Source of the DNA: Desulfovibrio porci | GTDB lineage: Bacteria > Desulfobacterota > Desulfovibrionia > Desulfovibrionales > Desulfovibrionaceae | Assembly: GCF_009696265.1 (NCBI RefSeq) | Contig: NZ_VUMH01000009.1 | Coordinates: 62,001-126,000, forward strand | Reading direction: 5' to 3' | DNA length: 64,000 nt | Part shown: positions 1 through 64,000 of the stretch, piece after piece | Layout: each line of letters begins with the position of its first letter | Numbering within the stretch: the first letter of the stretch is position 1 | Made by a program: the position numbers and the translations under genes | Notes under the pieces: generated by a model | What the model was told of the DNA's origin: nothing | What the model saw: the letters and a program-made list of their open reading frames with translations, nothing else | Databases searched by the model: none

Positions 1-604
1 TCAGAAAATCGTAACTGGCCACCGCGTCCACCAGCACCACGTCCACTTCACCCCGGGCCAGCAGGCCGAAGATATCCTTGAACGGAACCTCAAGCACCGT
101 CGCTATATCCGACCAGTTCTTTTTCAGGATATCCAATTGCATGGAACCGATCTGCGCGGCGAGGCGCTTGCCGCGCAGGCCGTCCTCGCTGATGGCGAGG
201 CCGGGCCGCCCGATATAGATGGTGCTGGAGCTGTAATACGGTTCCGTAAAGTTCATAAACTGTTTGCGGGGTTCCAGTGCGGCCAGCCCGGCAACCAGGA
301 TATCCAGTTCTCCGGCGCTCATCATCCGCAGGATGTCGTCAAAGGAGCCGATGACGAACTCGCATTTTGCGTTGATCTGATGGCAGAGCGCTTCGGCCAT
401 GTCATGGTCGAAGCCGGTATGCCGCCCTTGCGCGTCCATGAACGCCATGGGTGGATAATGATCTTCCATGCCGACGCGCAGCACGGCCGGCGCGGCTTTT
501 TCCGGTTCGACGGGGGCAAGGCGCTGCCAGAGGGAAAAAGCGGCCAGAGCGCAGGCGCAGACCAAGAGCGGGACGACAAGGCGACTGCGAAGAAAGGAAC
601 GCAT
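1..604 (-). CDS. Periplasmic solute-binding protein family 3 domain (partial, N-terminal 201 aa)
   Basis: The gene runs off the left edge, so only the first 201 codons are visible. A short cytoplasmic basic start and one hydrophobic segment (about residues 8-25) act as signal peptide or membrane anchor. From about residue 42 the protein reads as a type-2 periplasmic binding protein: the opening strand LRVGMEDHYPPMAF, then TGFDHDMAEALC, then the segment around GELDILVAGLAALEPRKQFM, which is typical of amino-acid-binding SBP_bac_3 domains. An upstream GGAG about 8 nt before the ATG supports the start. It lies 49 nt downstream of the penicillin-binding protein gene in the same direction. Because the C-terminus is missing, it could be a free binding protein or the sensor part of a kinase or cyclase. 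Confidence 0.8.
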   Translation of the reverse strand, partial: MRSFLRSRLVVPLLVCACALAAFSLWQRLAPVEPEKAAPAVLRVGMEDHYPPMAFMDAQGRHTGFDHDMAEALCHQINAKCEFVIGSFDDILRMMSAGELDILVAGLAALEPRKQFMNFTEPYYSSSTIYIGRPGLAISEDGLRGKRLAAQIGSMQLDILKKNWSDIATVLEVPFKDIFGLLARGEVDVVLVDAVASYDFL

Positions 605-653
605 TCGGGCTCCACGGAAAAAGACAAAAAGAGGCGAAAGGAAACCGTTTCAG

Positions 654-3092
654 TCAGAACATCTGGCGCATGAGATCTTCGCCGCCCTCAGAGGTATCCA
701 CCACCGTATTGTCCTGGGCGTTGGCATCCGTGGCCGAAACGCCTTCCAGAGGCATGTCGGCCCGATAGGCGAAGCCGCCGGACATGACGATGCCGTCGGG
801 CATGGTGAAGTCCTTGGCTTCGTACAGATCCTCCACCACGCTGCGGTAATAGCGGAAAATGGGCGCTGCGGTGCGTCCGCCCTGTTCCAGGCGGCCCAGG
901 GACTGTAACTGGTCGTAGCCCACATAGACGCCGGTGACCAGATAGGGCGTGAAGCCCACGAACCAGGCGTCGTGCTCTTCATTGGTGGTGCCGGTCTTGC
1001 CCGCGATGAAGCGGCCTTCGATCTTGCCGCGCGCGCCGGTGCCCGCGTTGACCACGTTTTTGAGCAGGGTAGCCATGATATAGGCGTTCTGGGGGCTGAT
1101 GGCCTGCCAGTGTTCCGCGTCCTGGCGGTAGAGTTCGCGGCCCTGGGCGTCGGTGATGGAGGTGATGATCCTCGGGCGCACGCCCAGCCCCTGATTGGCG
1201 AAAGCCGCGTAGGCCTGGGTCAGATTGAGCGGAGACACCGCCACCGCGCCCAGGCTCACCGAGAGTTCCTGCGGGAAGCTGGGTTCCAGACCCAGGGCTT
1301 TGGCCCGCTGGATCACATTGGCGATGCCCACTTGCTGGGCCACGCGCACGGTGGAGGTGTTGCGCGAGAGGGCCAGGGCCTGATGCAGGGGCAATTCGCC
1401 CTTGAAGTTGTGCTCGTAGTTGGAGGGCCGCCAGACCTCGTTGGTATAGGGGTTCACATAGACAAAAGGCGCGTCCAGCACGATGGAGGACGGCGTGAAA
1501 CCGAAATCCATGGCCGTGGAATAGACCACGGGCTTGAAGCTGGAGCCGGGCTGGCGGCGGGCCTGGGTGGCGCGGTTGAAATGGCTCTCTCCGAACTGGT
1601 AGCCGCCGATCAGGGCCACCACGTCGCCGCTCTGCGGCTCCAGGGAGGCCAGAGCCCCCTGCACAGCCGGTTCCTGCTGCAGAAGCAGAGGGATGGGCGC
1701 GCCCTTCTTGACCTCGGCGGCGTCAAAAGGCGTGCTCCGCTGTTCCTTGCGGCCCTTGGCGTTGGTCACGGTGACCGTGCGTGGGGCGGCGGAAACCCAG
1801 ATCAGGTCGCCGGGGCTGAGGACCAGCCTGGCGTCTTTGACGGCCGGGGCGTATATGCCTGCCACCTTGGGATTGGGTTTGCGCGCCCAGGACATGTTGG
1901 CCACCGGGATGATCCCGCTATAGCCCTTGCCCAGCGCCACGCGGGCTTCCTTGGCGTCCACGGCGGTGACCAGCGCCTTGGTCCAGGCGCCGCCCGCCAG
2001 GTCCAGGGGCGCGAAGGCCGTATCAGCCGCAAAGGCGCGTTGCCTGTCGGCGTCCAGTTGCTCCAGGGGGCCGCGCCAGCCCTGGCGCTTGTCCAGTTCT
2101 TCCAGACCGCGCCGCAGGGCTTGCCCGGCGGCTTCCTGATGGGCGGGCACCATGGCCGTGCGCACGGTGAGGCCCGCTTCATAGACGTAGTCCTCGCCGT
2201 ATTTGCGGGTGTCCACGCCCAGAGCCTTGAGGTTGTGTTCGGTGAAGAATTCGATAAGCAGGCGACGGGCTTCCTCCAGGTACCAGCGGGCGGCTCCGCC
2301 CTGGCCCTCGGGCATGCTCCAGTAAACCAGGGGTTCGGCGGCGGCCTGGGCGTATTCCTCGGGGGTGATCCATTTCAGGTCGCGCAGACGGCCCAGCACG
2401 TACATCTGGCGACTCTTGGCGGCATCGGGATGGCGGAAGGGATTGTAGCTGCTGGGAGCTTTGGGCAGACCGGCGATGACCGCGCTCTCGGCCAGGGTGA
2501 TATCAGAGGCGTGCTTGCCGAAATAGGTGCGCGCGGCGGCCTCCACGCCGTAGGCGTGTTCGCCCAGATAGATCTGGTTCAGATAGATGGTCAGGATTTC
2601 ATCTTTGGAGAGATCCTTTTCCAGGCGATAGGCCAGAATGGCCTCCTTCATCTTGCGCTTGTAGCTGCGCTCGGAGGTCAGCAGGAGCTGCTTGATGAGC
2701 TGCTGCGTGATAGTGCTGCCGCCCTCGCCGGCGCGGCCTTTACGGAAATTGTTGATGGCCGCGCGGGCGATGGCCAGCGGGTCCACGCCCATGTGCCGGT
2801 AGAAGGAGTCGTCCTCGGCGGCCAGAAAAGACATGGGCAGAAAGCGTGACATGTCCTTGAGGCCGATGACAAAGCGTTTTTCATGGTAGAGGAGGCCCAG
2901 CACCGAGCCGTCGCGGGCCAGCACCGTGGTGGCCTGCGGCGGGTTGTAGTCGGCGATGCGGGTGATGTTGGGCAGGTCGCGGGAGGCCCAGTACAGCAGC
3001 ATGGCCGCCGCGCCGCCGCCCGCCAGAGCGCAGAACAAGAAGACGCCCACCAGCCAGAGGGTGAGCTTTTTCCAGGAAAAGCTGATGTTCAT
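654..3092 (-). CDS. Class A penicillin-binding protein (PBP1A type)
   Basis: Bifunctional peptidoglycan glycosyltransferase/transpeptidase of the inner membrane, 812 aa, normal for PBP1A. After one N-terminal membrane segment (about 11-33) the GT51 domain shows the catalytic EDDSFYRHMGVD (Glu93 region) and GGSTITQQ (about 124-131). The transpeptidase domain has SSFK (nucleophile Ser near 517), a SRNTS motif and AGKTGTTNEEHDAWFVG (KTG near 697). An OB-like insertion domain lies between the two. No good ribosome-binding site precedes the ATG. The gene follows the DUF3999 gene by about 70 nt on the same strand, so all may be co-transcribed. The family assignment is secure; mrcA/ponA orthology is not tested. 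Confidence 0.95.
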   Translation of the reverse strand: MNISFSWKKLTLWLVGVFLFCALAGGGAAAMLLYWASRDLPNITRIADYNPPQATTVLARDGSVLGLLYHEKRFVIGLKDMSRFLPMSFLAAEDDSFYRHMGVDPLAIARAAINNFRKGRAGEGGSTITQQLIKQLLLTSERSYKRKMKEAILAYRLEKDLSKDEILTIYLNQIYLGEHAYGVEAAARTYFGKHASDITLAESAVIAGLPKAPSSYNPFRHPDAAKSRQMYVLGRLRDLKWITPEEYAQAAAEPLVYWSMPEGQGGAARWYLEEARRLLIEFFTEHNLKALGVDTRKYGEDYVYEAGLTVRTAMVPAHQEAAGQALRRGLEELDKRQGWRGPLEQLDADRQRAFAADTAFAPLDLAGGAWTKALVTAVDAKEARVALGKGYSGIIPVANMSWARKPNPKVAGIYAPAVKDARLVLSPGDLIWVSAAPRTVTVTNAKGRKEQRSTPFDAAEVKKGAPIPLLLQQEPAVQGALASLEPQSGDVVALIGGYQFGESHFNRATQARRQPGSSFKPVVYSTAMDFGFTPSSIVLDAPFVYVNPYTNEVWRPSNYEHNFKGELPLHQALALSRNTSTVRVAQQVGIANVIQRAKALGLEPSFPQELSVSLGAVAVSPLNLTQAYAAFANQGLGVRPRIITSITDAQGRELYRQDAEHWQAISPQNAYIMATLLKNVVNAGTGARGKIEGRFIAGKTGTTNEEHDAWFVGFTPYLVTGVYVGYDQLQSLGRLEQGGRTAAPIFRYYRSVVEDLYEAKDFTMPDGIVMSGGFAYRADMPLEGVSATDANAQDNTVVDTSEGGEDLMRQMF

Positions 3093-3161
3093 GGCAGGGC
3101 AGTACCGTTTTTTTGCCCCGGCGTAAAGGGCGGGGACGGAAATCCGGGGGCGTCCCTGTGC

Positions 3162-4640
3162 TTATTTTTCAGGTTTGCGCAGCAGTTGCGCGGCCATGAA
3201 GGCCATAGCGGCGGCCCCGAGCAGCAGCACTCCCCAGAGCAGCCAGCGCTGGCCGCCCGGTGTTTCGTCATAGGCCGGGGGCGGCGTCTGCTCGCGCAGT
3301 TCAGCCATGTTCAGCCGGGCCGGACCCGCCGCAACCGGCAGTTCGCGCAGGGCGGCGTCCCGCGTTCCGGCAAGGTCTCCGGCTTTGAGGCTGCCCACGG
3401 CCAGGGTGTACGGCCCCGGCCCTCCGGCCATGAAGTACAACTGCTGGCCGGCCCAGCGCACCCGCAGCGCCGGAGGTTGTTTTATAATATCGCCGCCCAG
3501 GCGCAAGAGCAGGGTGGCCGGGGCGTCGCGCAAGAGAGGATCGTTGTTCTCCGGACTGAGCCAACGCCGGTCGAACGGCACGGGATCGGCGCGCACCGTG
3601 TTGCGGGAGTGGGCGTCCCGCAGCTCATAGTAGGAAAAGGGCGCGCGTTCCTGCCAGACCAGTTCCGGCGGCAGCTGACGCCGGGGACGGCGTTGCGCGC
3701 CGGAATCAGCGCGCAGGGCCGGGGTCAGGATCCGGCCGCGCAGCAGGAAATTGTCGTTGCCGGCGGGCTCGGGCTCCAGGTTGATCACCGGCAGGCCGCG
3801 CGGCAGGGCATAGCTGAAGCCCCCGGCTTTTTCATCCTCTAGGCCGCGCAGCACGATGCTGTCCACCGGGGTCGCGTCCCGGACTTTTTCGCGCGCCCGG
3901 ACCTCCTGTATGGGGAAGAGCTCGCCGCCCTCGGCGGGGACCAGCAGCATATAGCGCCGGGATATCCGGTCGGCGGGCAGGTCCAGCAGCTCCACCGCCT
4001 GCCCGTCCATGCGCATTTGCCCCAGGGTCTGCCTGCCTTCGGCAATCCAGCTCTGCATGTCCGCGCTGGTATAAAGCCGGGTGCTGAGCATGCCGCCGTC
4101 CTGATCCCGGGTTTCGCCGCCGGGCGTTTCGCGCGGGACCAGACGCACGCGCTCGAAACGCGGCCGCTTTTGGCCGAAGTCCACCAGCAGGCTCCTGGCT
4201 GTGGCGACACGGTTTTTATTGTGCTCCGGTTTTTGTCCCTCAGGAGCGGGCGGCGTTTCGGACGCGCTCTGGCCGTCGCGCAGCAGCACGATGCCTTCCG
4301 TACCCCCGGAACGCACCCATTGGGTGAAGCAGGGGAAAGCCTGTTCCTGCGCCGGTTCCGGCCGGGATTCCGCCGGGCTGATGTAGATGGCTTCGGCCCG
4401 GCCCAGACTGTTGAAAACCCGCACGTCGCGCAGGGGCGACAGGCGGGAGCGCTCGTACACGGCAAAGGGCAGGTCAAGACGGTAGACCGGGGAGCCACTC
4501 TTGGCCTCGATGGGAATCAGCGTGCTGAAATCCCTGGGCGTCAGTTCCTGTTCCGTGGCCGTGGCTGTGGCGGCCGTCAGGCAAACCAGCGTCAGGGCCG
4601 GAAGCAGGAGAAGGCGGGACGGGCTGAAGCAAAAGGACAT
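3162..4640 (-). CDS. DUF3999 family membrane-anchored protein
   Basis: A 492-aa protein with an N-terminal signal peptide (hydrophobic run about 9-29, then TATATEQ) and one C-terminal membrane helix (about 466-486) followed by a basic tail, so most of the protein should be periplasmic. The start is supported by AAAGGAG before the ATG. The body is beta-rich and resembles the DUF3999 family, which usually sits beside DUF2339 genes, exactly the arrangement here: the DUF2339 gene ends 10 nt upstream. No enzymatic motif is visible. The molecular role is unknown; pairing with a polytopic membrane protein and a downstream peptidoglycan synthase suggests an envelope function (inference). Confidence 0.8.
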   Translation of the reverse strand: MSFCFSPSRLLLLPALTLVCLTAATATATEQELTPRDFSTLIPIEAKSGSPVYRLDLPFAVYERSRLSPLRDVRVFNSLGRAEAIYISPAESRPEPAQEQAFPCFTQWVRSGGTEGIVLLRDGQSASETPPAPEGQKPEHNKNRVATARSLLVDFGQKRPRFERVRLVPRETPGGETRDQDGGMLSTRLYTSADMQSWIAEGRQTLGQMRMDGQAVELLDLPADRISRRYMLLVPAEGGELFPIQEVRAREKVRDATPVDSIVLRGLEDEKAGGFSYALPRGLPVINLEPEPAGNDNFLLRGRILTPALRADSGAQRRPRRQLPPELVWQERAPFSYYELRDAHSRNTVRADPVPFDRRWLSPENNDPLLRDAPATLLLRLGGDIIKQPPALRVRWAGQQLYFMAGGPGPYTLAVGSLKAGDLAGTRDAALRELPVAAGPARLNMAELREQTPPPAYDETPGGQRWLLWGVLLLGAAAMAFMAAQLLRKPEK

Positions 4641-4650
4641 GGCGGCTCCT

Positions 4651-7584
4651 TTAGGGCTGCGCTGAACGGGAATCCTCTTCCGGCGGATCTGTCAGCCGTT
4701 TGGGCGGCAGGGGGCAGAAATAGCCCATGCCCAGCATCAGCAGGCCCAGGAAGAGGAAGGAAACGATCCGGGATACAGTCTGGCGGTCCGCCAGATCAAA
4801 GAGCAGCAGTTTGCAGAGGGTCAGGGCCAGCAGGGCCGCTCCGGCGAACCAGAGCCGCCGCTGCCGGAAGACGCGTGAGGCCGCGAGCACCATGCCCAGG
4901 GCAATGCTGCCCCAGAGTATGGACAGTGCGGCCTGGAAAACGGGCGAGCGGATCAGGGCCAGGGGGGTGTATGGGCAATAGGTGTACCAGGAAACGGCCC
5001 TGGCCGCGATGACTGTGCAGAGCGCGAAGGCGCAGACGCCGAAAGCGGCGAGCAGACGTTCATAAAGCAAGGCGGACGGGAAGTTTTCGCGGCTCTCGCG
5101 GCGCATGCCGCGCAGCAGGTACAGGCAGGTCAGCAGGCAGAGCACCTGGGCCATGTCCAGGGGGCCGAACAGGGGAATGTAGGGCAGCGGCGCGGCTATG
5201 CCGGGCTCTGCGCAGAAGAGGAAGAACCAGCAGGCCAGACAGAGACTCAGACCCAGGCCGCCCCAGCGGCGCGCGTCCGCCGGGAGAAGAGGGCCGGACA
5301 GGGCGGCTATGCCGGGCAGACGCAGTTCCCGGCAGAGCAAAAACAGAAAAGCCGCCGCCAGCATGGTCAGAAGCAGCACGCTCCAGTCCGGGGGGAGCAG
5401 GGACAGGCGGCTCAGTCCGTGCGCCGCCGCCAGAAGCAGCAGGCCCGGCGCGGCGAACAGGGCGACGCCCGCCACGACGCGCCGACAGGTCGGCTGCTCC
5501 GGCCAGGGCGCGGAGCGGATGCAGGCGGCGAAGGCGGCCCAGGCCAGAGGCAGGGCCACCAGGCCGCCGTGGCTCCAGGCCAGGGGAGAGGCGGCGGGCA
5601 GGGCGCGCAACGGCAGAAAAGGCAACAACAGCAGATCCGGCAGAAAACGCCATTGCGAGAGCAGCATGGCTGGTAACAGCAGATGACCGGAAGCGGCGAA
5701 AATTTTCCAGCCCAGGCGGCTTCCGGCCCGGACCCAGAGCACGCAGCTCAGGGCCGTGAACGTCAGCGCGGCATTAGCGTAAAGCTGTCCGGCGGCGTCA
5801 AAATGCGCGGACAGAATATCCAGGCCTGTGCCCAGCCACCAGACCATGGCCCAGATCTGCCATGGCGGCAGCAGTTCGCGCTCCTGCCGGATCAGAATTT
5901 CCCGGTGTCGCGTGCAGAAATGCACCAGCAGCAGGGCCGTCAGGGTCATGACCAGGCCGCAGGCCATACGGCTGTCCAGAAGGCCGCCGGGCAGGCCGCT
6001 GATACCCGGCTGGGAAAAGAGGCCCGCGAAGGCTCCCGCCGCCAGCAGTTGCAGGGCATAGCCCAGAAAGCGCAGGAGAGGACGCTCTTGTCGCAGGCCC
6101 AGCCAGATGAGCCCCAGCCCCTGCAAGGCCCAGGTGCAGGTGGTCCAGCTCAGGTCCAGAGCCAGGGGCACAGCTAGGGCGGAGAAGCTCAGGCCCAGCA
6201 CCAGCAGGGTTTCACGGGTCAGGCGTCCGGCCGCGCCGTCCCGGCGGCGCAGCAGGTAACCCAGGCCCACATGCCAGGCGGCCAGGCCCAGGGCGCTGAA
6301 AGCCGCCGCATAAGCGTAGGGGCGCGTCAGATAATATTGATAGCTGAAGGTCAGCAGCGGCAGACCGAACAGCAGGGAGGCGTGCAGATAGCGCCGGGCC
6401 GCGCCCGCGCGCCCGCGCGTGCGGGCGTCCAGAGCGTCGGCGTGCGCGGCCAGTTGGAGCTGCATGTAGCTGAACAGGAGGAAAAAGAACAGCAGAAAAA
6501 GTTCCATATGAGCAAACATGCCGGGATCATAGGAACGCCCGCCCCACAGGCCGCCGACGCCGTAGACCGCGGCGAAGGAGATCAGCGCCGGAATGTCCCA
6601 GAGCCTGAAGCGGAGCAGCAGGGCGTTGCCCAGGCTCAGCAGCGCGTAATAGCCGAACAGGCCCAGATAATTGTCGCTGCCCGTGGAAAGCAGCACCGGG
6701 GCCAGAAAGCCGCCCACGGCGGAAAGCGCGGCCAATAGCTCGGCGTCGGCGGCCAGGGCCAGCAGCGCGACGCCCAGCACCAGGGCGGACATGACGCAGA
6801 GGGCGGTCAGGGGAGAGAGCAGTTCCAGGCGGGCGGCGGTGAAAAGCACGAAGTAAAGCACGATTGCGCCGCCGCCCATGAGGCCCAGGCCGTAAAGGGC
6901 ATTACGGCGTCGCAGCCGCCAGCCCAGGCCCTGCATGCCCAGACCGGCCAGAGCGATCAGAGCCAGACGGGCCTCCAGGCTGACATAGTCGTACCGGACC
7001 AGATAGCCCAGCGCAAAAGCGATACCGGTCAGGAACACGCAAAGTCCGGCATAGAGTATGGGATTGGCGCGCAGCCAGCCCCAGACCACGGCCAAAGCCC
7101 CGGCCACGGGCGCGGGCAGGCCGGGGGAGGACGGCGCGGCTTGCGCGGACAACGCGTCGTTTGCCTGTGCCGGGTCAGGAGTCGCGGCCGGAACTTGGCG
7201 AAAATTCTCGGTATCGGCGTCAGCCGCATCAGTAAAGCTGAATTCCCCGGCTCCGCTTGTGGGGACTTGCGGCGGCGGGTTCACGGCAAGCTCGGGCGGG
7301 AAGCTCTCGTCATCGGCGGTGCCTTGCGGCTCGGCCTCCCGGGTGGGCGACATATCGTGCTCTTGCGCGTCGCTCGCCCCGGAAGCGGCACTGGAAGCAT
7401 CATCGCAATGCTCAAAGGATTCCGCGTCCGCGCGCAGGGCCTGGACATCCTGGCGGAGCGCGTTCAGTTCGCCGCGCAGCTCGACCAACTGCCGGCGCTG
7501 GCTGGAGGTGCGCGCGAAAAGCGCCGCCAGGCAGATCAGGAACACCAGCGGCACCAGAACCAGCAGGGCTAGCAGTTCCTCCAC
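4651..7584 (-). CDS. DUF2339 family polytopic membrane protein
   Basis: A large integral membrane protein (about 977 aa) with some two dozen hydrophobic segments, typical of DUF2339. An N-terminal helix is followed by a short coiled-coil (SSQRRQLVELRGELNALRQD) and an acidic, low-complexity linker of about 100 residues before the membrane array. Two GTG starts are possible: 7614 has no ribosome-binding site, while 7584 has GGGAGG just upstream and was chosen, although its spacing is short. The DUF3999 gene follows by 10 nt, so the two form an operon. Function is unknown. A 15-nt palindrome in the upstream region (7656-7670) may be a regulatory site. Confidence 0.85.
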   Translation of the reverse strand: MEELLALLVLVPLVFLICLAALFARTSSQRRQLVELRGELNALRQDVQALRADAESFEHCDDASSAASGASDAQEHDMSPTREAEPQGTADDESFPPELAVNPPPQVPTSGAGEFSFTDAADADTENFRQVPAATPDPAQANDALSAQAAPSSPGLPAPVAGALAVVWGWLRANPILYAGLCVFLTGIAFALGYLVRYDYVSLEARLALIALAGLGMQGLGWRLRRRNALYGLGLMGGGAIVLYFVLFTAARLELLSPLTALCVMSALVLGVALLALAADAELLAALSAVGGFLAPVLLSTGSDNYLGLFGYYALLSLGNALLLRFRLWDIPALISFAAVYGVGGLWGGRSYDPGMFAHMELFLLFFFLLFSYMQLQLAAHADALDARTRGRAGAARRYLHASLLFGLPLLTFSYQYYLTRPYAYAAAFSALGLAAWHVGLGYLLRRRDGAAGRLTRETLLVLGLSFSALAVPLALDLSWTTCTWALQGLGLIWLGLRQERPLLRFLGYALQLLAAGAFAGLFSQPGISGLPGGLLDSRMACGLVMTLTALLLVHFCTRHREILIRQERELLPPWQIWAMVWWLGTGLDILSAHFDAAGQLYANAALTFTALSCVLWVRAGSRLGWKIFAASGHLLLPAMLLSQWRFLPDLLLLPFLPLRALPAASPLAWSHGGLVALPLAWAAFAACIRSAPWPEQPTCRRVVAGVALFAAPGLLLLAAAHGLSRLSLLPPDWSVLLLTMLAAAFLFLLCRELRLPGIAALSGPLLPADARRWGGLGLSLCLACWFFLFCAEPGIAAPLPYIPLFGPLDMAQVLCLLTCLYLLRGMRRESRENFPSALLYERLLAAFGVCAFALCTVIAARAVSWYTYCPYTPLALIRSPVFQAALSILWGSIALGMVLAASRVFRQRRLWFAGAALLALTLCKLLLFDLADRQTVSRIVSFLFLGLLMLGMGYFCPLPPKRLTDPPEEDSRSAQP

Positions 7585-7655
7585 GCGACCTCCCGGAATG
7601 GAGAGCCGTTTCACGACGCAACGACTCTATGATCAGACAAATTTTTGTAAAATAT

Positions 7656-7670
7656 TTCTATAAGATAGAA
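7656..7670. promoter_or_regulatory. 15-nt palindrome upstream of the DUF2339 operon
   Basis: TTCTATAAGATAGAA is a perfect inverted repeat with a 3-nt centre, in an AT-rich stretch 72-86 nt before the chosen DUF2339 start. It has the size and place of a dimeric repressor site. No regulator is suggested by the sequence. Confidence 0.3.
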
Positions 7671-7748
7671 ATACAGGCATGTTCCGCCCGACATAACATA
7701 AACCGGCGGGGCGGACAAGGCGACCGGCAGCGGGGATTTGATAATAAA

Positions 7749-7780
7749 AAAAGCGGAAGGGCGAACCCTTCCGCTTTTTC
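7749..7780 (-). terminator. Rho-independent terminator of dsrC
   Basis: A perfect 13-bp stem (7749-7761 with 7766-7778) closed by a TTCG tetraloop as read on the minus strand and followed there by TTTTTTTATTAT. It sits 20 nt past the dsrC stop codon. Confidence 0.93.
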
Positions 7781-7798
7781 CGAAAATTGAAGCTCGGA

Positions 7799-8116
7799 CT
7801 ACACGCAGCCGGTAGGCTTGGGCAGGCCGGCCATTTTGCAGGCGCCTTTGCCGGGACCGGAGGGGAAGAGTTCGTACACTTCCTTCAGTTTGTAGCCGGT
7901 ATTCTTGGAAAGAATGCGGACCATGGGGGCGATGCCGTTCTTTTTGTAGTAATCCTGCAGGAAGTCAAGGATTTTCTGATGGTCAGGGGTGATCTCGGCG
8001 ATGCCTTCGGATTCCTTCACATATTCCATCCATTCGGGGCACCAGTCGTCAAAACGCAGCAGGAAACCGTCTTCGTCAACTTCAAAGCTTTTGCCTTTAT
8101 AGGTGATCTCAGCCAT
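7799..8116 (-). CDS. dsrC: DsrC family sulfur-relay protein (dissimilatory sulfite reductase-associated)
   Basis: DsrC carries sulfur as a trisulfide between its two C-terminal cysteines during dissimilatory sulfite reduction, acting with DsrAB and the DsrMKJOP membrane complex in the cytoplasm. The 105-aa protein ends in the hallmark CKMAGLPKPTGCV, with the two functional cysteines at 93 and 104 (penultimate). The start at 8116 is set by an AAGGAGG ribosome-binding site; a longer reading frame upstream lacks one. The gene stands alone, as in other Desulfovibrio, with a strong terminator and a 257-nt leader/promoter region holding a GCGGTT/AACCGC hairpin (8219-8238). Family assignment is firm; presence of both cysteines argues for the functional sulfite-reduction form rather than a TusE-like variant. 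Confidence 0.96.
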   Translation of the reverse strand: MAEITYKGKSFEVDEDGFLLRFDDWCPEWMEYVKESEGIAEITPDHQKILDFLQDYYKKNGIAPMVRILSKNTGYKLKEVYELFPSGPGKGACKMAGLPKPTGCV

Positions 8117-8373
8117 GCGTGTCCTCCTTGGACAGATATTGCTCAACTCGCCGGGACGATATGCCCTGACGCTACGCCAGCCGGAATGTCCGACCCCGGC
8201 CGAATTCCGCTTGAAGGCGCGGTTGTGAACCCAACCGCAAGTACAGGGACCCTTATTTCATAAAACGATGACGATGGCAAGCCCCGCGCGTTTTTTTTCG
8301 TTTCTCCCAGTGTGTTTGTCGGAAAAATTGCGCATTATTTTCAATAAGATGAATGAATAGCTACGCGCGCGTT

Positions 8374-9042
8374 TCAGACCAGATGCACTTCGTTACGTGC
8401 CCAGTAGAGCAGATGGGCGTGCCCCTTGACGTCGGCGATGACCGCTTCTTCGGCTTCGCGACTCTCCATTTCGCGCAGGCGCAGAAAGACCTGGCGGTCG
8501 CCATCCTGATTGTTGGCGGAGAGTACGGAGAGAATTCTGGCCCCGTGCGCGCGCAGCAGGTCGAAAATAGGTTTCATGGCCCCGGGCCGGTTGGTGATTT
8601 CAATGCCCAGCTGGATGCCGCCCTCGCGCACGCCGGTGATGCTCACCAGCGCCTTGAACACGTCCTGGTCTGAAATAATGCCCACCAGGCGTCCGCTTTC
8701 CTCCACCACAGGCAGCCCGCCGAACTTGTTGTCCAGCATCATCATGGCCGCTTTTTCCACAGTATCCGTGGGTTTGACTGTGAAGGGCCGGGGGGTCATA
8801 ATGTCCTTGGCCTTGAGTTCGGCCAGCAGGTAATGCATCTCATACATATCAAGGGTGGTGGCCTTGGAGGGCGAGGCGTCCCTGACGTCGCGGTCGGAAA
8901 TGATGCCGACCACATGCCCCTTGTCGTCCAGTACGGGCAGGCGGCGCACGTTGTTGTCGCGCATCAGCTTGCCGATTTTGAGCAGGGACGTTTCGGGCGT
9001 CACGGTAATCACCTCGGTGGTCATCCAGTTCTGTATGAGCAT
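8374..9042 (-). CDS. CBS-pair and ACT domain protein
   Basis: A 222-aa cytoplasmic protein with two CBS motifs (about 1-58 and 72-132, each ending in a VGIISDxDV signature) followed by an ACT-like domain (about 140-215; EITNRPGAMKPIFDLLRAHG). CBS pairs bind adenine nucleotides and ACT domains bind amino acids, so this is probably a small ligand-sensing regulator related to the AcuB group. The start at 9042 follows GGGAGGAAGC; a start 12 nt upstream is less well placed. It is transcribed divergently from larC. The partner protein is not evident from neighbours. Confidence 0.88.
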   Translation of the reverse strand: MLIQNWMTTEVITVTPETSLLKIGKLMRDNNVRRLPVLDDKGHVVGIISDRDVRDASPSKATTLDMYEMHYLLAELKAKDIMTPRPFTVKPTDTVEKAAMMMLDNKFGGLPVVEESGRLVGIISDQDVFKALVSITGVREGGIQLGIEITNRPGAMKPIFDLLRAHGARILSVLSANNQDGDRQVFLRLREMESREAEEAVIADVKGHAHLLYWARNEVHLV

Positions 9043-9213
9043 GCTTCCTCCCATAGGCGGTTGAAATCGTTATGTGCGCGGCCTGCGGAGCCCGCGCGCC
9101 GGGAACCGTGTTTCCGGCTTATTCATACACCAAGGGCGGGCCGCCGCACAAGCCCGCCACGGCGCGGCGGCGCCCGGCCGGGCGCGCGGTTTTGCCGACA
9201 GGAGCGGAATATT

Positions 9214-10362
9214 ATGGATTTGTATCTGGATTGCGGCAACGGCATCAGCGGCGACATGACCCTGGCCGCGCTGGTCCACCTGGGGCTGGACCCGGCCCCG
9301 CTGACGGCGGCCCTGGCCCGTGCCGGGGTGGACTGCCGTATTGAAGCCCGGCCTGAAACGCGGGCCGGCGGCCCCGGCAGGCGGGTGGACGTAAGCTGGG
9401 ACGACGGCCAGCCCTTGCGCCATCCGGCGGACATCGCGGCCATCTTCAATCGTCTGGAGCTGGGCGGGACAGCGCTGCGGCGGGCTTTGGCCGTGCTGGA
9501 GGCCCTGACTCTGGCCGAAGCCGAGGCCCATCAGATTGCGCCTGAAAAAGTGCATTTCCACGAAGTGGGGGCCATCGACACCCTGGTGGATATCGCCGGA
9601 GCCTGCTGGGGGCTGGAGCAACTGGGCGTGGGTCGGGTCATGGCTTCGCCCCTGCCCTGGTTTTCCGGCACGGTGGAGTGCGCGCATGGCCTGATTCCCC
9701 TGCCCGCGCCCGCCGCCGCCTGGCTGATGCGCGGCAAGCCCGTGCGGCCCACGGGCGCGCGGGAGGAACTGGTCACGCCCACGGGCGCGGCCCTGGTTCA
9801 TGTGCTGGTGGATGAATTTTTGGACGGCCCGCAAGGCGTGCTGACCGCTCTGGGCACGGGCTACGGCTCGCGCCCCGCCCCCGCGGGCCTGCGGGCCTGG
9901 CTGGTGGAACCCGTGGCCGAAAGCGTGCCGCACGCGCAGGGCGGCCTGGAACAGGTGCTGCAATTGGAAACCCACCTGGACCACCTCAGCGGCGAGGAAC
10001 TGGGCCTGGCCCTCACGGCCCTGACGGCATTGCCCGAAACCCTGGACGTGCTCTGGCTGCCCGGCATCGGCAAGAAGAACCGCCCGGCGGGCCTGCTGCG
10101 CGTGCTTTGCCGTCCTGCGGACGGCGAGAGCGTGAGCCTGGCCATACTGCGTCATACCCACAGCCTTGGCCTGCGCCGGCAGCGTCTGGAACGTCTGGCG
10201 CTGCCGCGCGAGGCGGCCGGGCTGCACCGTGCGGGCGAAACTCTGGAGGCCAAGGCCTATACCCTGGAGGGGCGGCGCTATGTACGGGCCGAGGCCGACG
10301 CGGTCAAGGCGGCGGCGGCTCGCCTGGGCGTGGGGGCTCCGGCCCTGCGTTTCGGAGAATGA
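9214..10362 (+). CDS. larC: Nickel pincer cofactor biosynthesis protein LarC
   Basis: LarC inserts nickel into pyridinium-3,5-bisthiocarboxylate mononucleotide to give the nickel-pincer cofactor of lactate racemase and related enzymes. The 382-aa product starts MDLYLDCGNGISGDMTLAAL, the characteristic LarC opening, and has the HFHEVGAIDTLVDI and THLDHLSGEELG segments. ACAGGAGCGG precedes the ATG at 9214; the frame is open upstream but that part has no coding character. It is a single uninterrupted frame, unlike the programmed-frameshift larC of Lactobacillus. larB, larE and larA are not in the window. Confidence 0.92.
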   Translation: MDLYLDCGNGISGDMTLAALVHLGLDPAPLTAALARAGVDCRIEARPETRAGGPGRRVDVSWDDGQPLRHPADIAAIFNRLELGGTALRRALAVLEALTLAEAEAHQIAPEKVHFHEVGAIDTLVDIAGACWGLEQLGVGRVMASPLPWFSGTVECAHGLIPLPAPAAAWLMRGKPVRPTGAREELVTPTGAALVHVLVDEFLDGPQGVLTALGTGYGSRPAPAGLRAWLVEPVAESVPHAQGGLEQVLQLETHLDHLSGEELGLALTALTALPETLDVLWLPGIGKKNRPAGLLRVLCRPADGESVSLAILRHTHSLGLRRQRLERLALPREAAGLHRAGETLEAKAYTLEGRRYVRAEADAVKAAAARLGVGAPALRFGE

Positions 10363-10447
10363 CCCCGCCGCAGGGGCTCTCTTGCTTCCGTGTTGACTTG
10401 GGTTTATGTAGAGGCCGGGCGTCAAGCCCATCTTTAAGGAGGTATCT

Positions 10448-10990
10448 ATGCATATGAAATATGTCTGGCGGCCCTTGGGCCTGTGCGCCGTGGCCGCCGC
10501 CGTATGGCTGGCCGGCGGATTGAACGCCAATGCCGCGCCCGCCGCCGATGCGGGAAATACGCCGACCGTGGCCGGTCATGCCCTGCCCGGCAAGGCCGTG
10601 GCGGATAAGGACGACCGCAAGCGTGAGGATTTTGAACGCCGCCAGGATCGCAAACGCGACGACTTCGAAAACCGCCGGGACCGCAAAAAGGATCAGTTCG
10701 ACCGGCGCGACGACCGCAAGGCGGACAAACAGGACCGCAAATATGATCGCAGGGGCGAGAAGTACGATCGCCGGGACGACCGTCGCTATGACGGCAGGCA
10801 TGACCGTGACCGCTACGACCACCGCCGGGACGATCGTGATCACCGCCGCGACGGGCGCTACGACAAGCGCCGCGACGATCGGCGGGACTATGACCGTAAA
10901 CATGACGGCCGCGACCGCACTGACAAGCGGGGCCCGCGCCACGACGACCGTAGACCCATGCATCCGGAAAGCCGCTCAATACCGATGTAG
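10448..10990 (+). CDS. Secreted Arg/Asp-rich low-complexity protein
   Basis: A 180-aa protein with a clear Sec signal peptide (about 1-30, ending NANAAPAA) and a mature part of about 110 residues made almost only of Arg, Asp, Lys, Tyr and His, in irregular repeats of the type DDRK/DRRDDRR. An AAGGAGG ribosome-binding site lies 4 nt upstream of the ATG and a hairpin follows the stop. The reverse strand of the repeat also stays open, but only as an artefact of the repeat composition. Alternating opposite charges suggest an unfolded polyampholyte, with His and Asp able to bind metal. It follows larC by about 85 nt, so a nickel link is possible but is inference. I do not recognise the family. Confidence 0.75.
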   Translation: MHMKYVWRPLGLCAVAAAVWLAGGLNANAAPAADAGNTPTVAGHALPGKAVADKDDRKREDFERRQDRKRDDFENRRDRKKDQFDRRDDRKADKQDRKYDRRGEKYDRRDDRRYDGRHDRDRYDHRRDDRDHRRDGRYDKRRDDRRDYDRKHDGRDRTDKRGPRHDDRRPMHPESRSIPM

Positions 10991-11019
10991 TGCGCTGTGA
11001 TGCGCGGACATGAAACAAA

Positions 11020-11051
11020 AAAGCGCGCCTCGTGTGAACGGGGCGCGCTTT
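11020..11051 (-). terminator. Terminator of the roo gene
   Basis: A 10-bp GC-rich stem (11020-11029 with 11042-11051), followed on the minus strand by TTTTTTGTTTCA. It also lies 30 nt after the plus-strand Arg/Asp-rich gene and may work weakly in that direction. A second hairpin (CCGGCCGG arms, about 11058-11078) stands between it and the roo stop. Confidence 0.8.
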
Positions 11052-11088
11052 CGCATGTCCGGCCGGTTATTCCGGCCGGTTCGGATGT

Positions 11089-12297
11089 CTAGCCTTCCTG
11101 ACATTTTTTCTTGAGCGTCTCGGCCACGGTTTTGCCCAGCGCGTGGCAGGCGCGGAACACGTCCTTGTCCGGAGCCCAGTTGCACTTCACGGCCTCGGCG
11201 GGCATGTCCATATTCATGGCGGCCAGCTGCTCCTGGAGATATTTGGGCGCTTCGCCGGACCAGCCGTAGGAGCCGAAGGCTCCGCCCACGCGGTTGAGCG
11301 GCCGCAGGCCCTTCATATAGGTGAGCTGCGCGGCCACCAGGGGCAGCACCGTGTTGTTGTGGGTGGGCGAACCGGCCAGCACCGCGCCGCAGTCGGCCAG
11401 TTCGGTCATAACGGCGCTGTGGTGGTTGTGTTTCACGGACATGATCCGCGTGGGCACGCCGTTTTCCTCCAGGCCGCTGCACACGGCATAGGCCATGCGT
11501 TCCGTGGACTGCCACATGGTGTCGTAAAAAATCAGGGCGCGCTGCTCGGGCTTCTGCTCGGCCATGCGGCGGTACATGTCGATGATGAAGCGCACGGCCT
11601 TCTCGCCCCGATGGATCAGGCCGTGGTCCGGGGCGATCATGTCGATGTCCAGCTTTTCCACCACGGGCAGGGTCTTGAGCACCATGGGGGAGTAGGGCAG
11701 CACGATGTTGTAGAAATATTCCTTGATCCGCTTCACGAATTCGCCGTCATCCCCGAAATTATCGGTGAAGCGGGCGCTGCTGGCGATGTTCTGGCCGAAG
11801 ATGTCGTTGCTGATCAGCAGTTTTTCCTCGGGGATGTAGGAGACCATGCTGTCCGGCCAGTGCAGCATGCGGGTTTCCTGAAACACGATATTGCGGCTGC
11901 CGATGTTCAGGATGTCGCCGCTTTTCACGGCCTGCACGGGCCAGTTCTTGCCCGCGAAATAGCCGGCCATGGATTTCAGTCCGGCCTGGGAGACGAAGAT
12001 TTTTTCAGGCTTGACCCGCTCCACCACTTCGTCGAGGGAACCCGAATGGTCCATTTCCATGTGGTTGCAGACGATGTAGTCCACCTTTTCGGGCGAGAGG
12101 GTCTTGGCCAGACGGCAGAGCAGCGTACCGGAGCAACCCGGCGCCACGGTGTCCAGCAGCACGTTTTTCTGGTCTTTGATCAGATAGGCATTGTAGGTGG
12201 AGCCGTCCGGCGAGCGGGAATAGCCGTGGAAGTCGCGGTGGTCGTAATCGACGCAGCCCACCCAGTAAATGTCTTTTTTGATTTCAACAGGTTGCAT
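11089..12297 (-). CDS. roo: Rubredoxin:oxygen oxidoreductase (flavodiiron protein)
   Basis: Cytoplasmic flavodiiron protein that reduces O2 to water (and can reduce NO) with electrons from rubredoxin. The 402-aa protein has an N-terminal metallo-beta-lactamase-like domain with the diiron ligand motif HMEMDH at residues 79-84, matching the D. gigas positions His79/Glu81/Asp83, and a C-terminal flavodoxin domain from about 255 for FMN. It is the last gene of the dfx-rubredoxin-roo group on the minus strand, with its electron donor encoded 114 nt upstream. A hairpin lies in that gap and could lower roo expression relative to rubredoxin. Confidence 0.97.
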   Translation of the reverse strand: MQPVEIKKDIYWVGCVDYDHRDFHGYSRSPDGSTYNAYLIKDQKNVLLDTVAPGCSGTLLCRLAKTLSPEKVDYIVCNHMEMDHSGSLDEVVERVKPEKIFVSQAGLKSMAGYFAGKNWPVQAVKSGDILNIGSRNIVFQETRMLHWPDSMVSYIPEEKLLISNDIFGQNIASSARFTDNFGDDGEFVKRIKEYFYNIVLPYSPMVLKTLPVVEKLDIDMIAPDHGLIHRGEKAVRFIIDMYRRMAEQKPEQRALIFYDTMWQSTERMAYAVCSGLEENGVPTRIMSVKHNHHSAVMTELADCGAVLAGSPTHNNTVLPLVAAQLTYMKGLRPLNRVGGAFGSYGWSGEAPKYLQEQLAAMNMDMPAEAVKCNWAPDKDVFRACHALGKTVAETLKKKCQEG

Positions 12298-12327
12298 GTG
12301 CGTTCTCCAGAAGCTGCAAAGTGAAAA

Positions 12328-12377
12328 GGCTTTTTGTCACGAAAAGCCCCGCCCGCCGGCGGGCCGGCAAGGCGGGG
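12328..12377 (-). terminator. Intercistronic hairpins between rubredoxin and roo
   Basis: On the minus strand a CCCCGCC...GGCGGGG stem (12347-12377) is followed by CTTTTCG, and a second stem GGCTTTT/AAAAGCC (12328-12348) partly overlaps it, so the two are alternatives. The position between two co-oriented genes suggests a partial terminator or an mRNA-processing element. Confidence 0.45.
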
Positions 12378-12411
12378 GAAAGGACGGAAAATACAAAACG
12401 CAATCGAAATC

Positions 12412-12549
12412 TTAAGCGGGGTTGAACTGGTCCTTGCTCACGCCGCAGACCGGACAGACCCAGTCATCGGGAAGCTGGTCGAAAGGCACGTTGTCATGTT
12501 CCGCCGGATCATATTCATAACCGCAAACGCCACAGACGTATTTCTGCAT
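12412..12549 (-). CDS. rub: Rubredoxin (short 45-residue form)
   Basis: Small one-iron electron carrier, the donor to Roo. The 45-aa product has Fe(Cys)4 ligands at Cys6, Cys9, Cys32 and Cys35 in CxxCGY and CPVCG loops. Most rubredoxins have about 52 residues; this one lacks about seven residues in the hairpin loop between the Cys pairs, as known for the D. desulfuricans protein, and this supports the organism assignment. It is too short to show up with an ordinary length cut-off. It sits between desulfoferrodoxin (57 nt upstream) and roo on the minus strand. Confidence 0.96.
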
Positions 12550-12605
12550 GAGTGTTCTCCTTTTATTCTGAAGCGCGGCGTACGGGCCGCGCGCGGGTAT
12601 TGATA

Positions 12606-12986
12606 CTAGTTTTCGGCCTTCCAGAGCCCGTGCAGATTGCAGTATTCACGGGCGGTCACCTTGGCGGCGTCGATCTTGAAGAAAGCTTCGGGCGCGTCGC
12701 CGGGCTTGAGGAATTTGGTATAGCTTCTGCCGTCGGCCAGCAGTTCGATCCATTCAATATAATGCTTTTCTTCCATGGGATGGGCCACGCTGCCCACTTT
12801 GACCTTGTAGCCGTCATCCACTTTTTCGATCACCGGCACATGCTTTTCCTGCGCGCCGTCGGTGGAGCCTTCTTTCATCAATTTCATGGGTTCGCCACAG
12901 CAGACGATTTCGGCTCCGCCGCCGTGCAGAACTTCAACGATGTTGCCGCAATGGGTACATTTATAGATTTCCAGTTGATTCGGCAT
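12606..12986 (-). CDS. dfx: Desulfoferrodoxin (superoxide reductase)
   Basis: Cytoplasmic superoxide reductase that turns superoxide into hydrogen peroxide without making O2. The 126-aa protein is the two-centre (class I) form: the desulforedoxin-like centre I has Cys10, Cys13, Cys29 and Cys30, and the catalytic centre II has His49, His69, His75, Cys116 and His119, with the EKH motif (Glu47-Lys48). The start at 12986 has GTGAGGA upstream; a longer frame has no support. It is the first gene of the oxygen-defence cluster with rubredoxin and roo. Confidence 0.97.
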
Positions 12987-13211
12987 AATAATCCTCACTA
13001 TGTCATAAAATCGTATGGAGGCATTGTCCCCTTCAGGATATGAATGCCCCGGCCCGCACAAGGGGGCGAATTTGCACACATACCGGCGGGACAGACCCGC
13101 TGGAGAGTTTTCCGGCGGCGTTGCCCGGCCCGCTATAGCCTGGGGATGTCGCTCACCGAAATTCCGATATCTAGTTTGAAGCAAAAACAATTTTTTGTAA
13201 AGCTCTTTTTG

Positions 13212-13228
13212 AGAATATTTCCTATTCT
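13212..13228. promoter_or_regulatory. 17-nt palindrome upstream of dfx
   Basis: AGAATATTTCCTATTCT is a perfect inverted repeat with a 5-nt centre, overlapping the stop codon of the glycosidase-like gene and about 225 nt before the dfx start. Its AT-rich form loosely recalls PerR/Fur-type boxes, but the distance is large, so the link to dfx is weak. Confidence 0.25.
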
Positions 13229-14340
13229 GAAGGAGTGCTCCGCTCCGCCGGGGGCGCGTCCGGCGCGGGAACGGCCGCGGCGGCCTTGCGACGCGCGCCC
13301 AGCACGTTGGGCAGGACGGCCTTGAGATTGCCGGTTACCAGAAATGAGGGCGCGTGGCTCCCGGCCAGTTCGCGCCTGAGCGAAGCGGAACGCACCAGCA
13401 GACCGGCCTGGGCCCCGCCTTCCACATACATGACCGTGCGCACGTCCAGGGGCAGGTGCAGCAGTTGCTGGGCAAAAGCGTAAGCCTCCACAGGCGCGCG
13501 GCAATGCAGAAAAAGAATCTGGCCGCCGCCGTCCTGGGCCACGGCGGAAATGGAGTAGAGCGGTCCGCCCGGCGCCCAGAGGATGCGCCGTTCGGCATTG
13601 ATCATCCGGTAGTTCTGGACTACCAGAGCGTAGTGGTCGATGCGCTGTCGCCAGTCGGGATTGTCGCGATCCAGAATGGCCGCCGGGGGCAGGTCGGGAC
13701 TGTCGGGCCCGGCCACGAAAAAGGCCCCGAAGCGCTGGACCAGGCGCTTGTTGTTGAGATGCCCGCCCTGGCGCATGTAGCCGGTGCTGGTGCTGCCGTC
13801 GGGCAGATACATGCTGGCGTTGATGGCCGCCGTGAGATCGTACTGTTCGCCCCAGTCGCTCAGGGAACGGGCCGGACCGCCGTCCTGGGAACTGGTGCAG
13901 AGCAGAAAGTCGAATCGGGCGGGATCGATGCGCAGAGCCGTGAGCCGGGCTTCGCTGTCGTTAAGCTGGAACTCGCCGAAAGCCAGGCCGGGCTCCAGCA
14001 CAGTCCAGGCTGCCCGTCCTTCCCGGTCCACACCGCGCTGCCCGGCGGTCGGAAGCGGGGCGTTTTCCAGCCCGGAGGCGGGCGACGGACGGTCCGGTGA
14101 TGCCGCGTCCGGGTCCGGCGGCACATCCGTCGCCATATCCGGAACCAGTACCGGCGCGGGATCTGCCGTCACGCTTGCCGCCGGCAGCAGCAGCCAGCAG
14201 AGCAGAATCAGACCCCGCAAGGGCGCGCGGTGACGGCGGGCAAGGGGGCGGGTGAGCCGGACCCGGGAGGAATCCAGTGAAGGAGCCGCTGAAATGCGGT
14301 CAGCACAGCGGCTTGTCTTTGATTCAAAAGGCGTGCGCAT
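13222..14340 (-). CDS. Phosphodiester glycosidase family protein (NAGPA-like)
   Basis: A 372-aa protein with a basic N-terminus, a signal segment at about 40-60 ([19 protein letters not shown]), a Pro/Asp-rich linker (about 65-105) and a conserved domain from about 110 to 345. The domain shows [12 protein letters not shown], a GYMRQGG segment, an [11 protein letters not shown] segment and a C-terminal [11 protein letters not shown], which fits the phosphodiester glycosidase (NAGPA, DUF2233-like) fold. Such proteins are extracytoplasmic hydrolases or act on sugar-phosphate diesters. Substrate is unknown. The tail (about 350-372) is Pro/Ala-rich. The first 30 residues before the hydrophobic part are unusually long, so the true start may lie downstream. 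Confidence 0.75.
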
Positions 14341-14396
14341 GCCGTTCCCTTACGACCAAGCCAGGCATTTGGCAAGGCCGTGAGCGCAAGGCGGCG

Positions 14397-14426
14397 TTGA
14401 CATATCAGCTTATCTTGATATATACA
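14397..14426 (+). promoter_or_regulatory. metF promoter with an embedded operator-like inverted repeat
   Basis: A perfect -35 TTGACA (14397-14402) is followed 16 nt later by TATATA (14419-14424), or 18 nt later by TATACA. Within the spacer and overlapping both boxes is an inverted repeat, ATATCA (14402-14407) and TGATAT (14416-14421), separated by 8 nt. This is the classic place for a repressor site. In Desulfovibrionales methionine-cycle genes are known to be controlled by ArsR-type regulators such as SahR; assignment to it is inference. Confidence 0.65.
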
Positions 14427-14499
14427 TAATTATTGTCCTAATGACGCCACACGACATCAAGCGACCCCACCGGGCCGGGCCCCGGCCAAGGAGCGAAAC

Positions 14500-15369
14500 A
14501 TGCAGATAGGCTCGCTAATTCAAGCCGCCAAAGCGCCTTTTTTCTCCCTGGAATTTTTCCCCCCCTCGGATGAAACCCATTTGCCGTCTTTTTACGCCAC
14601 TGTGGAGCAACTGCGCGCGCTTACTCCCCTGTTCGTGTCCGTCACTTACGGCGCGGGCGGGGCGCGGCGACACAACACCCTGGCGGTCACCGCCGAACTG
14701 GCGCGGCGCGGCTTCACAACCATGGCCCATCTGACCTGCGTGGGAGCCGAGCCGGAGAGCATCGCCGCCTTTCTCAGGGAACTGCGCGCCGCCGGTGTGG
14801 ACAATGTGCTGGCCCTGCGCGGCGACCCGCCCATGAACGGGCACTGGGACTGGAAGGACGGCTATTTTCAGCACGCGGCCGACCTGGTGTCCTTTACGCG
14901 CGAACACGAGCCGGACATGGGCATCGGCGTGGCCGCGTATCCCGCGCCGCATCCCGAATCCCCTTCCTTCGCTCTGGACCGCCGTTACACGGCGGACAAG
15001 CTGCGCGCCGGGGCGGACTTCGCCGTGAGCCAGCTCTTTTTCGACGTGCGCGAATACGAGGCTCTGGTAGCGGACCTGCGCGCCAGGGGCCTGGACACGC
15101 CCGTGGTGCCGGGCATTCTGCCCATCCAGAGTTTCGACTCCCTGCGCCGGGTGCTCTCCCTTTGCGGAGCCACAATTCCGGGCAAGCTCTATCTGAGCCT
15201 GGAAGAGGCCGACCGCAAGGGCGGGGCCGAGGCCGTGCGCGACGCGGGCCTGGATTTCGCCGTGCGCCAGATCTGCCAGTTGCTGGAGTGCGGCGCGCCG
15301 GGCATTCATCTGTATACATTGAACAAGGGCGATCTCTGCCTGCAGATCGCCGAGGAAGTGGGGATGTAG
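14500..15369 (+). CDS. metF: Methylenetetrahydrofolate reductase
   Basis: Reduces 5,10-methylene-THF to 5-methyl-THF for methionine synthesis. The 289-aa TIM-barrel protein has the family motifs FFSLEFFPP near the N-terminus, FVSVTYGAGG (about 47-56), HLTCVG (about 79) and NVLALRGDPP (about 102-111), the last in the FAD-binding region. Length agrees with bacterial MetF. A purine-rich AAGGAGCG precedes the ATG. It has its own promoter with an embedded palindrome, so it is probably regulated by the methionine cycle. The next gene has its own promoter. Confidence 0.96.
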   Translation: MQIGSLIQAAKAPFFSLEFFPPSDETHLPSFYATVEQLRALTPLFVSVTYGAGGARRHNTLAVTAELARRGFTTMAHLTCVGAEPESIAAFLRELRAAGVDNVLALRGDPPMNGHWDWKDGYFQHAADLVSFTREHEPDMGIGVAAYPAPHPESPSFALDRRYTADKLRAGADFAVSQLFFDVREYEALVADLRARGLDTPVVPGILPIQSFDSLRRVLSLCGATIPGKLYLSLEEADRKGGAEAVRDAGLDFAVRQICQLLECGAPGIHLYTLNKGDLCLQIAEEVGM

Positions 15370-15430
15370 CGCCCGTTCGCGGGATTAAGAAAGCAATATC
15401 CGGCTGTTCTGCCGCTTGGCTTAACCAGTG

Positions 15431-15459
15431 TTGACCGCTCCCGCCGCCGGAGATATATC
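15431..15459 (+). promoter_or_regulatory. Sigma-70 promoter for the MFS gene, leaderless arrangement
   Basis: TTGACC (15431-15436), a 17-nt spacer and TATATC (15454-15459). The -10 box ends 7 nt before the ATG at 15467, so transcription should begin at or next to the start codon. Confidence 0.55.
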
Positions 15460-15466
15460 CTGCGGT

Positions 15467-16840
15467 ATGCCCATTGAAAAAAATCACCGCCGTCTCCTGC
15501 TGGCCGTTTGCACGGCGCTGTTCTTCATGCCGTTCATGATGGCCGGGGTCAACGCGGTGCTGCCGCCGCTGGGCGAAAGCCTGCACGCCAGCGCCCGCCA
15601 GCTCGGACTGGTAGGCGCTTTTTATTCTCTGGGACTGGCCGTGTTCCAACTGACCTCGGGCAGTCTGGGCGACATTTGCGGCCGCCGCCGCGTCTGGCTC
15701 TGGGGCATGGGCGTGTTCGCCCTCGCCGGGGCGATGCTGGGCTTTGTGGAGTCCACGCCGCTCTTTCTGGGCCTGCGTTTCGTGCAGGGCGTGGGCGGGG
15801 CCATGTTCAACGCCAGCGGGCTGGCCCTGCTGGCCTCGGCCGCGCCGCCGGGACAGCGAGCCGCCTATCTGGGCATCAGCGGCGCGGCGGTCTACGCGGG
15901 CATTGCCTGCGGCCCGCCGGTGGCCGGGTTCATCGCCGGTTGGCTGGGCTGGCGCTGGCTGTTCTGGGGCAATGCCCTGGCCGCCGCGGGCGCGTTTCTG
16001 CTGATGAAATACTGCGTCAAGCTGGAATGGCGCACGGCCAAGGGACAGCCTTTCGACTGGCCCGGCTGCATAGTTTACGGCTGCGCCATGGCCGCCCTGA
16101 CCTTCGGCGCGTCGGAACTGGCCCGGAATCCGGCCTTGGCCTGGGGGCTGCTGGGGGCCTTCGTGGTTCTGCTGACCGTATTCTGTCTCCTGGAACTGAA
16201 AAGCCGCTATCCCCTGCTGGACCTGCGCCTGCTGGCCCGCAACCGGGTTTTCGCGCTCTCCTCGCTGGCGGCCTTTGTCAATTACAGCTCCTTTTTCGGC
16301 ATGCTGTTTTTCTTCAGCCTCTATCTGCAGGTGGGGCGCGGCATGAGCGTGCAGCAGGCCGGTTTTTTCCTGGCCCTGCAATCCGTGGTGCAGGCCCTGA
16401 CCACGCCGCTGGCCGCGCGCCTCTGCAATGCCTGGAATCCCGGCTATGTCTGCGCCGTGGGCGTGGCCCTCTGCGGTCTGGGGCTCACGGCGGCGGGCTT
16501 TCTGCAACTGGATTCGCCCCTCAGCCTGATGCTGGGCGCGCAATGCCTGCTGGGCGTGGGCATCAGCCTGTTCGCCCTGCCCAATACCACCATCATTCTG
16601 GAAAGCGCCGGGCCGGAGCACGTGGGCCAGGCCTCCGGCCTCACCGGGGCCGTGCGCACCGGTGGCCAGCTCTGCAATATGGTGGTCATCACTCTGACCC
16701 TGAGCCTTTTTCTGGGGCAGGAGCCTGTGAGCATTGCCAATATCGACGGCTTTATGCGCAGCATGCACACGGATCTGATCATTTTCGGCCTGCTCAATCT
16801 GCTGGCCGTGGGTTTTGTACTGGCGCGCAACCGGCGCTGA
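15467..16840 (+). CDS. MFS transporter, 14-TM drug:H+ antiporter-like
   Basis: A 457-aa major facilitator protein with about 14 hydrophobic segments. Motif A is visible as GSLGDICGRRRVWLWG after helix 2, and the helix-5 motif as GISGAAVYAGIACGPPVAGFI (shown here only as a region about 140-160), as in the DHA2/EmrB-QacA group. Substrate cannot be read from sequence. I chose the ATG at 15467 because the alternative GTG at 15428 lies upstream of the predicted promoter and the next start has a -10 box right before it. It follows metF by about 100 nt but appears separately transcribed. Confidence 0.88.
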   Translation: MPIEKNHRRLLLAVCTALFFMPFMMAGVNAVLPPLGESLHASARQLGLVGAFYSLGLAVFQLTSGSLGDICGRRRVWLWGMGVFALAGAMLGFVESTPLFLGLRFVQGVGGAMFNASGLALLASAAPPGQRAAYLGISGAAVYAGIACGPPVAGFIAGWLGWRWLFWGNALAAAGAFLLMKYCVKLEWRTAKGQPFDWPGCIVYGCAMAALTFGASELARNPALAWGLLGAFVVLLTVFCLLELKSRYPLLDLRLLARNRVFALSSLAAFVNYSSFFGMLFFFSLYLQVGRGMSVQQAGFFLALQSVVQALTTPLAARLCNAWNPGYVCAVGVALCGLGLTAAGFLQLDSPLSLMLGAQCLLGVGISLFALPNTTIILESAGPEHVGQASGLTGAVRTGGQLCNMVVITLTLSLFLGQEPVSIANIDGFMRSMHTDLIIFGLLNLLAVGFVLARNRR

Positions 16841-17083
16841 TACGTGCCGCCACGAGCGTTGTTCCGGATACCGTCGCGCCGGGCATCGCCGTTTATGCCG
16901 GTCGCGCCCTTGCCGCCGGAGGTCCGATCCGGCGGAGACGGACCTGCCTGGAGCGCGGCATTTCGTGGATGGCACGCGCGCGGCATTGTGATAGCGAACG
17001 AAAAAAATAAGAATTTTAGTATAAGTATTTCAGTATATTATTGTTGAAATGATGCCGCACCGTCAAAGAGCATAAAAAAAGTC

Positions 17084-17110
17084 TAAAGTTTCCCGGCGGG
17101 AGGCCGAAAA
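17084..17110 (+). promoter_or_regulatory. Sigma-28 (FliA) flagellar promoter
   Basis: TAAAGTTT (17084-17091), an 11-nt spacer and GCCGAAAA (17103-17110). This is all 8 positions of the -35 consensus, the exact spacing and 7 of 8 positions of the -10 consensus GCCGATAA. It precedes the flgM unit by 24 nt. Confidence 0.88.
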
Positions 17111-17133
17111 AATCAGCAGGGACGGAAAACGCC

Positions 17134-17568
17134 ATGGCCGAGATGACCACCGCGCAAATGCGCATCATGCTGCAGAGTTATGAGCAGCAATTGCTGGCGG
17201 CCCGTCGGCTGGCGCGTTTTCGTGTGCGGCGGCGTCTGGCCGAGGGGCTGGAACCGCAAGACCCCGACCCGTCCATCAAGCGCCGCGCCTATGTGGAAAA
17301 AGTGGCGCAGGAACTGTATGACAGCCTGATTTTCACCGGCAGCGACAACCCGGTGGTGGAGGAAATCCGCCAGGAGTTGGGTCGGGCTGTGGGCCAGGAC
17401 GTGCAGTTCACCTACCCGCCGGGCGGCAGGCTCCGCATCGTGGGCGAAGGCCCCGAGGGGCCGCGCGCCCTGAGCGAGGAGGAACAACGCCGCACGCGGC
17501 ATGCGCTCTGGCGCATCACGCGCCAAAAGGTTGACCAGAGCATGCTGGAAAAGCCGTCCGGCCAATAG
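17134..17568 (+). CDS. Uncharacterised flagellar-operon protein (144 aa)
   Basis: A 144-aa, highly charged, probably helical cytoplasmic protein with no membrane segment. Its start is MTTAQMRIMLQSYEQQLLAA and its middle has KRRAYVEKVAQELYDSLIFT; the C-terminus is rich in Arg, Glu and Gln. I do not recognise a named family. It is the first gene behind the sigma-28 promoter and is followed 39 nt later by flgM, so it is expressed as a late flagellar gene, possibly an export chaperone or regulator (inference). The ATG at 17134 has only a weak GGGACGG upstream. Confidence 0.85.
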   Translation: MAEMTTAQMRIMLQSYEQQLLAARRLARFRVRRRLAEGLEPQDPDPSIKRRAYVEKVAQELYDSLIFTGSDNPVVEEIRQELGRAVGQDVQFTYPPGGRLRIVGEGPEGPRALSEEEQRRTRHALWRITRQKVDQSMLEKPSGQ

Positions 17569-17607
17569 CGGGGATATCCCGCGCCGGACAGACGGAGAGT
17601 AAGGATT

Positions 17608-17919
17608 ATGGAAATTCAGAATACGACAGGCCCGTTGCTGGATCCCTATGCCGCCGGGCTGGAAAAGAGCGGTGAGACGCGCGGCCGGGCCAGGCCGGAA
17701 AGCGTCGGGAGTGACGCCGCGCGCGGCGATACGGTGAGCGTGTCCCAGGACGCCCTGTTGCTGACCGAGGCCCGCCGTACCGCGCAGAATACGCCCGACG
17801 TGCGCGCCGACAAAGTGGAATCCCTGCGCATTCAGGTGGCCGACGGCACCTACAAGCCGGACAGCCGCCTCATCGCGGCCAGCCTGATCCGGGAAGAGCC
17901 GGGCCTCTTCCAGATATAG
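17608..17919 (+). CDS. flgM: Anti-sigma-28 factor FlgM
   Basis: FlgM binds and holds FliA (sigma-28) until the hook-basal body is finished, and is then exported. The 103-aa protein has the usual unstructured, acidic N-terminal half and the conserved sigma-binding end: VRADKVESLRIQVADG, then TYKPDSRLIAASLI. GGAGAGTAAGG lies upstream of the ATG. It is expressed from the sigma-28 promoter at 17084, which gives the known autoregulation of FlgM, and the unit ends in a terminator at 17992-18022. Confidence 0.93.
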   Translation: MEIQNTTGPLLDPYAAGLEKSGETRGRARPESVGSDAARGDTVSVSQDALLLTEARRTAQNTPDVRADKVESLRIQVADGTYKPDSRLIAASLIREEPGLFQI

Positions 17920-17991
17920 CACGACGGCCCGCCGCCCGGTTCCGGTCCATGGTTTCTGACCGGCGTCCGGCGCGCGGATATGGGTATTTTC

Positions 17992-18022
17992 GCCGCTTCC
18001 CGCAAGGGGGGGCGGCTTTTTT
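17992..18022 (+). terminator. Terminator after flgM
   Basis: GCCGC (17992-17996) pairs with GCGGC (18012-18016), with a further CCC/GGG inner pairing, and is followed by TTTTTT (18017-18022). It separates the sigma-28-driven flgM unit from the flgI operon. Confidence 0.75.
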
Positions 18023-18029
18023 CATGCCC

Positions 18030-18045
18030 AGGCATGCTTCCTGCA
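18030..18045 (+). promoter_or_regulatory. Sigma-54-like promoter before flgI
   Basis: AGGCATG-CTTC-CTGCA has the invariant GG and GC at the right distance and 9 of 12 consensus positions (TGGCACG-N4-TTGCW). It lies right after the flgM terminator and 40 nt before flgI. Sigma-54 control of middle flagellar genes is common, but the match is imperfect. Confidence 0.4.
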
Positions 18046-18084
18046 TAAAGGTTTGCGCCGGTTCTCCGGCAAGGAGCATGCGCC

Positions 18085-19197
18085 ATGAAATTGACGATTA
18101 CCCGCCATTATGTTCTCTGGCTGACCGCGGCGGCCCTGCTGCTTTGCTGGGCTCTGCCCGCCCAGGCTGTGCGCATCAAGGATATCGCCACCTTCTCCGG
18201 TGTGCGGGACAACCAGCTCATCGGCTACGGCCTGGTGGTGGGGCTGGCCGGCACCGGCGACAAAAAGGATTCCGTCTTCACCCTGAGCTCCATGAAAAAC
18301 ATGATGGACCGCATGGGCATCGGCGTGAATTCTTCGGCCCTGAAAATCAAGAACGTGGCCTCGGTCATGGTCACGGCGCGCATGCCGGTGTCCTCCAAGC
18401 CGGGCAGCCGCCTGGACGTGACCGTTTCCTCGGTGGGCGACGCTACCTCCCTGCTGGGCGGCGTGCTCTTGCAGACCGCGCTCAAGGGCGTGGACGGCAA
18501 GACCTATTGCCTGGCCCAGGGTTCGCTGACCGTGGGCGGCTTTTCCGTTTCCGGCGCGGCGGCCAGCACCCAGAAAAACGTCAACACCGTGGGTCTGATC
18601 CCCGGCGGCGGCATTGTGGAGCGCGGCATTCCCTTTGAGTTCAACCAGCAGGACAAACTGACCCTGAACATGCGGGTAGGGGATTTCTCCACGGCCCAGC
18701 AGATCGCCGAACGGCTCAACGCGGCCATGGGCGGCCCTTACGCCCGCGCCGTGGATTCCATGAGCGTGAGCATGGACGTGCCCCCGCAGTACAGAAACAA
18801 TCTTGTGCCCTTGATGGCCTCGGTGGAAAATCTGGAAGTGACCCCGGACACCGCCGCCAAGGTGGTGGTGGACGAAAAGACCGGCACCGTGGTGCTGGGC
18901 CGGGACGTGCGTATTTCGCGCGCCGCCGTGGCCCACGGCAATCTCCAGATCACCGTGCAGGAAAGCGAACAGGTTTCGCAGCCCGGTCCTTTCTCACAGG
19001 GCCAGACAGTGGTCACTCCCCAGACCGATATCAACGTGCGTGAGGAAAACCGCCGTTTGGTGATGGTGGAAGGGGCCACCCTGCAGGAGCTGGTGGACGG
19101 CCTCAACGCCATCGGGGCCACGCCACGCGACCTGATTTCCATTCTGCGCAGCCTGCAGGTGTCGGGTTCATTGCACGCGGAGCTGGAGGTGATCTGA
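18085..19197 (+). CDS. flgI: Flagellar basal-body P-ring protein FlgI
   Basis: Forms the P-ring around the flagellar rod in the peptidoglycan layer. The 370-aa precursor has a Sec signal peptide ending ALPAQA at about residue 28, then the invariant mature start [26 protein letters not shown]. The C-terminal [23 protein letters not shown] is also typical. CAAGGAGCATGCGCC sits before the ATG. It is the first gene of the flgI-J-N-K-L-csrA-fliW series; flgH, flgA and flgG are not directly upstream, their place being taken by the flgM unit. Confidence 0.97.
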
Positions 19198-19198
19198 G

Positions 19199-20665
19199 AT
19201 GACAGCGCCCCTCAATGCCGTTCCGGCCATGATTTCGCCGGAAAGCGCACCCAACGAAAGCTCCCGCCGCGATCTCCAGGCCCGGCTCGCCGGTCTGGGC
19301 GACCTCGGCGGCAAAAAGATTTCGCCCGAGGCCAAGGCCAAAAAACTGCGTGAGGCCTGCGAAGGTTTTGAATCGGTCTTCATCCAGAAGATGTGGCAGG
19401 AAATGCGCAATACCCTGCCCAAGAACGGCCTGCTGCACGGCCGCGAGGAGCAGTTCTGGCAGGACATGTACGACCAGGAACTGTCCAAAAAAATGACGTC
19501 CGCCGGAGGCATCGGTCTGGCGGATATGATGTACGAACAGCTTTCGCGCAATCTGGTTTCCGCCAGCCGCAGCGCGGCGGGACTCGGCCGCAACGCGGCT
19601 TTCAGTCCCTCGGCGGCTCCCCTCTTGCCGGAAACGCCCGCGGCTCCGGCGGCGGAACAGCCCGTTGCGGCAGCCGCAACCGGCGTTCCGGCCGCAGACC
19701 GGGTGGCCGACGCGGGACGCGCCGGAGCTTCCGTCTATGACGGCGTTGCGCCGCAAATGGGCGTGGTGGACCGGAATGACGCGGCGGGCAACGGCCCGGT
19801 CGGCGATCCGGCAGTGCGGGCCGGGGCCGCGCTGAACGCAAGCGTCCAAAATGAAGCTGAAATTTTGAGCAATCCCGAAGTGGAGCAGGCTCTGGCCTCT
19901 CTGCGCGCCCGGCAGGCCCTGAACCCGCCCGCGCAAGAAAAGGCGACAACAGCGCACGCCGGGCAGGGCGCGCGGCAGGACGGACTTTCCGGCCTGGAAC
20001 TGGCCCGGATGGCCCAGCGCGAGGCCGGGGACAAGCTCGGCCCGAACGCCGTGCGGCCCCCCCTGCGGCATTTGAACCGGCCCGGCGGGACTGTGGAGCG
20101 GCACGCCGTCAACAGACAGACCGCACCGGCCTCCGGCTCCGCGCCGCAGCAGGCGTCCGGCGCAGGGGAAAGTCCGTTCGCAGCCGCGGCAATGGCCGTC
20201 CAGGCGGCCACACTGTCCACGCAGGCTGTTCCCGGCGCGTCTCCGCCCCTGAATCAGGCGCAGGGGCAAAATCAGGAGCAGGCCCAGACCGCTGAGGCCG
20301 CCCCGCAGACCCGCACGGTGCGCTATACCACCAATATTCCGCAGAAAGGCCGCAGCCGGCGCGGCCAAAATCTGATCCGCACCCTGAATGCGGACGGCAC
20401 GGGACCGGGCAGCCGCGCCGGCGCCGGACTGGCCGCCTATCATGCGGCCCAGGCGCAGAGCCAGGCCGCCCAGGCCAATGCCGATCCCGCCGCCGCTCAA
20501 AGCAATGCGGCCCGGACGTCGGCGGCTCAACCCGCCGCCCCGGACCCGGCGCGAACCGTGCCGCCGCTCACCGCCCGCTCGGGGGAGGAGCAGGGCGCGG
20601 CGACAGGCGGCCCGGCGGCTTCATTCAGCATTCCGCCGCTGACGGCCGGAGATTTGCGCGGTTAA
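19199..20665 (+). CDS. flgJ: FlgJ-like rod-binding protein with long disordered tail
   Basis: Residues about 30-125 form the rod-binding domain (Rod-binding PF10135 type): KKLREACEGFESVFIQKMWQ, then a LPKNGLLHG segment, then SKKMTSAGGIGLADMMYEQL. FlgJ caps the growing rod. The remaining 360 residues are Ala/Pro/Gln/Gly-rich and appear disordered; no muramidase domain is present, unlike enterobacterial FlgJ. At 488 aa it is much longer than single-domain FlgJ proteins (about 100-150 aa). The start follows the flgI stop by 1 nt, so translation is coupled. Confidence 0.88.
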   Translation: MTAPLNAVPAMISPESAPNESSRRDLQARLAGLGDLGGKKISPEAKAKKLREACEGFESVFIQKMWQEMRNTLPKNGLLHGREEQFWQDMYDQELSKKMTSAGGIGLADMMYEQLSRNLVSASRSAAGLGRNAAFSPSAAPLLPETPAAPAAEQPVAAAATGVPAADRVADAGRAGASVYDGVAPQMGVVDRNDAAGNGPVGDPAVRAGAALNASVQNEAEILSNPEVEQALASLRARQALNPPAQEKATTAHAGQGARQDGLSGLELARMAQREAGDKLGPNAVRPPLRHLNRPGGTVERHAVNRQTAPASGSAPQQASGAGESPFAAAAMAVQAATLSTQAVPGASPPLNQAQGQNQEQAQTAEAAPQTRTVRYTTNIPQKGRSRRGQNLIRTLNADGTGPGSRAGAGLAAYHAAQAQSQAAQANADPAAAQSNAARTSAAQPAAPDPARTVPPLTARSGEEQGAATGGPAASFSIPPLTAGDLRG

Positions 20666-20770
20666 ACGGCATGAATTTTGCTTGATTGAGGTCGGGCGGC
20701 AGTTTCTGCCCGGAGCGCGGCAAACCGATAACGGGCCGCCGTCCTGACCTTCAAGGCCAAGCGAGGCGTT

Positions 20771-21238
20771 ATGTACCAGAGAATTCAGGAAAGTTTATCC
20801 CGCCAGGACAAGGCGCTCGCGCTGCTGCGCGACCTGTTGGAAGAGGAATACCGTATCCTGCTGTCGAGAGACACGGACGGCGTGGTGGCGCAGGAGTTTT
20901 CCATTCAGGAACTGATCCGCCAACTGGCTGTGGAAAAGGCCGTGGTCATCAGGGCGCTGGACGGCGTGCGCGTGACGGAATACGCCCGCTCCCTGCCGGA
21001 AGAGCAGGGTGAGGCGCTGCTTGAGCTGTTCCGCGCCGTGGATTCCTATGAACAGGAGGTTTCGCGCCAGGCGTCGCGCAACGCACAGCTTTCTCTGGCG
21101 CTGCTGGACCAGAGCAGCCGCACCTTGCAGGCCCTGACCAGCAAGGCCATGCCGCCCAGGACGGAAACCTACGGCCGCAGGGGCGGCATGCGCCCCGAGG
21201 CCCACCCGCAGGCGGCCATCATTTCCGGGAGGCTCTAA
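20771..21238 (+). CDS. flgN: FlgN-like flagellar export chaperone
   Basis: A 155-aa, nearly all-helical cytoplasmic protein directly before flgK and flgL. FlgN binds unfolded FlgK and FlgL and delivers them to the export gate. The N-terminal SRQDKALALLRDLLEEEYRILLSRD and long amphipathic helices to about residue 130 fit the FlgN family, as does position; individual residues are weakly conserved in this family. The ATG is followed 4 nt after its stop by the flgK start. Confidence 0.85.
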   Translation: MYQRIQESLSRQDKALALLRDLLEEEYRILLSRDTDGVVAQEFSIQELIRQLAVEKAVVIRALDGVRVTEYARSLPEEQGEALLELFRAVDSYEQEVSRQASRNAQLSLALLDQSSRTLQALTSKAMPPRTETYGRRGGMRPEAHPQAAIISGRL

Positions 21239-21241
21239 GCC

Positions 21242-23380
21242 ATGCTCAGTGGTCTGCTCAACATCGGCCAGTCGGCCCTCAACGCTTCCCAGGCCTGGAT
21301 CTCGGTCACCGGCAACAACCTTGCCAATGTGGATACCGAGGGTTACTCGCGTCAGTACGTGGATCAACGCGACGCGGGCGGCCTCACGGCGACCAAGCCC
21401 GGCGCGCAGGGGCTGGGGGTCAACGCCCAGCAGATCATGCGTTTTTTCGACGCCTTCCTGGAACGTTCCTATGTGCGCCAGTCCACCAACTCCGCGCGCT
21501 GGGACGAGCAGGACACCATTATGACTTCGCTGGAGAACATCTTCAACGAGTCCAACCGAGCGGGCCTCAGCTCCTCGCTGAACAAATTCTTCACCGCCTG
21601 GCAGGATCTGGCCCTGCGTCCGGACGACACGGCCACCCGCGAGAGCCTGCTTTCCTATGCCGACAACCTCAGCGACATGTTCGGCAGCACCATGGACGGC
21701 ATCAAGGCCATCCAGAAGGAAATGGACGTCTCTATCGGCCAGACCGTGGACCGCGTCAACGACCTCGCCAAGTCCATCGCCGATCTCAACAGGCAGATCA
21801 CCGCCAATACCGTGGACGGCATCAGCAATCCCAACAGCCTGCTGGACAAACGCGACCAACTGGTGCGTGAGCTGGCCACCCTGGCGGATGTGGAAACCAT
21901 CGACAACGGCAAGGGCAATTTCCGGGTCCAGCTGACCACCGGCCAGCCTCTGGTGGACGGGCTGAACAGCTATGAGCTGCGGGTCATGGGGCCGCGCACT
22001 GAAGACCGGGTCATGGGCAACTCCACCTACACGGGAACCGTGAAGTACGACGGCTCGGACAGCCACGAGTACACGGTGGACATCGTCAATGGCGGCGATG
22101 TGGGCGACGTGCCGCCGCCGCAGTTCCGCGTCTCTCTGGACGGCGGCAAAACCTGGCTGCGTGACGAGAACGGTCAGGAACTGCATTTCGACATTACGGA
22201 CAACGACGGCGATGGCGAGGTTGATCCGGTTCTGGTCAAGGATCTGAAAATTTCCTTTACCAGTACGACCGATTTTCACGTCGGCGACAAGTTCGACATC
22301 GTGCCCAAGAGTGGTCTGTACTGGATCGAGCCCACGCACGGTCCGCAGAACATCACTCCGCAGGTCCGTTTTGACGGCACGGACAACCAGAGCCGCCTTA
22401 CCGGCGGCAAGCTGGCCGCGTACTACAATATCCGCGACGACAACTGCGGCCGCTACATGGACGAGCTCAACGCCGTGGCTTCCTCCCTGATCTGGGAAGT
22501 GAACCGCATCCACAGCCAGGGCACGGGCCTGAGCATGCTGGATTACGCCCAGGGCCAGCAGAAGGTGGAGGACATCAGTCAGGCGCTGGGTTCGGCCCAG
22601 GCCATCCTGCCCTTTTCGGACAGGCTTCAGGAAGGCAACGTCAATTTCCATTTTTACGACAAGACCACCGGCGACTATACGGCCTCCGGCATGCTGGATT
22701 TTGACCCGGCTACGCCCGGCATCCAGAATTTCGATCCTTCCCGCCACAGCCTGGAAGACGTGCGCGACGCCATCAACAATATGGTGGATGCGGACGGCAA
22801 CCCCCTCGCGCCGCCGCCGCTCAACGCCAGCATCCAGGACGGCAAGCTGATCATTGAAACCAATCCCGCCGCCAACGTGAGCTTCGGCATGGGCACGGAC
22901 AGCACGGGCCTGATGGCCGCCCTGGGCATCAATACTTTTTTCAGCGGCGACAACGCCTCCAATCTGGCCGTCAACAGCCAGGTGCACAGCAATACCAACC
23001 TGATCGCTTCGGGCCAGGTCAACGGCCAGCATCAGGCCAATGTGGGCGATAACGCCACCGCCGAGGCCATAGGCAAGCTGGCCAGCAAGAACGTGACCAT
23101 TTCCACGCTCTGGAAGACCGTGGACAATCAGAGCATCTCCCAGTACTACGCCAACCTGGTCACCACTGTGGGATCGGACCGCCGGCTTTCCAGGACCAAT
23201 GCCGAATATCACACCGCGTTGACCAATGATCTGGCCGAGCGCACGGCTTCGGTGTCGGGCGTGAACATGGACGAGGAAATGAGCAATCTTATCAAATACC
23301 AGCACTCCTACACGGCGGCGGCCAAGCTGATCACCACCGCCGACCAGATGCTGCAAACCCTGCTCGGGCTCAAGCAGTAA
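21242..23380 (+). CDS. flgK: Flagellar hook-associated protein 1 (FlgK)
   Basis: First hook-filament junction protein. The 712-aa protein has the typical N-terminal LLNIGQSALNASQAWISVTG and NNLANVDTEGYSRQ (flagellar rod/hook N-motif) and the C-terminal helix motif SGVNMDEEMSNLIKYQHSY followed by AAAKLITTADQMLQTLL. It is longer than the enterobacterial protein (about 550 aa) because of a central insertion, about residues 255-360, which has a DGGKTW motif also seen in the neighbouring FlgL. It starts 4 nt after flgN and lies 18 nt before flgL. Confidence 0.97.
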   Translation: MLSGLLNIGQSALNASQAWISVTGNNLANVDTEGYSRQYVDQRDAGGLTATKPGAQGLGVNAQQIMRFFDAFLERSYVRQSTNSARWDEQDTIMTSLENIFNESNRAGLSSSLNKFFTAWQDLALRPDDTATRESLLSYADNLSDMFGSTMDGIKAIQKEMDVSIGQTVDRVNDLAKSIADLNRQITANTVDGISNPNSLLDKRDQLVRELATLADVETIDNGKGNFRVQLTTGQPLVDGLNSYELRVMGPRTEDRVMGNSTYTGTVKYDGSDSHEYTVDIVNGGDVGDVPPPQFRVSLDGGKTWLRDENGQELHFDITDNDGDGEVDPVLVKDLKISFTSTTDFHVGDKFDIVPKSGLYWIEPTHGPQNITPQVRFDGTDNQSRLTGGKLAAYYNIRDDNCGRYMDELNAVASSLIWEVNRIHSQGTGLSMLDYAQGQQKVEDISQALGSAQAILPFSDRLQEGNVNFHFYDKTTGDYTASGMLDFDPATPGIQNFDPSRHSLEDVRDAINNMVDADGNPLAPPPLNASIQDGKLIIETNPAANVSFGMGTDSTGLMAALGINTFFSGDNASNLAVNSQVHSNTNLIASGQVNGQHQANVGDNATAEAIGKLASKNVTISTLWKTVDNQSISQYYANLVTTVGSDRRLSRTNAEYHTALTNDLAERTASVSGVNMDEEMSNLIKYQHSYTAAAKLITTADQMLQTLLGLKQ

Positions 23381-23398
23381 GGCGCGAGAGGAGGGCGT

Positions 23399-24937
23399 AT
23401 GGCTATCCGCATTACCCAGAGCATGATGTACAGCGACATGGTCGGCCAGATGCAGAAAAATCTGGCGGCCTATATGGAGAGCAACGAACAGGGTTCCACC
23501 CAGAAGAAGATCAACCGGCCTTCGGACGATCCCGCCGGCACGTACCGCGTGCTCACCACCCGCGACGATCTCAACGCCACGGCCCAGTACCAGACCAATG
23601 TGGATACGGCCAAGGGCTGGGTGCAGCTGGCCATGAATATTCTGGGCAACAAGGTGTCCACAGCCATCACCGGCCTTAAAACCCTGGCCGAACAGGCCTC
23701 CAACGGCACATACACCGCCGCGCAGCGCGAGATCATGGCCGACCAGGCCCGGCAGTACTTCGGCGAACTGCTCAACTATGCCAATACGGAATTTGAGGGC
23801 AAGAGTCTGTTCGCCGGACACAGATATGACAACAGCGCCTTTGAGGAAGGTCTGGCCCTGACCAGTTGGGATGACAACTGGTCAGGCGTGCTCAACCAGG
23901 GCGGCTACAGCATCCAGGGCGCGACCGACTCGACTACGCTGATCCAGTTCACCAGCGACGGCACGCTGGGCGTGGACGCGCTGACCTACCGCTGGTCCAA
24001 GGACGGCGGCACCACCTGGACCGATGCGACGGTGGCCGCGGGCAGCCACGAACTGGTGGCCGACGGCGTCGTTGTGACCCTAGACCAGGACATGACGGTC
24101 AGCGCGGCGGACGTGGACGCGGGACCGGGAGCCAAAAACGGCACCCTGCTTTATATCCGGCCCACGGCCGTGTACCAGGGCGACGACAAGGATCCGCCGC
24201 CGGAAATGACCATCATGGGCGGCCAGCAGGGGCTCACGGCTTCGGCCAGCGGCACGTTCAACAAAAATATGCTGGTACGTATGGACACCGCCGCGGATTT
24301 GAATACCGTGGGCACTGAATTCACCTGGTCCTACAGCACGGACGGCGGCTCCACCTGGGTTACAGCCAAGGGCCAGACCACCGGCGGCGGCACGGTGCGC
24401 CTGCCCGTGCCCGGCGGCTATATGGATCTGGACGCCGCAGCGGCGGCCGGCGGCACCACGGTGCCGGCCGGCGCGCAGGTGCTGATCCATCCCTCCCGCG
24501 CGGATCTGAATTACGAGATATTCAAGGACACGTATATTTCCGTAAACGGGGTGGGCAAGGACATTTTCGGCGGCTATTACCAGGGCAAACCGTCCATTGA
24601 AGGCGACGCCAACCTTTTTGAAGTGGTGGGCAATTTCATCGGTTATCTTGAGGGCAACAATCAGGAGGGCTGCCAGAAAACCTTGGCCGCTCTGGAAAAG
24701 GCGCATGAGACTGTACTCGCCGAATCCACCCGCCTGGGCGGGTTGGAAAACCGTATAGAAATGGCCTCGGACGTTCTCAGCTTCCAGAAGCTGGACCAAC
24801 AGGAACGATTGAGCTATACTGAAGATATAGACCTGACCGAACTGTTGACCAAACTCACCCGGCAGCAGCTCACCTATCAGACGGTGCTTCAGTCTTCATC
24901 AATGATCATGAAACTGAGCCTCGCCAACTATGTATAG
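23399..24937 (+). CDS. flgL: Flagellar hook-associated protein 3 (FlgL)
   Basis: Second hook-filament junction protein, related to flagellin. The 512-aa protein has the N-terminal flagellin-like helix (MAIRITQSMMYSDMVGQMQK, KKINRPSDDPAGTYRVL) and the C-terminal helical half (about 415-512). FlgL is usually about 300 aa; here a beta-rich insertion of roughly 200 residues (about 155-370) holds two DGGxTW units, WSKDGGTTW and YSTDGGSTW. The insertion should form a surface domain of the junction. GAGAGGAGG precedes the ATG. Confidence 0.95.
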   Translation: MAIRITQSMMYSDMVGQMQKNLAAYMESNEQGSTQKKINRPSDDPAGTYRVLTTRDDLNATAQYQTNVDTAKGWVQLAMNILGNKVSTAITGLKTLAEQASNGTYTAAQREIMADQARQYFGELLNYANTEFEGKSLFAGHRYDNSAFEEGLALTSWDDNWSGVLNQGGYSIQGATDSTTLIQFTSDGTLGVDALTYRWSKDGGTTWTDATVAAGSHELVADGVVVTLDQDMTVSAADVDAGPGAKNGTLLYIRPTAVYQGDDKDPPPEMTIMGGQQGLTASASGTFNKNMLVRMDTAADLNTVGTEFTWSYSTDGGSTWVTAKGQTTGGGTVRLPVPGGYMDLDAAAAAGGTTVPAGAQVLIHPSRADLNYEIFKDTYISVNGVGKDIFGGYYQGKPSIEGDANLFEVVGNFIGYLEGNNQEGCQKTLAALEKAHETVLAESTRLGGLENRIEMASDVLSFQKLDQQERLSYTEDIDLTELLTKLTRQQLTYQTVLQSSSMIMKLSLANYV

Positions 24938-24952
24938 TGTAATGGATACGCC

Positions 24953-25189
24953 ATGCTGATATTGACGCGACGCCCCGGCGAGAGCCTGTATCTGGGCGAG
25001 AATATACGCATAACCGTTCTGGGTATGCAGGGCAAACAGGTCAAGCTCGGCCTGGAGGTGCCCGGCGACACCACGGTGTATCGCGAAGAGGTCTACAAGC
25101 GGGTCATTGAAGAGAACCGCCGCGCTCTGGCGACAAGCAACGAAGACTTCATGGTGGCTGCTGAACTATGGCACGAAACAAAGAAATAG
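24953..25189 (+). CDS. csrA: Carbon storage regulator CsrA
   Basis: RNA-binding translational regulator of 78 aa. It has the invariant [16 protein letters not shown] start, the KLGLEVP strand with the RNA-contact residues and the [10 protein letters not shown] helix. In flagellated bacteria CsrA represses flagellin translation and is held inactive by FliW, whose gene here overlaps it by 22 nt. It is translated right behind flgL (15-nt gap), so it appears to be part of the flagellar operon. Confidence 0.97.
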
Positions 25190-25677
25190 AGATCGACACC
25201 CGTCTCGGACGGCGCTGCATCGACACCGACAAGGTGATCCGTTTTCCGCGCGGTCTGGCCGGTTTTGAGGACGAGCAGGATTTTATCCTGCTCCAGATCC
25301 GGCCTGAAGCGCCGCTGCTCATCCTGCAAAGCGTGAACAATCCGCAGGTGGGCCTGCTGGTGGCCGATCCCTACAGTTTTCTGCAATCCTATCCGGTCAT
25401 GGTGGGCGACGCGGAGCAGAAGCTGCTCCAGATCGAGCGAATGGAAGACGCGGCCATTCTGGTTACGGTTTCCATTCCCGCCGGAGAACCGGAAAAGGCC
25501 GCGCTCAATCTCACCGGGCCCATTGTCATCAATCACAAGGCCCGTATCGGCCTCCAGGTGCCTCAGGGCGCCGAGGGCCCGGCCCAGATCAACATGCATT
25601 CGCTCAAGCCCGTGGAGCCGACCCCAGAAGCCGACGCCGCGCCCGGCGCGGATCCCGACGTGAATGCCCAAGCTTAA
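25168..25677 (+). CDS. fliW: Flagellar assembly factor FliW
   Basis: FliW binds CsrA and flagellin in a partner-switching loop that couples flagellin synthesis to export. The 169-aa protein has the family signature [20 protein letters not shown] and then [12 protein letters not shown] longer, Pro/Ala-rich acidic tail follows residue 145. Its start lies inside csrA (22-nt overlap), so the two are translationally coupled. A hairpin terminator follows. Confidence 0.96.
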
Positions 25678-25702
25678 CCCGGGCATATTTTAAGCACTCA
25701 AC

Positions 25703-25735
25703 AAAGGCCGTCCTCGCAAGAGGGCGGCCTTTGCG
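25703..25735. terminator. Bidirectional terminator between fliW and the C69 dipeptidase
   Basis: AAAGGCCGTCCT (25703-25714) pairs with AGGGCGGCCTTT (25721-25732), loop CGCAAG, ending in TTT on the plus and TTTG on the minus strand. It closes the two convergent units. Confidence 0.75.
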
Positions 25736-25773
25736 GTGATGTATTCGTGTCCTTCCGGTACAGCGGCGAATGC

Positions 25774-27579
25774 CTACTTGCCGCCCTTGCCGTAGCCGTG
25801 GGCCGGGCCGTCGGCGTAATTGGTCCTGTCCAGCCACTCCTGCGGATAACCCACCGGCTGGGCCATTTTCCCCGGTGCGCTCACAAAGCCCTGGGCATAT
25901 TTGGCCACAAGGTGCTCGAAAAGATTGGTCCAGTCGGCGCGTACGGCTTCGGCATGGGCGTTGAGGCGCTGGTTGCGCCGGGAGGCGGCCCGGCGCGGGT
26001 CGGCGGCGGCGAGCCCGGCCAGTTCATCTTCCAACCGGGCCTGAAGGCGGAAGCCGTCATCCTCGTTCAGGGCGGCGCGCGCCCGGATGTCCCGGATCAT
26101 ATAGGAATACTTGAGTTGGGCGTAATTGCCCACGAGGTTATAGGTCCACCAGGCGCTGTCCCGAGAGAAGGCGCGGGTATCGCCCTTTTCATAGCCCTTG
26201 GGCAACGGCCCCACGGTCAGCGGCACAAAGACGGACTCCGCCGGGCGGTCAAGGGCCAGCCACAGGGTTCCGGCCAGGGTGCCGGGAAGATGGGGCTTCC
26301 ACTGGCAGATGGTCGTATAGCCCGTATAATACATGGAAAGGGGCCGTTCCCACGCGCCCTTGAGCTGAGCCTTGGGGTCGCCCACATCGCCGTGCGGATC
26401 GTAGGGGCCGAGATAGCGTTCCGGCGAGCCGAAAGGTCCCGCGGCCACGCCTCTGGTCAGGTCGAATTCCGTGCCTTCATAGTGGTCGCGATGGATGCGC
26501 TGCAGGTCCCGAACGCTCATTTTCTGGTCCGGCTTGATGGAAAAGGGATAGGCGCGGGTGACGCCGCTTTCCACCCAGGCGGGCAGTCCGGCCGAGGGCG
26601 CGGCCAGGGACAGGGCGCGCCATACCCGGCGCAGGGAATAATAGGGGTGGCAGTACTCGCCGTGACTTACCGAGGTAAGCCAGTCCACGGGCCTGGAGGC
26701 GTTCTTGGGCGAACGCCAGCCCGCCCGGTCGAGGACGTCCATGAGGCTTTCACCCCACATCTGGTCGGGGTTGCCGGGAATGAGCTCGCGGATGCGGAAT
26801 TCGTTGGCCGCCACCCAGAAGTGTCCGTCGGGAACGCGCTGAGCCGCCCAGAGCCCGCCGCGTCCTTCCGGCGACGGGGCCATTTCCATGGCCCAGGCCT
26901 CGCTTTTGTCGGCTACGGGCAGGGTTTCGCCGGTGCCGTAATAGCCGTAAGTTTCAATGAGACGACCCATGAGAGTGATGGCTTCGCGGGCGGTGCGGCA
27001 ACGCTCCAGGGCCACACGCGCCAGTTCCGAGGAATAGAAGATGCGCTTGCCCGGCTCCGGTCCGTTGCTGATGAACGCGCCGTCGGTGCATTCGCCGAAC
27101 ATAAGGCCGTGCTCGTTCATGATGGCGTAATTGCCGTCAATGTAGGCGTAGGTATGCGCCGCCTGGGGAATATGCCCGACGGGAATGGACGGCGGATTGC
27201 CGGGATTGGCGTAGCCGGGCGCGCGCTTTCCGTCCACTAGGCGCGGGACCGTGAAAGCGTTGAATTGCGGCTGATCGCCCACGGCCACCGCGCTGGCGTA
27301 CACGGGGCGCAGGCTGCCCTTGGGCCAGTCGCGCGCGGGCACAAAGACGATGCTCTGATCGCCCAGATCGTTGTCGTCGGAATGGCTGACCAGCATACTG
27401 CCGTCGGCCGATGCGCCGGGCGTGACAATGGTGGTGGTGCAGGCCGAGTTTTTGGGCATGGGCGGCAGGCGGACGCCTTTCGCCGGGGGGCCGGCGTGCG
27501 CGACGCCCCACAGCGGGATCAGGACCAGTGCCAGCGACAGGAGCGGCGCGGCGAAACGGCGGCTGAATCGGGTTTGCAT
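25774..27579 (-). CDS. C69 family dipeptidase (secreted)
   Basis: Ntn-hydrolase dipeptidase of the C69/U34 family, 601 aa, exported by a Sec signal peptide (about 8-29, ending GVAHA). After a short pro-region the conserved Cys nucleophile is in NSACTTTIVTPGAS, followed by DGSMLVSHSDDND, the family motif. Further family segments are GNYAIMNEHGLMFGE and the RTAREAITLMGRLIETYGY region. AAGGAG precedes the ATG at 27579; a longer frame has no such site. It probably degrades small peptides in the periplasm. Confidence 0.88.
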   Translation of the reverse strand: MQTRFSRRFAAPLLSLALVLIPLWGVAHAGPPAKGVRLPPMPKNSACTTTIVTPGASADGSMLVSHSDDNDLGDQSIVFVPARDWPKGSLRPVYASAVAVGDQPQFNAFTVPRLVDGKRAPGYANPGNPPSIPVGHIPQAAHTYAYIDGNYAIMNEHGLMFGECTDGAFISNGPEPGKRIFYSSELARVALERCRTAREAITLMGRLIETYGYYGTGETLPVADKSEAWAMEMAPSPEGRGGLWAAQRVPDGHFWVAANEFRIRELIPGNPDQMWGESLMDVLDRAGWRSPKNASRPVDWLTSVSHGEYCHPYYSLRRVWRALSLAAPSAGLPAWVESGVTRAYPFSIKPDQKMSVRDLQRIHRDHYEGTEFDLTRGVAAGPFGSPERYLGPYDPHGDVGDPKAQLKGAWERPLSMYYTGYTTICQWKPHLPGTLAGTLWLALDRPAESVFVPLTVGPLPKGYEKGDTRAFSRDSAWWTYNLVGNYAQLKYSYMIRDIRARAALNEDDGFRLQARLEDELAGLAAADPRRAASRRNQRLNAHAEAVRADWTNLFEHLVAKYAQGFVSAPGKMAQPVGYPQEWLDRTNYADGPAHGYGKGGK

Positions 27580-27705
27580 GTCTGTTCTCCTTGGCAAAGC
27601 GTCAACAACTCGGGGGGAAGAGACCCGGCCCGCCATTCAGGCCTGTCCGCAAAGCTGTTTTCTTTCAGACTAGCAGGAATCGCGGCCGCTCTCAACCGAG
27701 GAGTC

Positions 27706-27752
27706 AAAAAATGCCATCAGCCGGAAACGTGTTGCGTTTCCGGCTGATGGCA
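27706..27752 (-). terminator. Terminator of dnaJ
   Basis: A perfect 18-bp stem (27712-27729 with 27735-27752), loop of 5 nt, followed on the minus strand by TTTTTT. It lies 37 nt past the dnaJ stop. Confidence 0.93.
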
Positions 27753-27789
27753 CGCCGCGCGGAAGCGGCGTCAGAGCATGGAGATGGAC

Positions 27790-28902
27790 TTAATCCAGGC
27801 CCATGGCCTTGCTGATTTTTTTGGCGGCTTTTTTGACTTTTTCCAGGGGGGTCTGCTCCCCGGCTTTTTCAAATTCGCGCAGCAGTTCTTCCTGTTTGGC
27901 GGAAAGGCGGGTGGGGGTGAGCACCTTGATCTCCACCAGCAGATCGCCGCGCTGCTTGCGGCCGGGGTAGGGCAGGCCCTCGCCGGACAGGCGCAGCAGG
28001 GCGCCGCTCTGCACGCCTCTGGGAATTTCCAGGGGCAGGTCGCCGTCAATGCCCGGCACTTCCACCTTGTGCCCCAGAGCGGCCTGCACGAAGCTGATTT
28101 CCTGGCTGTAGATCAGGTCCTGGCCCTGGCGCTGCCAGCGTTTGTCCTGCTCCACGGTGAGCACCACATACAGGTCGCCGGGAGGGCCGCCGTGCACGCC
28201 GGCTTCGCCTTCACCGCGCACGCGCAGCCGGGTGCCGGTATCCACGCCCGCGGGCACGCGCACCACCAGTTCCCGCGTGTCGGTGACAATGCCCTCGCCC
28301 CTGCACTTGGCGCAGGGTTTGGTGATCATCTGGCCCGTGCCCTGGCAGACGGGGCAGGGCATGGCGATCTGGAAAAAGCCCTGGGAGCGGCGCACCTGGC
28401 CCGTGCCGTTGCACTGGCGGCAGGTTTCCACCTTGCTGCCGGGCGCGGCCCCGCTGCCCTTGCAGTCCGGACAGGTGACGTGCTTGGGCAGGGACAGGGT
28501 AATTTCATCGCCCTTGGCCGCCTGCGCGAAACTGACGGTCAGATTGTAGCGCAGGTCCGCTCCGGCCATGGCGCGCGGACCGCGCGAGGCCGAGGAAAAG
28601 CCGAAGAGATCCCCGAAAATGTCGCTGAAATGGGCGAAAATGTCCTCGGCGCTGCCGAAGCCCCCGCCGCCGTTGCCCTGCACGCCCGCATGGCCGAAGC
28701 GGTCGTAGCGGGCCCGTTTATCCGGATCACGCAGCACGTCGTAGGCCTCGGCGGCTTCCTTGAAGCGCTGCTCAGCCTCGGCGTCGCCGGGGTTGTGGTC
28801 CGGATGAAACTTCATGGCCATTTTCCGGTAGGCACGCTTGATTTCGTCCTCTCCGGCGGTACGGCTGACGCTCAAAACTTCGTAATAGTCGCGCTGCATC
28901 AT
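27790..28902 (-). CDS. dnaJ: Chaperone protein DnaJ
   Basis: Hsp40 co-chaperone of DnaK. The 370-aa protein has all four parts: J domain (about 5-70) with the HPD tripeptide in KFHPDHNPG, a Gly/Phe-rich region (about 80-125), four zinc-binding CxxCxGxG motifs (about 146-208: CPDCKGSG, CRQCNGTG, CPVCQGTG, CAKCRGEG) and the C-terminal substrate-binding domain. Two ATG codons stand side by side at 28902 and 28899. The gene is separate from dnaK, which is 14 kb away in the window. Confidence 0.96.
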   Translation of the reverse strand: MMQRDYYEVLSVSRTAGEDEIKRAYRKMAMKFHPDHNPGDAEAEQRFKEAAEAYDVLRDPDKRARYDRFGHAGVQGNGGGGFGSAEDIFAHFSDIFGDLFGFSSASRGPRAMAGADLRYNLTVSFAQAAKGDEITLSLPKHVTCPDCKGSGAAPGSKVETCRQCNGTGQVRRSQGFFQIAMPCPVCQGTGQMITKPCAKCRGEGIVTDTRELVVRVPAGVDTGTRLRVRGEGEAGVHGGPPGDLYVVLTVEQDKRWQRQGQDLIYSQEISFVQAALGHKVEVPGIDGDLPLEIPRGVQSGALLRLSGEGLPYPGRKQRGDLLVEIKVLTPTRLSAKQEELLREFEKAGEQTPLEKVKKAAKKISKAMGLD

Positions 28903-29014
28903 AATTTTCGGTGCTGTTGCGTGTGTATCGGGATGGCGAGACGGCCCGTGCTGACGCCTGTCCCCCGGTCCGCGTCACGGGCCGGGGGACAGGGGGACTC
29001 GCGGAACAGTTCCG

Positions 29015-29254
29015 CTAGCCCTCGTTATTGGGCGCTTCCTGCCCTTCGGGCAGAGGGTTGTACAGGCTCTTGTCGTCCGGCATGACCTTGCCGGCGGCGA
29101 TTTCACGCAGGGCGGTGACGACTTCCTTGTTGCGCGTTTCCACCAGGGCTTCATACCCTTCGCGATACTGATGCACGCGCTTGATGGCCATCTGCACCAG
29201 CAGAAAACGGTTGTCCACGCGTTCCTGACAATCTTCCACAGTAATACGGGCCAT
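29015..29254 (-). CDS. rpoZ: RNA polymerase omega subunit
   Basis: 79-aa omega subunit that helps assembly of RNA polymerase. It starts [20 protein letters not shown], the standard opening, and has [20 protein letters not shown] followed by [21 protein letters not shown] ribosome-binding site precedes the ATG. A strong sigma-70 promoter lies 144 nt upstream. dnaJ follows about 110 nt downstream and may be read through. Confidence 0.96.
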
Positions 29255-29607
29255 GCTGCCTCCGTGTCCGGCCGGCCTTGACGTGCCGACCTCCGTTCCG
29301 GGAAATCCGGTTGAAAAATAATACCGCCCGGCCTGTTGTAAAGAGGGCGGGCGTGCGGATGCGCCTGAATACAGAACTTTGCCTGCTGAAATAAGATATG
29401 ATAGAGGGAGGGGCGAAATCTGTCAAGAACCATTCGCCGTCGGCCTGTCCGGCGCGCTCCGGGAGGGATCATGCCTGCCCTTTGTCTGTTTGTTGCCGTC
29501 CGCAGCCCGGCGGCCGCCGCGTGCGCGGCCCGGCCCGCCGGAGGCGCGGAAAAAAACCGGGTCCCGCAAAAGGCTTGCACGTTGCCCGGCCTGCCGGAGC
29601 GACGCGC
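29255..29607. other. Intergenic region between divergent rpoZ and the TtcA-like gene
   Basis: About 350 nt with no gene that I can support. It contains the rpoZ promoter (29398-29426). Small open frames on both strands have no ribosome-binding site or family resemblance. Confidence 0.6.
29398..29426 (-). promoter_or_regulatory. Sigma-70 promoter of rpoZ
   Basis: On the minus strand: TTGACA (29426-29421), a 17-nt spacer and TATCAT (29403-29398). This is a perfect -35 with optimal spacing and 5 of 6 positions at -10. It predicts a leader of about 135 nt. Confidence 0.8.
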
Positions 29608-30432
29608 ATGAGCCGGGAAAAGCGTTCTTTCGCCCAGGAGGTCTGCGTCAAAAGCGCGGGCAAGGCCATGCAGAAAACCGGCATGCTCTGGCCCGGCTGC
29701 CGTGTGGGCGTGGCCGTGTCCGGCGGGGTGGACAGTTTCGTGCTGCTCAAGAGCCTGAAAATCCGCCAGGGCATCGTGCCCTTCCGCTTCGAGCTCATGG
29801 CCCTGCATCTCAACCCCGGTTTTGACCCGCGCAGTCACGCGGCCCTTCTGCCCTGGCTGGCCCGAGAGGGCATTGCCGCCCACCTGGAAGTGACCGAGTT
29901 TGGGCCACGGGCTCATTCGGAGGAAAACCTGCGCCGCTCGGCCTGCTTCCGTTGCGCCTGGCTGCGGCGCAAGCGTCTGTTCGAGCTCTGCGCGCGCTAT
30001 GGCCTGACCCATCTGGCGCTGGGCCACAACGCCGAGGATCTGGTGGAGACGTTTTTCATGAATCTCTGCCGCAACGGCAGGGTGGACGGCATGAGCATGT
30101 GCGAACCCTTTTTCAACGGCGGGCTGCGCCTGATCCGGCCTTTGCTGCTGGTGGAAAAGAAATACATCCTCAAGGCCGCCAAGCAGTGGGATCTGCCGGT
30201 CTGGGCCAATGCCTGCCCTTCAGCCGGGCACACCGCGCGCAGCGCCATGGCCGAAACCCTGTCCGGCTTCTACGGCCTGACCAGGGTCGCCCGACGCTGC
30301 ATTTTCAACGGCCTGACCCGCTGGCAGCTGGACAAAAACAGCCTGCCGGAGAATGGGAGAGACGACGCCCCGCAAGACGACGCGCCACATTGCGGCGATA
30401 AGCGTAAAGACGCGCGTGGCGGCAGGCTCTAG
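29608..30432 (+). CDS. TtcA-like PP-loop ATPase (tRNA 2-thiocytidine family)
   Basis: A 274-aa cytoplasmic protein with the PP-loop SGGVDS (about residues 40-45) of ATP-pyrophosphatases that activate tRNA bases for thiolation. The first TtcA cysteine pair is present (ACFRCAWLRRKRLFELC), followed by HLALGHNAEDLVETFFMNLC, typical of the family. TtcA has a second CxxC; here the matching segment reads NACPSAGHTARS with a single Cys, so [4Fe-4S] binding or substrate may differ. The start ATG at 29608 is chosen because the frame before it has no coding character. The C-terminal 30 residues are polar and variable. Confidence 0.82.
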   Translation: MSREKRSFAQEVCVKSAGKAMQKTGMLWPGCRVGVAVSGGVDSFVLLKSLKIRQGIVPFRFELMALHLNPGFDPRSHAALLPWLAREGIAAHLEVTEFGPRAHSEENLRRSACFRCAWLRRKRLFELCARYGLTHLALGHNAEDLVETFFMNLCRNGRVDGMSMCEPFFNGGLRLIRPLLLVEKKYILKAAKQWDLPVWANACPSAGHTARSAMAETLSGFYGLTRVARRCIFNGLTRWQLDKNSLPENGRDDAPQDDAPHCGDKRKDARGGRL

Positions 30433-30899
30433 TCGGAATACATGTATTTCAACAGCGTCTTGTTGAAGAAACTGAACATGCCGTCGGCCATTTTGGTGAT
30501 GGCCCCGTTGCGTTGCTCTAGATAATAGACGGACGGATCATCGGGCAGCATAAGCAGGCGGTCGCCGGGATTGTGGAGATAAAATTCGCCGATGATCAGC
30601 GCGTCGGAACCGGGCATGACAATGGGGCCGAACTCGGCGGCCTTCACGGACAGACCCGCCATGGAAATGGCGGCGCAATGGGTCAGCAATTCTTTGAGTT
30701 CTTTGGAAAAGCTGAAGTCCAGCTTTGTTTCCAGGGCCGCCACAGCCTCCGGACTGAGGCCCGGCGCGACCTTCAGGTCTTCAAATTCGCTCACGGCAGC
30801 GTAAAATTCGGGCAGAAGATCCCGCAGAGCCCGCCGCGCCGGATCCCCGGGGACGGGGGACGTGGAGGGAACGGAAATCGTGGGAGTGTTTTCCGGCAT
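30429..30899 (-). CDS. SMI1/KNR4 (SUKH)-like protein
   Basis: A 156-aa cytoplasmic protein. Residues 1-20 are Pro/Ser-rich; the rest reads like a SUKH domain: an early helix AVAALETKLDFSFSKELKELL, then a mid-domain IIGEFYLHNPG and VYYLEQRNGAITKMADGMF with a C-terminal helix FFNKTLLKYMYSD. SUKH domains are often immunity proteins or general adaptors; no toxin gene is near, so a housekeeping role is as likely. AAGGAG precedes the ATG and a good promoter lies upstream. Its stop overlaps the convergent TtcA-like gene by a few bases. The family call is tentative. Confidence 0.6.
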   Translation of the reverse strand: MPENTPTISVPSTSPVPGDPARRALRDLLPEFYAAVSEFEDLKVAPGLSPEAVAALETKLDFSFSKELKELLTHCAAISMAGLSVKAAEFGPIVMPGSDALIIGEFYLHNPGDRLLMLPDDPSVYYLEQRNGAITKMADGMFSFFNKTLLKYMYSD

Positions 30900-30953
30900 G
30901 GCTGTTTCTCCTTGCTGCGGGCGCGGCCCGATGCGGACCAGCGGATGTGGCGA

Positions 30954-30982
30954 ACTATACACGTCCCTTGCCGGATTGTCAG
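30954..30982 (-). promoter_or_regulatory. Sigma-70 promoter of the SUKH-like gene
   Basis: On the minus strand: CTGACA (30982-30977), 17-nt spacer, TATAGT (30959-30954); five of six positions match in each box. Confidence 0.65.
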
Positions 30983-31080
30983 CAGGCAGGTTGCCGAGGC
31001 CCGGACCGGAACACCGAATATGCTCCGGCATCAAGATCCGGGCCCGGACAAAGCCCGTGCCGGTCCCGCTCCGCCGCGCA

Positions 31081-31109
31081 TTGACAGAGGACGGAGCGCA
31101 ACCTAGACT
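31081..31109 (+). promoter_or_regulatory. Sigma-70 promoter of the M23 peptidase gene, leaderless arrangement
   Basis: TTGACA (31081-31086), a 17-nt spacer and TAGACT (31104-31109). The ATG at 31119 is only 9 nt behind the -10 box and has no ribosome-binding site, as expected for a leaderless transcript. Confidence 0.6.
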
Positions 31110-31118
31110 ATCCGCTCC

Positions 31119-32012
31119 ATGCTGCTCGGCAAATACCATATCGTCATTTTCAAGGAAGGACGCAGCGGCAGCCGCAACCTGCGGATGCGCGGCTGGTTCG
31201 GCTTTACGGCCTGCCTGCTGGTCCTGGCCCTGATCGCCTGCAACGTCTGGCTCTGGCGGGCCTGGCTTCAGGCGCGCCATCTGGATGAGAATCTCGACAA
31301 CGCCCAGCGGGTCATTGAGGAGCAGCGCCGCCAGATCGTCAACCTCGCCGGACGGATCACCTCCGTCAGCCAGGACTTGCAGCGCGTGCAGCGCTTTGAT
31401 TCCAAACTGCGGATGATGATGAACATGGAAAAAGACCCCGCTGAAGTGGGCGGCTCGCCCGGCGACTTTTCGCGCGCCTATCTGCCCCTGCACCGGCAGG
31501 AACTGGCCGCGCGCAAGATGCAGGATTTTCTCTCCCGTCTTTCCGAATCCGTGCGCCTGGAGGAAGTGCGCCAGCAGGATCTTTTGCGCGCCCTGCGCGA
31601 AAACCGCGACGCCCTGGCCTCCATGCCGTCCATCTGGCCGGTGGTGGGCTTTGTGTCCTCCAGTTTCGGCGGGCGCTCCTCGCCCTTCGGCGGCGGAAGC
31701 GGCCAGTTCCACAAGGGGCTGGACATCAGCAACCGCATGGGCACGCCCATTCTGGCCCCGGCCCAGGGCGCGGTGACGATGGCCGCGCGCGACGGCGCTT
31801 ACGGCAACAGCGTGGAAATCAACCACGGCGGCGGCATAGTCACCAAATATGGCCATATGCAGCGCTGGGTGGTGCAGCCCGGTCAATGGGTCAAGCGCGG
31901 CGAAATCATCGGCTATATCGGCATGACGGGCCGCACCACCGGTCCGCACCTGCATTACGAGGTGCGGCTCAACGGCGTGCCGGTGAATCCCATGCGCTAC
32001 ATCCTGGAGTGA
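31119..32012 (+). CDS. M23 family metallopeptidase (membrane-anchored)
   Basis: A 297-aa protein with an N-terminal membrane helix (about 27-46), a periplasmic coiled-coil (about 47-90, NLDNAQRVIEEQRRQIVNL) and a C-terminal lysostaphin-type M23 domain (about 180-295). Zinc ligands are visible in FHKGLDISN (His and Asp) and HLHYEVR (second His of the HxH). Such proteins cut peptidoglycan cross-links or, when partly degenerate, activate amidases. The catalytic residues are present. It is transcribed alone from its own promoter. Confidence 0.9.
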   Translation: MLLGKYHIVIFKEGRSGSRNLRMRGWFGFTACLLVLALIACNVWLWRAWLQARHLDENLDNAQRVIEEQRRQIVNLAGRITSVSQDLQRVQRFDSKLRMMMNMEKDPAEVGGSPGDFSRAYLPLHRQELAARKMQDFLSRLSESVRLEEVRQQDLLRALRENRDALASMPSIWPVVGFVSSSFGGRSSPFGGGSGQFHKGLDISNRMGTPILAPAQGAVTMAARDGAYGNSVEINHGGGIVTKYGHMQRWVVQPGQWVKRGEIIGYIGMTGRTTGPHLHYEVRLNGVPVNPMRYILE

Positions 32013-32109
32013 GCGCGCCCGCGCATTCCTCCTCCGTTTTATTTCATTTTCGCATATAGGCTTTTGACTGTTGCGAAACAGGCCCGCCCTGGCGTATACG
32101 GAAGATAAA

Positions 32110-32127
32110 CCGGCTTTGAAAAGCCGG
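32110..32127 (+). terminator. Hairpin after the M23 gene
   Basis: CCGGCTTT/AAAGCCGG with a 2-nt loop, 98 nt after the M23 stop and before the symporter gene. There is no real T-run, so it may be a weak terminator or a leader hairpin. Confidence 0.35.
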
Positions 32128-32184
32128 ACCTTTCTGCGCATATTGTCAGACGCCCTGTCATTCTAAACTTCGCGGAGGATCAGG

Positions 32185-33390
32185 ATGGCCAAGATCGGTG
32201 ATATTTCGCTTATTCTCAAGCTGCTGGCCGGGCTTGTGCTCGGCGCGCTGCTGGGCTTTGTGGCCAATGAGGCCGTCATGGACGTGGTGGTTTCTCTGCG
32301 GCACATTTTCGGCCAGATCATTTTCTTCCTGGTGCCGCTGGTCATTGTGGGCTTCATCACCCCGGCCATCGTGCGGCTGGGGCAGAACGCCAGCAAAATC
32401 CTGATGGTGGCCGTGTGCCTGGCCTATGCCTCCTCGCTGGGCGCGGCCCTGTTTTCCATGACCTCGGGCTACCTGATCATTCCGCATCTTTCCATCGCCA
32501 CGGAGACGGAAACCCTGCGCAAGCTGCCGGAAATGGTCTTCCGCCTGGACATCCCGCCCCTGTTCAGCGTCATGAGCGCCCTGGTCACGGCCCTGTTTTT
32601 CGGCGTGGCCATCGCCTGGACCAAGTCCGAAACCCTGAGCAAGGTTTTCGCCGAACTGGAACGGGTCATGACCTGGTTGGTGACGCGGGTAATGATTCCC
32701 ATCCTGCCCTTTTTCGTGGGCCTCTCCTTCATGGGCCTGGCCTATGAAGGTTCGCTGACCAGGCATCTGCCCATTTTCGTGACCATGGTGGTCCTGGTGA
32801 TCTTCGGCCACTTCATCTGGCTGGCCGTACTCTACGGCATCGGCGGGGCCTTGTCGGGCCGCAATCCCTCCCAGGTTTTCCGCTACTATATGCCCGCCTA
32901 CCTTACCGCCGTGGGCACCATGTCCAGCGCCGCGACGCTGCCCGTGGCCCTGGAGTGCGCGCGCCGCTCGCCGGTGCTCAGCCGGACCATGGTGGAATTC
33001 ATGGTGCCGCTGGGGGCCACGGTGCATCTCTGCGGTTCGGTGCTCACGGAAACCTTTTTTGTCATGACCATCAGCCTGATCCTTTACGGCGCGCTGCCCT
33101 CGCTGGGCACCATGGTGCTTTTCTGCGTGCTGCTGGGGATTTTCGCCGTGGGCGCGCCCGGCGTGCCCGGCGGCACGGTGGTGGCCTCGCTGGGCATCGT
33201 GACCGGCGTGCTGGGCTTTGACCAGACCGGCGTGGCCCTGCTTATCGCCATCTTCGCCCTGCAGGACAGCTTCGGCACAGCCTGCAACGTCACCGGCGAC
33301 GGCGCCCTGACCCTCATGCTGGAGGGCATCTTCAACCGTCACGGCGAACTGGGGGCCATGCAGCACTCGGGGAGCACGGAGAACGCATGA
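32185..33390 (+). CDS. Dicarboxylate/amino acid:cation symporter (DAACS family)
   Basis: A 401-aa inner-membrane protein with about 8 membrane helices and the re-entrant loop segments typical of GltP/GltT-like Na+ or H+ symporters: TAVGTMSSAATLPVALECAR (a serine-rich hairpin), then FMVPLGATVHLCGSVL and the GVPGGTVVASLG segment. A GGAGGATCAGG site precedes the ATG. The stop overlaps the start of the cysteine desulfidase gene by 4 nt (ATGA), so substrate is probably an amino acid handled by that enzyme, such as cysteine or serine (inference). Confidence 0.92.
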   Translation: MAKIGDISLILKLLAGLVLGALLGFVANEAVMDVVVSLRHIFGQIIFFLVPLVIVGFITPAIVRLGQNASKILMVAVCLAYASSLGAALFSMTSGYLIIPHLSIATETETLRKLPEMVFRLDIPPLFSVMSALVTALFFGVAIAWTKSETLSKVFAELERVMTWLVTRVMIPILPFFVGLSFMGLAYEGSLTRHLPIFVTMVVLVIFGHFIWLAVLYGIGGALSGRNPSQVFRYYMPAYLTAVGTMSSAATLPVALECARRSPVLSRTMVEFMVPLGATVHLCGSVLTETFFVMTISLILYGALPSLGTMVLFCVLLGIFAVGAPGVPGGTVVASLGIVTGVLGFDQTGVALLIAIFALQDSFGTACNVTGDGALTLMLEGIFNRHGELGAMQHSGSTENA

Positions 33391-34673
33391 GCGCATCCCA
33401 GCAAGCCTTTCTTGATCTGATCCACCAGGAAGTGGTGCCCGCCCTGGGCTGCACCGAACCCATCGCCGTGGCCCTCACGGCGGCCAAGGCCGCCGAAACG
33501 CTGGGGGCCGCGCCCGAAAGCCTGTGCGTGGAGGTCAGCGCCAACCTGCTCAAGAACGGCATGGGCGTGATGGTGCCCGGCACTGGTGAAATGGGGCTGA
33601 ACATCGCGGCGGCGTCCGGCGCGCTGGGCGGCAAAAGCGCGTTGGGCCTGGAATGCCTGCGCGATCTGACGCCCGGCCAGGTGGACGCCGCCAGGGCCAT
33701 GATCAAGGCCGGTCAGGTGGAACTGAAACTGCCGGACAACGACCTGCTGCTGTATTGCGCGGTCACCGCCGCTGCCGCCGGGCATACGGCCAGGGCCGAA
33801 TTGCGGGACAGCCACGCCAACATCACCCGGGTCTGGCGCGACGGCGCGCTGATTTTTGAAAAAGAGGACGCCGCCGGGACGGAGAACCGGACCGACGGCG
33901 CGGACAGCTGGCCTCTGACCCTGGCCGGTATTTACGACTTTGCCACCACGGCCCCGCTGGAGGACATCGCCTTCATTCTGGAGGCCGCGCGCATGAACCG
34001 CCGGGTGGCCGAGGAAGGCCTGAGCCGCCAGTATGGTCTGGCCGTGGGCAAGAGTATGGACGCCCAGGTGCGGCGGCGCATCCTGGCCGACGACATGCCC
34101 ACCTTCGCGGTCAAGCTCACGGCGGCGGCGGCCGACGCGCGCATGGCCGGGGTGATGATGCCGGTCATGAGCAATTCCGGCAGCGGCAACCAGGGCATCA
34201 CCTGCACCATGCCGGTGGTGGCCTGCGCCATCCGCCAGGAAAAGAGCGACGAGGAACTGGCCCGCGCCCTGATTATGAGCCATCTGACCTCCATCCACAT
34301 CAAGCACCACCTCGGACGGCTTTCGGCCCACTGCGGCGCCATGGTGGCGGGCACGGCCGCAGCCTGCGGCATCGCCCTGCTGCTGGGCGGCGGGCTGAAG
34401 GAAATGGAAATGACCGTGCGCAACATGGTGGGCAACATTGCGGGCATGATCTGCGACGGGGCCAAAAGCTCCTGCGCGCTCAAGGTGGCCTCGGCCGTGG
34501 GCGCGGGCATCCAGGCCGTGATGCTGGCCCTGGAAGGTTCCGCTGTGCCCGGCAACGAAGGCATTGTGGATGCGGACATTGAAACCTGCATCGCCAACTT
34601 GGGCCGCCTTGGCTCCACGGGCATGCGCGAGACGGACAAGGTGATTCTGGATATTATGCTGCACAAGAAATAG
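33387..34673 (+). CDS. L-cysteine desulfidase / UPF0597 family protein
   Basis: A 428-aa iron-sulfur lyase-like protein of the UPF0597 (CyuA/YhaM) family related to the alpha chain of Fe-S L-serine dehydratases. Such enzymes break L-cysteine into H2S, ammonia and pyruvate. Visible family motifs are ALGCTEPIAVAL near the N-terminus, MSNSGSGNQGITCTMPVV and, further on, MICDGAKSSCALKV, which contain the conserved cysteines. It overlaps the symporter gene by 4 nt, which suggests uptake and breakdown of one amino acid. A strong terminator follows. Confidence 0.9.
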   Translation: MSASQQAFLDLIHQEVVPALGCTEPIAVALTAAKAAETLGAAPESLCVEVSANLLKNGMGVMVPGTGEMGLNIAAASGALGGKSALGLECLRDLTPGQVDAARAMIKAGQVELKLPDNDLLLYCAVTAAAAGHTARAELRDSHANITRVWRDGALIFEKEDAAGTENRTDGADSWPLTLAGIYDFATTAPLEDIAFILEAARMNRRVAEEGLSRQYGLAVGKSMDAQVRRRILADDMPTFAVKLTAAAADARMAGVMMPVMSNSGSGNQGITCTMPVVACAIRQEKSDEELARALIMSHLTSIHIKHHLGRLSAHCGAMVAGTAAACGIALLLGGGLKEMEMTVRNMVGNIAGMICDGAKSSCALKVASAVGAGIQAVMLALEGSAVPGNEGIVDADIETCIANLGRLGSTGMRETDKVILDIMLHKK

Positions 34674-34703
34674 CGTCCGTCGTCGACGGAGCGCGTGTCA
34701 TTG

Positions 34704-34750
34704 AAACAGCCGTCCCCTTGACCACAGAGTCAAAGGGACGGCTGTTTTGT
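34704..34750 (+). terminator. Terminator after the cysteine desulfidase gene
   Basis: A 19-bp stem with one mismatch (34704-34722 with 34729-34747), 6-nt loop, ending in TTTTGT on the plus strand. Confidence 0.85.
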
Positions 34751-34823
34751 AGCGGCGAAGGCCGTGAGTGTCGCGCTTTTCCCGCGTCCGCCGGAGCCGA
34801 TGCCGTCTCGGCATGGGGTCGTT

Positions 34824-35639
34824 CTACATGCCGAACCAGGCGTACCCGTCATAAAACAGCACCCGCCCGCAGATCTCCCCGGCCCAGGTCAGGCCGCAAA
34901 GGATGCCCGCCCTGACGGCGAGTGGACAGGGGCAGGCAGGGGATTCGCCGGAATGAAGCGCGCGGCAGCCGTTGCGGACCAGCAGCAGGGGGCCGAGGGC
35001 GGCTCCGGCCAGCAGAAAAGCCAGGGCCCAGCATTGCAGGGCGACATGGTCCGGCATCGGGGAGGTCATCCATTGCAGGGGCAGGACCAGCACGCGCAAC
35101 CCGAAGGCCAGCACCAGAATCACGGGCTGTGGGCCGGTCGTCAGCCGCCGCGCCGCTTCGGAATCGCGTCGCGCGGCAAGCCCGTTGAGAAAGAGCAGGG
35201 TCGCCGCGCCTGTGAGCAGGCCCGATGCGAGGAAGGTCCAGAACGTGGCCGCTGAATTCCAGAACGGCACCGTGGGCAGGGTGTACACCCGGCTCATAAC
35301 ATACATCAGTCCCAGGCCGACGAGGGCGGCCAGCCAGCGGACCCAGACCCGGCGCGTCACCAGCCAGGCAAGCGTCGCCGCGCCGAGCAGGCCCACGAAC
35401 CAGATTTCCCGGCTCAGCCAGGACGTGCCCGCGTTGGTGATGGTGTAAAAACTCACCCAGGGATCGGAAAGGTGGCCGAGCGAAAACAGCGCCCCGGCGC
35501 AGAGCAGCGCGAGGGCGGCCCACCCGGCGACGCGCCCTCGGCCGCTTTCAGGAGCGGCAAAAAAGGGAAGCAACAGCAGCATGCCCGCCGAAGCCTGCCC
35601 CAGAAGGGTGAAAAGAACGAGGCTCAAGGACCCTTCCAT
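34824..35639 (-). CDS. dmsC: DmsC-like membrane anchor subunit
   Basis: A 271-aa membrane protein with about 8 hydrophobic helices, of the DmsC/NrfD-like anchor type that binds quinol and passes electrons to DmsB. Family clues are the helix-1 start LSLVLFTLLGQASAGMLLL, the LGHLSDPW segment and the C-terminal AGEICGRVLFYDGYAWFG. The start at 35639 has GAGGAGG upstream and overlaps nothing; it begins 2 nt behind the dmsB stop. With dmsA and dmsB it makes a three-subunit reductase for DMSO or a related S/N-oxide. Confidence 0.9.
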   Translation of the reverse strand: MEGSLSLVLFTLLGQASAGMLLLLPFFAAPESGRGRVAGWAALALLCAGALFSLGHLSDPWVSFYTITNAGTSWLSREIWFVGLLGAATLAWLVTRRVWVRWLAALVGLGLMYVMSRVYTLPTVPFWNSAATFWTFLASGLLTGAATLLFLNGLAARRDSEAARRLTTGPQPVILVLAFGLRVLVLPLQWMTSPMPDHVALQCWALAFLLAGAALGPLLLVRNGCRALHSGESPACPCPLAVRAGILCGLTWAGEICGRVLFYDGYAWFGM

Positions 35640-35641
35640 GG

Positions 35642-36271
35642 CTACACCTCCTCGGGATTGCTGATCAGGCCGCCCCGCAGGCCTTCCGTGCTCCCCTGCG
35701 GTTTGGCATGGCGGTTGGGGGCGCAGATGAAGTGCGGGCGCGTCAATTCCGCGTCGGGCAGCGGCGCGATGGGAGCCTGCGCTCCATAACGCTCCACCAG
35801 TTGCCCGTACTCGCCGTAATCCAGCGCCCGGCAGGGGCAGGCGGCCACGCAGGCCGGTTTTTTCCCCTGTTCCAGGTTGTCGCGGCAGAAATCGCACTTG
35901 GTCATTTTTTTCCGTTGCGGATCAAACTGCGGCGCGCCGTACGGGCAATTCCACTCGCAATAGCGGCAGCCGACGCAACGGCTTTCATCTACGGACACAA
36001 TGCCGTTTTCATCCTTGTGCATGGCCTGGGTGGGACAGCCGTTGGCGCAGACGGGATTTTCACAGTGGTTGCAGGACAGGGACACATAGTAGGCAAAGAC
36101 GTTCTGCTCGAAAGCGTCGCCCACGGGCAGCCATTCTCCGCCGGAAAACTCCAGCACCCGCCGCCAGAGAACGCCCGGATTCGCATTGTGTTTGTCGATA
36201 CAGGCGATCATGCAGGCCTTGCAGCCGGTGCAGAGTTCGGAATTGAAATAAAAAGCCGGATTTTTGATCAT
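35642..36271 (-). CDS. dmsB: DmsB-like 4x[4Fe-4S] electron-transfer subunit
   Basis: A 209-aa ferredoxin-like subunit with four cysteine groups for four [4Fe-4S] clusters: CTGCKACMIAC (about 16-26), CNHCENPVCANGC, CVGCRYCEWNC and CDFC...CVAAC. It relays electrons from DmsC to the molybdenum subunit. The start at 36271 has AAGGATG upstream; an in-frame ATG 21 nt earlier is possible. It lies between dmsA and dmsC. Confidence 0.94.
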   Translation of the reverse strand: MIKNPAFYFNSELCTGCKACMIACIDKHNANPGVLWRRVLEFSGGEWLPVGDAFEQNVFAYYVSLSCNHCENPVCANGCPTQAMHKDENGIVSVDESRCVGCRYCEWNCPYGAPQFDPQRKKMTKCDFCRDNLEQGKKPACVAACPCRALDYGEYGQLVERYGAQAPIAPLPDAELTRPHFICAPNRHAKPQGSTEGLRGGLISNPEEV

Positions 36272-36302
36272 TTTGTCATCCTTGGCGAGCATGCCTTGCC
36301 GC

Positions 36303-38744
36303 TCAGGCTTTTTCGACCTGGACGAGGTTGGTGTGGTGGGGGTTGCCTTTGGCCAGGGCCGTGGGCAGCAGCTTGGTCAGCACGTTGACGCAGCCGTTGG
36401 TGTCCTGTCCCGAACTGTCGGGCGTATGCCACGCGCCTTCCGGCAGGGACACGACGCCGGGCATGATGCGCGGCGTGACCTTGGCCTTGACGAACGACAC
36501 GCCCCGCTCGTTGAAGACTTTCACCTTGTCGCCGAGGCGGATGCCGCGGGCTCCGGCGTCGCGCGGATTGATCCACAGTTCCTGCGGGGCGACCTCCTGC
36601 AGCCACCAGCAGTTCCCATAGGTGGAGTGCGTGCGCTGTTTGTAGTGATGGCCGATGAGTTGGAGCGGCCATGTTTTGCGCTCCGCCCCCTCGGGTCCTT
36701 CCGGGTTGGGGATGTATTCCGGCAGAGGGGTGATGGCCTGCTCGGGTTGCAGGGTCCACGTTTTTGCCAGTTCCGCCAGCCGGGGGGAATAGATTTCTAT
36801 TTTGCCGGACGGGGAAGGCAACGGATGCGCCTCCGGGTCCTCGCGGAAATCCTTGTAGGCGATATGGTTTTCAGGAAAATGCTTTTTGAAGACGCCCATT
36901 TTGAAGGCCTCTTCCAGCGTCGGCGGCAGTTCCGGCACGGCGTTGCGGGATTCTTCGTACAGCGCTTCCAGCCATTGGTATTGCGTGCGTCCTTCCGTGA
37001 ATTGCGCCTCCACGCCCAGTTCTCTGGCCACGCCCGCGCAGATGTCATAAATGCTGCGGGCCTCGCCCAAGGGGTCTATGCACTTGTTGTCGAAGATGAC
37101 ATAGGCGATGTTGCTGTCGCCGTCCGACGTCCAGTCGTGTTCCTCCAGATTCATGCAGCTCAGCAACAGAAAATCCGTGTAGCGGGCGGAGGGCGTCAGC
37201 GTGGTGTCGATGACCACGATGGTCTCGCACTTTTTTTCGTCGGCCAGAATCGGATGCATCTGGTTGATGCCGCCGTGCTGGTTGGTGAGGCAGTTGCCCG
37301 CGTAGTTCCAGATGAATTTGATCGGCGCGACGAGACGGTCGCGCCCCCGGACGCCCGCGGTGGTCGCGGTCATTTTGGTATAGTCGTCAATGGCCTGATA
37401 CCAGTTGAAGCAGGAAACTTCCGTCTTCACGGGGTTTTCCAGCGTCGGGAACAGGGCCATGGGCAGTTTGTACCCGGCGTTTTCCCGCGCGCCCGTATTG
37501 CCGCCCCTGATGCCCACGTTGCCGGTGAGCACGGCGAGCATGCCCACGGCGCGGGAAAGATTCTCGCCGTTGGTGGTCCGTTGCGGCCCCCAGCCCTGGC
37601 AGATGAAGCAGGGCTTGGCCCCGGCGATTTCCCTGGCCAGCTTTTCAATGCGCGCCGGAGGAATGCCGGTGATGCGCGAGGCCCAGGCGGGCGTTTTTGG
37701 GGTTTTGTCCGGGCCGTGTCCCAGAATGTACGACGCATAGGAGGAACCGGCGGGCGCGCCCTCGGGCAGGGATGCCTCATCGTAACCGATGGTGTATTTG
37801 GCGAGAAAGGCCTTGTCCACCCGGTCTTCGCTGATCATGACGTAGGCCAGAGCCGCGCTGAGCGCCGCGTCCGTGCCGGGACGGATGGGAATCCATTCGT
37901 CGCCCACGGAAACCACGGTGTCGGAATAGCGCGGGTCAATGACAATGACCCGCGTGTTGCGCGTGAAGCGGGCGTGCTGGAGCGTTTTGGCCTTGCAGCC
38001 CGACATGCGGGTTTCCGAGGGATTGTTGCCGAAAAACACGGCCAGTTCGCTGTTTTCCATATCGGAAAGCGAGTTGCCGTCCACCCAGCCGCCTCCGTAC
38101 AGATAGGGCATGCCCACCGTGATCTGGCAGGTGGAATAGTCGGCATAATGGTTCAGGTAGCCGCCTACGAGATTCATCAGCCGGGCCACCGCCGTTTGCG
38201 CGGGGGGCCAGCTTTTGCCCATGGTGCTGCCGAGCGCGCCGGTGCCGTAGTTGAGATAGACGGACTCGTTTCCGTACGTGTCGATGGCGCCGCGCAACCG
38301 CTTGCCGATTTCGGCGAAAGCTTCATCCCAACTGATGCGCTCGAACTTGCCTTCCCCGCGTTTGCCGATCCGGCGCAGGGGGTAGGGGATACGCTCCTTG
38401 GCATACACGCGCTGGCGCATGGAACGTCCGCGCGGACAGGCGCGGAGCTGTTGCAGGCCGTATTGGTCGTCGCCGGTATTGTCGGTTTCCACCTGGGTGA
38501 TGACGCCGTCGCGCACATGCACGCGCAAGGCGCAACGGCTCCCGCAATTCACATTGCAGGAGTTCCAGAGGATTTTTTCCTCTCCCGTGCCCGATGGAGC
38601 GGGAGGCCCGGCAATGGCCTCGCCCGCGTTGAAAATTTGTATGGAAAACGGGAAGAACGCCGACGCAAGCACGGCGGCCCCTCCCTTGATCACATCGCGT
38701 CGTTTCAAGGCATCTTTTTTTTCTGATGACTTGCTATCTTGCAT
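36303..38744 (-). CDS. dmsA: DmsA-like molybdopterin oxidoreductase (Tat-exported)
   Basis: The catalytic 813-aa bis-MGD subunit. It has a twin-arginine signal (KRRDVIKGGAAVL) so it works on the periplasmic face, then the Fe-S motif CNVNCGSRC close to residue 65, the typical DmsA form with a longer spacing to the last Cys. Molybdopterin contacts are spread through the body (for example GNNPSETRMSG and the C-terminal HTPDSSGQDTNGCVNVLT). GGAGGTACC precedes the ATG. Substrate may be DMSO, TMAO or another oxide; sequence does not decide it. No DmsD-type chaperone is in the window. Confidence 0.93.
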   Translation of the reverse strand: MQDSKSSEKKDALKRRDVIKGGAAVLASAFFPFSIQIFNAGEAIAGPPAPSGTGEEKILWNSCNVNCGSRCALRVHVRDGVITQVETDNTGDDQYGLQQLRACPRGRSMRQRVYAKERIPYPLRRIGKRGEGKFERISWDEAFAEIGKRLRGAIDTYGNESVYLNYGTGALGSTMGKSWPPAQTAVARLMNLVGGYLNHYADYSTCQITVGMPYLYGGGWVDGNSLSDMENSELAVFFGNNPSETRMSGCKAKTLQHARFTRNTRVIVIDPRYSDTVVSVGDEWIPIRPGTDAALSAALAYVMISEDRVDKAFLAKYTIGYDEASLPEGAPAGSSYASYILGHGPDKTPKTPAWASRITGIPPARIEKLAREIAGAKPCFICQGWGPQRTTNGENLSRAVGMLAVLTGNVGIRGGNTGARENAGYKLPMALFPTLENPVKTEVSCFNWYQAIDDYTKMTATTAGVRGRDRLVAPIKFIWNYAGNCLTNQHGGINQMHPILADEKKCETIVVIDTTLTPSARYTDFLLLSCMNLEEHDWTSDGDSNIAYVIFDNKCIDPLGEARSIYDICAGVARELGVEAQFTEGRTQYQWLEALYEESRNAVPELPPTLEEAFKMGVFKKHFPENHIAYKDFREDPEAHPLPSPSGKIEIYSPRLAELAKTWTLQPEQAITPLPEYIPNPEGPEGAERKTWPLQLIGHHYKQRTHSTYGNCWWLQEVAPQELWINPRDAGARGIRLGDKVKVFNERGVSFVKAKVTPRIMPGVVSLPEGAWHTPDSSGQDTNGCVNVLTKLLPTALAKGNPHHTNLVQVEKA

Positions 38745-38996
38745 GGTACCTCCGCAAAAACTGCTGCAATTCAGAAGAGGCCGCCCCGGTTACGGCAGGG
38801 AGGCTCCTCTTTGCTACAAGCATTACCGCCCATACGGGGGGCCGTCCAGGCTTTTTGTGGGGGACATGATCGCCTTATGGTCCGGCTTTCGCAACGGCGC
38901 AAATGTCGCGAAGCCGGGTCTGCCGTCACACGGAACAGAGCCCCGCGCGAGAGTTACGCGCGGGGCTCTGTTCCGTAACCGTGTTCAGCGGAATTT
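38745..38996. other. Promoter region of dmsABC and terminator region of gatA
   Basis: About 250 nt without a gene. It holds the ribosome-binding site of dmsA, presumably its promoter, and a strong hairpin at 38932-38974. I find no clear FNR-type or NarL-type box. Confidence 0.5.
38932..38974 (-). terminator. Hairpin after gatA
   Basis: A perfect 18-bp GC-rich stem (38932-38949 with 38957-38974) with a 7-nt loop, 23 nt past the gatA stop. No T-run follows on either strand, so termination may need help or the hairpin may protect the 3' end. Confidence 0.6.
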
Positions 38997-40460
38997 TTAC
39001 AGCGCGGGCCGTCCGATGCCGGGCAAGGCCTGTTCCAGGGCATGGCCGACGCCCAGCAGGCGGGCTTCGCCAAAGGCCGGGCCGATGAGCTGCAGGCCCA
39101 CGGGCATGTTGCTGTCCGCTCCCAGGCCCACGGGCAGGGACAGGCCGGGCAGGCCCGCCAGATTCAGAGACAGGGTATAGGCGTCCATAAGATAGGCCTG
39201 GAGCGGATCGGCGGCGTGGCTGCCCAGATCCCAGGCCGTCACCGGCGAAACCGGGGCGCAGAGGGCGTCGCATTGATCCAGCGCGGCCAGGTATTCGTCG
39301 CGGATCAGGCGGCGCACCTGGGCGGCCTTGCGGTAATAGGCGTCGTAATAGCCCGAGGAGAGCACATAGGCCCCGAGCATGATCCGGCGCTTGACCTCCT
39401 GCCCGAAACCTTCGGAGCGGGACCTGACGTAGAGTTCTTCCAGATTTTTTACGTCCGGGGCGCGGCGGCCGTAGCGCACCCCGTCAAAACGGGCCAGGTT
39501 GGAGCTGGCCTCGGCCATGGCGATGATATAATAGGTGGCGATGGCCGCTTCGGTGTGCGGCAGACTCACTTCCACCAGTTCCGCGCCCAGTTCCCGCGCG
39601 CGCGCAAGGGCCGCGTCGCAGGCCGCGCGCACTTCCGGGGTCAGACCGTCGCCGAAAAACTCCCTGGGCAGACCCAGGCGCAGGCCTTTGAGGCCGTCCC
39701 CCCGCGTCAGGGCGGCGGCATAGTCGTCCACGGGACGCGGATCGCAGGTGGCATCGCGCGGATCGTGCCCGGCGATGACCGCCAGCACGCGGGCGCAGTC
39801 CTCCACCGAGCGGGTCAGCGGGCCGATCTGGTCCAGGGACGAGCCGTAGGCGATGAGCCCGTAGCGGGACACGCGGCCATAGGTGGGTTTGAGGCCCACG
39901 CAGCCGCAGAAGGAAGCGGGTTGGCGGATGGAGCCGCCCGTGTCCGTGCCCAGCGAGGCAAAACACTGCCCGGCCGCCACCGAGGCCGCCGAACCGCCGG
40001 AGGAGCCGCCCGGCACCTTGGCCGTGTTCCAGGGGTTGCGGGTTTTCTGGTACGCTGAATTTTCCGTGCCCGAACCCATGGCGAATTCGTCCAGATTGGC
40101 CTTGCCCAGCAGCACGGCTCCGGCCCGGCGCAGTTTTTCCACCGCGAAAGCGTCATAAATAGGGGTGAAGCCCTCCAGGATGCGCGAACCGGCCGTGGTG
40201 GTCATGCCCTTGGTGGACAGGGCGTCCTTGACGGTTACGGGCACGCCCCAGAGCGCTTGCGAGGGGTCCGGCCCGGCCGCGTCCAGCTCACGGGCGCGCG
40301 CCAGCGCGCCGTCGGCGTCCACGCGCAGCATGGCGGCGATCCGGGGTTCCGTGGCCTCCATGCGTTCCAGGCAGGCCCGGGCGGCCTCCACGGCGCTGAT
40401 TTCCTTTTTCTGCAAAGCCCCGGCCACGGCCGCGAGCGAAAGCGAACAGATTTCGGTCAT
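38997..40460 (-). CDS. gatA: Aspartyl/glutamyl-tRNA amidotransferase subunit A
   Basis: Amidase subunit of GatCAB, which converts Glu-tRNA(Gln) or Asp-tRNA(Asn) to the amide form. The 487-aa protein has the full Ser-cisSer-Lys triad: Lys78 ([11 protein letters not shown]), Ser153 ([10 protein letters not shown]) and Ser177 ([11 protein letters not shown]). It starts 10 nt after gatC. gatB is not in the window, as is common when the three genes are split. Confidence 0.97.
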
Positions 40461-40470
40461 GCCAATGTCC

Positions 40471-40767
40471 TTATACGATTCTCGGGACGATGAAGTATTC
40501 CCCGTCCGCTTCCGGCGCGTTGCCCAGAACCTCTTCGCGCGAACGCCGGTTGACGGCCTGGTCCTCGCGGCTTTGGGCCGCGTGCTGCACCGGGCTGTAC
40601 AGTGGTTCCACGTTGTCGGTATCCACCTGGGCGAGCACGTCCATGTAGCCCAGAATGTCCCCGAACTGGCGGGCGAAGAGCTTCTGCTCCTCGTCGCTGA
40701 CGCGCAGGCGGGAAAGCGCGGCCATATGCGCCACTTCTTCCCGGCTGATGCTGTTGTGTTCTGCCAT
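40471..40767 (-). CDS. gatC: Aspartyl/glutamyl-tRNA amidotransferase subunit C
   Basis: 98-aa stabilising subunit of GatCAB. It has the usual [20 protein letters not shown] start and a later [18 protein letters not shown], which are characteristic of GatC. It is translated in series with gatA. A small imperfect hairpin (about 40779-40808) lies between it and the gene upstream. Confidence 0.95.
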
Positions 40768-40831
40768 TGCTGATCCTTTAGAGCAAATTGTCTTTTGAAA
40801 TTGCGCTATAGTCCCTGGCCGACGCCGCGCT

Positions 40832-42241
40832 TCAACGTCGCGTGGGCAGGCGCAGTTTGTACGAGGGCTGCGGCGTACTGCTCAGGGGCAGGGCCGCGGG
40901 CGTAGTCCCGGGCTGGACTGTGCCGGACTGGGGGGGAGCCATGCCCGGCGTCTGGCCCGCCGCGGGCGGCAGGCCGGGCACCAGGGGATTGCCCTCGGCA
41001 TCCACGGCGGGCAGGCCCTGCATGCGCAACGCGGCCCGTTGCAGCACGGCGGCCCGGGTCTGCTGGAACTGCTCCAGGTTGAGCGGGGCCATGCCCGTGG
41101 GTGAAGCCTGGAAGATGAAGAGCTGCTGATGGGCCACGCCCGCGCCGTCCCATTTGACGGGGGCCATGCCCCGGATCATCTGAGCGGCGCGTCCGGCCCT
41201 GGCCGTGATTTCGGGCGTCGTCAGCCGTGAATTCAGACCCAGATTGACCGCGAAGCGCGTGAAGTCATACCCCAGCGCCACCCAGAAGTCATTGCCCGGC
41301 GCTTGCAGGGCGCGCGGCGCGCGCGCCGCGTTCCACGCGCCGGGAAATACGGCCAGGGCGTATTTTTCCGCATTGGGCACCATCTTGCCGGACAGGCTCT
41401 GTTCCCAGAGGGTGGTGCCCAGCAGCACTAGGCGGTCCTCGCCGTTGTAGAGCAGGCTGGTGGTCAGCATGTCCATGCTTTTCCAGGAGTCGGGCAGGAA
41501 GAGAGCCTCAAAGGCGGTCTGGGGCACGGGCGTGCCGCTGCCCTCGGCCTGGGTGGCGTTGATCAGCGGAGCCACCGCCGTGCTCCAGGAGCTGACGTCC
41601 GCCGGGTCATAGGCGGCTTTGTACAGCAGCATGTTCCGCCCGGCCAGGCTTTGCTCCAGCATGCCGGTCATGCGCGCGCCATATGCGTCCGAGGGATAGA
41701 AGGCCCCGTAGGTGCGGATGTTCAGGCCGTCCGTGGCAAAGGCGATCAGGGCGTCAATCTGGTCCTGCGGGCTGGGGAAAAAGCGCCAGGCCCGCGCGCC
41801 CTCGTCGCCTTGCTCCAGACTGGGCAGAAAGGTGAAGAACGCCCGCTGGTCCACGGTGCCGGCGGAACGGGCCTGGGCGTAGTTGCGGGCCTGCAGGGGA
41901 CCGCCCACCACGGCGCAGGCCGGGGGCAGGGCCGAGAGCTTGGCCAGCCAGTCCGGCGCTTCGGTGTTTACTGTTTCCAGACGTATCTTGATGCCGTCGG
42001 CGGCCAGTTCCTGCCGGGCCAGGGTCGTGCCGCGTCCGATCTTGCCGCTGATGGGAGCATAGGGGCCGGAGGCCGGCAGGGCCAGAACCACGCAGGGGCC
42101 CTGGGTCATGGCGGGAGTGGCCGGAGCCGGCGGCGCGGCGTCGCGTTTGCCGAAGGGCATCTGGCAGGCGGCCAGACTGAAAACGGCCGCCAGGAACAGG
42201 GCGGGGGCACAGAAGCGCAGGGAAAAACGCGGGCTACGCAT
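40832..42241 (-). CDS. Penicillin-binding protein activator-like lipoprotein
   Basis: A 469-aa lipoprotein: the signal peptide ends in a lipobox [10 protein letters not shown], so Cys of the LAAC box is lipidated. The following domain (about 50-390) is like type-1 periplasmic binding proteins (LpoA/leucine-binding fold): [21 protein letters not shown], then a later [10 protein letters not shown]. The C-terminal 60 residues are Pro/Gly-rich. LpoA-type proteins stimulate PBP1A, and a PBP1A gene is present at the left end of the window, but a direct link is inference. AAGGAGCCGCC precedes the ATG at 42241. Confidence 0.8.
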
Positions 42242-42320
42242 GGCGGCTCCTTTGGACATTTTATGAATAAACGCATCCGCCGGAGCATGGATGCTGAAAT
42301 ATCTATGCTCCCAAGAAATA

Positions 42321-42356
42321 AAAAAGGCCTGACTTTTTACGGTCAGACCTTTTTAG
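42321..42356 (-). terminator. Terminator of dnaK
   Basis: A 13-bp stem with one mismatch (42321-42333 with 42342-42354), followed on the minus strand by TTTTTTATTTC; 47 nt past the dnaK stop. Confidence 0.85.
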
Positions 42357-42400
42357 TACAGCACAGGCGTACTGGCAAGCCGGGGTAACCCGGCCGGGGG

Positions 42401-44320
<1,920 letters not shown>

Positions 44321-44633
44321 ATGTGTATCCTCCTCAAGGGAAATCTTTTGAAGCCGTGCTTCGCGCCGTGAGCAGCGTAGGCGCGCTTTTTCGCCCCCGG
44401 CGGCGGACGGAGTCATCTGCCCCGGGCACGTCGGCGGACGTCGAAAATGCAACATTTCGGGCGGCTGTGCCGCGCGGGAAATAAGGTAAGTACTTCTTCG
44501 GCCGCGTCCAGTGCCGCGCGGGAAATTTTTACAAAAAAACCTGTTTTTCGTGGGGATTTCGTTGACCTTGTTTGCGGGTGACGCTAGTGAGTTTTTTAAC
44601 AATGCAAGTGGACTTAGAGTAAAAGGAGGTTCT
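44321..44633. other. Region between divergent dnaK and the split-Soret cytochrome gene
   Basis: About 310 nt without a gene. It carries the dnaK leader and the cytochrome promoter (44562-44590). No CIRCE element (TTAGCACTC-N9-GAGTGCTAA) was seen, so dnaK is probably not under HrcA through this region. Confidence 0.55.
44562..44590 (+). promoter_or_regulatory. Candidate sigma-70 promoter of the split-Soret cytochrome gene
   Basis: TTGACC (44562-44567), a 17-nt spacer and TAGTGA (44585-44590), 44 nt before the ATG. The -35 box is good; the -10 box is weak. Confidence 0.4.
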
Positions 44634-45470
44634 ATGGACGCGAACAGAAGGCATCTGCTCTGTGGAATCGGGGGATTGGCCGTGGGCGGCGCTGTGGCGG
44701 GCCTGGTGGCTCCGGCTCTGGCCGCGCCGCAGGCGGCGGGCGGCGGCGCGCGTTTCGCCCAGGCCGGGGGCGATTTCGGCTGGCAGCCGCACAAGCTGAA
44801 CGCGGACGAATGCGCGCCCGTGGCCTACGAGGGCTACTGGCACAAGGGCTATGCCTGCGGGTACGGCACGTTTTACGGCATCATCGGCATGATGGGCGAA
44901 AAATTCGGCGCGCCGTACAACCAGTTTCCCTTCACCATGCTGGAAGCCAACAAGGGCGGCATTTCCGACTGGGGGACCATCTGCGGCGCGCTTTACGGCG
45001 CGGCGGCGGCCTTCGCCCTGTTCTGGGGCCGCAAGGAACGCACCCCCATGGTCAATGAACTGTTCCGCTGGTATGAAACCACGGCCCTGCCCATCTACAA
45101 CCCGGGGGACAAGGCCACGGGCTTCAAGGGCGATCTGCCGTCCAACGTCTCGGGCTCCGTGCTCTGCCATATTTCGGTTTCCAAGTGGTGTTACGAGCAT
45201 AAGATCGAGGCCACCAGCAAGCAGCGCAGCGAGCGTTGCGGCCGCCTCACGGCCGACGTCTGCCGCAAGGCCATTGAAATCATGAACGCCAAGATAGAGC
45301 AGGGCAAGGACTACAAAGGCTCCTTCCCGATTCAGAAATCCGTGGCCGGCTGCGGCGAATGTCATATGACCAAGGGCAACGAGGCCAACTGGGGCAAGGG
45401 CGTCATGGACTGTACGCCCTGCCACAGCGGCGGCAAGGCTGTGGCCGACAAGTTCAAGGATCACCCGTAA
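44634..45470 (+). CDS. Split-Soret type dihaem cytochrome c
   Basis: A 278-aa exported protein. The signal peptide carries [10 protein letters not shown], close to a Tat motif, and ends near APALAAP. Two CxxCH haem sites lie near the C-terminus (CGECHM and CTPCHS). Upstream are a [11 protein letters not shown] segment and a four-Cys area (CHISVSKWC, then ERC and VC), as in the C_GCAxxG_C_C redox family and in the split-Soret cytochrome of D. desulfuricans, a dimer with stacked haems and a predicted Fe-S centre. AAAAGGAGG precedes the ATG. Its physiological role is not known; nitrate-linked electron transfer has been discussed. Confidence 0.87.
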
Positions 45471-45489
45471 CGGCGATCTCTTGCTGAAA

Positions 45490-45711
45490 CTGAAGAGGCC
45501 GCAGCGCTGCGGCCTCTTCAGACGAATGGCAAACCCCGCTTCGCGGCGTTTGCGCCGCCGTAGGTTCGTTTCCAAGAAAACTCGCCCGGCGGAAAGGCAC
45601 GAAAATCAGTCGCTTAACGGCGCAGCAAAGCTGCGACCTACTCCTGATTTTCGGGGCTGCCGACGTTGTCAACAGCGTGAAGAGGCCGGAGCGCTGCTCC
45701 GGCCTCTTCAC
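45490..45711. terminator. Twin hairpins between the cytochrome and chemoreceptor genes
   Basis: A perfect 32-nt palindrome (45490-45521) and a 16-bp stem with a 3-nt loop (45677-45711) share the core GAAGAGGCCG...CTCTTC. Between them lie further stems (CGGCG/CGCCG, and GAAAATCAG/CTGATTTTC around 45600-45655). They close two convergent genes but have no T-runs. Confidence 0.6.
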
Positions 45712-45744
45712 ATCATAATTACTGCGGGAGCGCGCCGGGCGGGA

Positions 45745-47376
45745 TCAGGCCGTGGGGCTCTCCTCATCTTCTTCCATACGGATTTCATCCAGCAGTTCCT
45801 TGAGGGAGCGGGCCTGCGCGGTCATTTCCCGCACTTCCAGCGCGGCTTTTTCCATGGCTTCAGCCATGGTGTTGCTCAGGCTGTTCACGTCGGAAATGTG
45901 CCGGTTGATTTCCTCGGCGGCGGCGGACTGTTCCGTGGCCGCGGTGGCGATGGCCGCCGCGCGGCCGCTGGAATCCTCGGCCAGGGAGGAAATCTCTTCC
46001 AGGGAGCGGCCGGAATCCTGGGCCATGCCGGTCACTTCCTCAATGGCGGCCACGGCGTCCTCCACTGTGGCGGCGCTTTTGTCCGTACCCTGCTGAATGG
46101 CCTCAATGGCGGATTCCACTTCCTGGGTGGCCTTCATGGTTTTTTCAGCCAGTTTACGCACCTCGTCGGCCACCACGGCGAAGCCGCGTCCGGCCTCGCC
46201 GGCGCGGGCCGCTTCGATGGCCGCGTTGAGGGCCAGCAGGTTGGTCTGGTCCGCGACATCGCGGATCAGGGTAAGCACCGTGCCGATGTCGCGGGATTGT
46301 TTGTCCAGGTCTTCCATATCCTGTTTCAGGCCCAGCGAACGCTCCCGCACGGCCTTGATGTTGTCGATGGTGCGCAGCATCAGGTCTGTGCCGCCCTGAG
46401 CCCGATCCTGGACCGAGGCCGAGGACTGTGCCGCGCTTTCGGCATTGCCCGCCACTTCCAGTACCGTGGCATTCATCTCTTCCATGGCCGCTGCGGTTTC
46501 AGCCATGCGTCCGGCCACCTGGTCGGTTTTTTCCTTGGTGCCGTCCAACTGAAGGCTGAGGGTTTCAGCGGCGGAATCCAGCCCGGCCGCCACGCTTTTC
46601 AGGCGTTTGACCATGGAAACGCGGGTACGCCGAGCGTCGTCTTCCACCTGCTTCAGGCGCAGTTCCTCGCTGATGTCCACGCCCAGTTCCACATGGCCCA
46701 CGGGCGTGCCCTCAAGATCGCGCAGATAATTGATGACCATTTTCATGGCCTTGCCGTTGGGCATGTGGTTGATGACGGTGTGCTGACCCCGGCGCAGGCA
46801 TTCAATGCCGCAATCGGGCGTGTCGCAGAGATTGCCTTTGCGCGAGGAGCAATGCCTGCCCAGAGCGTCGCCCATGGACGTTTTACCCATGGATTTGAGC
46901 GCCGCCGTATTGCAGAAGGTCCAGTGCATGTCCATGTCCGTGACTGCCACGGAATAGGGGATGCTGTTGAGAATGCCTTCATACCAGTGGGCCTGTCGGC
47001 GCAGCTTGTCGACCATGGTCTGAAGGGATCGGGCCAGGCGCGTCAGGCAGTCATCGCCCTGAAATGCCAGTTCGGGTTGCTCGCCCCGGCTCACGGCGTC
47101 GGCATAGTCCGCCAGAGTATGGATGGGCTTGAGGCGGCGGTGGATGACGACGCCGCCCACCACGCCGATGAGCGCCATGAGAGCCAGACTGTACAGCAAT
47201 GTTTCGCGCGCCGAACTTTTGATCAGCTCGGTGGCTTCCAGGCTTTGCTGGAAACGCAGCAATTCATGGAACGGCTGCCCCACCAGCGCGTAGCCGATGA
47301 CCAGCAGTCCGACCCAGGACAGGAACATGGCCGCCACAAAAGCGATGATGATTTTGGTGCTGAGCGTCAGACGCAT
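45745..47376 (-). CDS. Methyl-accepting chemotaxis protein with Cys-containing PAS domain
   Basis: A 543-aa chemoreceptor with a membrane helix at the N-terminus (about 8-30) and another near 58-78, a HAMP-like segment, a PAS domain (about 125-250) and the cytoplasmic signalling domain with the hairpin tip [20 protein letters not shown]. The PAS domain has three Cys in C-x6-C-x4-C ([19 protein letters not shown]). There is only a tiny loop between the two helices, so sensing is probably through the internal PAS. AAGGAGG precedes the ATG at 47376. The next gene upstream is a close relative. Confidence 0.95.
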
Positions 47377-47851
47377 GAAGCCTCCTTGGTTACTGGCGGA
47401 TCCCAGGGGCAAAAGCCGTTGTAAACGGCATGCGACGCGCGCATGGAAAAGCGGCGCGCGCCCTCAAGAGCGAACGAAATGGAACTCTCTTTGTGAAAGG
47501 CTTTTCGACCGCCGGAGAAAAAACATGATGCTAATGAGGACTTTTTTCAAGTATGCGGGAAAATTCCTGTGCTCCATTTGTCGGGAGCGCGCCTCGGGTT
47601 TTCCCCACATGACAAAAAAAGCCGGAGCGACATCGCCCCGGCCGGGGGCCGACCAAGACCGGCAGCCCCGATAATACGCGAACAGGCGGGATTTACTCCC
47701 ACTGTAACTGAGTGGATTTTATGTCGTGCACTCGCCGGCTGACTTGTAAACTTTACAAATGGCGACGGTAATCGGCCGCGAAAACGCCGCGAAGCCGGAT
47801 GTGTCTTGCTCAGGGCCGGAACGTCACCGCTCCGGCCCTGCAAGCGACGGT
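47377..47851. other. Region between the two chemoreceptor genes
   Basis: About 475 nt without a gene. It contains the terminator of the upstream receptor (47614-47642), a further hairpin (47811-47840) and a 15-nt perfect palindrome TTGTAAACTTTACAA (47744-47758). Small open frames have no support. Confidence 0.5.
47614..47642 (-). terminator. Terminator of the upstream chemoreceptor gene
   Basis: On the minus strand a GCCGGGGCGA/TCGCTCCGGC stem (one mismatch, 2-nt loop) is followed by TTTTTTT. A second, T-less 10-bp stem lies at 47811-47840, closer to the stop codon. Confidence 0.75.
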
Positions 47852-49426
47852 TCAGGCAGCGGCGTCCTCTCCGTCCTTCTCCACGTCCTGCGAGCGGATA
47901 TTGTTCAGAATATCCCTGAGCACATAGGCTTGGTCGGCCATGTCCCGCACCTGATTGGAAGCGCTTTCCATGGCCGTGGCGATGGCGGCGCTCAACTGGT
48001 TCACTTCCGCGATGTTCTGGTTGATTTCCTCGGAGGCGGCGGACTGTTCCGTGGCCGCGGTGGCGATGGCCGACACGCGGCTGCTGGAATCCTCGGCCAG
48101 GGTGGATATCCGTTGCAAGGAGTGTCCCGATTCCTCGCCTACCCGTCCGGCCTCTTCAATGGCGGCCACGGCGCAGTCCACGGTGGCGGCGCTTTTGCCG
48201 GTGCCCTGCTGAATGGCCGCAATGGCGGATTCCACCTCCTGCGTGGCCTTCATGGTTTTTTCAGCCAGATTGCGCACTTCGTCAGCCACCACGGCAAAGC
48301 CGCGTCCGGCTTCACCGGCGCGGGCCGCTTCAATAGCCGCGTTGAGGGCCAGCAGATTGGTCTGGTCCGCGATGTCGCGGATCAGGGTGAGCACCGTGCC
48401 GATGTCACGGGACTGCTTGTCCAGGTCCGCCATATCGTGTTTCAGACTCACGGATTGTTCCCGTACAGTGTGCAGACTTTCAATGGTCCGCAGGACAAGG
48501 CTGTTGCCTTCTCCGGCCTGTTCCTGCACGGAAGTGGCGGCTCCGGCCGCGCCTTCGGCGTTGCCCGCCACTTCCAGCACCGTGGAATTCATTTCGTTCA
48601 TGGCCGTGGCAGCCCCGGCCAGACGGGTGGCGGCCACGCCGGCCTGATCCTTGACGTCTGAAAGGGAGCCGGTCAGCGTCTCGGCGGCTTCGTTGAGGGC
48701 GGTCACCACGCCTTCCAGTTGCGCCACCATGGCGGCGCGGGCCTTGGCGGCGGCTGTTTTGCTTTCTTCGGCCAGGCGGACTTTCTCGGTGATGTCCTCG
48801 CCGATTTCCACATGACCGATGGGCGTGCCCGCGGCGTCATGCAGATAGTCCAGCGAGATCTGCATGGTCTTGCCGTTGGGCATGTTGTTGATGACCTGCT
48901 TGTTGCCCAGGCGCAGCTGTTCAATGCCGCATTGAGGCGTGTTGCAGATGTTGCCCTGTTTTTCGGAACAATGCAGGCCGCGCACCTCATCCATGCTGGT
49001 TTTGTTCATGGATTTGAGCGAGGCCGTATTGCAGAAGGTCCAGTTCATGTCCATGTCCGTGACTGAAATGGCTTGGGGCAGGGTGTTGAGGATGCCCTCG
49101 TACCAGTGGGCCTGTCCCTCGCATCTCTCGACCATGGCCAGCATGGCCCCGGCCAGCGGCCGCAGACTGCCGGAACGCTCCACATCCAGAACCGCCGTAT
49201 TGTCACCCGCGCTCACGGCACGGGCGTACTGCAGCATTTTTTTCAGAGGGGCGAGCCGGTTGGCGATGAACAAAGAACTCAACAGCACCACAAGAGCGGC
49301 AAAGCCCAGACCCGGAAGCGGAATCTCGTCCGGAACCAGGCGGATGTTGATGAGCACCCCCGCGCAGGATAAGCACAGGGCACAGATATGAACAAGGAGC
49401 AGAAGAGTGTTGAACGTGAAGCGCAT
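47852..49426 (-). CDS. Methyl-accepting chemotaxis protein with Cys-containing PAS domain (paralog)
   Basis: A 524-aa receptor, parallel in layout to its downstream neighbour: two N-terminal membrane helices (about 7-26 and 31-50) with almost no periplasmic loop, PAS domain (about 105-230), then the signalling domain with [20 protein letters not shown]. The PAS Cys motif is kept ([15 protein letters not shown]) although the membrane parts differ. Both receptors are cytoplasmic sensors held in the membrane. GAGGAAATTACT precedes the ATG at 49426. Both may arise from a tandem duplication. Confidence 0.95.
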
Positions 49427-50078
49427 AGTAATTTCCTCGGATGCGGACAGCGTGGAACGCTGTGCTGAAGTACGCCTGGACAGGCGGGCGTGGAGAGTGG
49501 GGGGATCCCTCCTGATGCGTGCCGGAGTTTCGCCGTGCCGGGGCTTCCGGGCCCCGGAGCGGCGTTCTCTCCTTGGACAGCGGCGCGGCATGCATGCAGA
49601 CCGGGAGGAGAGAATCGTGCTTTTTCATATAAAGATAGTAAGTTGAAAGGGGACAGATTTACGCCGCCAGCATGCCCGGCAAAGCCGGGCAAACCCGGTT
49701 TTTATTATACATAACCTATGGTTATAATATATAATAAAAACAAAAATAAGTAATGATTTTCATTGCACATTTACCCATATGCAATGAAAATTACTTGTAT
49801 TCAAAAATAAATTTTTTTGCAAGAAAAAAGGTAGCTGCGCGGTCGCAAGGCTTGACAGCGTCAAGGCGATCAGAAATCAGGAGCGGGTCGCGGTTTTCCC
49901 GGTATTTTCGCAGGGGGACGTCTGTCGGCTTGCGGCGCGGGGCAGCCCGAAAAGTCGCAATGTCGCGTCGTTAACCGGCCGTAACACGGCTTTGCCGTGA
50001 ACGGCTTGCGCTCCACCCGGCGCGTTTTTTGAAACGGGCCGCCAGTGGGGCGAAACCCGCGTTTTACGGCACCTGCCG
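49427..50078. other. Long intergenic region with AT-rich palindrome cluster
   Basis: About 650 nt with no supportable gene. The middle (about 49690-49830) is strikingly AT-rich in a GC-rich genome. It holds ATAACC-TAT-GGTTAT (49711-49725) and an inverted repeat with 19-20 nt arms (49749-49768 and 49781-49799) containing Fur-box-like TAATGATTTTCATT. A GC hairpin (49674-49690) can alternatively pair to form a CCGGG/CCCGG stem followed by TTTTTATT. A short palindromic repeat lies at 49979-50007. Confidence 0.6.
49749..49799. promoter_or_regulatory. Inverted repeat with Fur-box-like arms
   Basis: The left arm (49749-49768) and right arm (49781-49799) are complementary except for a small indel. 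The left arm matches 12 of 19 positions of the Fur consensus. On the minus strand TTACTT-N17-TATTAT follows directly, so the repeat may control the chemoreceptor gene downstream on that strand. Confidence 0.35.
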
Positions 50079-50891
50079 TCAGCCCACCAGGGCGGAAAGC
50101 ATGATCACCAGGCAGACGCCCGCAATACAGGAAACAGTGGCCAGATTGCCGTTGCCCGAGGCATTGGCTTCGGGCACGACTTCTTCCACCACAACATAGA
50201 TCATGGCTCCGGCGGCGAAGGAGAGGGCCACGGGCAGCAGTCCGGCGGTGATGCCGGCGGCCAGCGCGCCCGGCACAGCGCCCAGAGGGGCGGTGGCGCC
50301 GGAGAGCACGCCGTAAAAACAGGATTTGCGCGCGGAAAAGCCCTCGGAGCGCAGGGCGGCGGAAACTACTAGGCCCTCGGGCACGTTTTGCAGCATGATG
50401 GAAAAGGTCAGCACTAGGGCCGTGGTCAGGCCCGCGCCTGTGCCCAGGGCGGCCATGCTCTCGGCTCCGGCCGCGCCGTAGCCCACGCCGATGGCCAGTC
50501 CTTCCGGAATGTGGTGCAGGGCCATGGCTGTGACCAGCAGAATGCTGCGCCGCCAGCTGGTGGAAAGGCCCTCGGTCGTATCCTGCAACATATGGATGTG
50601 CGGCAGCACGCGGTCCAGACACCAGAGAAAGGCCGCGCCCAGCAGCAGGCCCGCCACAATGGGCAGGAAGGCCAGACGTTCCAGATGGGCGGCGAGTTCC
50701 AGGGCTGGCTGCAACAGGCCGAAAAAGGCCGCCGCCAGCATCATGCCCCCGGCCCCGCCCAGCAGGCAGTCCATGGCCCGGCGCGAGAATTCGCGGCGGG
50801 TGAAGATGAGCGCCGCGCCAAGGCTCACGGAAAGCCAGGAGAGCAGCCCCGCCACCAGGGCCTGGAAAACGGGATGAGAGACGATATCCAT
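50079..50891 (-). CDS. ZIP family divalent metal transporter (ZupT-like)
   Basis: A 270-aa inner-membrane protein with eight hydrophobic helices. The ZIP metal-binding motifs are present in helices 4 and 5: ALHHIPEGLAIGVGYG and IMLQNVPEGLVVSAAL. It should import zinc, iron or manganese; selectivity cannot be read. It follows recR on the minus strand after about 75 nt and may share its transcript. Confidence 0.92.
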   Translation of the reverse strand: MDIVSHPVFQALVAGLLSWLSVSLGAALIFTRREFSRRAMDCLLGGAGGMMLAAAFFGLLQPALELAAHLERLAFLPIVAGLLLGAAFLWCLDRVLPHIHMLQDTTEGLSTSWRRSILLVTAMALHHIPEGLAIGVGYGAAGAESMAALGTGAGLTTALVLTFSIMLQNVPEGLVVSAALRSEGFSARKSCFYGVLSGATAPLGAVPGALAAGITAGLLPVALSFAAGAMIYVVVEEVVPEANASGNGNLATVSCIAGVCLVIMLSALVG

Positions 50892-50965
50892 AGGCGTGCC
50901 CTCTGCCTTGCAAAACGCGGCGCCGTCCTGGGGACGCCGCCGCGCGGTTCAGACTGTGCGTTTTT

Positions 50966-51577
50966 TCAGGCCAGATCCTGCCTGTATTGCAGGGATTGGC
51001 GCAGGGTTTCCTTGTCCATGTACTTGACCTCCGCGCCCAGGGGGATGCCCTGGGCCAGACGGGAGACGCGGATATGGGGAAAACGCTTGCGCGCCATCTG
51101 GCGGATGAAGGAGGCCGTGTTTTCCGCCTCCAGGGTGGCGCCCAGGGCCAGAATCAGTTCCGTCACCTCGCCCTCGTCCAGACGCCGCGTCAGCCTGTCC
51201 AGATCCAGGCTTTCCGAGTCCATGCGCTCCAGAGGGGCCAGCAGGCCGCCCAGAATCATATATTGGCCCCGGTAAAAACCGCCTTCGTCCAGGGTCAGCA
51301 TGCTGTCCCATTCGGTGACCAGGCAGAGCGTGTCGCGCGCCCGCCCGGCGTCCGCGCACACGGGGCAGGGGTCCGTGGAGGACAGTCCGCCGCAGCGCGA
51401 GCAGAGGTGCAGATTGTCGCGCAGGTCGTGGATGCCCCGGCCCAGGCGGCGGGTTTCGGCCTCCGGCCATTTGAGCAGGGTCATGGCCGCGCGCATGGCC
51501 GATTTGGGCCCCAGGCCCGGCAGGCGGGCGAGTTGCTCCACCAGAGCCTTGAGCGGTTCGGGAATGCGGTCGTGCAT
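50966..51577 (-). CDS. recR: Recombination protein RecR
   Basis: A 203-aa DNA-repair protein of the RecFOR pathway. It has the N-terminal helix-hairpin-helix (LARLPGLGPKSAMRAAM), a Cys4 zinc finger (CSRCGGLSSTDPCPVC) and a Toprim domain (about 80-175). It follows ybaB by 7 nt and dnaX by 24 nt more; the dnaX-ybaB-recR order is widely conserved. Confidence 0.96.
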   Translation of the reverse strand: MHDRIPEPLKALVEQLARLPGLGPKSAMRAAMTLLKWPEAETRRLGRGIHDLRDNLHLCSRCGGLSSTDPCPVCADAGRARDTLCLVTEWDSMLTLDEGGFYRGQYMILGGLLAPLERMDSESLDLDRLTRRLDEGEVTELILALGATLEAENTASFIRQMARKRFPHIRVSRLAQGIPLGAEVKYMDKETLRQSLQYRQDLA

Positions 51578-51584
51578 GGACGGT

Positions 51585-51896
51585 CTAGAATACGCCGGGC
51601 AGCTTGATGCCGCCGGAAATATTGTTCATTTCACGTTCCATGGTCTCACGGGCGATGCGTCCGGCCTCGTTGACGGCGGCCAGAATCAGGTCCTGCAGCA
51701 TTTCCACGTCGCCGCCTTCCAGGGCTTTGGGGTCGATGGTCAGCTTGCGCAGCTCCTGCTTGCCGGAAACTTCGGCCTTGACCATGCCGCCGCCGCTGGC
51801 CGCTTCATACGAGCGCTCGGCCATTTCCTGCTGGAGTTTGGTCAGTTTGCTCTGCATGACCTGCGCCTGGCGCAGGATGTCGTTCATATTCCGCAT
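51585..51896 (-). CDS. YbaB/EbfC family nucleoid-associated protein
   Basis: A 103-aa DNA-binding protein that forms dimers. It starts MRNMNDILRQAQVMQSKLTK and has VKAEVSGKQELRKLTIDP, as in the family. It lies between dnaX and recR, its usual place. Confidence 0.94.
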   Translation of the reverse strand: MRNMNDILRQAQVMQSKLTKLQQEMAERSYEAASGGGMVKAEVSGKQELRKLTIDPKALEGGDVEMLQDLILAAVNEAGRIARETMEREMNNISGGIKLPGVF

Positions 51897-51913
51897 GTTT
51901 GTCTCCTCGGGAC

Positions 51914-53779
<1,866 letters not shown>

Positions 53780-53866
53780 GCGGGCCTGTCGTTCTTCATG
53801 CGCGGCCGGGCGGTGCGAGTCGCCGCGTCCGGCCGCGCATGAAAGCTGGGGAACAGCTTTTGTCCG

Positions 53867-54787
53867 TTATACCGTGTAGTGGTGCAGCCAGCCCGCGTAC
53901 TTGGGATTTTCGCCCTTGGCCACCTTGAAGAATTCCTTCTGCAGATGCTTGGTCACCGGGCCCGCATGGCCCGCGCCGATCCGGCGGTGGTCCAGTTCGC
54001 GGATGGGCGTGAGTTCCGCCGCCGTGCCGGTGAAGAAGGCTTCGTCGGCGATGTAGAACTCGTCGCGGGTGAACTGCTGCTCTTCCACCGTATAACCCAG
54101 ATCGCGGGCCAGCGCCACGATGGACTTGCGGGTGATGCCGCCCAGAATGGAGGTCAGGGGCGTGGTTTTGATGACCCCGTCGCGCACGATGAAGATGTTC
54201 TCGCCGGTGGCTTCGGAGACGAAGCCGTTGGTGTCCAGCATGACGGCTTCGTCAAAGCCTTCTTCCTTGGCTTCGATCTTGGCCAGGATGGAGTTGATGT
54301 AGTTGCCCGAGGCCTTGGCCTTGGACATGCAGGTGTTCACATGGCTGCGCGCGAAGGTGCTGGTTTTGACGCGGATGCCTTTTTCCAGGGCTTCTGCGCC
54401 GAGATACGCGCCCCAGGGCCAGACCGCGATGATGGTCTGCACGGGATTGTTGCCGGGGTAGACGCCCATTTCGCCGTGGCCCACAAAGGAGAGCGGGCGG
54501 ATGTAGCCCTCGGGCAGCTTGTTGGCCTTGAGGGTTTCAATGCAGGCTTCGCCCAGCTGTTCGGCACTGTAGGGCAGCTCCATGCGCAGGATCTTGGCGG
54601 AGTTGAGCATGCGCTTGCAGTGGTCCTCCAGGCGGAAGACGGCGGAAGTGCCGTCGGCGCAGGCGTAGGCCCGGATGCCTTCAAAAATGGCGCTGCCGTA
54701 GTGCAGGGCGTGGGTGAGCACATGAACCTGAGCCTGATCCCAGGGAACCATTTTTCCGTCAAACCAGATGAACTTCATTGTCTGCAT
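53867..54787 (-). CDS. ilvE: Branched-chain amino acid aminotransferase
   Basis: PLP-dependent class IV aminotransferase, last step of Val, Leu and Ile synthesis. The 306-aa protein starts MQTMKFIWFDGKMVPWDQA, then has HYGSAIFEGIRAY (fold-type IV signature). The lysine that holds PLP is in SKAKASGNYINSILAKIEA, and EATGENIFIVRDG follows. GAGGTTAGCC supports the ATG at 54787. It has its own promoter (54868-54896). Confidence 0.96.
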   Translation of the reverse strand: MQTMKFIWFDGKMVPWDQAQVHVLTHALHYGSAIFEGIRAYACADGTSAVFRLEDHCKRMLNSAKILRMELPYSAEQLGEACIETLKANKLPEGYIRPLSFVGHGEMGVYPGNNPVQTIIAVWPWGAYLGAEALEKGIRVKTSTFARSHVNTCMSKAKASGNYINSILAKIEAKEEGFDEAVMLDTNGFVSEATGENIFIVRDGVIKTTPLTSILGGITRKSIVALARDLGYTVEEQQFTRDEFYIADEAFFTGTAAELTPIRELDHRRIGAGHAGPVTKHLQKEFFKVAKGENPKYAGWLHHYTV

Positions 54788-54867
54788 GGCTAACCTCGCA
54801 AAGAGCCGCTGTGTGGAGCGCTGTGCCGTGGCCGGGCCGTTTGCCCGCATGGCCGCGCAAGGGCAAA

Positions 54868-54896
54868 AATCTACTGAAAAGCGGCGTTCATGGCAA
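54868..54896 (-). promoter_or_regulatory. Sigma-70 promoter of ilvE
   Basis: On the minus strand: TTGCCA (54896-54891), 17-nt spacer, TAGATT (54873-54868). The end of the MITE-like element lies only 20 nt upstream of the -35 box. Confidence 0.55.
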
Positions 54897-54915
54897 GCGC
54901 TGTCGGCGGTGAGGA

Positions 54916-54933
54916 CAGGGCAGACGCATCTAA
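54916..54933 (+). repeat. Left terminal inverted repeat
   Basis: 18 bp, exact complement of 55476-55493, with a 10-bp direct repeat directly outside. Confidence 0.9.
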
Positions 54934-55475
54934 TTTTTGCTTTACCAGTCTGTTATTTGTCGTGATTATCCGTCAAAACCGGCCTTTTCGGCACCGGCGG
55001 CGTCATCCGGCGCTTTTTGCTGCTCACGTACTTGAGTACATCTCTGCTCTCGATGCCCGTAAGCTCGCTACGCTCGTCAACGGGCACGGCCCTTTGGACC
55101 GCCTTCCGGTCGGTTTCCACGCAAAAAGCGCCATTTTCCTTGCCAGCGCCGAAAAATCTTGCTTCAGCCGTTGCGACGCAGGAGCTTTAGCCGTAGGCGA
55201 GCTTGTGAGCCGTACGGCTGAAGACAGCAATGAGTTACACGAAATTGTGTCCAGGGAAGTCACTGTCGCTATCCGTAGCGATGCTGTCTTGTTCCGTAAT
55301 ACGGCTTCGCCGTGAACGGCTCAAGCAAGCCGCTGGCGCGGCAACGGCTAGCGCATTTTTTAGGATTCTCCCGACACCAGCCATCCGCCTGCGCTTCGCT
55401 CCGGCGGAGCAGAGGCGGCTTTGCCCCTTTTTGTCCGCTACTGAGCTATCTAGTCAATAAATAAATAAAGATTTT

Positions 55476-55493
55476 TTAGATGCGTCTGCCCTG
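55476..55493 (-). repeat. Right terminal inverted repeat
   Basis: 18 bp, exact complement of 54916-54933. Confidence 0.9.
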
Positions 55494-55538
55494 GCGGAGA
55501 GGATTTCTTTTCCTGAGGCTGGCGGCAGCTTCCGGGCC

Positions 55539-55567
55539 TTGCGCGGGCATATGCCCGGAATTAGTAT
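55539..55567 (+). promoter_or_regulatory. Candidate promoter with 14-bp palindrome for the membrane/Hsp70 operon
   Basis: TTGCGC (55539-55544), a 17-nt spacer and TAGTAT (55562-55567). The spacer contains the perfect palindrome CGGGCATATGCCCG (55544-55557), placed like an operator between the boxes. Box matches are moderate (4 of 6 each). Confidence 0.45.
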
Positions 55568-55640
55568 ATGCCGAAAGCATCCGGCGGCCTGGTCGCAAAA
55601 ATGGGTGCGCTTGTTTCAAAATTCCGGCACGGGAGCCTTC

Positions 55641-56741
55641 ATGGACCCACAGAAAAAAAGCTTTGAACTTGAAGAAAGCGCCGCGCGTCTGGCCGACGCC
55701 GCAGTGGATAAAATAGTTTCCTTTCCCGGAGATTACGCGCAGCATCAACGGATTTTGTACGATCTGAAGACGGAACTGACGGACCTCGGCGCGGTGGTTT
55801 GCGCCGGGACCGGGGAGCGCGCCGACGCCTGCGGCAATACGCTGCCCGACGAGCTCAGGTGGCGGCTGGCCGGGGACATGCCGGGTTTCTCCACTGAAGC
55901 CCTGTACCAGAAGCGCTCTTCCCTTTTGTCCATGGGCGGCATCGTCTTCTTCGGCTATCTGCTGGGCGGCCTTTTGTCCACGGTGCTGGGCTGGCTGGAC
56001 ATGGGCGGGGACATCATCCGGGTGGTCGCGGTCTGGGCCATGTTTTACGCTTCGGAATATCTTTCGGCCAATCCCAAGGCGCGTTTACGGGTACTGGCCT
56101 TTCTGGGGCTCGGAACCCTGGCCGGGTTCGCCGTGGGCCTGATGTCGGGCATGCTCCGCCTGACCTCCTGGGCCGGAATCAAGCGGGCGGTTTTCGGAAG
56201 CGGGGAAACCGCGCCGGGCCTGCTGAAACGCTGGTATCTGCTGCTGGGGGCCGCCTTTCTTTTTGTTTTTCTGTCCAAAAAGGTCACGGCCCTGGATGTG
56301 ACGGCCTTCAAACATTCGCTGCAAAAACAGGCGGCGGAGAGGATGCGTTGTCTGCTCGTCTTTTTTGAGGAGCTGAACCGCCGCGACGCCGAATTGGCCG
56401 AACTGAAAAACAGCCGGAGTCCCGACCTGAGTTCCGTGAAATGTCCCAAAAACGATTGTCTTCTCGCGCGGGACGTCATCCAGATGCTGGATGCCTTTGA
56501 TGCGGACACCAGGACATTTCTGGCCGAAAAGCTGGCCGCCGTGGGCTATGAGACGGATTCCGGCCAAGACGATTTTCTGGTCTGGAACGGAGCGGAGCAC
56601 GAAAAATTCTACGATATGGTGGGCCTGGTCAGGGACGGGGACCGTTGCCGCATCCTCAAGCGCTGCTACATGGCCGGCGAAAAGATTGTCAGGGGCTATG
56701 TGCAGCGGGATGCCGGGGAACAGGGATCGTCACGGGAGTGA
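55641..56741 (+). CDS. Membrane protein of unknown function, partner of an Hsp70-like ATPase
   Basis: A 366-aa protein I cannot assign to a family. Residues 1-90 are soluble and acidic/helical. Three to four membrane helices span about 95-215 (SMGGIVFFGYLLGGLLSTVL, then IIRVVAVWAMFYASEYL, LAFLGLGTLAGFAVGLMSG and YLLLGAAFLFVFL). The C-terminal part (about 220-366) is soluble, with helices, a CPKNDC motif near 270 and a final strand-rich segment. GGGAG precedes the ATG. The gene is 3 nt upstream of the Hsp70-like gene, so the two are translated together and the products probably interact. Confidence 0.85.
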   Translation: MDPQKKSFELEESAARLADAAVDKIVSFPGDYAQHQRILYDLKTELTDLGAVVCAGTGERADACGNTLPDELRWRLAGDMPGFSTEALYQKRSSLLSMGGIVFFGYLLGGLLSTVLGWLDMGGDIIRVVAVWAMFYASEYLSANPKARLRVLAFLGLGTLAGFAVGLMSGMLRLTSWAGIKRAVFGSGETAPGLLKRWYLLLGAAFLFVFLSKKVTALDVTAFKHSLQKQAAERMRCLLVFFEELNRRDAELAELKNSRSPDLSSVKCPKNDCLLARDVIQMLDAFDADTRTFLAEKLAAVGYETDSGQDDFLVWNGAEHEKFYDMVGLVRDGDRCRILKRCYMAGEKIVRGYVQRDAGEQGSSRE

Positions 56742-56744
56742 AAG

Positions 56745-58721
56745 ATGAAGAGTATCGGCATTGATCTCGGCACCACCAATACCTATCTCTACGGGACCGG
56801 CGGCGCTTCGGCCGAGCCCGCCCCGCTGACGCTGCCGCGCATCAGCGATGAAAACGGCTGCATAGCCACGGTGGTTCTCTATCAGGACCACAAGCCCCTG
56901 CTCATCGGCAACATCGCGGAAAGCGAATACCACACCAACCGTGCCGCCATGCCCGCGCGGACCCTGCGCAGCCAGTTCAAGCCCGAAATCGCCCACGGCG
57001 ACTCCGAGGCCATGGAGTGGATGACGGATTTTTTACGCGAACTGCGCGCGGCGCTGCCCGAGGGCGTTCTGGAGCCTGAAAGCCGCATTTATGTGGGCAT
57101 GCCTTCCCGGACCAGGGAGGATTTCAGCCTCAATCTGGCCCAATGTTTCGTGCGGGCCGGCTGGCCCCGCCCCGCCTTTGTCAGGGAGTCGGACGCGGCC
57201 ATGATTTCCTGCCTTCAGTCCGGAGCTCTGAGCATCGACGATATCGAAAACAGGGCGCTTATCCTGGATTTCGGCGGCGGCACCTGCGATTTCACCAGCC
57301 TGGAAAGCATGGACGTGCTCCAGAACGGCGGCGATCCCCTGTTTGGCGGGCGCTTGTTCGATGATCTGCTGTTTCAGGTTTTCTGCCGTAAAAACGAGCT
57401 CTTCCAACGGGACGCGCCCGGCTCCGGCTATGAATATTATCTGCACTGGATTCAGTGCAAGGCCGAAAAGGAGCGTTTTTCGGACGCCGTGGCCCTGGAC
57501 GGGGCGGCCAGGGTCAGCCTGCACGCCGTGTGGCATGACGCCCGCGGGAACAGACAGGACGCCTATGTTCACGACTATACGCGGGAGGATTTCATCAGGG
57601 ATGCGGAAAACTACGCGGCCACGGACAGCCTGCGCGCCATGCTGGGCCAGTATGCCGACAGGGGCGGCCTGAGCCCGCAGGCCCGGGATCTGCTGCAAGG
57701 CCGACGGATCGGCCTGCTCTCCTGGTTCAGAAGCATTCTCGGCGGCATTGACGGCCGCCGGGATATTTCAAAAGTCATTCTCACGGGCGGCAGCAGCCGC
57801 TGGTTTTTCGTCCAGGACATGGCGCGGGAGCTTTTCCCCGCCGCCGAGCGGGCCATGAGCCGCCGCACGTATGAGGACATCGCCTACGGCCTGGCCCTCT
57901 ATCCGGTCCTTTCCGAGTCGCACGCCGCCGTGCGGGCGCTTCTGGGCGAGAAAATCGAGACCTTTGCGGATCAGGCCTGCGAAGTGGTGCGGAACATCGT
58001 GGCCAAGCACGCCACATTCGCCGTGCGTCTGTGCACGGAGCGCATTGTGGACCGGGACATCATGCCCGTGCTGGAAGAAGCCCGGAAAGTGCAAAAAACC
58101 GTGGAGCAACTGGAGCGGGCCTTTGTGGAAAACATCCAAAACGATGCCGGGCTGCTGGCCGTCATCAGGGAAAAAACGGAAGCCCTGCGCGAGGAAATCC
58201 AGTACGAATTGCAGCAGCGTTTCAGGGCCTGGCTGCGCCGGAACGGCGTCCCGCTAGCCCCGCGCTTTGAATTCCCCGCGCGGGCGCTCAGCAATGACTT
58301 TTTCGACGCCATCAGCGTAAAGGTGTCGCGCCTGGCTTTTCTGAACATCATGGATTTCATGGCCTCGGCGGTGCTGCCGGGCATTGCCGCCTACGCCGTG
58401 GCCGGGGCCATAGCGCACACGGGCGAGGCTGTCTCCGCCGTGCTGGGCGGCGGCGCGGCCTTTATGGGCGTCTGGGGCCTGGGGAAAGTGGCCAAGGGCT
58501 TTTTGTGGAAGCGCAAGCTGCCCAGGTTTTTCCTCACGGAAACGAACCGGCGAAAGATTGTGGAGAAAAACAAGGCCTATATTGAAGCGGCGTTGGGCAA
58601 GGCTTTCGCGGACGTCCAGGCCGGACTGGCGGACGATGCGGAACGCAGGCTGCGCCACGCCCTTGCCTCCATGCTGTCCAGGCTGACGGTCCTGAATCAG
58701 GTGCGTTGCGCGCGGCCGTAG
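56745..58721 (+). CDS. Divergent Hsp70-family ATPase with membrane-inserting C-terminus
   Basis: A 658-aa protein whose first 390 residues form an Hsp70/actin-type ATPase: phosphate-1 [13 protein letters not shown] at the N-terminus, phosphate-2 LILDFGGGTCDFTSLE (about 170-185) and the adenosine motif KVILTGGSSRWFF (about 342). In place of the usual substrate-binding beta-sandwich is a long helical stretch (about 420-535), two hydrophobic segments (about 535-590: FMASAVLPGIAAYAVAGAI and AVLGGGAAFMGVWGLG) and a final helical part rich in Lys/Arg. It is clearly distinct from DnaK of this genome. It follows the membrane protein gene by 3 nt. Function is unknown; the layout suggests an ATPase acting on or in the membrane. 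Confidence 0.9.
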   Translation: MKSIGIDLGTTNTYLYGTGGASAEPAPLTLPRISDENGCIATVVLYQDHKPLLIGNIAESEYHTNRAAMPARTLRSQFKPEIAHGDSEAMEWMTDFLRELRAALPEGVLEPESRIYVGMPSRTREDFSLNLAQCFVRAGWPRPAFVRESDAAMISCLQSGALSIDDIENRALILDFGGGTCDFTSLESMDVLQNGGDPLFGGRLFDDLLFQVFCRKNELFQRDAPGSGYEYYLHWIQCKAEKERFSDAVALDGAARVSLHAVWHDARGNRQDAYVHDYTREDFIRDAENYAATDSLRAMLGQYADRGGLSPQARDLLQGRRIGLLSWFRSILGGIDGRRDISKVILTGGSSRWFFVQDMARELFPAAERAMSRRTYEDIAYGLALYPVLSESHAAVRALLGEKIETFADQACEVVRNIVAKHATFAVRLCTERIVDRDIMPVLEEARKVQKTVEQLERAFVENIQNDAGLLAVIREKTEALREEIQYELQQRFRAWLRRNGVPLAPRFEFPARALSNDFFDAISVKVSRLAFLNIMDFMASAVLPGIAAYAVAGAIAHTGEAVSAVLGGGAAFMGVWGLGKVAKGFLWKRKLPRFFLTETNRRKIVEKNKAYIEAALGKAFADVQAGLADDAERRLRHALASMLSRLTVLNQVRCARP

Positions 58722-58806
58722 GGCCGGAAAACCCTGGCCCGGCGGAGTCGTATGGCGTATGCTCGGCCCCGTATCATTCAACTTTTGCGTTCAAGACGGA
58801 GCGGGC

Positions 58807-60540
58807 ATGAAAGAAAGCGCAGTACTGGGCATTGACGCGGGCGGCACCCATACCGACGCGGTGCTGATCACGGGCAACGGGGCAAGTCCGCGTCTGGCGG
58901 CGTCGGCCAAGGTCAAAACCCGCCATGACGATCTGCCCGCCTCGGTGCGGGAAGTGCTGGCGGCCCTGGCCGGGGAGCTGGGCGGCGCGGGCGCGGCGTT
59001 TCTGGCTGAAGTGGAGCGTGTGACCCTGGGCACCACCCTGGCGGTCAACGCCCTGGTGCAGGGCCGGGCCGACAGCGTGGGCCTGGCGCTTTCCGCAGGG
59101 CCGGGTCTGGACCCCGCGCGTTTCGGCCTGGGGGAACACGTCTGCGTGATTCCCGGCGGCCTGGACCACCGGGGCGTGGAGGTCAGCCCCCTGCAAACGG
59201 ACGAACTGGCCCGGCGGGCGGCCCGCTGGCGCGATGAAGGCGTGGCCGCCGTGGCCTGCGTGGGCAAGTTTTCGCCGCGCAATCCGGCCCACGAGCGGGC
59301 CATGGGCGCGGCGGCCGTCAAGGCGTCGAGCCTGCCCGTCACCCTCGGGCACCGGCTCTCAGGCCGACTCAATTTCCCCCGCCGGGTAGCCACGGCCTAT
59401 TACAACGCGGCCGTGCAGCGCCTGCACAACGATTTTCTGGACGTAGTGGAGGCGGCACTGGCCGACGCGGGCATCCACGCGGCCACCCGCCTGCTCAAGG
59501 CCGACGGCGGCGCGGTGCCGACATCCCTTTCGCGGCGCGAGCCGGTGCAGTCCATTCTGTCCGGCCCGGCGGCCAGCGTCATGGGCGTCATGGCCCTCTG
59601 CCCGGAAACGGAGCAAGGTTGCTCCCTGCTGCTGGACATGGGCGGCACCACCACGGATATGGCCCTGTTCTTTGACGGCTCGCCGGTCATCGACCGTGAC
59701 GGCATGCTGCTGCAAGGCCGCCGCACGCTGGTGCGCGCCCTGGCCTCCACGTCCATCGGCGTGGGCGGGGATTCCCTGCTCAGCGTGGACGGCTCGGGGC
59801 GGGACGCGCGCGTACGCACCGGCCCGCTGCGCGACGGTCCGGCCCTGGCCTTCGGCGGCGCGCGGCCCACGTTGCTGGACGCCTTGAACGTGCTGGACGC
59901 CGAGGCCGCTCCCGGCGCTTCCGCTGACCGGGGCGATATGGCCGCTTCCCGCGAGGGGCTGGCGACGCTGGCCGCCGCCCACGGTCTGGATGCGCGCGTC
60001 CTGGCCCAAAAGGCCGTGGACGACGCTCTGGCGCAGGTGGCGCTGGCCGCGCGCGAGCTTGTGGAGGCCGTGAACGCCCGGCCCATTTACACCCTGGCCG
60101 CGCTCAAGGCCGTGCGCGAGGCCAGGCCCGAGCGCGTCTGGCTGGTGGGCGGCCCGGCGGACTGCATCCGCGAGCGTCTGGGCGCGGCCCTGGGCCTGCC
60201 GGTAGCCAGCCCGCCGCACGCCGCCGTGGCCAATGCCGTGGGCGCGGCCCTGACCCTGCCCACAGCCGGACTGGAAATTTATGCGGACACGGGGCGCGGC
60301 CTGCTGCGCGCGCCCGCTCTGGATCTGGAGGAGCGCATCAGCAAGGGCTACACACTGAACGCCGCCGAGCGCCGCGCCGGGGAACTGCTGGCCGCCCACC
60401 TGGCCGCCGAGGGCGTGCCGGACGCGGCCGTGGAAGTGGTGGAAGCCGACCTTTTCGCCACCCTGGACGACGGCGGCTACGGCTCCAAGGATATCCGGGT
60501 GGCCTGCCAGGTGGTGCCGGGCATTGCGGGGCGATTGTGA
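58807..60540 (+). CDS. Hydantoinase/oxoprolinase family protein
   Basis: A 577-aa protein of the ATP-dependent hydantoinase A / 5-oxoprolinase family. It starts with an actin-fold nucleotide site, VLGIDAGGTHTDAVLI, and has a second one, LLLDMGGTTTDMALF (about 275-290), plus a TLGTTLAVNALVQG segment. Substrate could be a hydantoin, 5-oxoproline or a related cyclic amide; the usual partner HyuB-type subunit is absent. The start ATG at 58807 has GGAGCGGGC upstream. Confidence 0.85.
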   Translation: MKESAVLGIDAGGTHTDAVLITGNGASPRLAASAKVKTRHDDLPASVREVLAALAGELGGAGAAFLAEVERVTLGTTLAVNALVQGRADSVGLALSAGPGLDPARFGLGEHVCVIPGGLDHRGVEVSPLQTDELARRAARWRDEGVAAVACVGKFSPRNPAHERAMGAAAVKASSLPVTLGHRLSGRLNFPRRVATAYYNAAVQRLHNDFLDVVEAALADAGIHAATRLLKADGGAVPTSLSRREPVQSILSGPAASVMGVMALCPETEQGCSLLLDMGGTTTDMALFFDGSPVIDRDGMLLQGRRTLVRALASTSIGVGGDSLLSVDGSGRDARVRTGPLRDGPALAFGGARPTLLDALNVLDAEAAPGASADRGDMAASREGLATLAAAHGLDARVLAQKAVDDALAQVALAARELVEAVNARPIYTLAALKAVREARPERVWLVGGPADCIRERLGAALGLPVASPPHAAVANAVGAALTLPTAGLEIYADTGRGLLRAPALDLEERISKGYTLNAAERRAGELLAAHLAAEGVPDAAVEVVEADLFATLDDGGYGSKDIRVACQVVPGIAGRL

Positions 60541-60948
60541 CGGAGAAGTGCTGATTACTGATCTTTTTGTCCTCTGCCTGCGTCAGACGAACTTCGCGCG
60601 ACGGTCGAATATGTTTGAATATATTCCCTCCGCCCGAAGTTCGCCTTCCTTGGCGGAAAACAAAAGTCTTCAGTAATCAGCGCTTCTCCGGATATTCCCG
60701 CGTTGAAAAGCTCTAGAGCAGATTAACTTTGAAATGTTGTACATCTCAAAGTTTAAAGACACGCCCACTTCACCGCTTAACAGTGCAAATAAATTGCGCT
60801 TACGGCTTCGTGGCGCGAGGCTGCTGCGCAGCCTCGTTAGAGCGTTTTAACTTTGAAACGCTCTAACGCCGCATTGCTGCCGTCGGCTGAATGCCTCTTT
60901 GAAAAAGAGGTGCGTTTCAAGGGCAATATATTTTTAGGGGGAGACGTA
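60541..60948. repeat. Palindrome-rich region between the hydantoinase gene and glpK
   Basis: About 400 nt without a gene. It starts with a long imperfect hairpin: 21-nt arms (60541-60561 and 60670-60690, one mismatch) with an inner CGAACTTCG/CGAAGTTCG pair. Then come TTAACTTTGA/TCAAAGTTTAA (60723-60756), a GCGAGGCTGC/GCAGCCTCG stem (60815-60835), GTTAGAGCGTTT/AAACGCTCTAAC (60836-60867) and CCTCTTT/AAAGAGG (60894-60910), 39 nt before the glpK start. Confidence 0.7.
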
Positions 60949-62451
60949 TTGACCGCCTCGTATATCCTGGCCCTGGACCAGGGCACCACCAGCTCGCGGG
61001 CCATCCTGTTCGACCGCCGGGGCCGCATGCTTCAGGTGGCCCAGAAGGAATTTACCCAGATCTATCCTCAGCCCGGCTGGGTGGAGCACAGCCCGGACGA
61101 GATTTTCGACACCCAGGCCCATGTGGCCCGCGACTGTCTCAAACAGGCCGGGGTGCAGGGCCATGAGCTGGCCGCCGTGGGCATCACCAACCAGCGTGAA
61201 ACCACCGTGGTCTGGGACCGGGCCAGCGGCGCGCCGGTGTACAACGCCATCGTCTGGCAGGACCGCCGCACGGCTCCCGTCTGCGACCGTTTGCGCGCCG
61301 AGGGCAAGGCCGGAATCATCCGCGAAAAGACCGGCCTGGTGCCGGACGCCTATTTTTCCGGCACCAAGATCGGCTGGATTCTGGATAACGTGCCCGGCGC
61401 GCGGGCCAGGGCCGAGGCGGGCGAACTGCTTTTCGGCACTGTGGATTCCTGGCTGATCTGGAATTTCAGCAAACGCGGCGCGCATTTGACCGACCCTTCC
61501 AACGCCAGCCGCACCCTGCTGTTCAACATTCACACCGGCCAGTGGGACGACGAACTGCTGGACCTGCTCAACGTGCCGCGCGCCATGCTGCCCGAGGTGG
61601 CGCCTTCCTCCAGCGTCATGGCCCGCGCGCATCCCGAATTTTTCGGCCACGCCGTGCCCGTGGCGGGCGTGGCGGGCGACCAGCAGGCCGCCACGTTCGG
61701 CAACGCCTGCCTGAAGGAAGGCATGCTCAAGAACACCTACGGCACGGGCTGTTTTCTGCTGCTGAACACCGGGGCGCGGCCACGGACCAGCCGGAACAAC
61801 CTGTTGGCCACCGTGGCCTGGGAGACGCAGCGCGGCCGGAGTTACGCCCTGGAGGGCAGCGTTTTCGCGGGCGGGGCCGTGGTCCAGTGGCTGCGCGACG
61901 GTCTGGGCTTCATTCAGGATTCCTCGGAGCTGGAAGGCCTGGCCGCCTCCGTGCCGGACAACGGCGGCGTCTATCTGGTTCCCGCCTTCACGGGCCTGGG
62001 CGCGCCGCACTGGGACCAGTACGCGCGCGGCGTCATGGTGGGCCTGACCAGGGGCGTTGGGCGCGGGCATATCGCCAGGGCGGCCATTGAATCCATTGCC
62101 CTCCAGACCCTGGACGTCATGGAAGCCATGCGGGCGGACGCCGGTCTTGCCTGCAGCGTGCTGCGCGTGGACGGCGGGGCCAGCCGCAACAATATGCTCA
62201 TGCAGTGCCAGGCCGATCTCACCGGCGTGCCCGTGGAACGCCCGGTGGTGACGGAAACCACGGCCCTGGGCGCCGCCTGCCTGGCGGGGCTGGCCGTGGG
62301 CTTCTGGGCGGACGAGGAGGAAGCGGGCGCGCTCTGGCAACTGGACCGCCGCTTTGAACCCCGGATGAGCGAAGAGCGCCGCGCCGAACTGCTGTACCAC
62401 TGGCGCCGGGCCGTGGAGCGCTCCCGCCGCTGGATCGAGCCGGAGGAGTAG
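60949..62451 (+). CDS. glpK: Glycerol kinase
   Basis: Phosphorylates glycerol with ATP to glycerol-3-phosphate. The 500-aa protein of the FGGY family has [17 protein letters not shown] near the N-terminus, [23 protein letters not shown] and the later [12 protein letters not shown] and [14 protein letters not shown] start at 60949 is chosen: AGGGGGAG stands just upstream and the length then fits glycerol kinases (about 500 aa). An earlier in-frame TTG at 60853 lies inside a hairpin and would add 32 residues with no family counterpart. glpF and glpD are not adjacent. Confidence 0.95.
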
Positions 62452-62488
62452 GGCGGAAGGCCGGAAAAGCAATCTGAGCGGGGGAGAA

Positions 62489-64000
62489 ATGGCCGTCATC
62501 TTGTTTCTGTTCGGTCTGTTCTGCGTCTGGAAAGGAGCGCGTTTCGCCTGTTGTCTGCTCCCTGCGCTGTTTTTCCTTCATGCCGATCCGGAACCGCGCC
62601 GCTATGCCGGTGATCTTTTTGATCCCTTCGTATCGCTGGGATTGGGGGCGGTGCGGACAGGTCAGGCCGTTTTACTGGCAATGGTGACCTTGCTTTTGTC
62701 ACGCTGGTTGTTGGGGCCGTCCAGACCCGTATCCCTGAGGTCTCCATCCCGTTTATGCGGCTTGCTTTTCATGGGCTGCGCCTTTCTTTGGTGGGGTCTG
62801 GAAAATCACGTTGCGGACACGCGTGAAGTGTTCTTGGAAAAGATTGCGCCGGATTTTCTGGCCGGTACAAGCAATGACGAGGAGGCGGTACGGACCGCGT
62901 TTTCGCGGAATGCTTTTTTATGCACCAGGTCCTATGCGCAGGGGATCAATGCTCTGCTGGACGGCGGCGATGCGCAGCGGGCGACGCTTTTTCTGAATAT
63001 CATTGCGGAACACTGCAATGATATTGAGATTGTCTGGAGTGATTTTGCGGATAGTCGGCAAAAGGACGGTTCCATTGTTGGGCTGGACGGCCTGCTGGCG
63101 GCGGATCTACTGAATATTGCGCCGCTTTTCGACCGGCTTACGGGCTACCTTGAGCGACATGGAAACGAGGACCAGTTGTTGAGGATTTTCCGTTATTACC
63201 ACGCCCGGGCACTGGGGGAGGACGGACCGAGCCGGGATCAGGCCCGCGCCGCGCTGGAGAAGTTTTTCGATATCGCCGGAAGGAACCGGGAGCTTCTGGA
63301 ACGGATTCGGGCTGTTGCCGGTTCCGATCCTTCGCGTTATTTTTCCACGTCCGGCGTGGAGCGCGTCAGTTTCAACCTCCTGCAGAGCGCCGCCGCGTCG
63401 TTGGACGCCGACCTGTTGCGGGCCTGTCTGGCTTTGGGCTTTGACCGTGAAAATACGCGCGCCGGGTCAGTGCTTTTTTATTTTGTGTATTTTCATGCCG
63501 GACAGGCGGTGATCGACAAATTGCTGGCGGCGGGCGTGGACGTCAACGCGCTGAACCGCGCGGGACAGACCGCTCTGGCCTGCGCGCTGCAAATGTATGG
63601 GCATGAGCGGGGCCGCGCCGCCACAATGCAAGGGAAGCAGGAAGATCAGCACAACATCGCCGAGATCATGGATATCCTGTTCACTCTCTGCGATCCCGCG
63701 CGGTACAGGACAACGGGCGGCGACACCTTTTTGCACAAGGCTTGCCGGTCAGGTTCCGGGAAGAGCCTTGAGCTGATACGCTTGCTGCTTGACGCCGGGG
63801 CGAACCCGGACCTGGCTGGCGAAGGCGCGATGCCGCCCCTGGAAACGGCCGCCCAGAAAGGCTGGGATGAGCTGGTCCCGCTGCTGGCGGCGGGCCGCAA
63901 AAGACAGAACCTTCCTGAACCGGAGAGTGTGGGGGAGGCTGGTCGCCCCGTGAAGCCGGAAGGCGCCCGCCGGAATCCTTCCCCGTCCACAGGGCGGGAG
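62489..64000 (+). CDS. Membrane-anchored ankyrin-repeat protein (partial)
   Basis: A continuous frame of 504 codons to the window edge, with no stop. GGGGGAGAA precedes the ATG. Three or four hydrophobic segments lie in residues 1-105, then a helical domain (about 110-300) with no recognised family, and then ankyrin-like repeats from about 300: VIDKLLAAGVDVNALNRAGQTAL, shown by position about 347-369, and LELIRLLLDAGANPDLAGEG (about 427-446). Ankyrin repeats bind protein partners. The final segment before the edge is Pro/Glu-rich. Confidence 0.8.
   Translation, partial: MAVILFLFGLFCVWKGARFACCLLPALFFLHADPEPRRYAGDLFDPFVSLGLGAVRTGQAVLLAMVTLLLSRWLLGPSRPVSLRSPSRLCGLLFMGCAFLWWGLENHVADTREVFLEKIAPDFLAGTSNDEEAVRTAFSRNAFLCTRSYAQGINALLDGGDAQRATLFLNIIAEHCNDIEIVWSDFADSRQKDGSIVGLDGLLAADLLNIAPLFDRLTGYLERHGNEDQLLRIFRYYHARALGEDGPSRDQARAALEKFFDIAGRNRELLERIRAVAGSDPSRYFSTSGVERVSFNLLQSAAASLDADLLRACLALGFDRENTRAGSVLFYFVYFHAGQAVIDKLLAAGVDVNALNRAGQTALACALQMYGHERGRAATMQGKQEDQHNIAEIMDILFTLCDPARYRTTGGDTFLHKACRSGSGKSLELIRLLLDAGANPDLAGEGAMPPLETAAQKGWDELVPLLAAGRKRQNLPEPESVGEAGRPVKPEGARRNPSPSTGRE

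Follow-up and report, generated by a model that had tools for sequence, protein, structure and literature searches.

A probable ISAs1-type MITE family with an interior of nested palindromic repeats in Desulfovibrio porci

Type I bacterial MITEs are short, multicopy, gene-free elements that share their ends with an insertion sequence (IS) and are flanked by target duplications (PMC3542288, PMC4133298), with a usual size of 30–300 bp (PMC4133298). The element described here is likewise of this kind, although it is longer, its partner IS was not found in its own genome, and its interior consists of nested repeats. ISAs1-family ISs (NF033564 transposase) have the same 18-bp ends and the same 10-bp target duplication as this MITE, whereas the MITE carries no transposase and its interior is unrelated to theirs. 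Non-autonomous elements with Tn3-type ends are also presumed to be mobilised in trans and can form mosaics, but have ends of 38 bp and duplications of 5–6 bp (PMC4133298), unlike this MITE. REP, REPIN and BIME repeats (PMC3116915, PMC3733652) resemble the four palindromic modules of the interior (A–D), which are likewise repeated genus-wide and in the case of module B also in tandem; however, REPs measure 20–40 bp (PMC3733652), the modules are larger and lack an identified REP-associated tyrosine transposase. Neither an ISAs1-type MITE nor a Desulfovibrio MITE was described in the literature searched, and the 18-bp end appeared in none of its papers, the coverage of that literature being partial. 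Within this partial coverage, the MITE represents a family that is new but ordinary in type, with an unusual nested-repeat interior.

The window, that is the whole 64,000-nucleotide stretch of Desulfovibrio porci DNA that was analysed, is part of contig 9 in a draft genome of 3.31 Mb and 40 contigs that is reported to be 100% complete. Within it the MITE spans positions 54916–55493 (578 bp), or 54906–55503 with its target duplications. The left terminal inverted repeat (54916–54933, plus strand, CAGGGCAGACGCATCTAA), which intact ISAs1-family ISs carry unchanged at their own ends, and the right one (55476–55493, minus strand) are exact complements at 18 of 18 positions. A direct repeat abuts both ends, with the left copy GCGGTGAGGA (54906–54915, plus strand) and the right copy GCGGAGAGGA (55494–55503, plus strand) identical at 9 of 10 positions. 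Allowing up to three mismatches, the 18-bp end was found at two sites in the window, both of them the ends of the MITE, where shuffles of the window gave an expectation of 0.04. Among all exact 16-bp inverted pairs lying within 2 kb of each other across the window, the MITE was the only one with a flanking direct repeat (9/10, versus 0–4 for the others). Neither a Pfam-recognisable ORF nor a transposase gene, of the ISAs1 family or another, was found in the interior. The earlier note, made from the letters of this DNA, had described a 578-bp MITE-like element with perfect 18-bp ends, a near-perfect 10-bp target duplication touching both of them and an interior free of transposase, and this description was borne out together with its coordinates.

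The MITE sits between two divergent genes that are 791 bp apart in the window. To the left lies an ilvE-like branched-chain aminotransferase gene of class IV (53867–54850, minus strand; PF01063, E 5e-51), and to the right a gene for a membrane protein without a Pfam family (55641–56741, plus strand), which was used in the synteny test. A promoter scan placed an ilvE −35-like hexamer at 54896, 20 nt outside the left MITE end, in agreement with the distance given previously. On the membrane-gene side, where a promoter had been proposed about 45 nt from the element, the same scan returned no promoter-like site, and that part of the proposal was not confirmed. Because the predicted ilvE promoter lies outside the MITE, in a region that is conserved in another genome of the genus (G055), no effect on ilvE is claimed. 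On the 3’ side of the membrane gene, a divergent Hsp70-like protein with a weak PF00012 match was observed at 56745–58721.

A DNA search of the genome with the element returned about ten near-full-length copies at 84–91% identity, plus many partial or deleted ones, and the 18-bp end occurred genome-wide at 25 sites with two or fewer mismatches (0 for a reversed control pattern). The copies are scattered over unrelated loci. Nine of them, namely the window copy, L034, L036, L037, L039, L040, L042, L043 and L049, possess two ends and 10-bp flanking repeats, which are perfect in six and match at 9/10 in three, the window copy being among the latter. In others, among them L035, L038 and L041, an end is damaged or missing or the duplication is absent; L046 shows a 9/9 flanking repeat of 9 bp, its ends being less certain, and copies of 160–250 bp represent internal-deletion or simpler forms.

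A search for other copies and for an empty site in relatives had been proposed as a check, and both were found. In G055, ilvE and the membrane-protein gene are also divergent neighbours, about 203 bp apart, with no MITE between them; subtraction of the element and one duplication (588) from the window distance of 791 leaves 203, equal to the G055 gap. The left flank of the window site aligns closely with this gap while the right flank has diverged beyond base-by-base alignment, and therefore the empty site of the window copy rests on synteny, length and the left flank. The empty site of L036, a copy that lies upstream of an apparent formate-tetrahydrofolate ligase gene, is clean: its joined flanks with one copy of the duplication, a 363-bp query, align with G055 over their full length at 83%, straight through the target. 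The same kind of test for L040 gave no syntenic match.

An exact scan of public genomes with the 18-bp end matched at least 116 stretches. In one of these, from Desulfovibrio sp. Roe453_bin138 (L156), an ISAs1-family transposase (NF033564, 371 bits) lies between two 18-bp ends that are 1152 bp apart. G055 contains two intact 1152-bp ISAs1-family ISs (loci L200 and L216) with ends identical to the 18 bp of the MITE and with perfect 10-bp flanking duplications, CCGTCTTTCC and CGCCATGTCC. Their transposase matches that of Roe453_bin138 at 85%, and G055 carries the MITE as well (82%). The draft genome of the window gave no match to either the N-terminal domain of ISAs1 transposases (PF13808) or the L156 transposase, and no autonomous ISAs1 partner was found in its 40 contigs. 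Given that an ISAs1 IS is present in G055 and none was detected in the D. porci draft, the partner is in a relative. A partner IS in the same genome is usual for a MITE, but is not a strict requirement. The earlier note had also called for transposase-bearing copies; transposase-bearing elements with the same ends and duplication length were indeed found in other genomes, with no ISAs1 transposase detected in the draft genome of the MITE itself.

The element is therefore very probably a non-autonomous ISAs1-type MITE, mobilised by an ISAs1-family transposase acting in trans. The proposed mechanism has an ISAs1-family DDE transposase, provided in trans, recognise the 18-bp ends, excise the MITE and reinsert it with a 10-bp stagger at the target, which would give rise to the 10-bp duplications. 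We infer both the mobilisation by this transposase and the cut and paste mode. The local family is apparently now stranded, with no ISAs1 transposase detected in the draft genome, and would be immobile here unless such an IS re-enters.

The interior is strongly self-complementary (predicted folding z −6.5), a terminator scan identified four terminator-like sites against 1.8 expected, and the element is placed between divergent genes. These features would suit an element retained for a function, either as a regulatory or structured RNA or as a terminator or insulator between ilvE and the operon, with its spread being secondary. Such a reading is improbable given that there is no Rfam match for the MITE, copies with 10-bp duplications lie at unrelated loci, many copies are internally deleted, and G055 has no MITE at the ilvE site. 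An ancient conserved RNA, which had been named previously as the alternative, was rejected on the same Rfam result and the unrelated sites of the copies.

The successive inverted repeats reported in the earlier note are present, and belong to separate repeat families that form four modules, all given on the plus strand. Module A (54974–55160, with arms at about 54974–55039 and 55116–55160 and the inverted repeat GGCGCTTTTTGC/GCAAAAAGCGCC) is interrupted by module B (55039–55115). Module C (55161–55354) begins with GCTTCAGCCGTTGCGACGC and ends with GCGCGGCAACGGCTAGCGC, and module D (55355–55430) includes a terminator-like hairpin at 55403–55425. Each module recurs elsewhere in the genus. Module A is found solo in G026 (L075), with neither B nor the MITE shell. 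Module B is missing from the own-genome copy L044 and occurs both solo and in tandem, at a pitch of ~70 bp, in G043, G022 and G050. Module C is missing from the G055 copy L296 at an exact 245|440 junction, with the rest of the shell intact and flanked on both sides by ATTGTTCAGT, a perfect 10-bp duplication; it is solo at the G055 locus L298, and separate part-copies exist in the own genome. Part-copies of module D are solo in G051, G011 and G004. Judged from these comparisons of sequence, the interior is a set of genus-wide palindromic repeats nested in each other, rather than a decayed transposase gene.

MITEs often originate by internal deletion of an IS, and a 141-aa open frame spans the left half of the element, both of which would fit an interior that is a decayed transposase gene and a MITE that is a recent internal-deletion derivative of an IS. 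This is very unlikely, as the 141-aa frame has no Pfam match and the interior instead matches the solo palindromic repeats. Inward of the 18-bp ends, similarity between the MITE and the G055 IS covers no more than about 10 bp (AAAGTCTTTA) and is not significant for the window copy, and origin by simple internal deletion of the G055 IS is unsupported because this subterminal similarity is too short. Tandem arrays of module B in ~70-bp units were observed in several genomes of the genus, for example at L065:1434-1642 (G043). A RAYT was considered as the mover of the interior modules. Four Y1_Tnp matches are present in the genome, three with equal score and a fourth containing a stop; the one Y1 transposase that was classified is of the IS200/IS605 type, with a REP_Tyr_transpos score of 35.7 bits, below the cut-off of 80, and on this classification a RAYT found no support.

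That a transposase of another family still in the genome mobilises the MITE, with its ISAs1-like ends being a convergence, is the least credible reading: the genome has IS200/IS605 transposases and IS481-type ends, but ISAs1 ISs, both those of G055 and those from other phyla, share all 18 bp of the end and the 10-bp duplication length, which argues against it, the IS481 ends in the genome differ from those of the MITE, and IS200/IS605 elements have neither inverted ends nor target duplications.

The ISAs1 end, by which the MITE is very probably mobilised, also occurs outside the genus. Record titles of the at least 116 matching stretches include Acidobacteriota, Verrucomicrobia, Kiritimatiellae, Bacteroidetes and others. 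An element was counted where two ends, of which one or both matched exactly, were separated by 60–3000 bp and had a flanking repeat of at least 8/10, a match that by arithmetic with equal base frequencies would arise by chance in about 4 of 10,000 cases. Among the matches listed, 26 such elements with duplications of 8–10/10 were found, 4 with an ISAs1 transposase and 22 without. Grouping of their interiors by blastn, again among the matches listed, placed the four ISs together, the window element alone and the 22 transposase-free elements in 15 groups. Some of the 22 listed come from Desulfovibrio and its relatives. L098, L108, L116, L145, L162 and others are transposase-free elements of 114–516 bp that have the ISAs1 end, duplications of 8–10/10 and mostly unrelated interiors.

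Transposition in trans is directly testable with this family, since its ends and duplication length are defined, empty sites exist and a relative carries a partner IS. It also shows small palindromic repeats collected within a MITE, and one 18-bp end that is common to transposase-free elements of several phyla; apart from the nested repeats and the shared end, it is an ordinary mobile-element finding. It is conceivable, though rather doubtful, that the ISAs1 18-bp end is a portable mobility signal for many independently formed MITEs, and that the genus MITE serves as a nesting ground and possible cassette carrier. If this were true, a 7.25-kb [FeFe]-hydrogenase/maturase cassette could move with the MITE, given a returning ISAs1 transposase.

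The cassette is an insert within the MITE copy L037 (L037:1562-8815; G000:C12:58729-65982). It is bounded by inverted IS481-family ends of about 119 bp that are 91% alike, with a CTAG/TTAG target, and contains genes for HydG, HydE, a group A [FeFe] hydrogenase with its small subunit, and HydF. Around the insert, the MITE still has a perfect outer duplication, TAGCCGCCCC. The same IS481-type end is present at contig ends of C5, C7, C9, C10, C11, C13 and C17 of the D. porci draft (G000), and therefore a multicopy IS probably broke the assembly.

Follow-up and report, generated by a model that had tools for sequence, protein, structure and literature searches.

Hsp70 proteins are usually viewed as a nucleotide-binding domain (NBD) joined via a linker to a peptide-binding domain. 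Bacterial dynamin-like proteins follow a different order of parts, with an NTPase, helices, a hydrophobic segment, and further helices. GrpE, described as the sole known type of bacterial exchange factor, uses its beta-domain to wedge open the nucleotide cleft of DnaK (PMC4753570). Conflict systems centered on GAP1-N2 GTPases hold GrpE-Hsp70 pairs, in some of which the Hsp70 has no peptide-binding domain (PMC7159879). The part of the literature on cyanobacterial DnaK3 cited here presents it as a thylakoid-membrane-binding chaperone (PMC7281324).

We analyzed a gene pair within a 64,000-nucleotide stretch of Desulfovibrio porci DNA (the window). The pair, which some sulfate-reducing bacteria carry, is, as judged from sequence, a variant of the Hsp70 ATPase module with a putative function. 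It keeps the ATPase, trades the peptide-binding part for a predicted membrane hairpin, and has a membrane partner that may exchange nucleotide. Literature searches returned no description of this gene pair, which represents a real and conserved two-gene family, apparently undescribed and unnamed. Its features, in window coordinates, are as follows.

55641-56741, + strand: gene A, a 366-aa integral membrane partner protein (open reading frame; homologues upstream of B; dN/dS 0.31-0.38)
55923-56282, + strand: transmembrane region of A (residues 95-214), about four transmembrane helices (hydropathy; predicted helices of low confidence)
56460-56708, + strand: C-terminal soluble domain of A (residues 274-356), tentatively GrpE beta-wing-like (conservation; profile match; model)
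56745-58721, + strand: gene B, a 658-aa Hsp70-type ATPase with a predicted membrane-inserting C-terminus (open reading frame; HSP70 matches; dN/dS 0.19-0.26)
56745-57902, + strand: Hsp70 NBD of B (residues 1-386; profile-profile match to the DnaK NBD, P=2.5e-22)
56754-56783, + strand: phosphate-1 motif (sequence aligned with DnaK)
57258-57293, + strand: phosphate-2 motif LILDFGGGTCDF (D175, GGGT, and D182 do not vary across the family)
57777-57812, + strand: adenosine motif ILTGGSSRWFFV (GG.S.W.F nearly invariant in the family)
57903-58319, + strand: C-terminal helical region in place of the linker and substrate-binding domain (SBD) (residues 387-525; no SBD match, no linker; predicted helices)
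58332-58499, + strand: Gly-rich hydrophobic hairpin (about residues 530-585; evident from hydropathy in homologues as well as in the window)
58539-58706, + strand: terminal helix past the hairpin (residues 599-654; predicted at low confidence; ending conserved in Desulfovibrio homologues)

Both genes are open reading frames on one strand, and 3 nt separate the stop of A from the ATG that starts B, in agreement with the two-gene operon proposed in a previous sequence-only reading; in several homologues there is instead a 4-nt overlap between the frames. The dN/dS ranges listed above (0.31-0.38 for A, 0.19-0.26 for B) indicate purifying selection on both genes.

Like DnaK and HscA (PF00012), B carries an NBD with phosphate-1, phosphate-2, and adenosine motifs. 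The protein matched the Pfam model HSP70 (PF00012; 3.4e-6) and the NCBIfam model HscA/DnaK (3e-8), and the B family profile matched PDB chains of DnaK at 1.9e-20, with Hsp70s making up all of its best 60 PDB matches. When compared with a DnaK profile built from six DnaK-type Hsp70s of the same bacterial family, B aligned over the NBD only (P=2.5e-22), and the match ended at DnaK residue 378, with the linker at 390. The conserved phosphate-2 motif of B reads DFGGGTCD, and an invariant Glu of the family occupies the position of DnaK E171. By these sequence criteria the NBD is of the Hsp70 type with conserved nucleotide-binding motifs, as had been claimed for a divergent Hsp70 ATPase, and B, in which the nucleotide-binding residues are conserved, may bind and hydrolyze ATP.

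The likeness to DnaK and HscA stops at the end of this domain. No VLLLDV-type interdomain linker was found in B, whereas the DnaK of the same genome has one at 390, and the C-terminal half of B did not match the DnaK SBD (P=0.18; 3 of 80 column shuffles reached the score). The beta-sandwich SBD with its helical lid is therefore, on sequence comparison, absent from B; the sequence-only reading had said as much, and the match to an Hsp70 SBD that would have spoken against it did not appear. Helices were instead predicted at low confidence at residues 393-449, 453-465, and 468-499. They are followed by a hydrophobic stretch at about residues 530-585 that hydropathy also places in the homologues, so the pair of hydrophobic segments previously noted near the C-terminus stands, and the proposal of a membrane-inserting tail is supported. 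An AlphaFold model of B made from four close sequences had a pLDDT of 41 and was set aside; because of this poor model, the helical C-terminus, also part of the earlier reading, rests on predicted secondary structure together with the missing SBD match. Thus, where DnaK and HscA have a linker and an SBD, B has a predicted membrane hairpin, and its partner, unlike theirs, is an integral membrane protein. DnaK3 resembles B as an Hsp70 at work on a membrane, the location of B being predicted; the cited part of that report mentions neither a membrane hairpin nor SBD loss for DnaK3 (PMC7281324). The earlier premise that Hsp70 relatives normally act on soluble substrates was too strong in light of this thylakoid chaperone.

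By hydropathy, residues 93-122, 147-175, and 193-224 of A are hydrophobic, and a low-confidence model placed helices at 95-118, 123-143, 145-173, and 193-214, with both termini predicted on one side of the membrane. The C-terminal domain is the best conserved stretch between A sub-families, with a conserved W, Y[DE]..G, G, and late [KR]G, and was modeled as helices followed by short strands, the latter at a pLDDT of about 70-77. The three sub-families are clearly homologous to one another (P of the profile comparisons 8.5e-11 to 1.2e-11 or better). We found no credible family for A in Pfam, NCBIfam, PADLOC, or PHROGs; a single NCBIfam match at E=0.09 was far below the cut-off and was not credited. 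A Foldseek search with the model, in which long helices dominated the outcome, had no match at E<=0.001. The earlier label of unknown membrane protein for A was right about the membrane and is amended here by a conserved soluble domain that is tentatively GrpE beta-wing-like.

The closest named B records come from Desulfovibrio or Desulfovibrionaceae isolates (67-89% identical), two of them from goat cecum. Gene B was found in 19 of 79 Desulfovibrio genomes, with further members of the pair in other genera of Desulfovibrionaceae, in two genomes of a second class of the phylum (G595 and G730), and in 14 of 63 genomes of a third class; the pair is thus known from three classes of its phylum. At all 37 assessable loci, which exclude three with B at a contig end, the domain of A and gene B share a strand. 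The domain is directly upstream of B at 35 of them, making adjacency near-universal rather than the rarity that would have counted against the sequence-only reading. At the remaining two loci (L163 and L167), which lie outside the profile-building set, A and B are on the same strand and 1-2 kb apart. Detection of A in the third class is partly circular because most of its members entered the profile only once they had been noticed upstream of B; a profile of these members strongly matched the first two sub-families.

In the window, the pair lies between a divergent group that we take, from reading the sequences, to be ilvE-dnaX-yaaK-recR and genes that are presumably hyuA and glpK. Most Desulfovibrio carriers likewise have the pair as a cassette separating divergent ilvE and hyuA, and the same gap is empty (about 120-550 bp) in 15 non-carriers. 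From these occupied and empty sites, we conclude that the pair is gained or lost as a unit. One Desulfovibrio sub-clade has it at a different fixed site, and in other genera it adjoins housekeeping genes (neighbors read by eye); the surroundings are of a housekeeping kind and showed no defense island. This gene context gave no pointer to a substrate or pathway, no RNA families were recognized near the pair, and matches to promoter or terminator consensus sequences in its surroundings were near chance level. Searches of viral contigs and phages found no copies. Plasmid searches gave partial NBD matches only, one within an annotated Pseudanabaena GrpE-Hsp70 pair and the others in Sinorhizobium. 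We weighed HyuA as a further member of the system but left it out, because this core gene occurs in 77 of 79 genomes of the genus and adjoins ilvE in those without the cassette. In some relatives, the HyuA-type gene (58807-60540 in the window) starts within a few bases of the stop of B and may there be co-transcribed with the cassette. A profile match in genome G658 (L092) was dropped, as the open reading frame has no Hsp70 part.

The GrpE idea arose from reading the alignment of A, and the tests came afterwards. The domain of A shares with GrpE (PF01025) a G-x-V-x-V ... G-x-V-x-[RK] pattern and the order of helix then strands, and each is encoded directly upstream of an Hsp70-type partner. 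A Desulfovibrio-centered set of A sequences matched GrpE with a score that none of 300 shuffles reached. After re-alignment, two sub-families that share about 20% identity each matched GrpE in a single register, one with P=9e-4 and the other with P=2.7e-4; none of 60 shuffles reached these scores, which also exceeded those of 11 unrelated decoy profiles. The outcome depends on the alignment and on the GrpE set, with one combination at P=0.022 falling outside that register. Pooling the A set with two distant members gave P=0.047 (reached by 4 of 300 shuffles), the whole A family pooled gave P=0.011 (0 of 100 shuffles), and the third-class sub-family alone gave nothing (P=0.2 to 0.36). Pfam PF01025 matched none of 15 A members at E<=10, and a PDB sequence search with A did not find GrpE. 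Because the matches vary and the third sub-family, Pfam, and the PDB were negative, we hold homology to GrpE to be no more than plausible, and offer the GrpE beta-wing-like assignment as a new and tentative proposal. A also differs from GrpE in having about four transmembrane helices before the domain and in falling below Pfam detection. Divergent GrpE genes are found directly upstream of divergent Hsp70 genes elsewhere too, and such neighbors have also been reported (PMC7159879). The GAP1-N2 systems of that report resemble A-B in pairing an exchange factor, a role still tentative for A, with a reduced Hsp70. They differ in containing GTPases and other system genes, whereas A-B is a stand-alone two-gene cassette, and membrane segments are found in both A and B.

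The computed part of our proposal is an Hsp70 NBD without linker or SBD, a hydrophobic hairpin, and a co-inherited integral membrane protein, A. The most likely reading of these features is an Hsp70 machine that is embedded in the membrane and works on membranes or their proteins. That A and B form one such machine, with A as its likely GrpE-like exchange factor, has in our judgment not quite an even chance of being right. The hairpin of B would insert into the cytoplasmic membrane beside A, and the ATP-driven opening and closing of the NBD would move the helical C-terminal part rather than a peptide-binding cleft. The C-terminal domain of A would sit against B on the cytosolic side. From there it would govern the ATPase cycle, and its most probable part in this would be that of a GrpE-like nucleotide-exchange factor tethered to the membrane, a role derived from the opening of the DnaK cleft by the GrpE beta-domain (PMC4753570), and A may thus be a built-in regulator of B. 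The machine would do mechanical work on the membrane or its proteins, by assembling, extracting, or remodeling them, as an accessory function carried by some strains only. A fuller version, in which the hairpin stands in for the SBD and an integral membrane factor for GrpE, so that a self-contained Hsp70 couples its ATPase cycle to the bilayer, is possible but rather speculative. If true, the pair would show that the Hsp70 cycle can drive something besides peptide binding. Its function is testable because A and B are small and the genus has natural strains that carry the cassette at a given site and others that lack it there.

Several other explanations share parts of this evidence. Membrane-protein quality control, in which the pair would recruit or extract misfolded membrane proteins, with A as a client or co-chaperone platform and no relation to GrpE, would suit the Hsp70 NBD, the predicted membrane anchoring, the housekeeping contexts, and the precedent of DnaK3 at thylakoids as given in the cited part of that report (PMC7281324). 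We consider it unlikely for a protein without an SBD; no J-domain or protease gene was noticed by eye beside the pair, and presence in just 19 of 79 Desulfovibrio genomes is unusual for general quality control. Somewhat less expected is a dynamin-like membrane remodeller, in which B would self-assemble on membranes, with an Hsp70 NBD for the GTPase, a helical neck, and the hairpin as paddle, and A would be its receptor. The predicted order of NTPase, helices, hydrophobic hairpin, and helices in B would be that of bacterial dynamin-like proteins, a likeness already remarked on from the sequence. This resemblance is architectural only, as the NTPase of B is an Hsp70 ATPase and not a GTPase and a sequence relation is not detectable. 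When the PDB was searched with a profile of the C-terminal half, no dynamin appeared among matches at E<=10, and the structural model (pLDDT 41) is unusable.

The patchy distribution, together with the Hsp70-GrpE pairs of predicted conflict systems, some without a peptide-binding domain (PMC7159879), could instead point to a defense or conflict module in which an NTPase is combined with A as a membrane-permeabilizing effector. A defense role, left open in the sequence-only reading, now appears very unlikely in view of the negative PADLOC search, the housekeeping neighbors, a locus that is fixed within clades, and the negative searches for phage and viral copies. It is similarly hard to credit, and if anything a shade harder, that B is an actin-like (MreB/FtsA-like), hairpin-anchored filament former and not an Hsp70. 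Pfam MreB_Mbl and HSP70 score about equally in some homologues, but the window protein scores HSP70 and not MreB_Mbl, and 60 of the 60 best PDB matches of the family profile are Hsp70.

Other pairings of GrpE and Hsp70 genes came up during these searches. On the Pseudanabaena plasmid pPg_01 (L093), a GrpE gene and a short Hsp70 family gene precede DUF1257, two ATPases, and DUF2997. A Desulfovibrio genome (G234, L083) encodes a divergent GrpE of about 190 aa beside a second Hsp70-type gene; this pair is additional to the canonical grpE and is another noncanonical GrpE-Hsp70 pair in the genus. A locus from the same order (L082, G160:C7:76163-76666) has a 295-aa open frame with a Pfam GrpE match at 5.5e-12 and a hydrophobic N-terminal segment, and its product is possibly a membrane-anchored GrpE-like protein.
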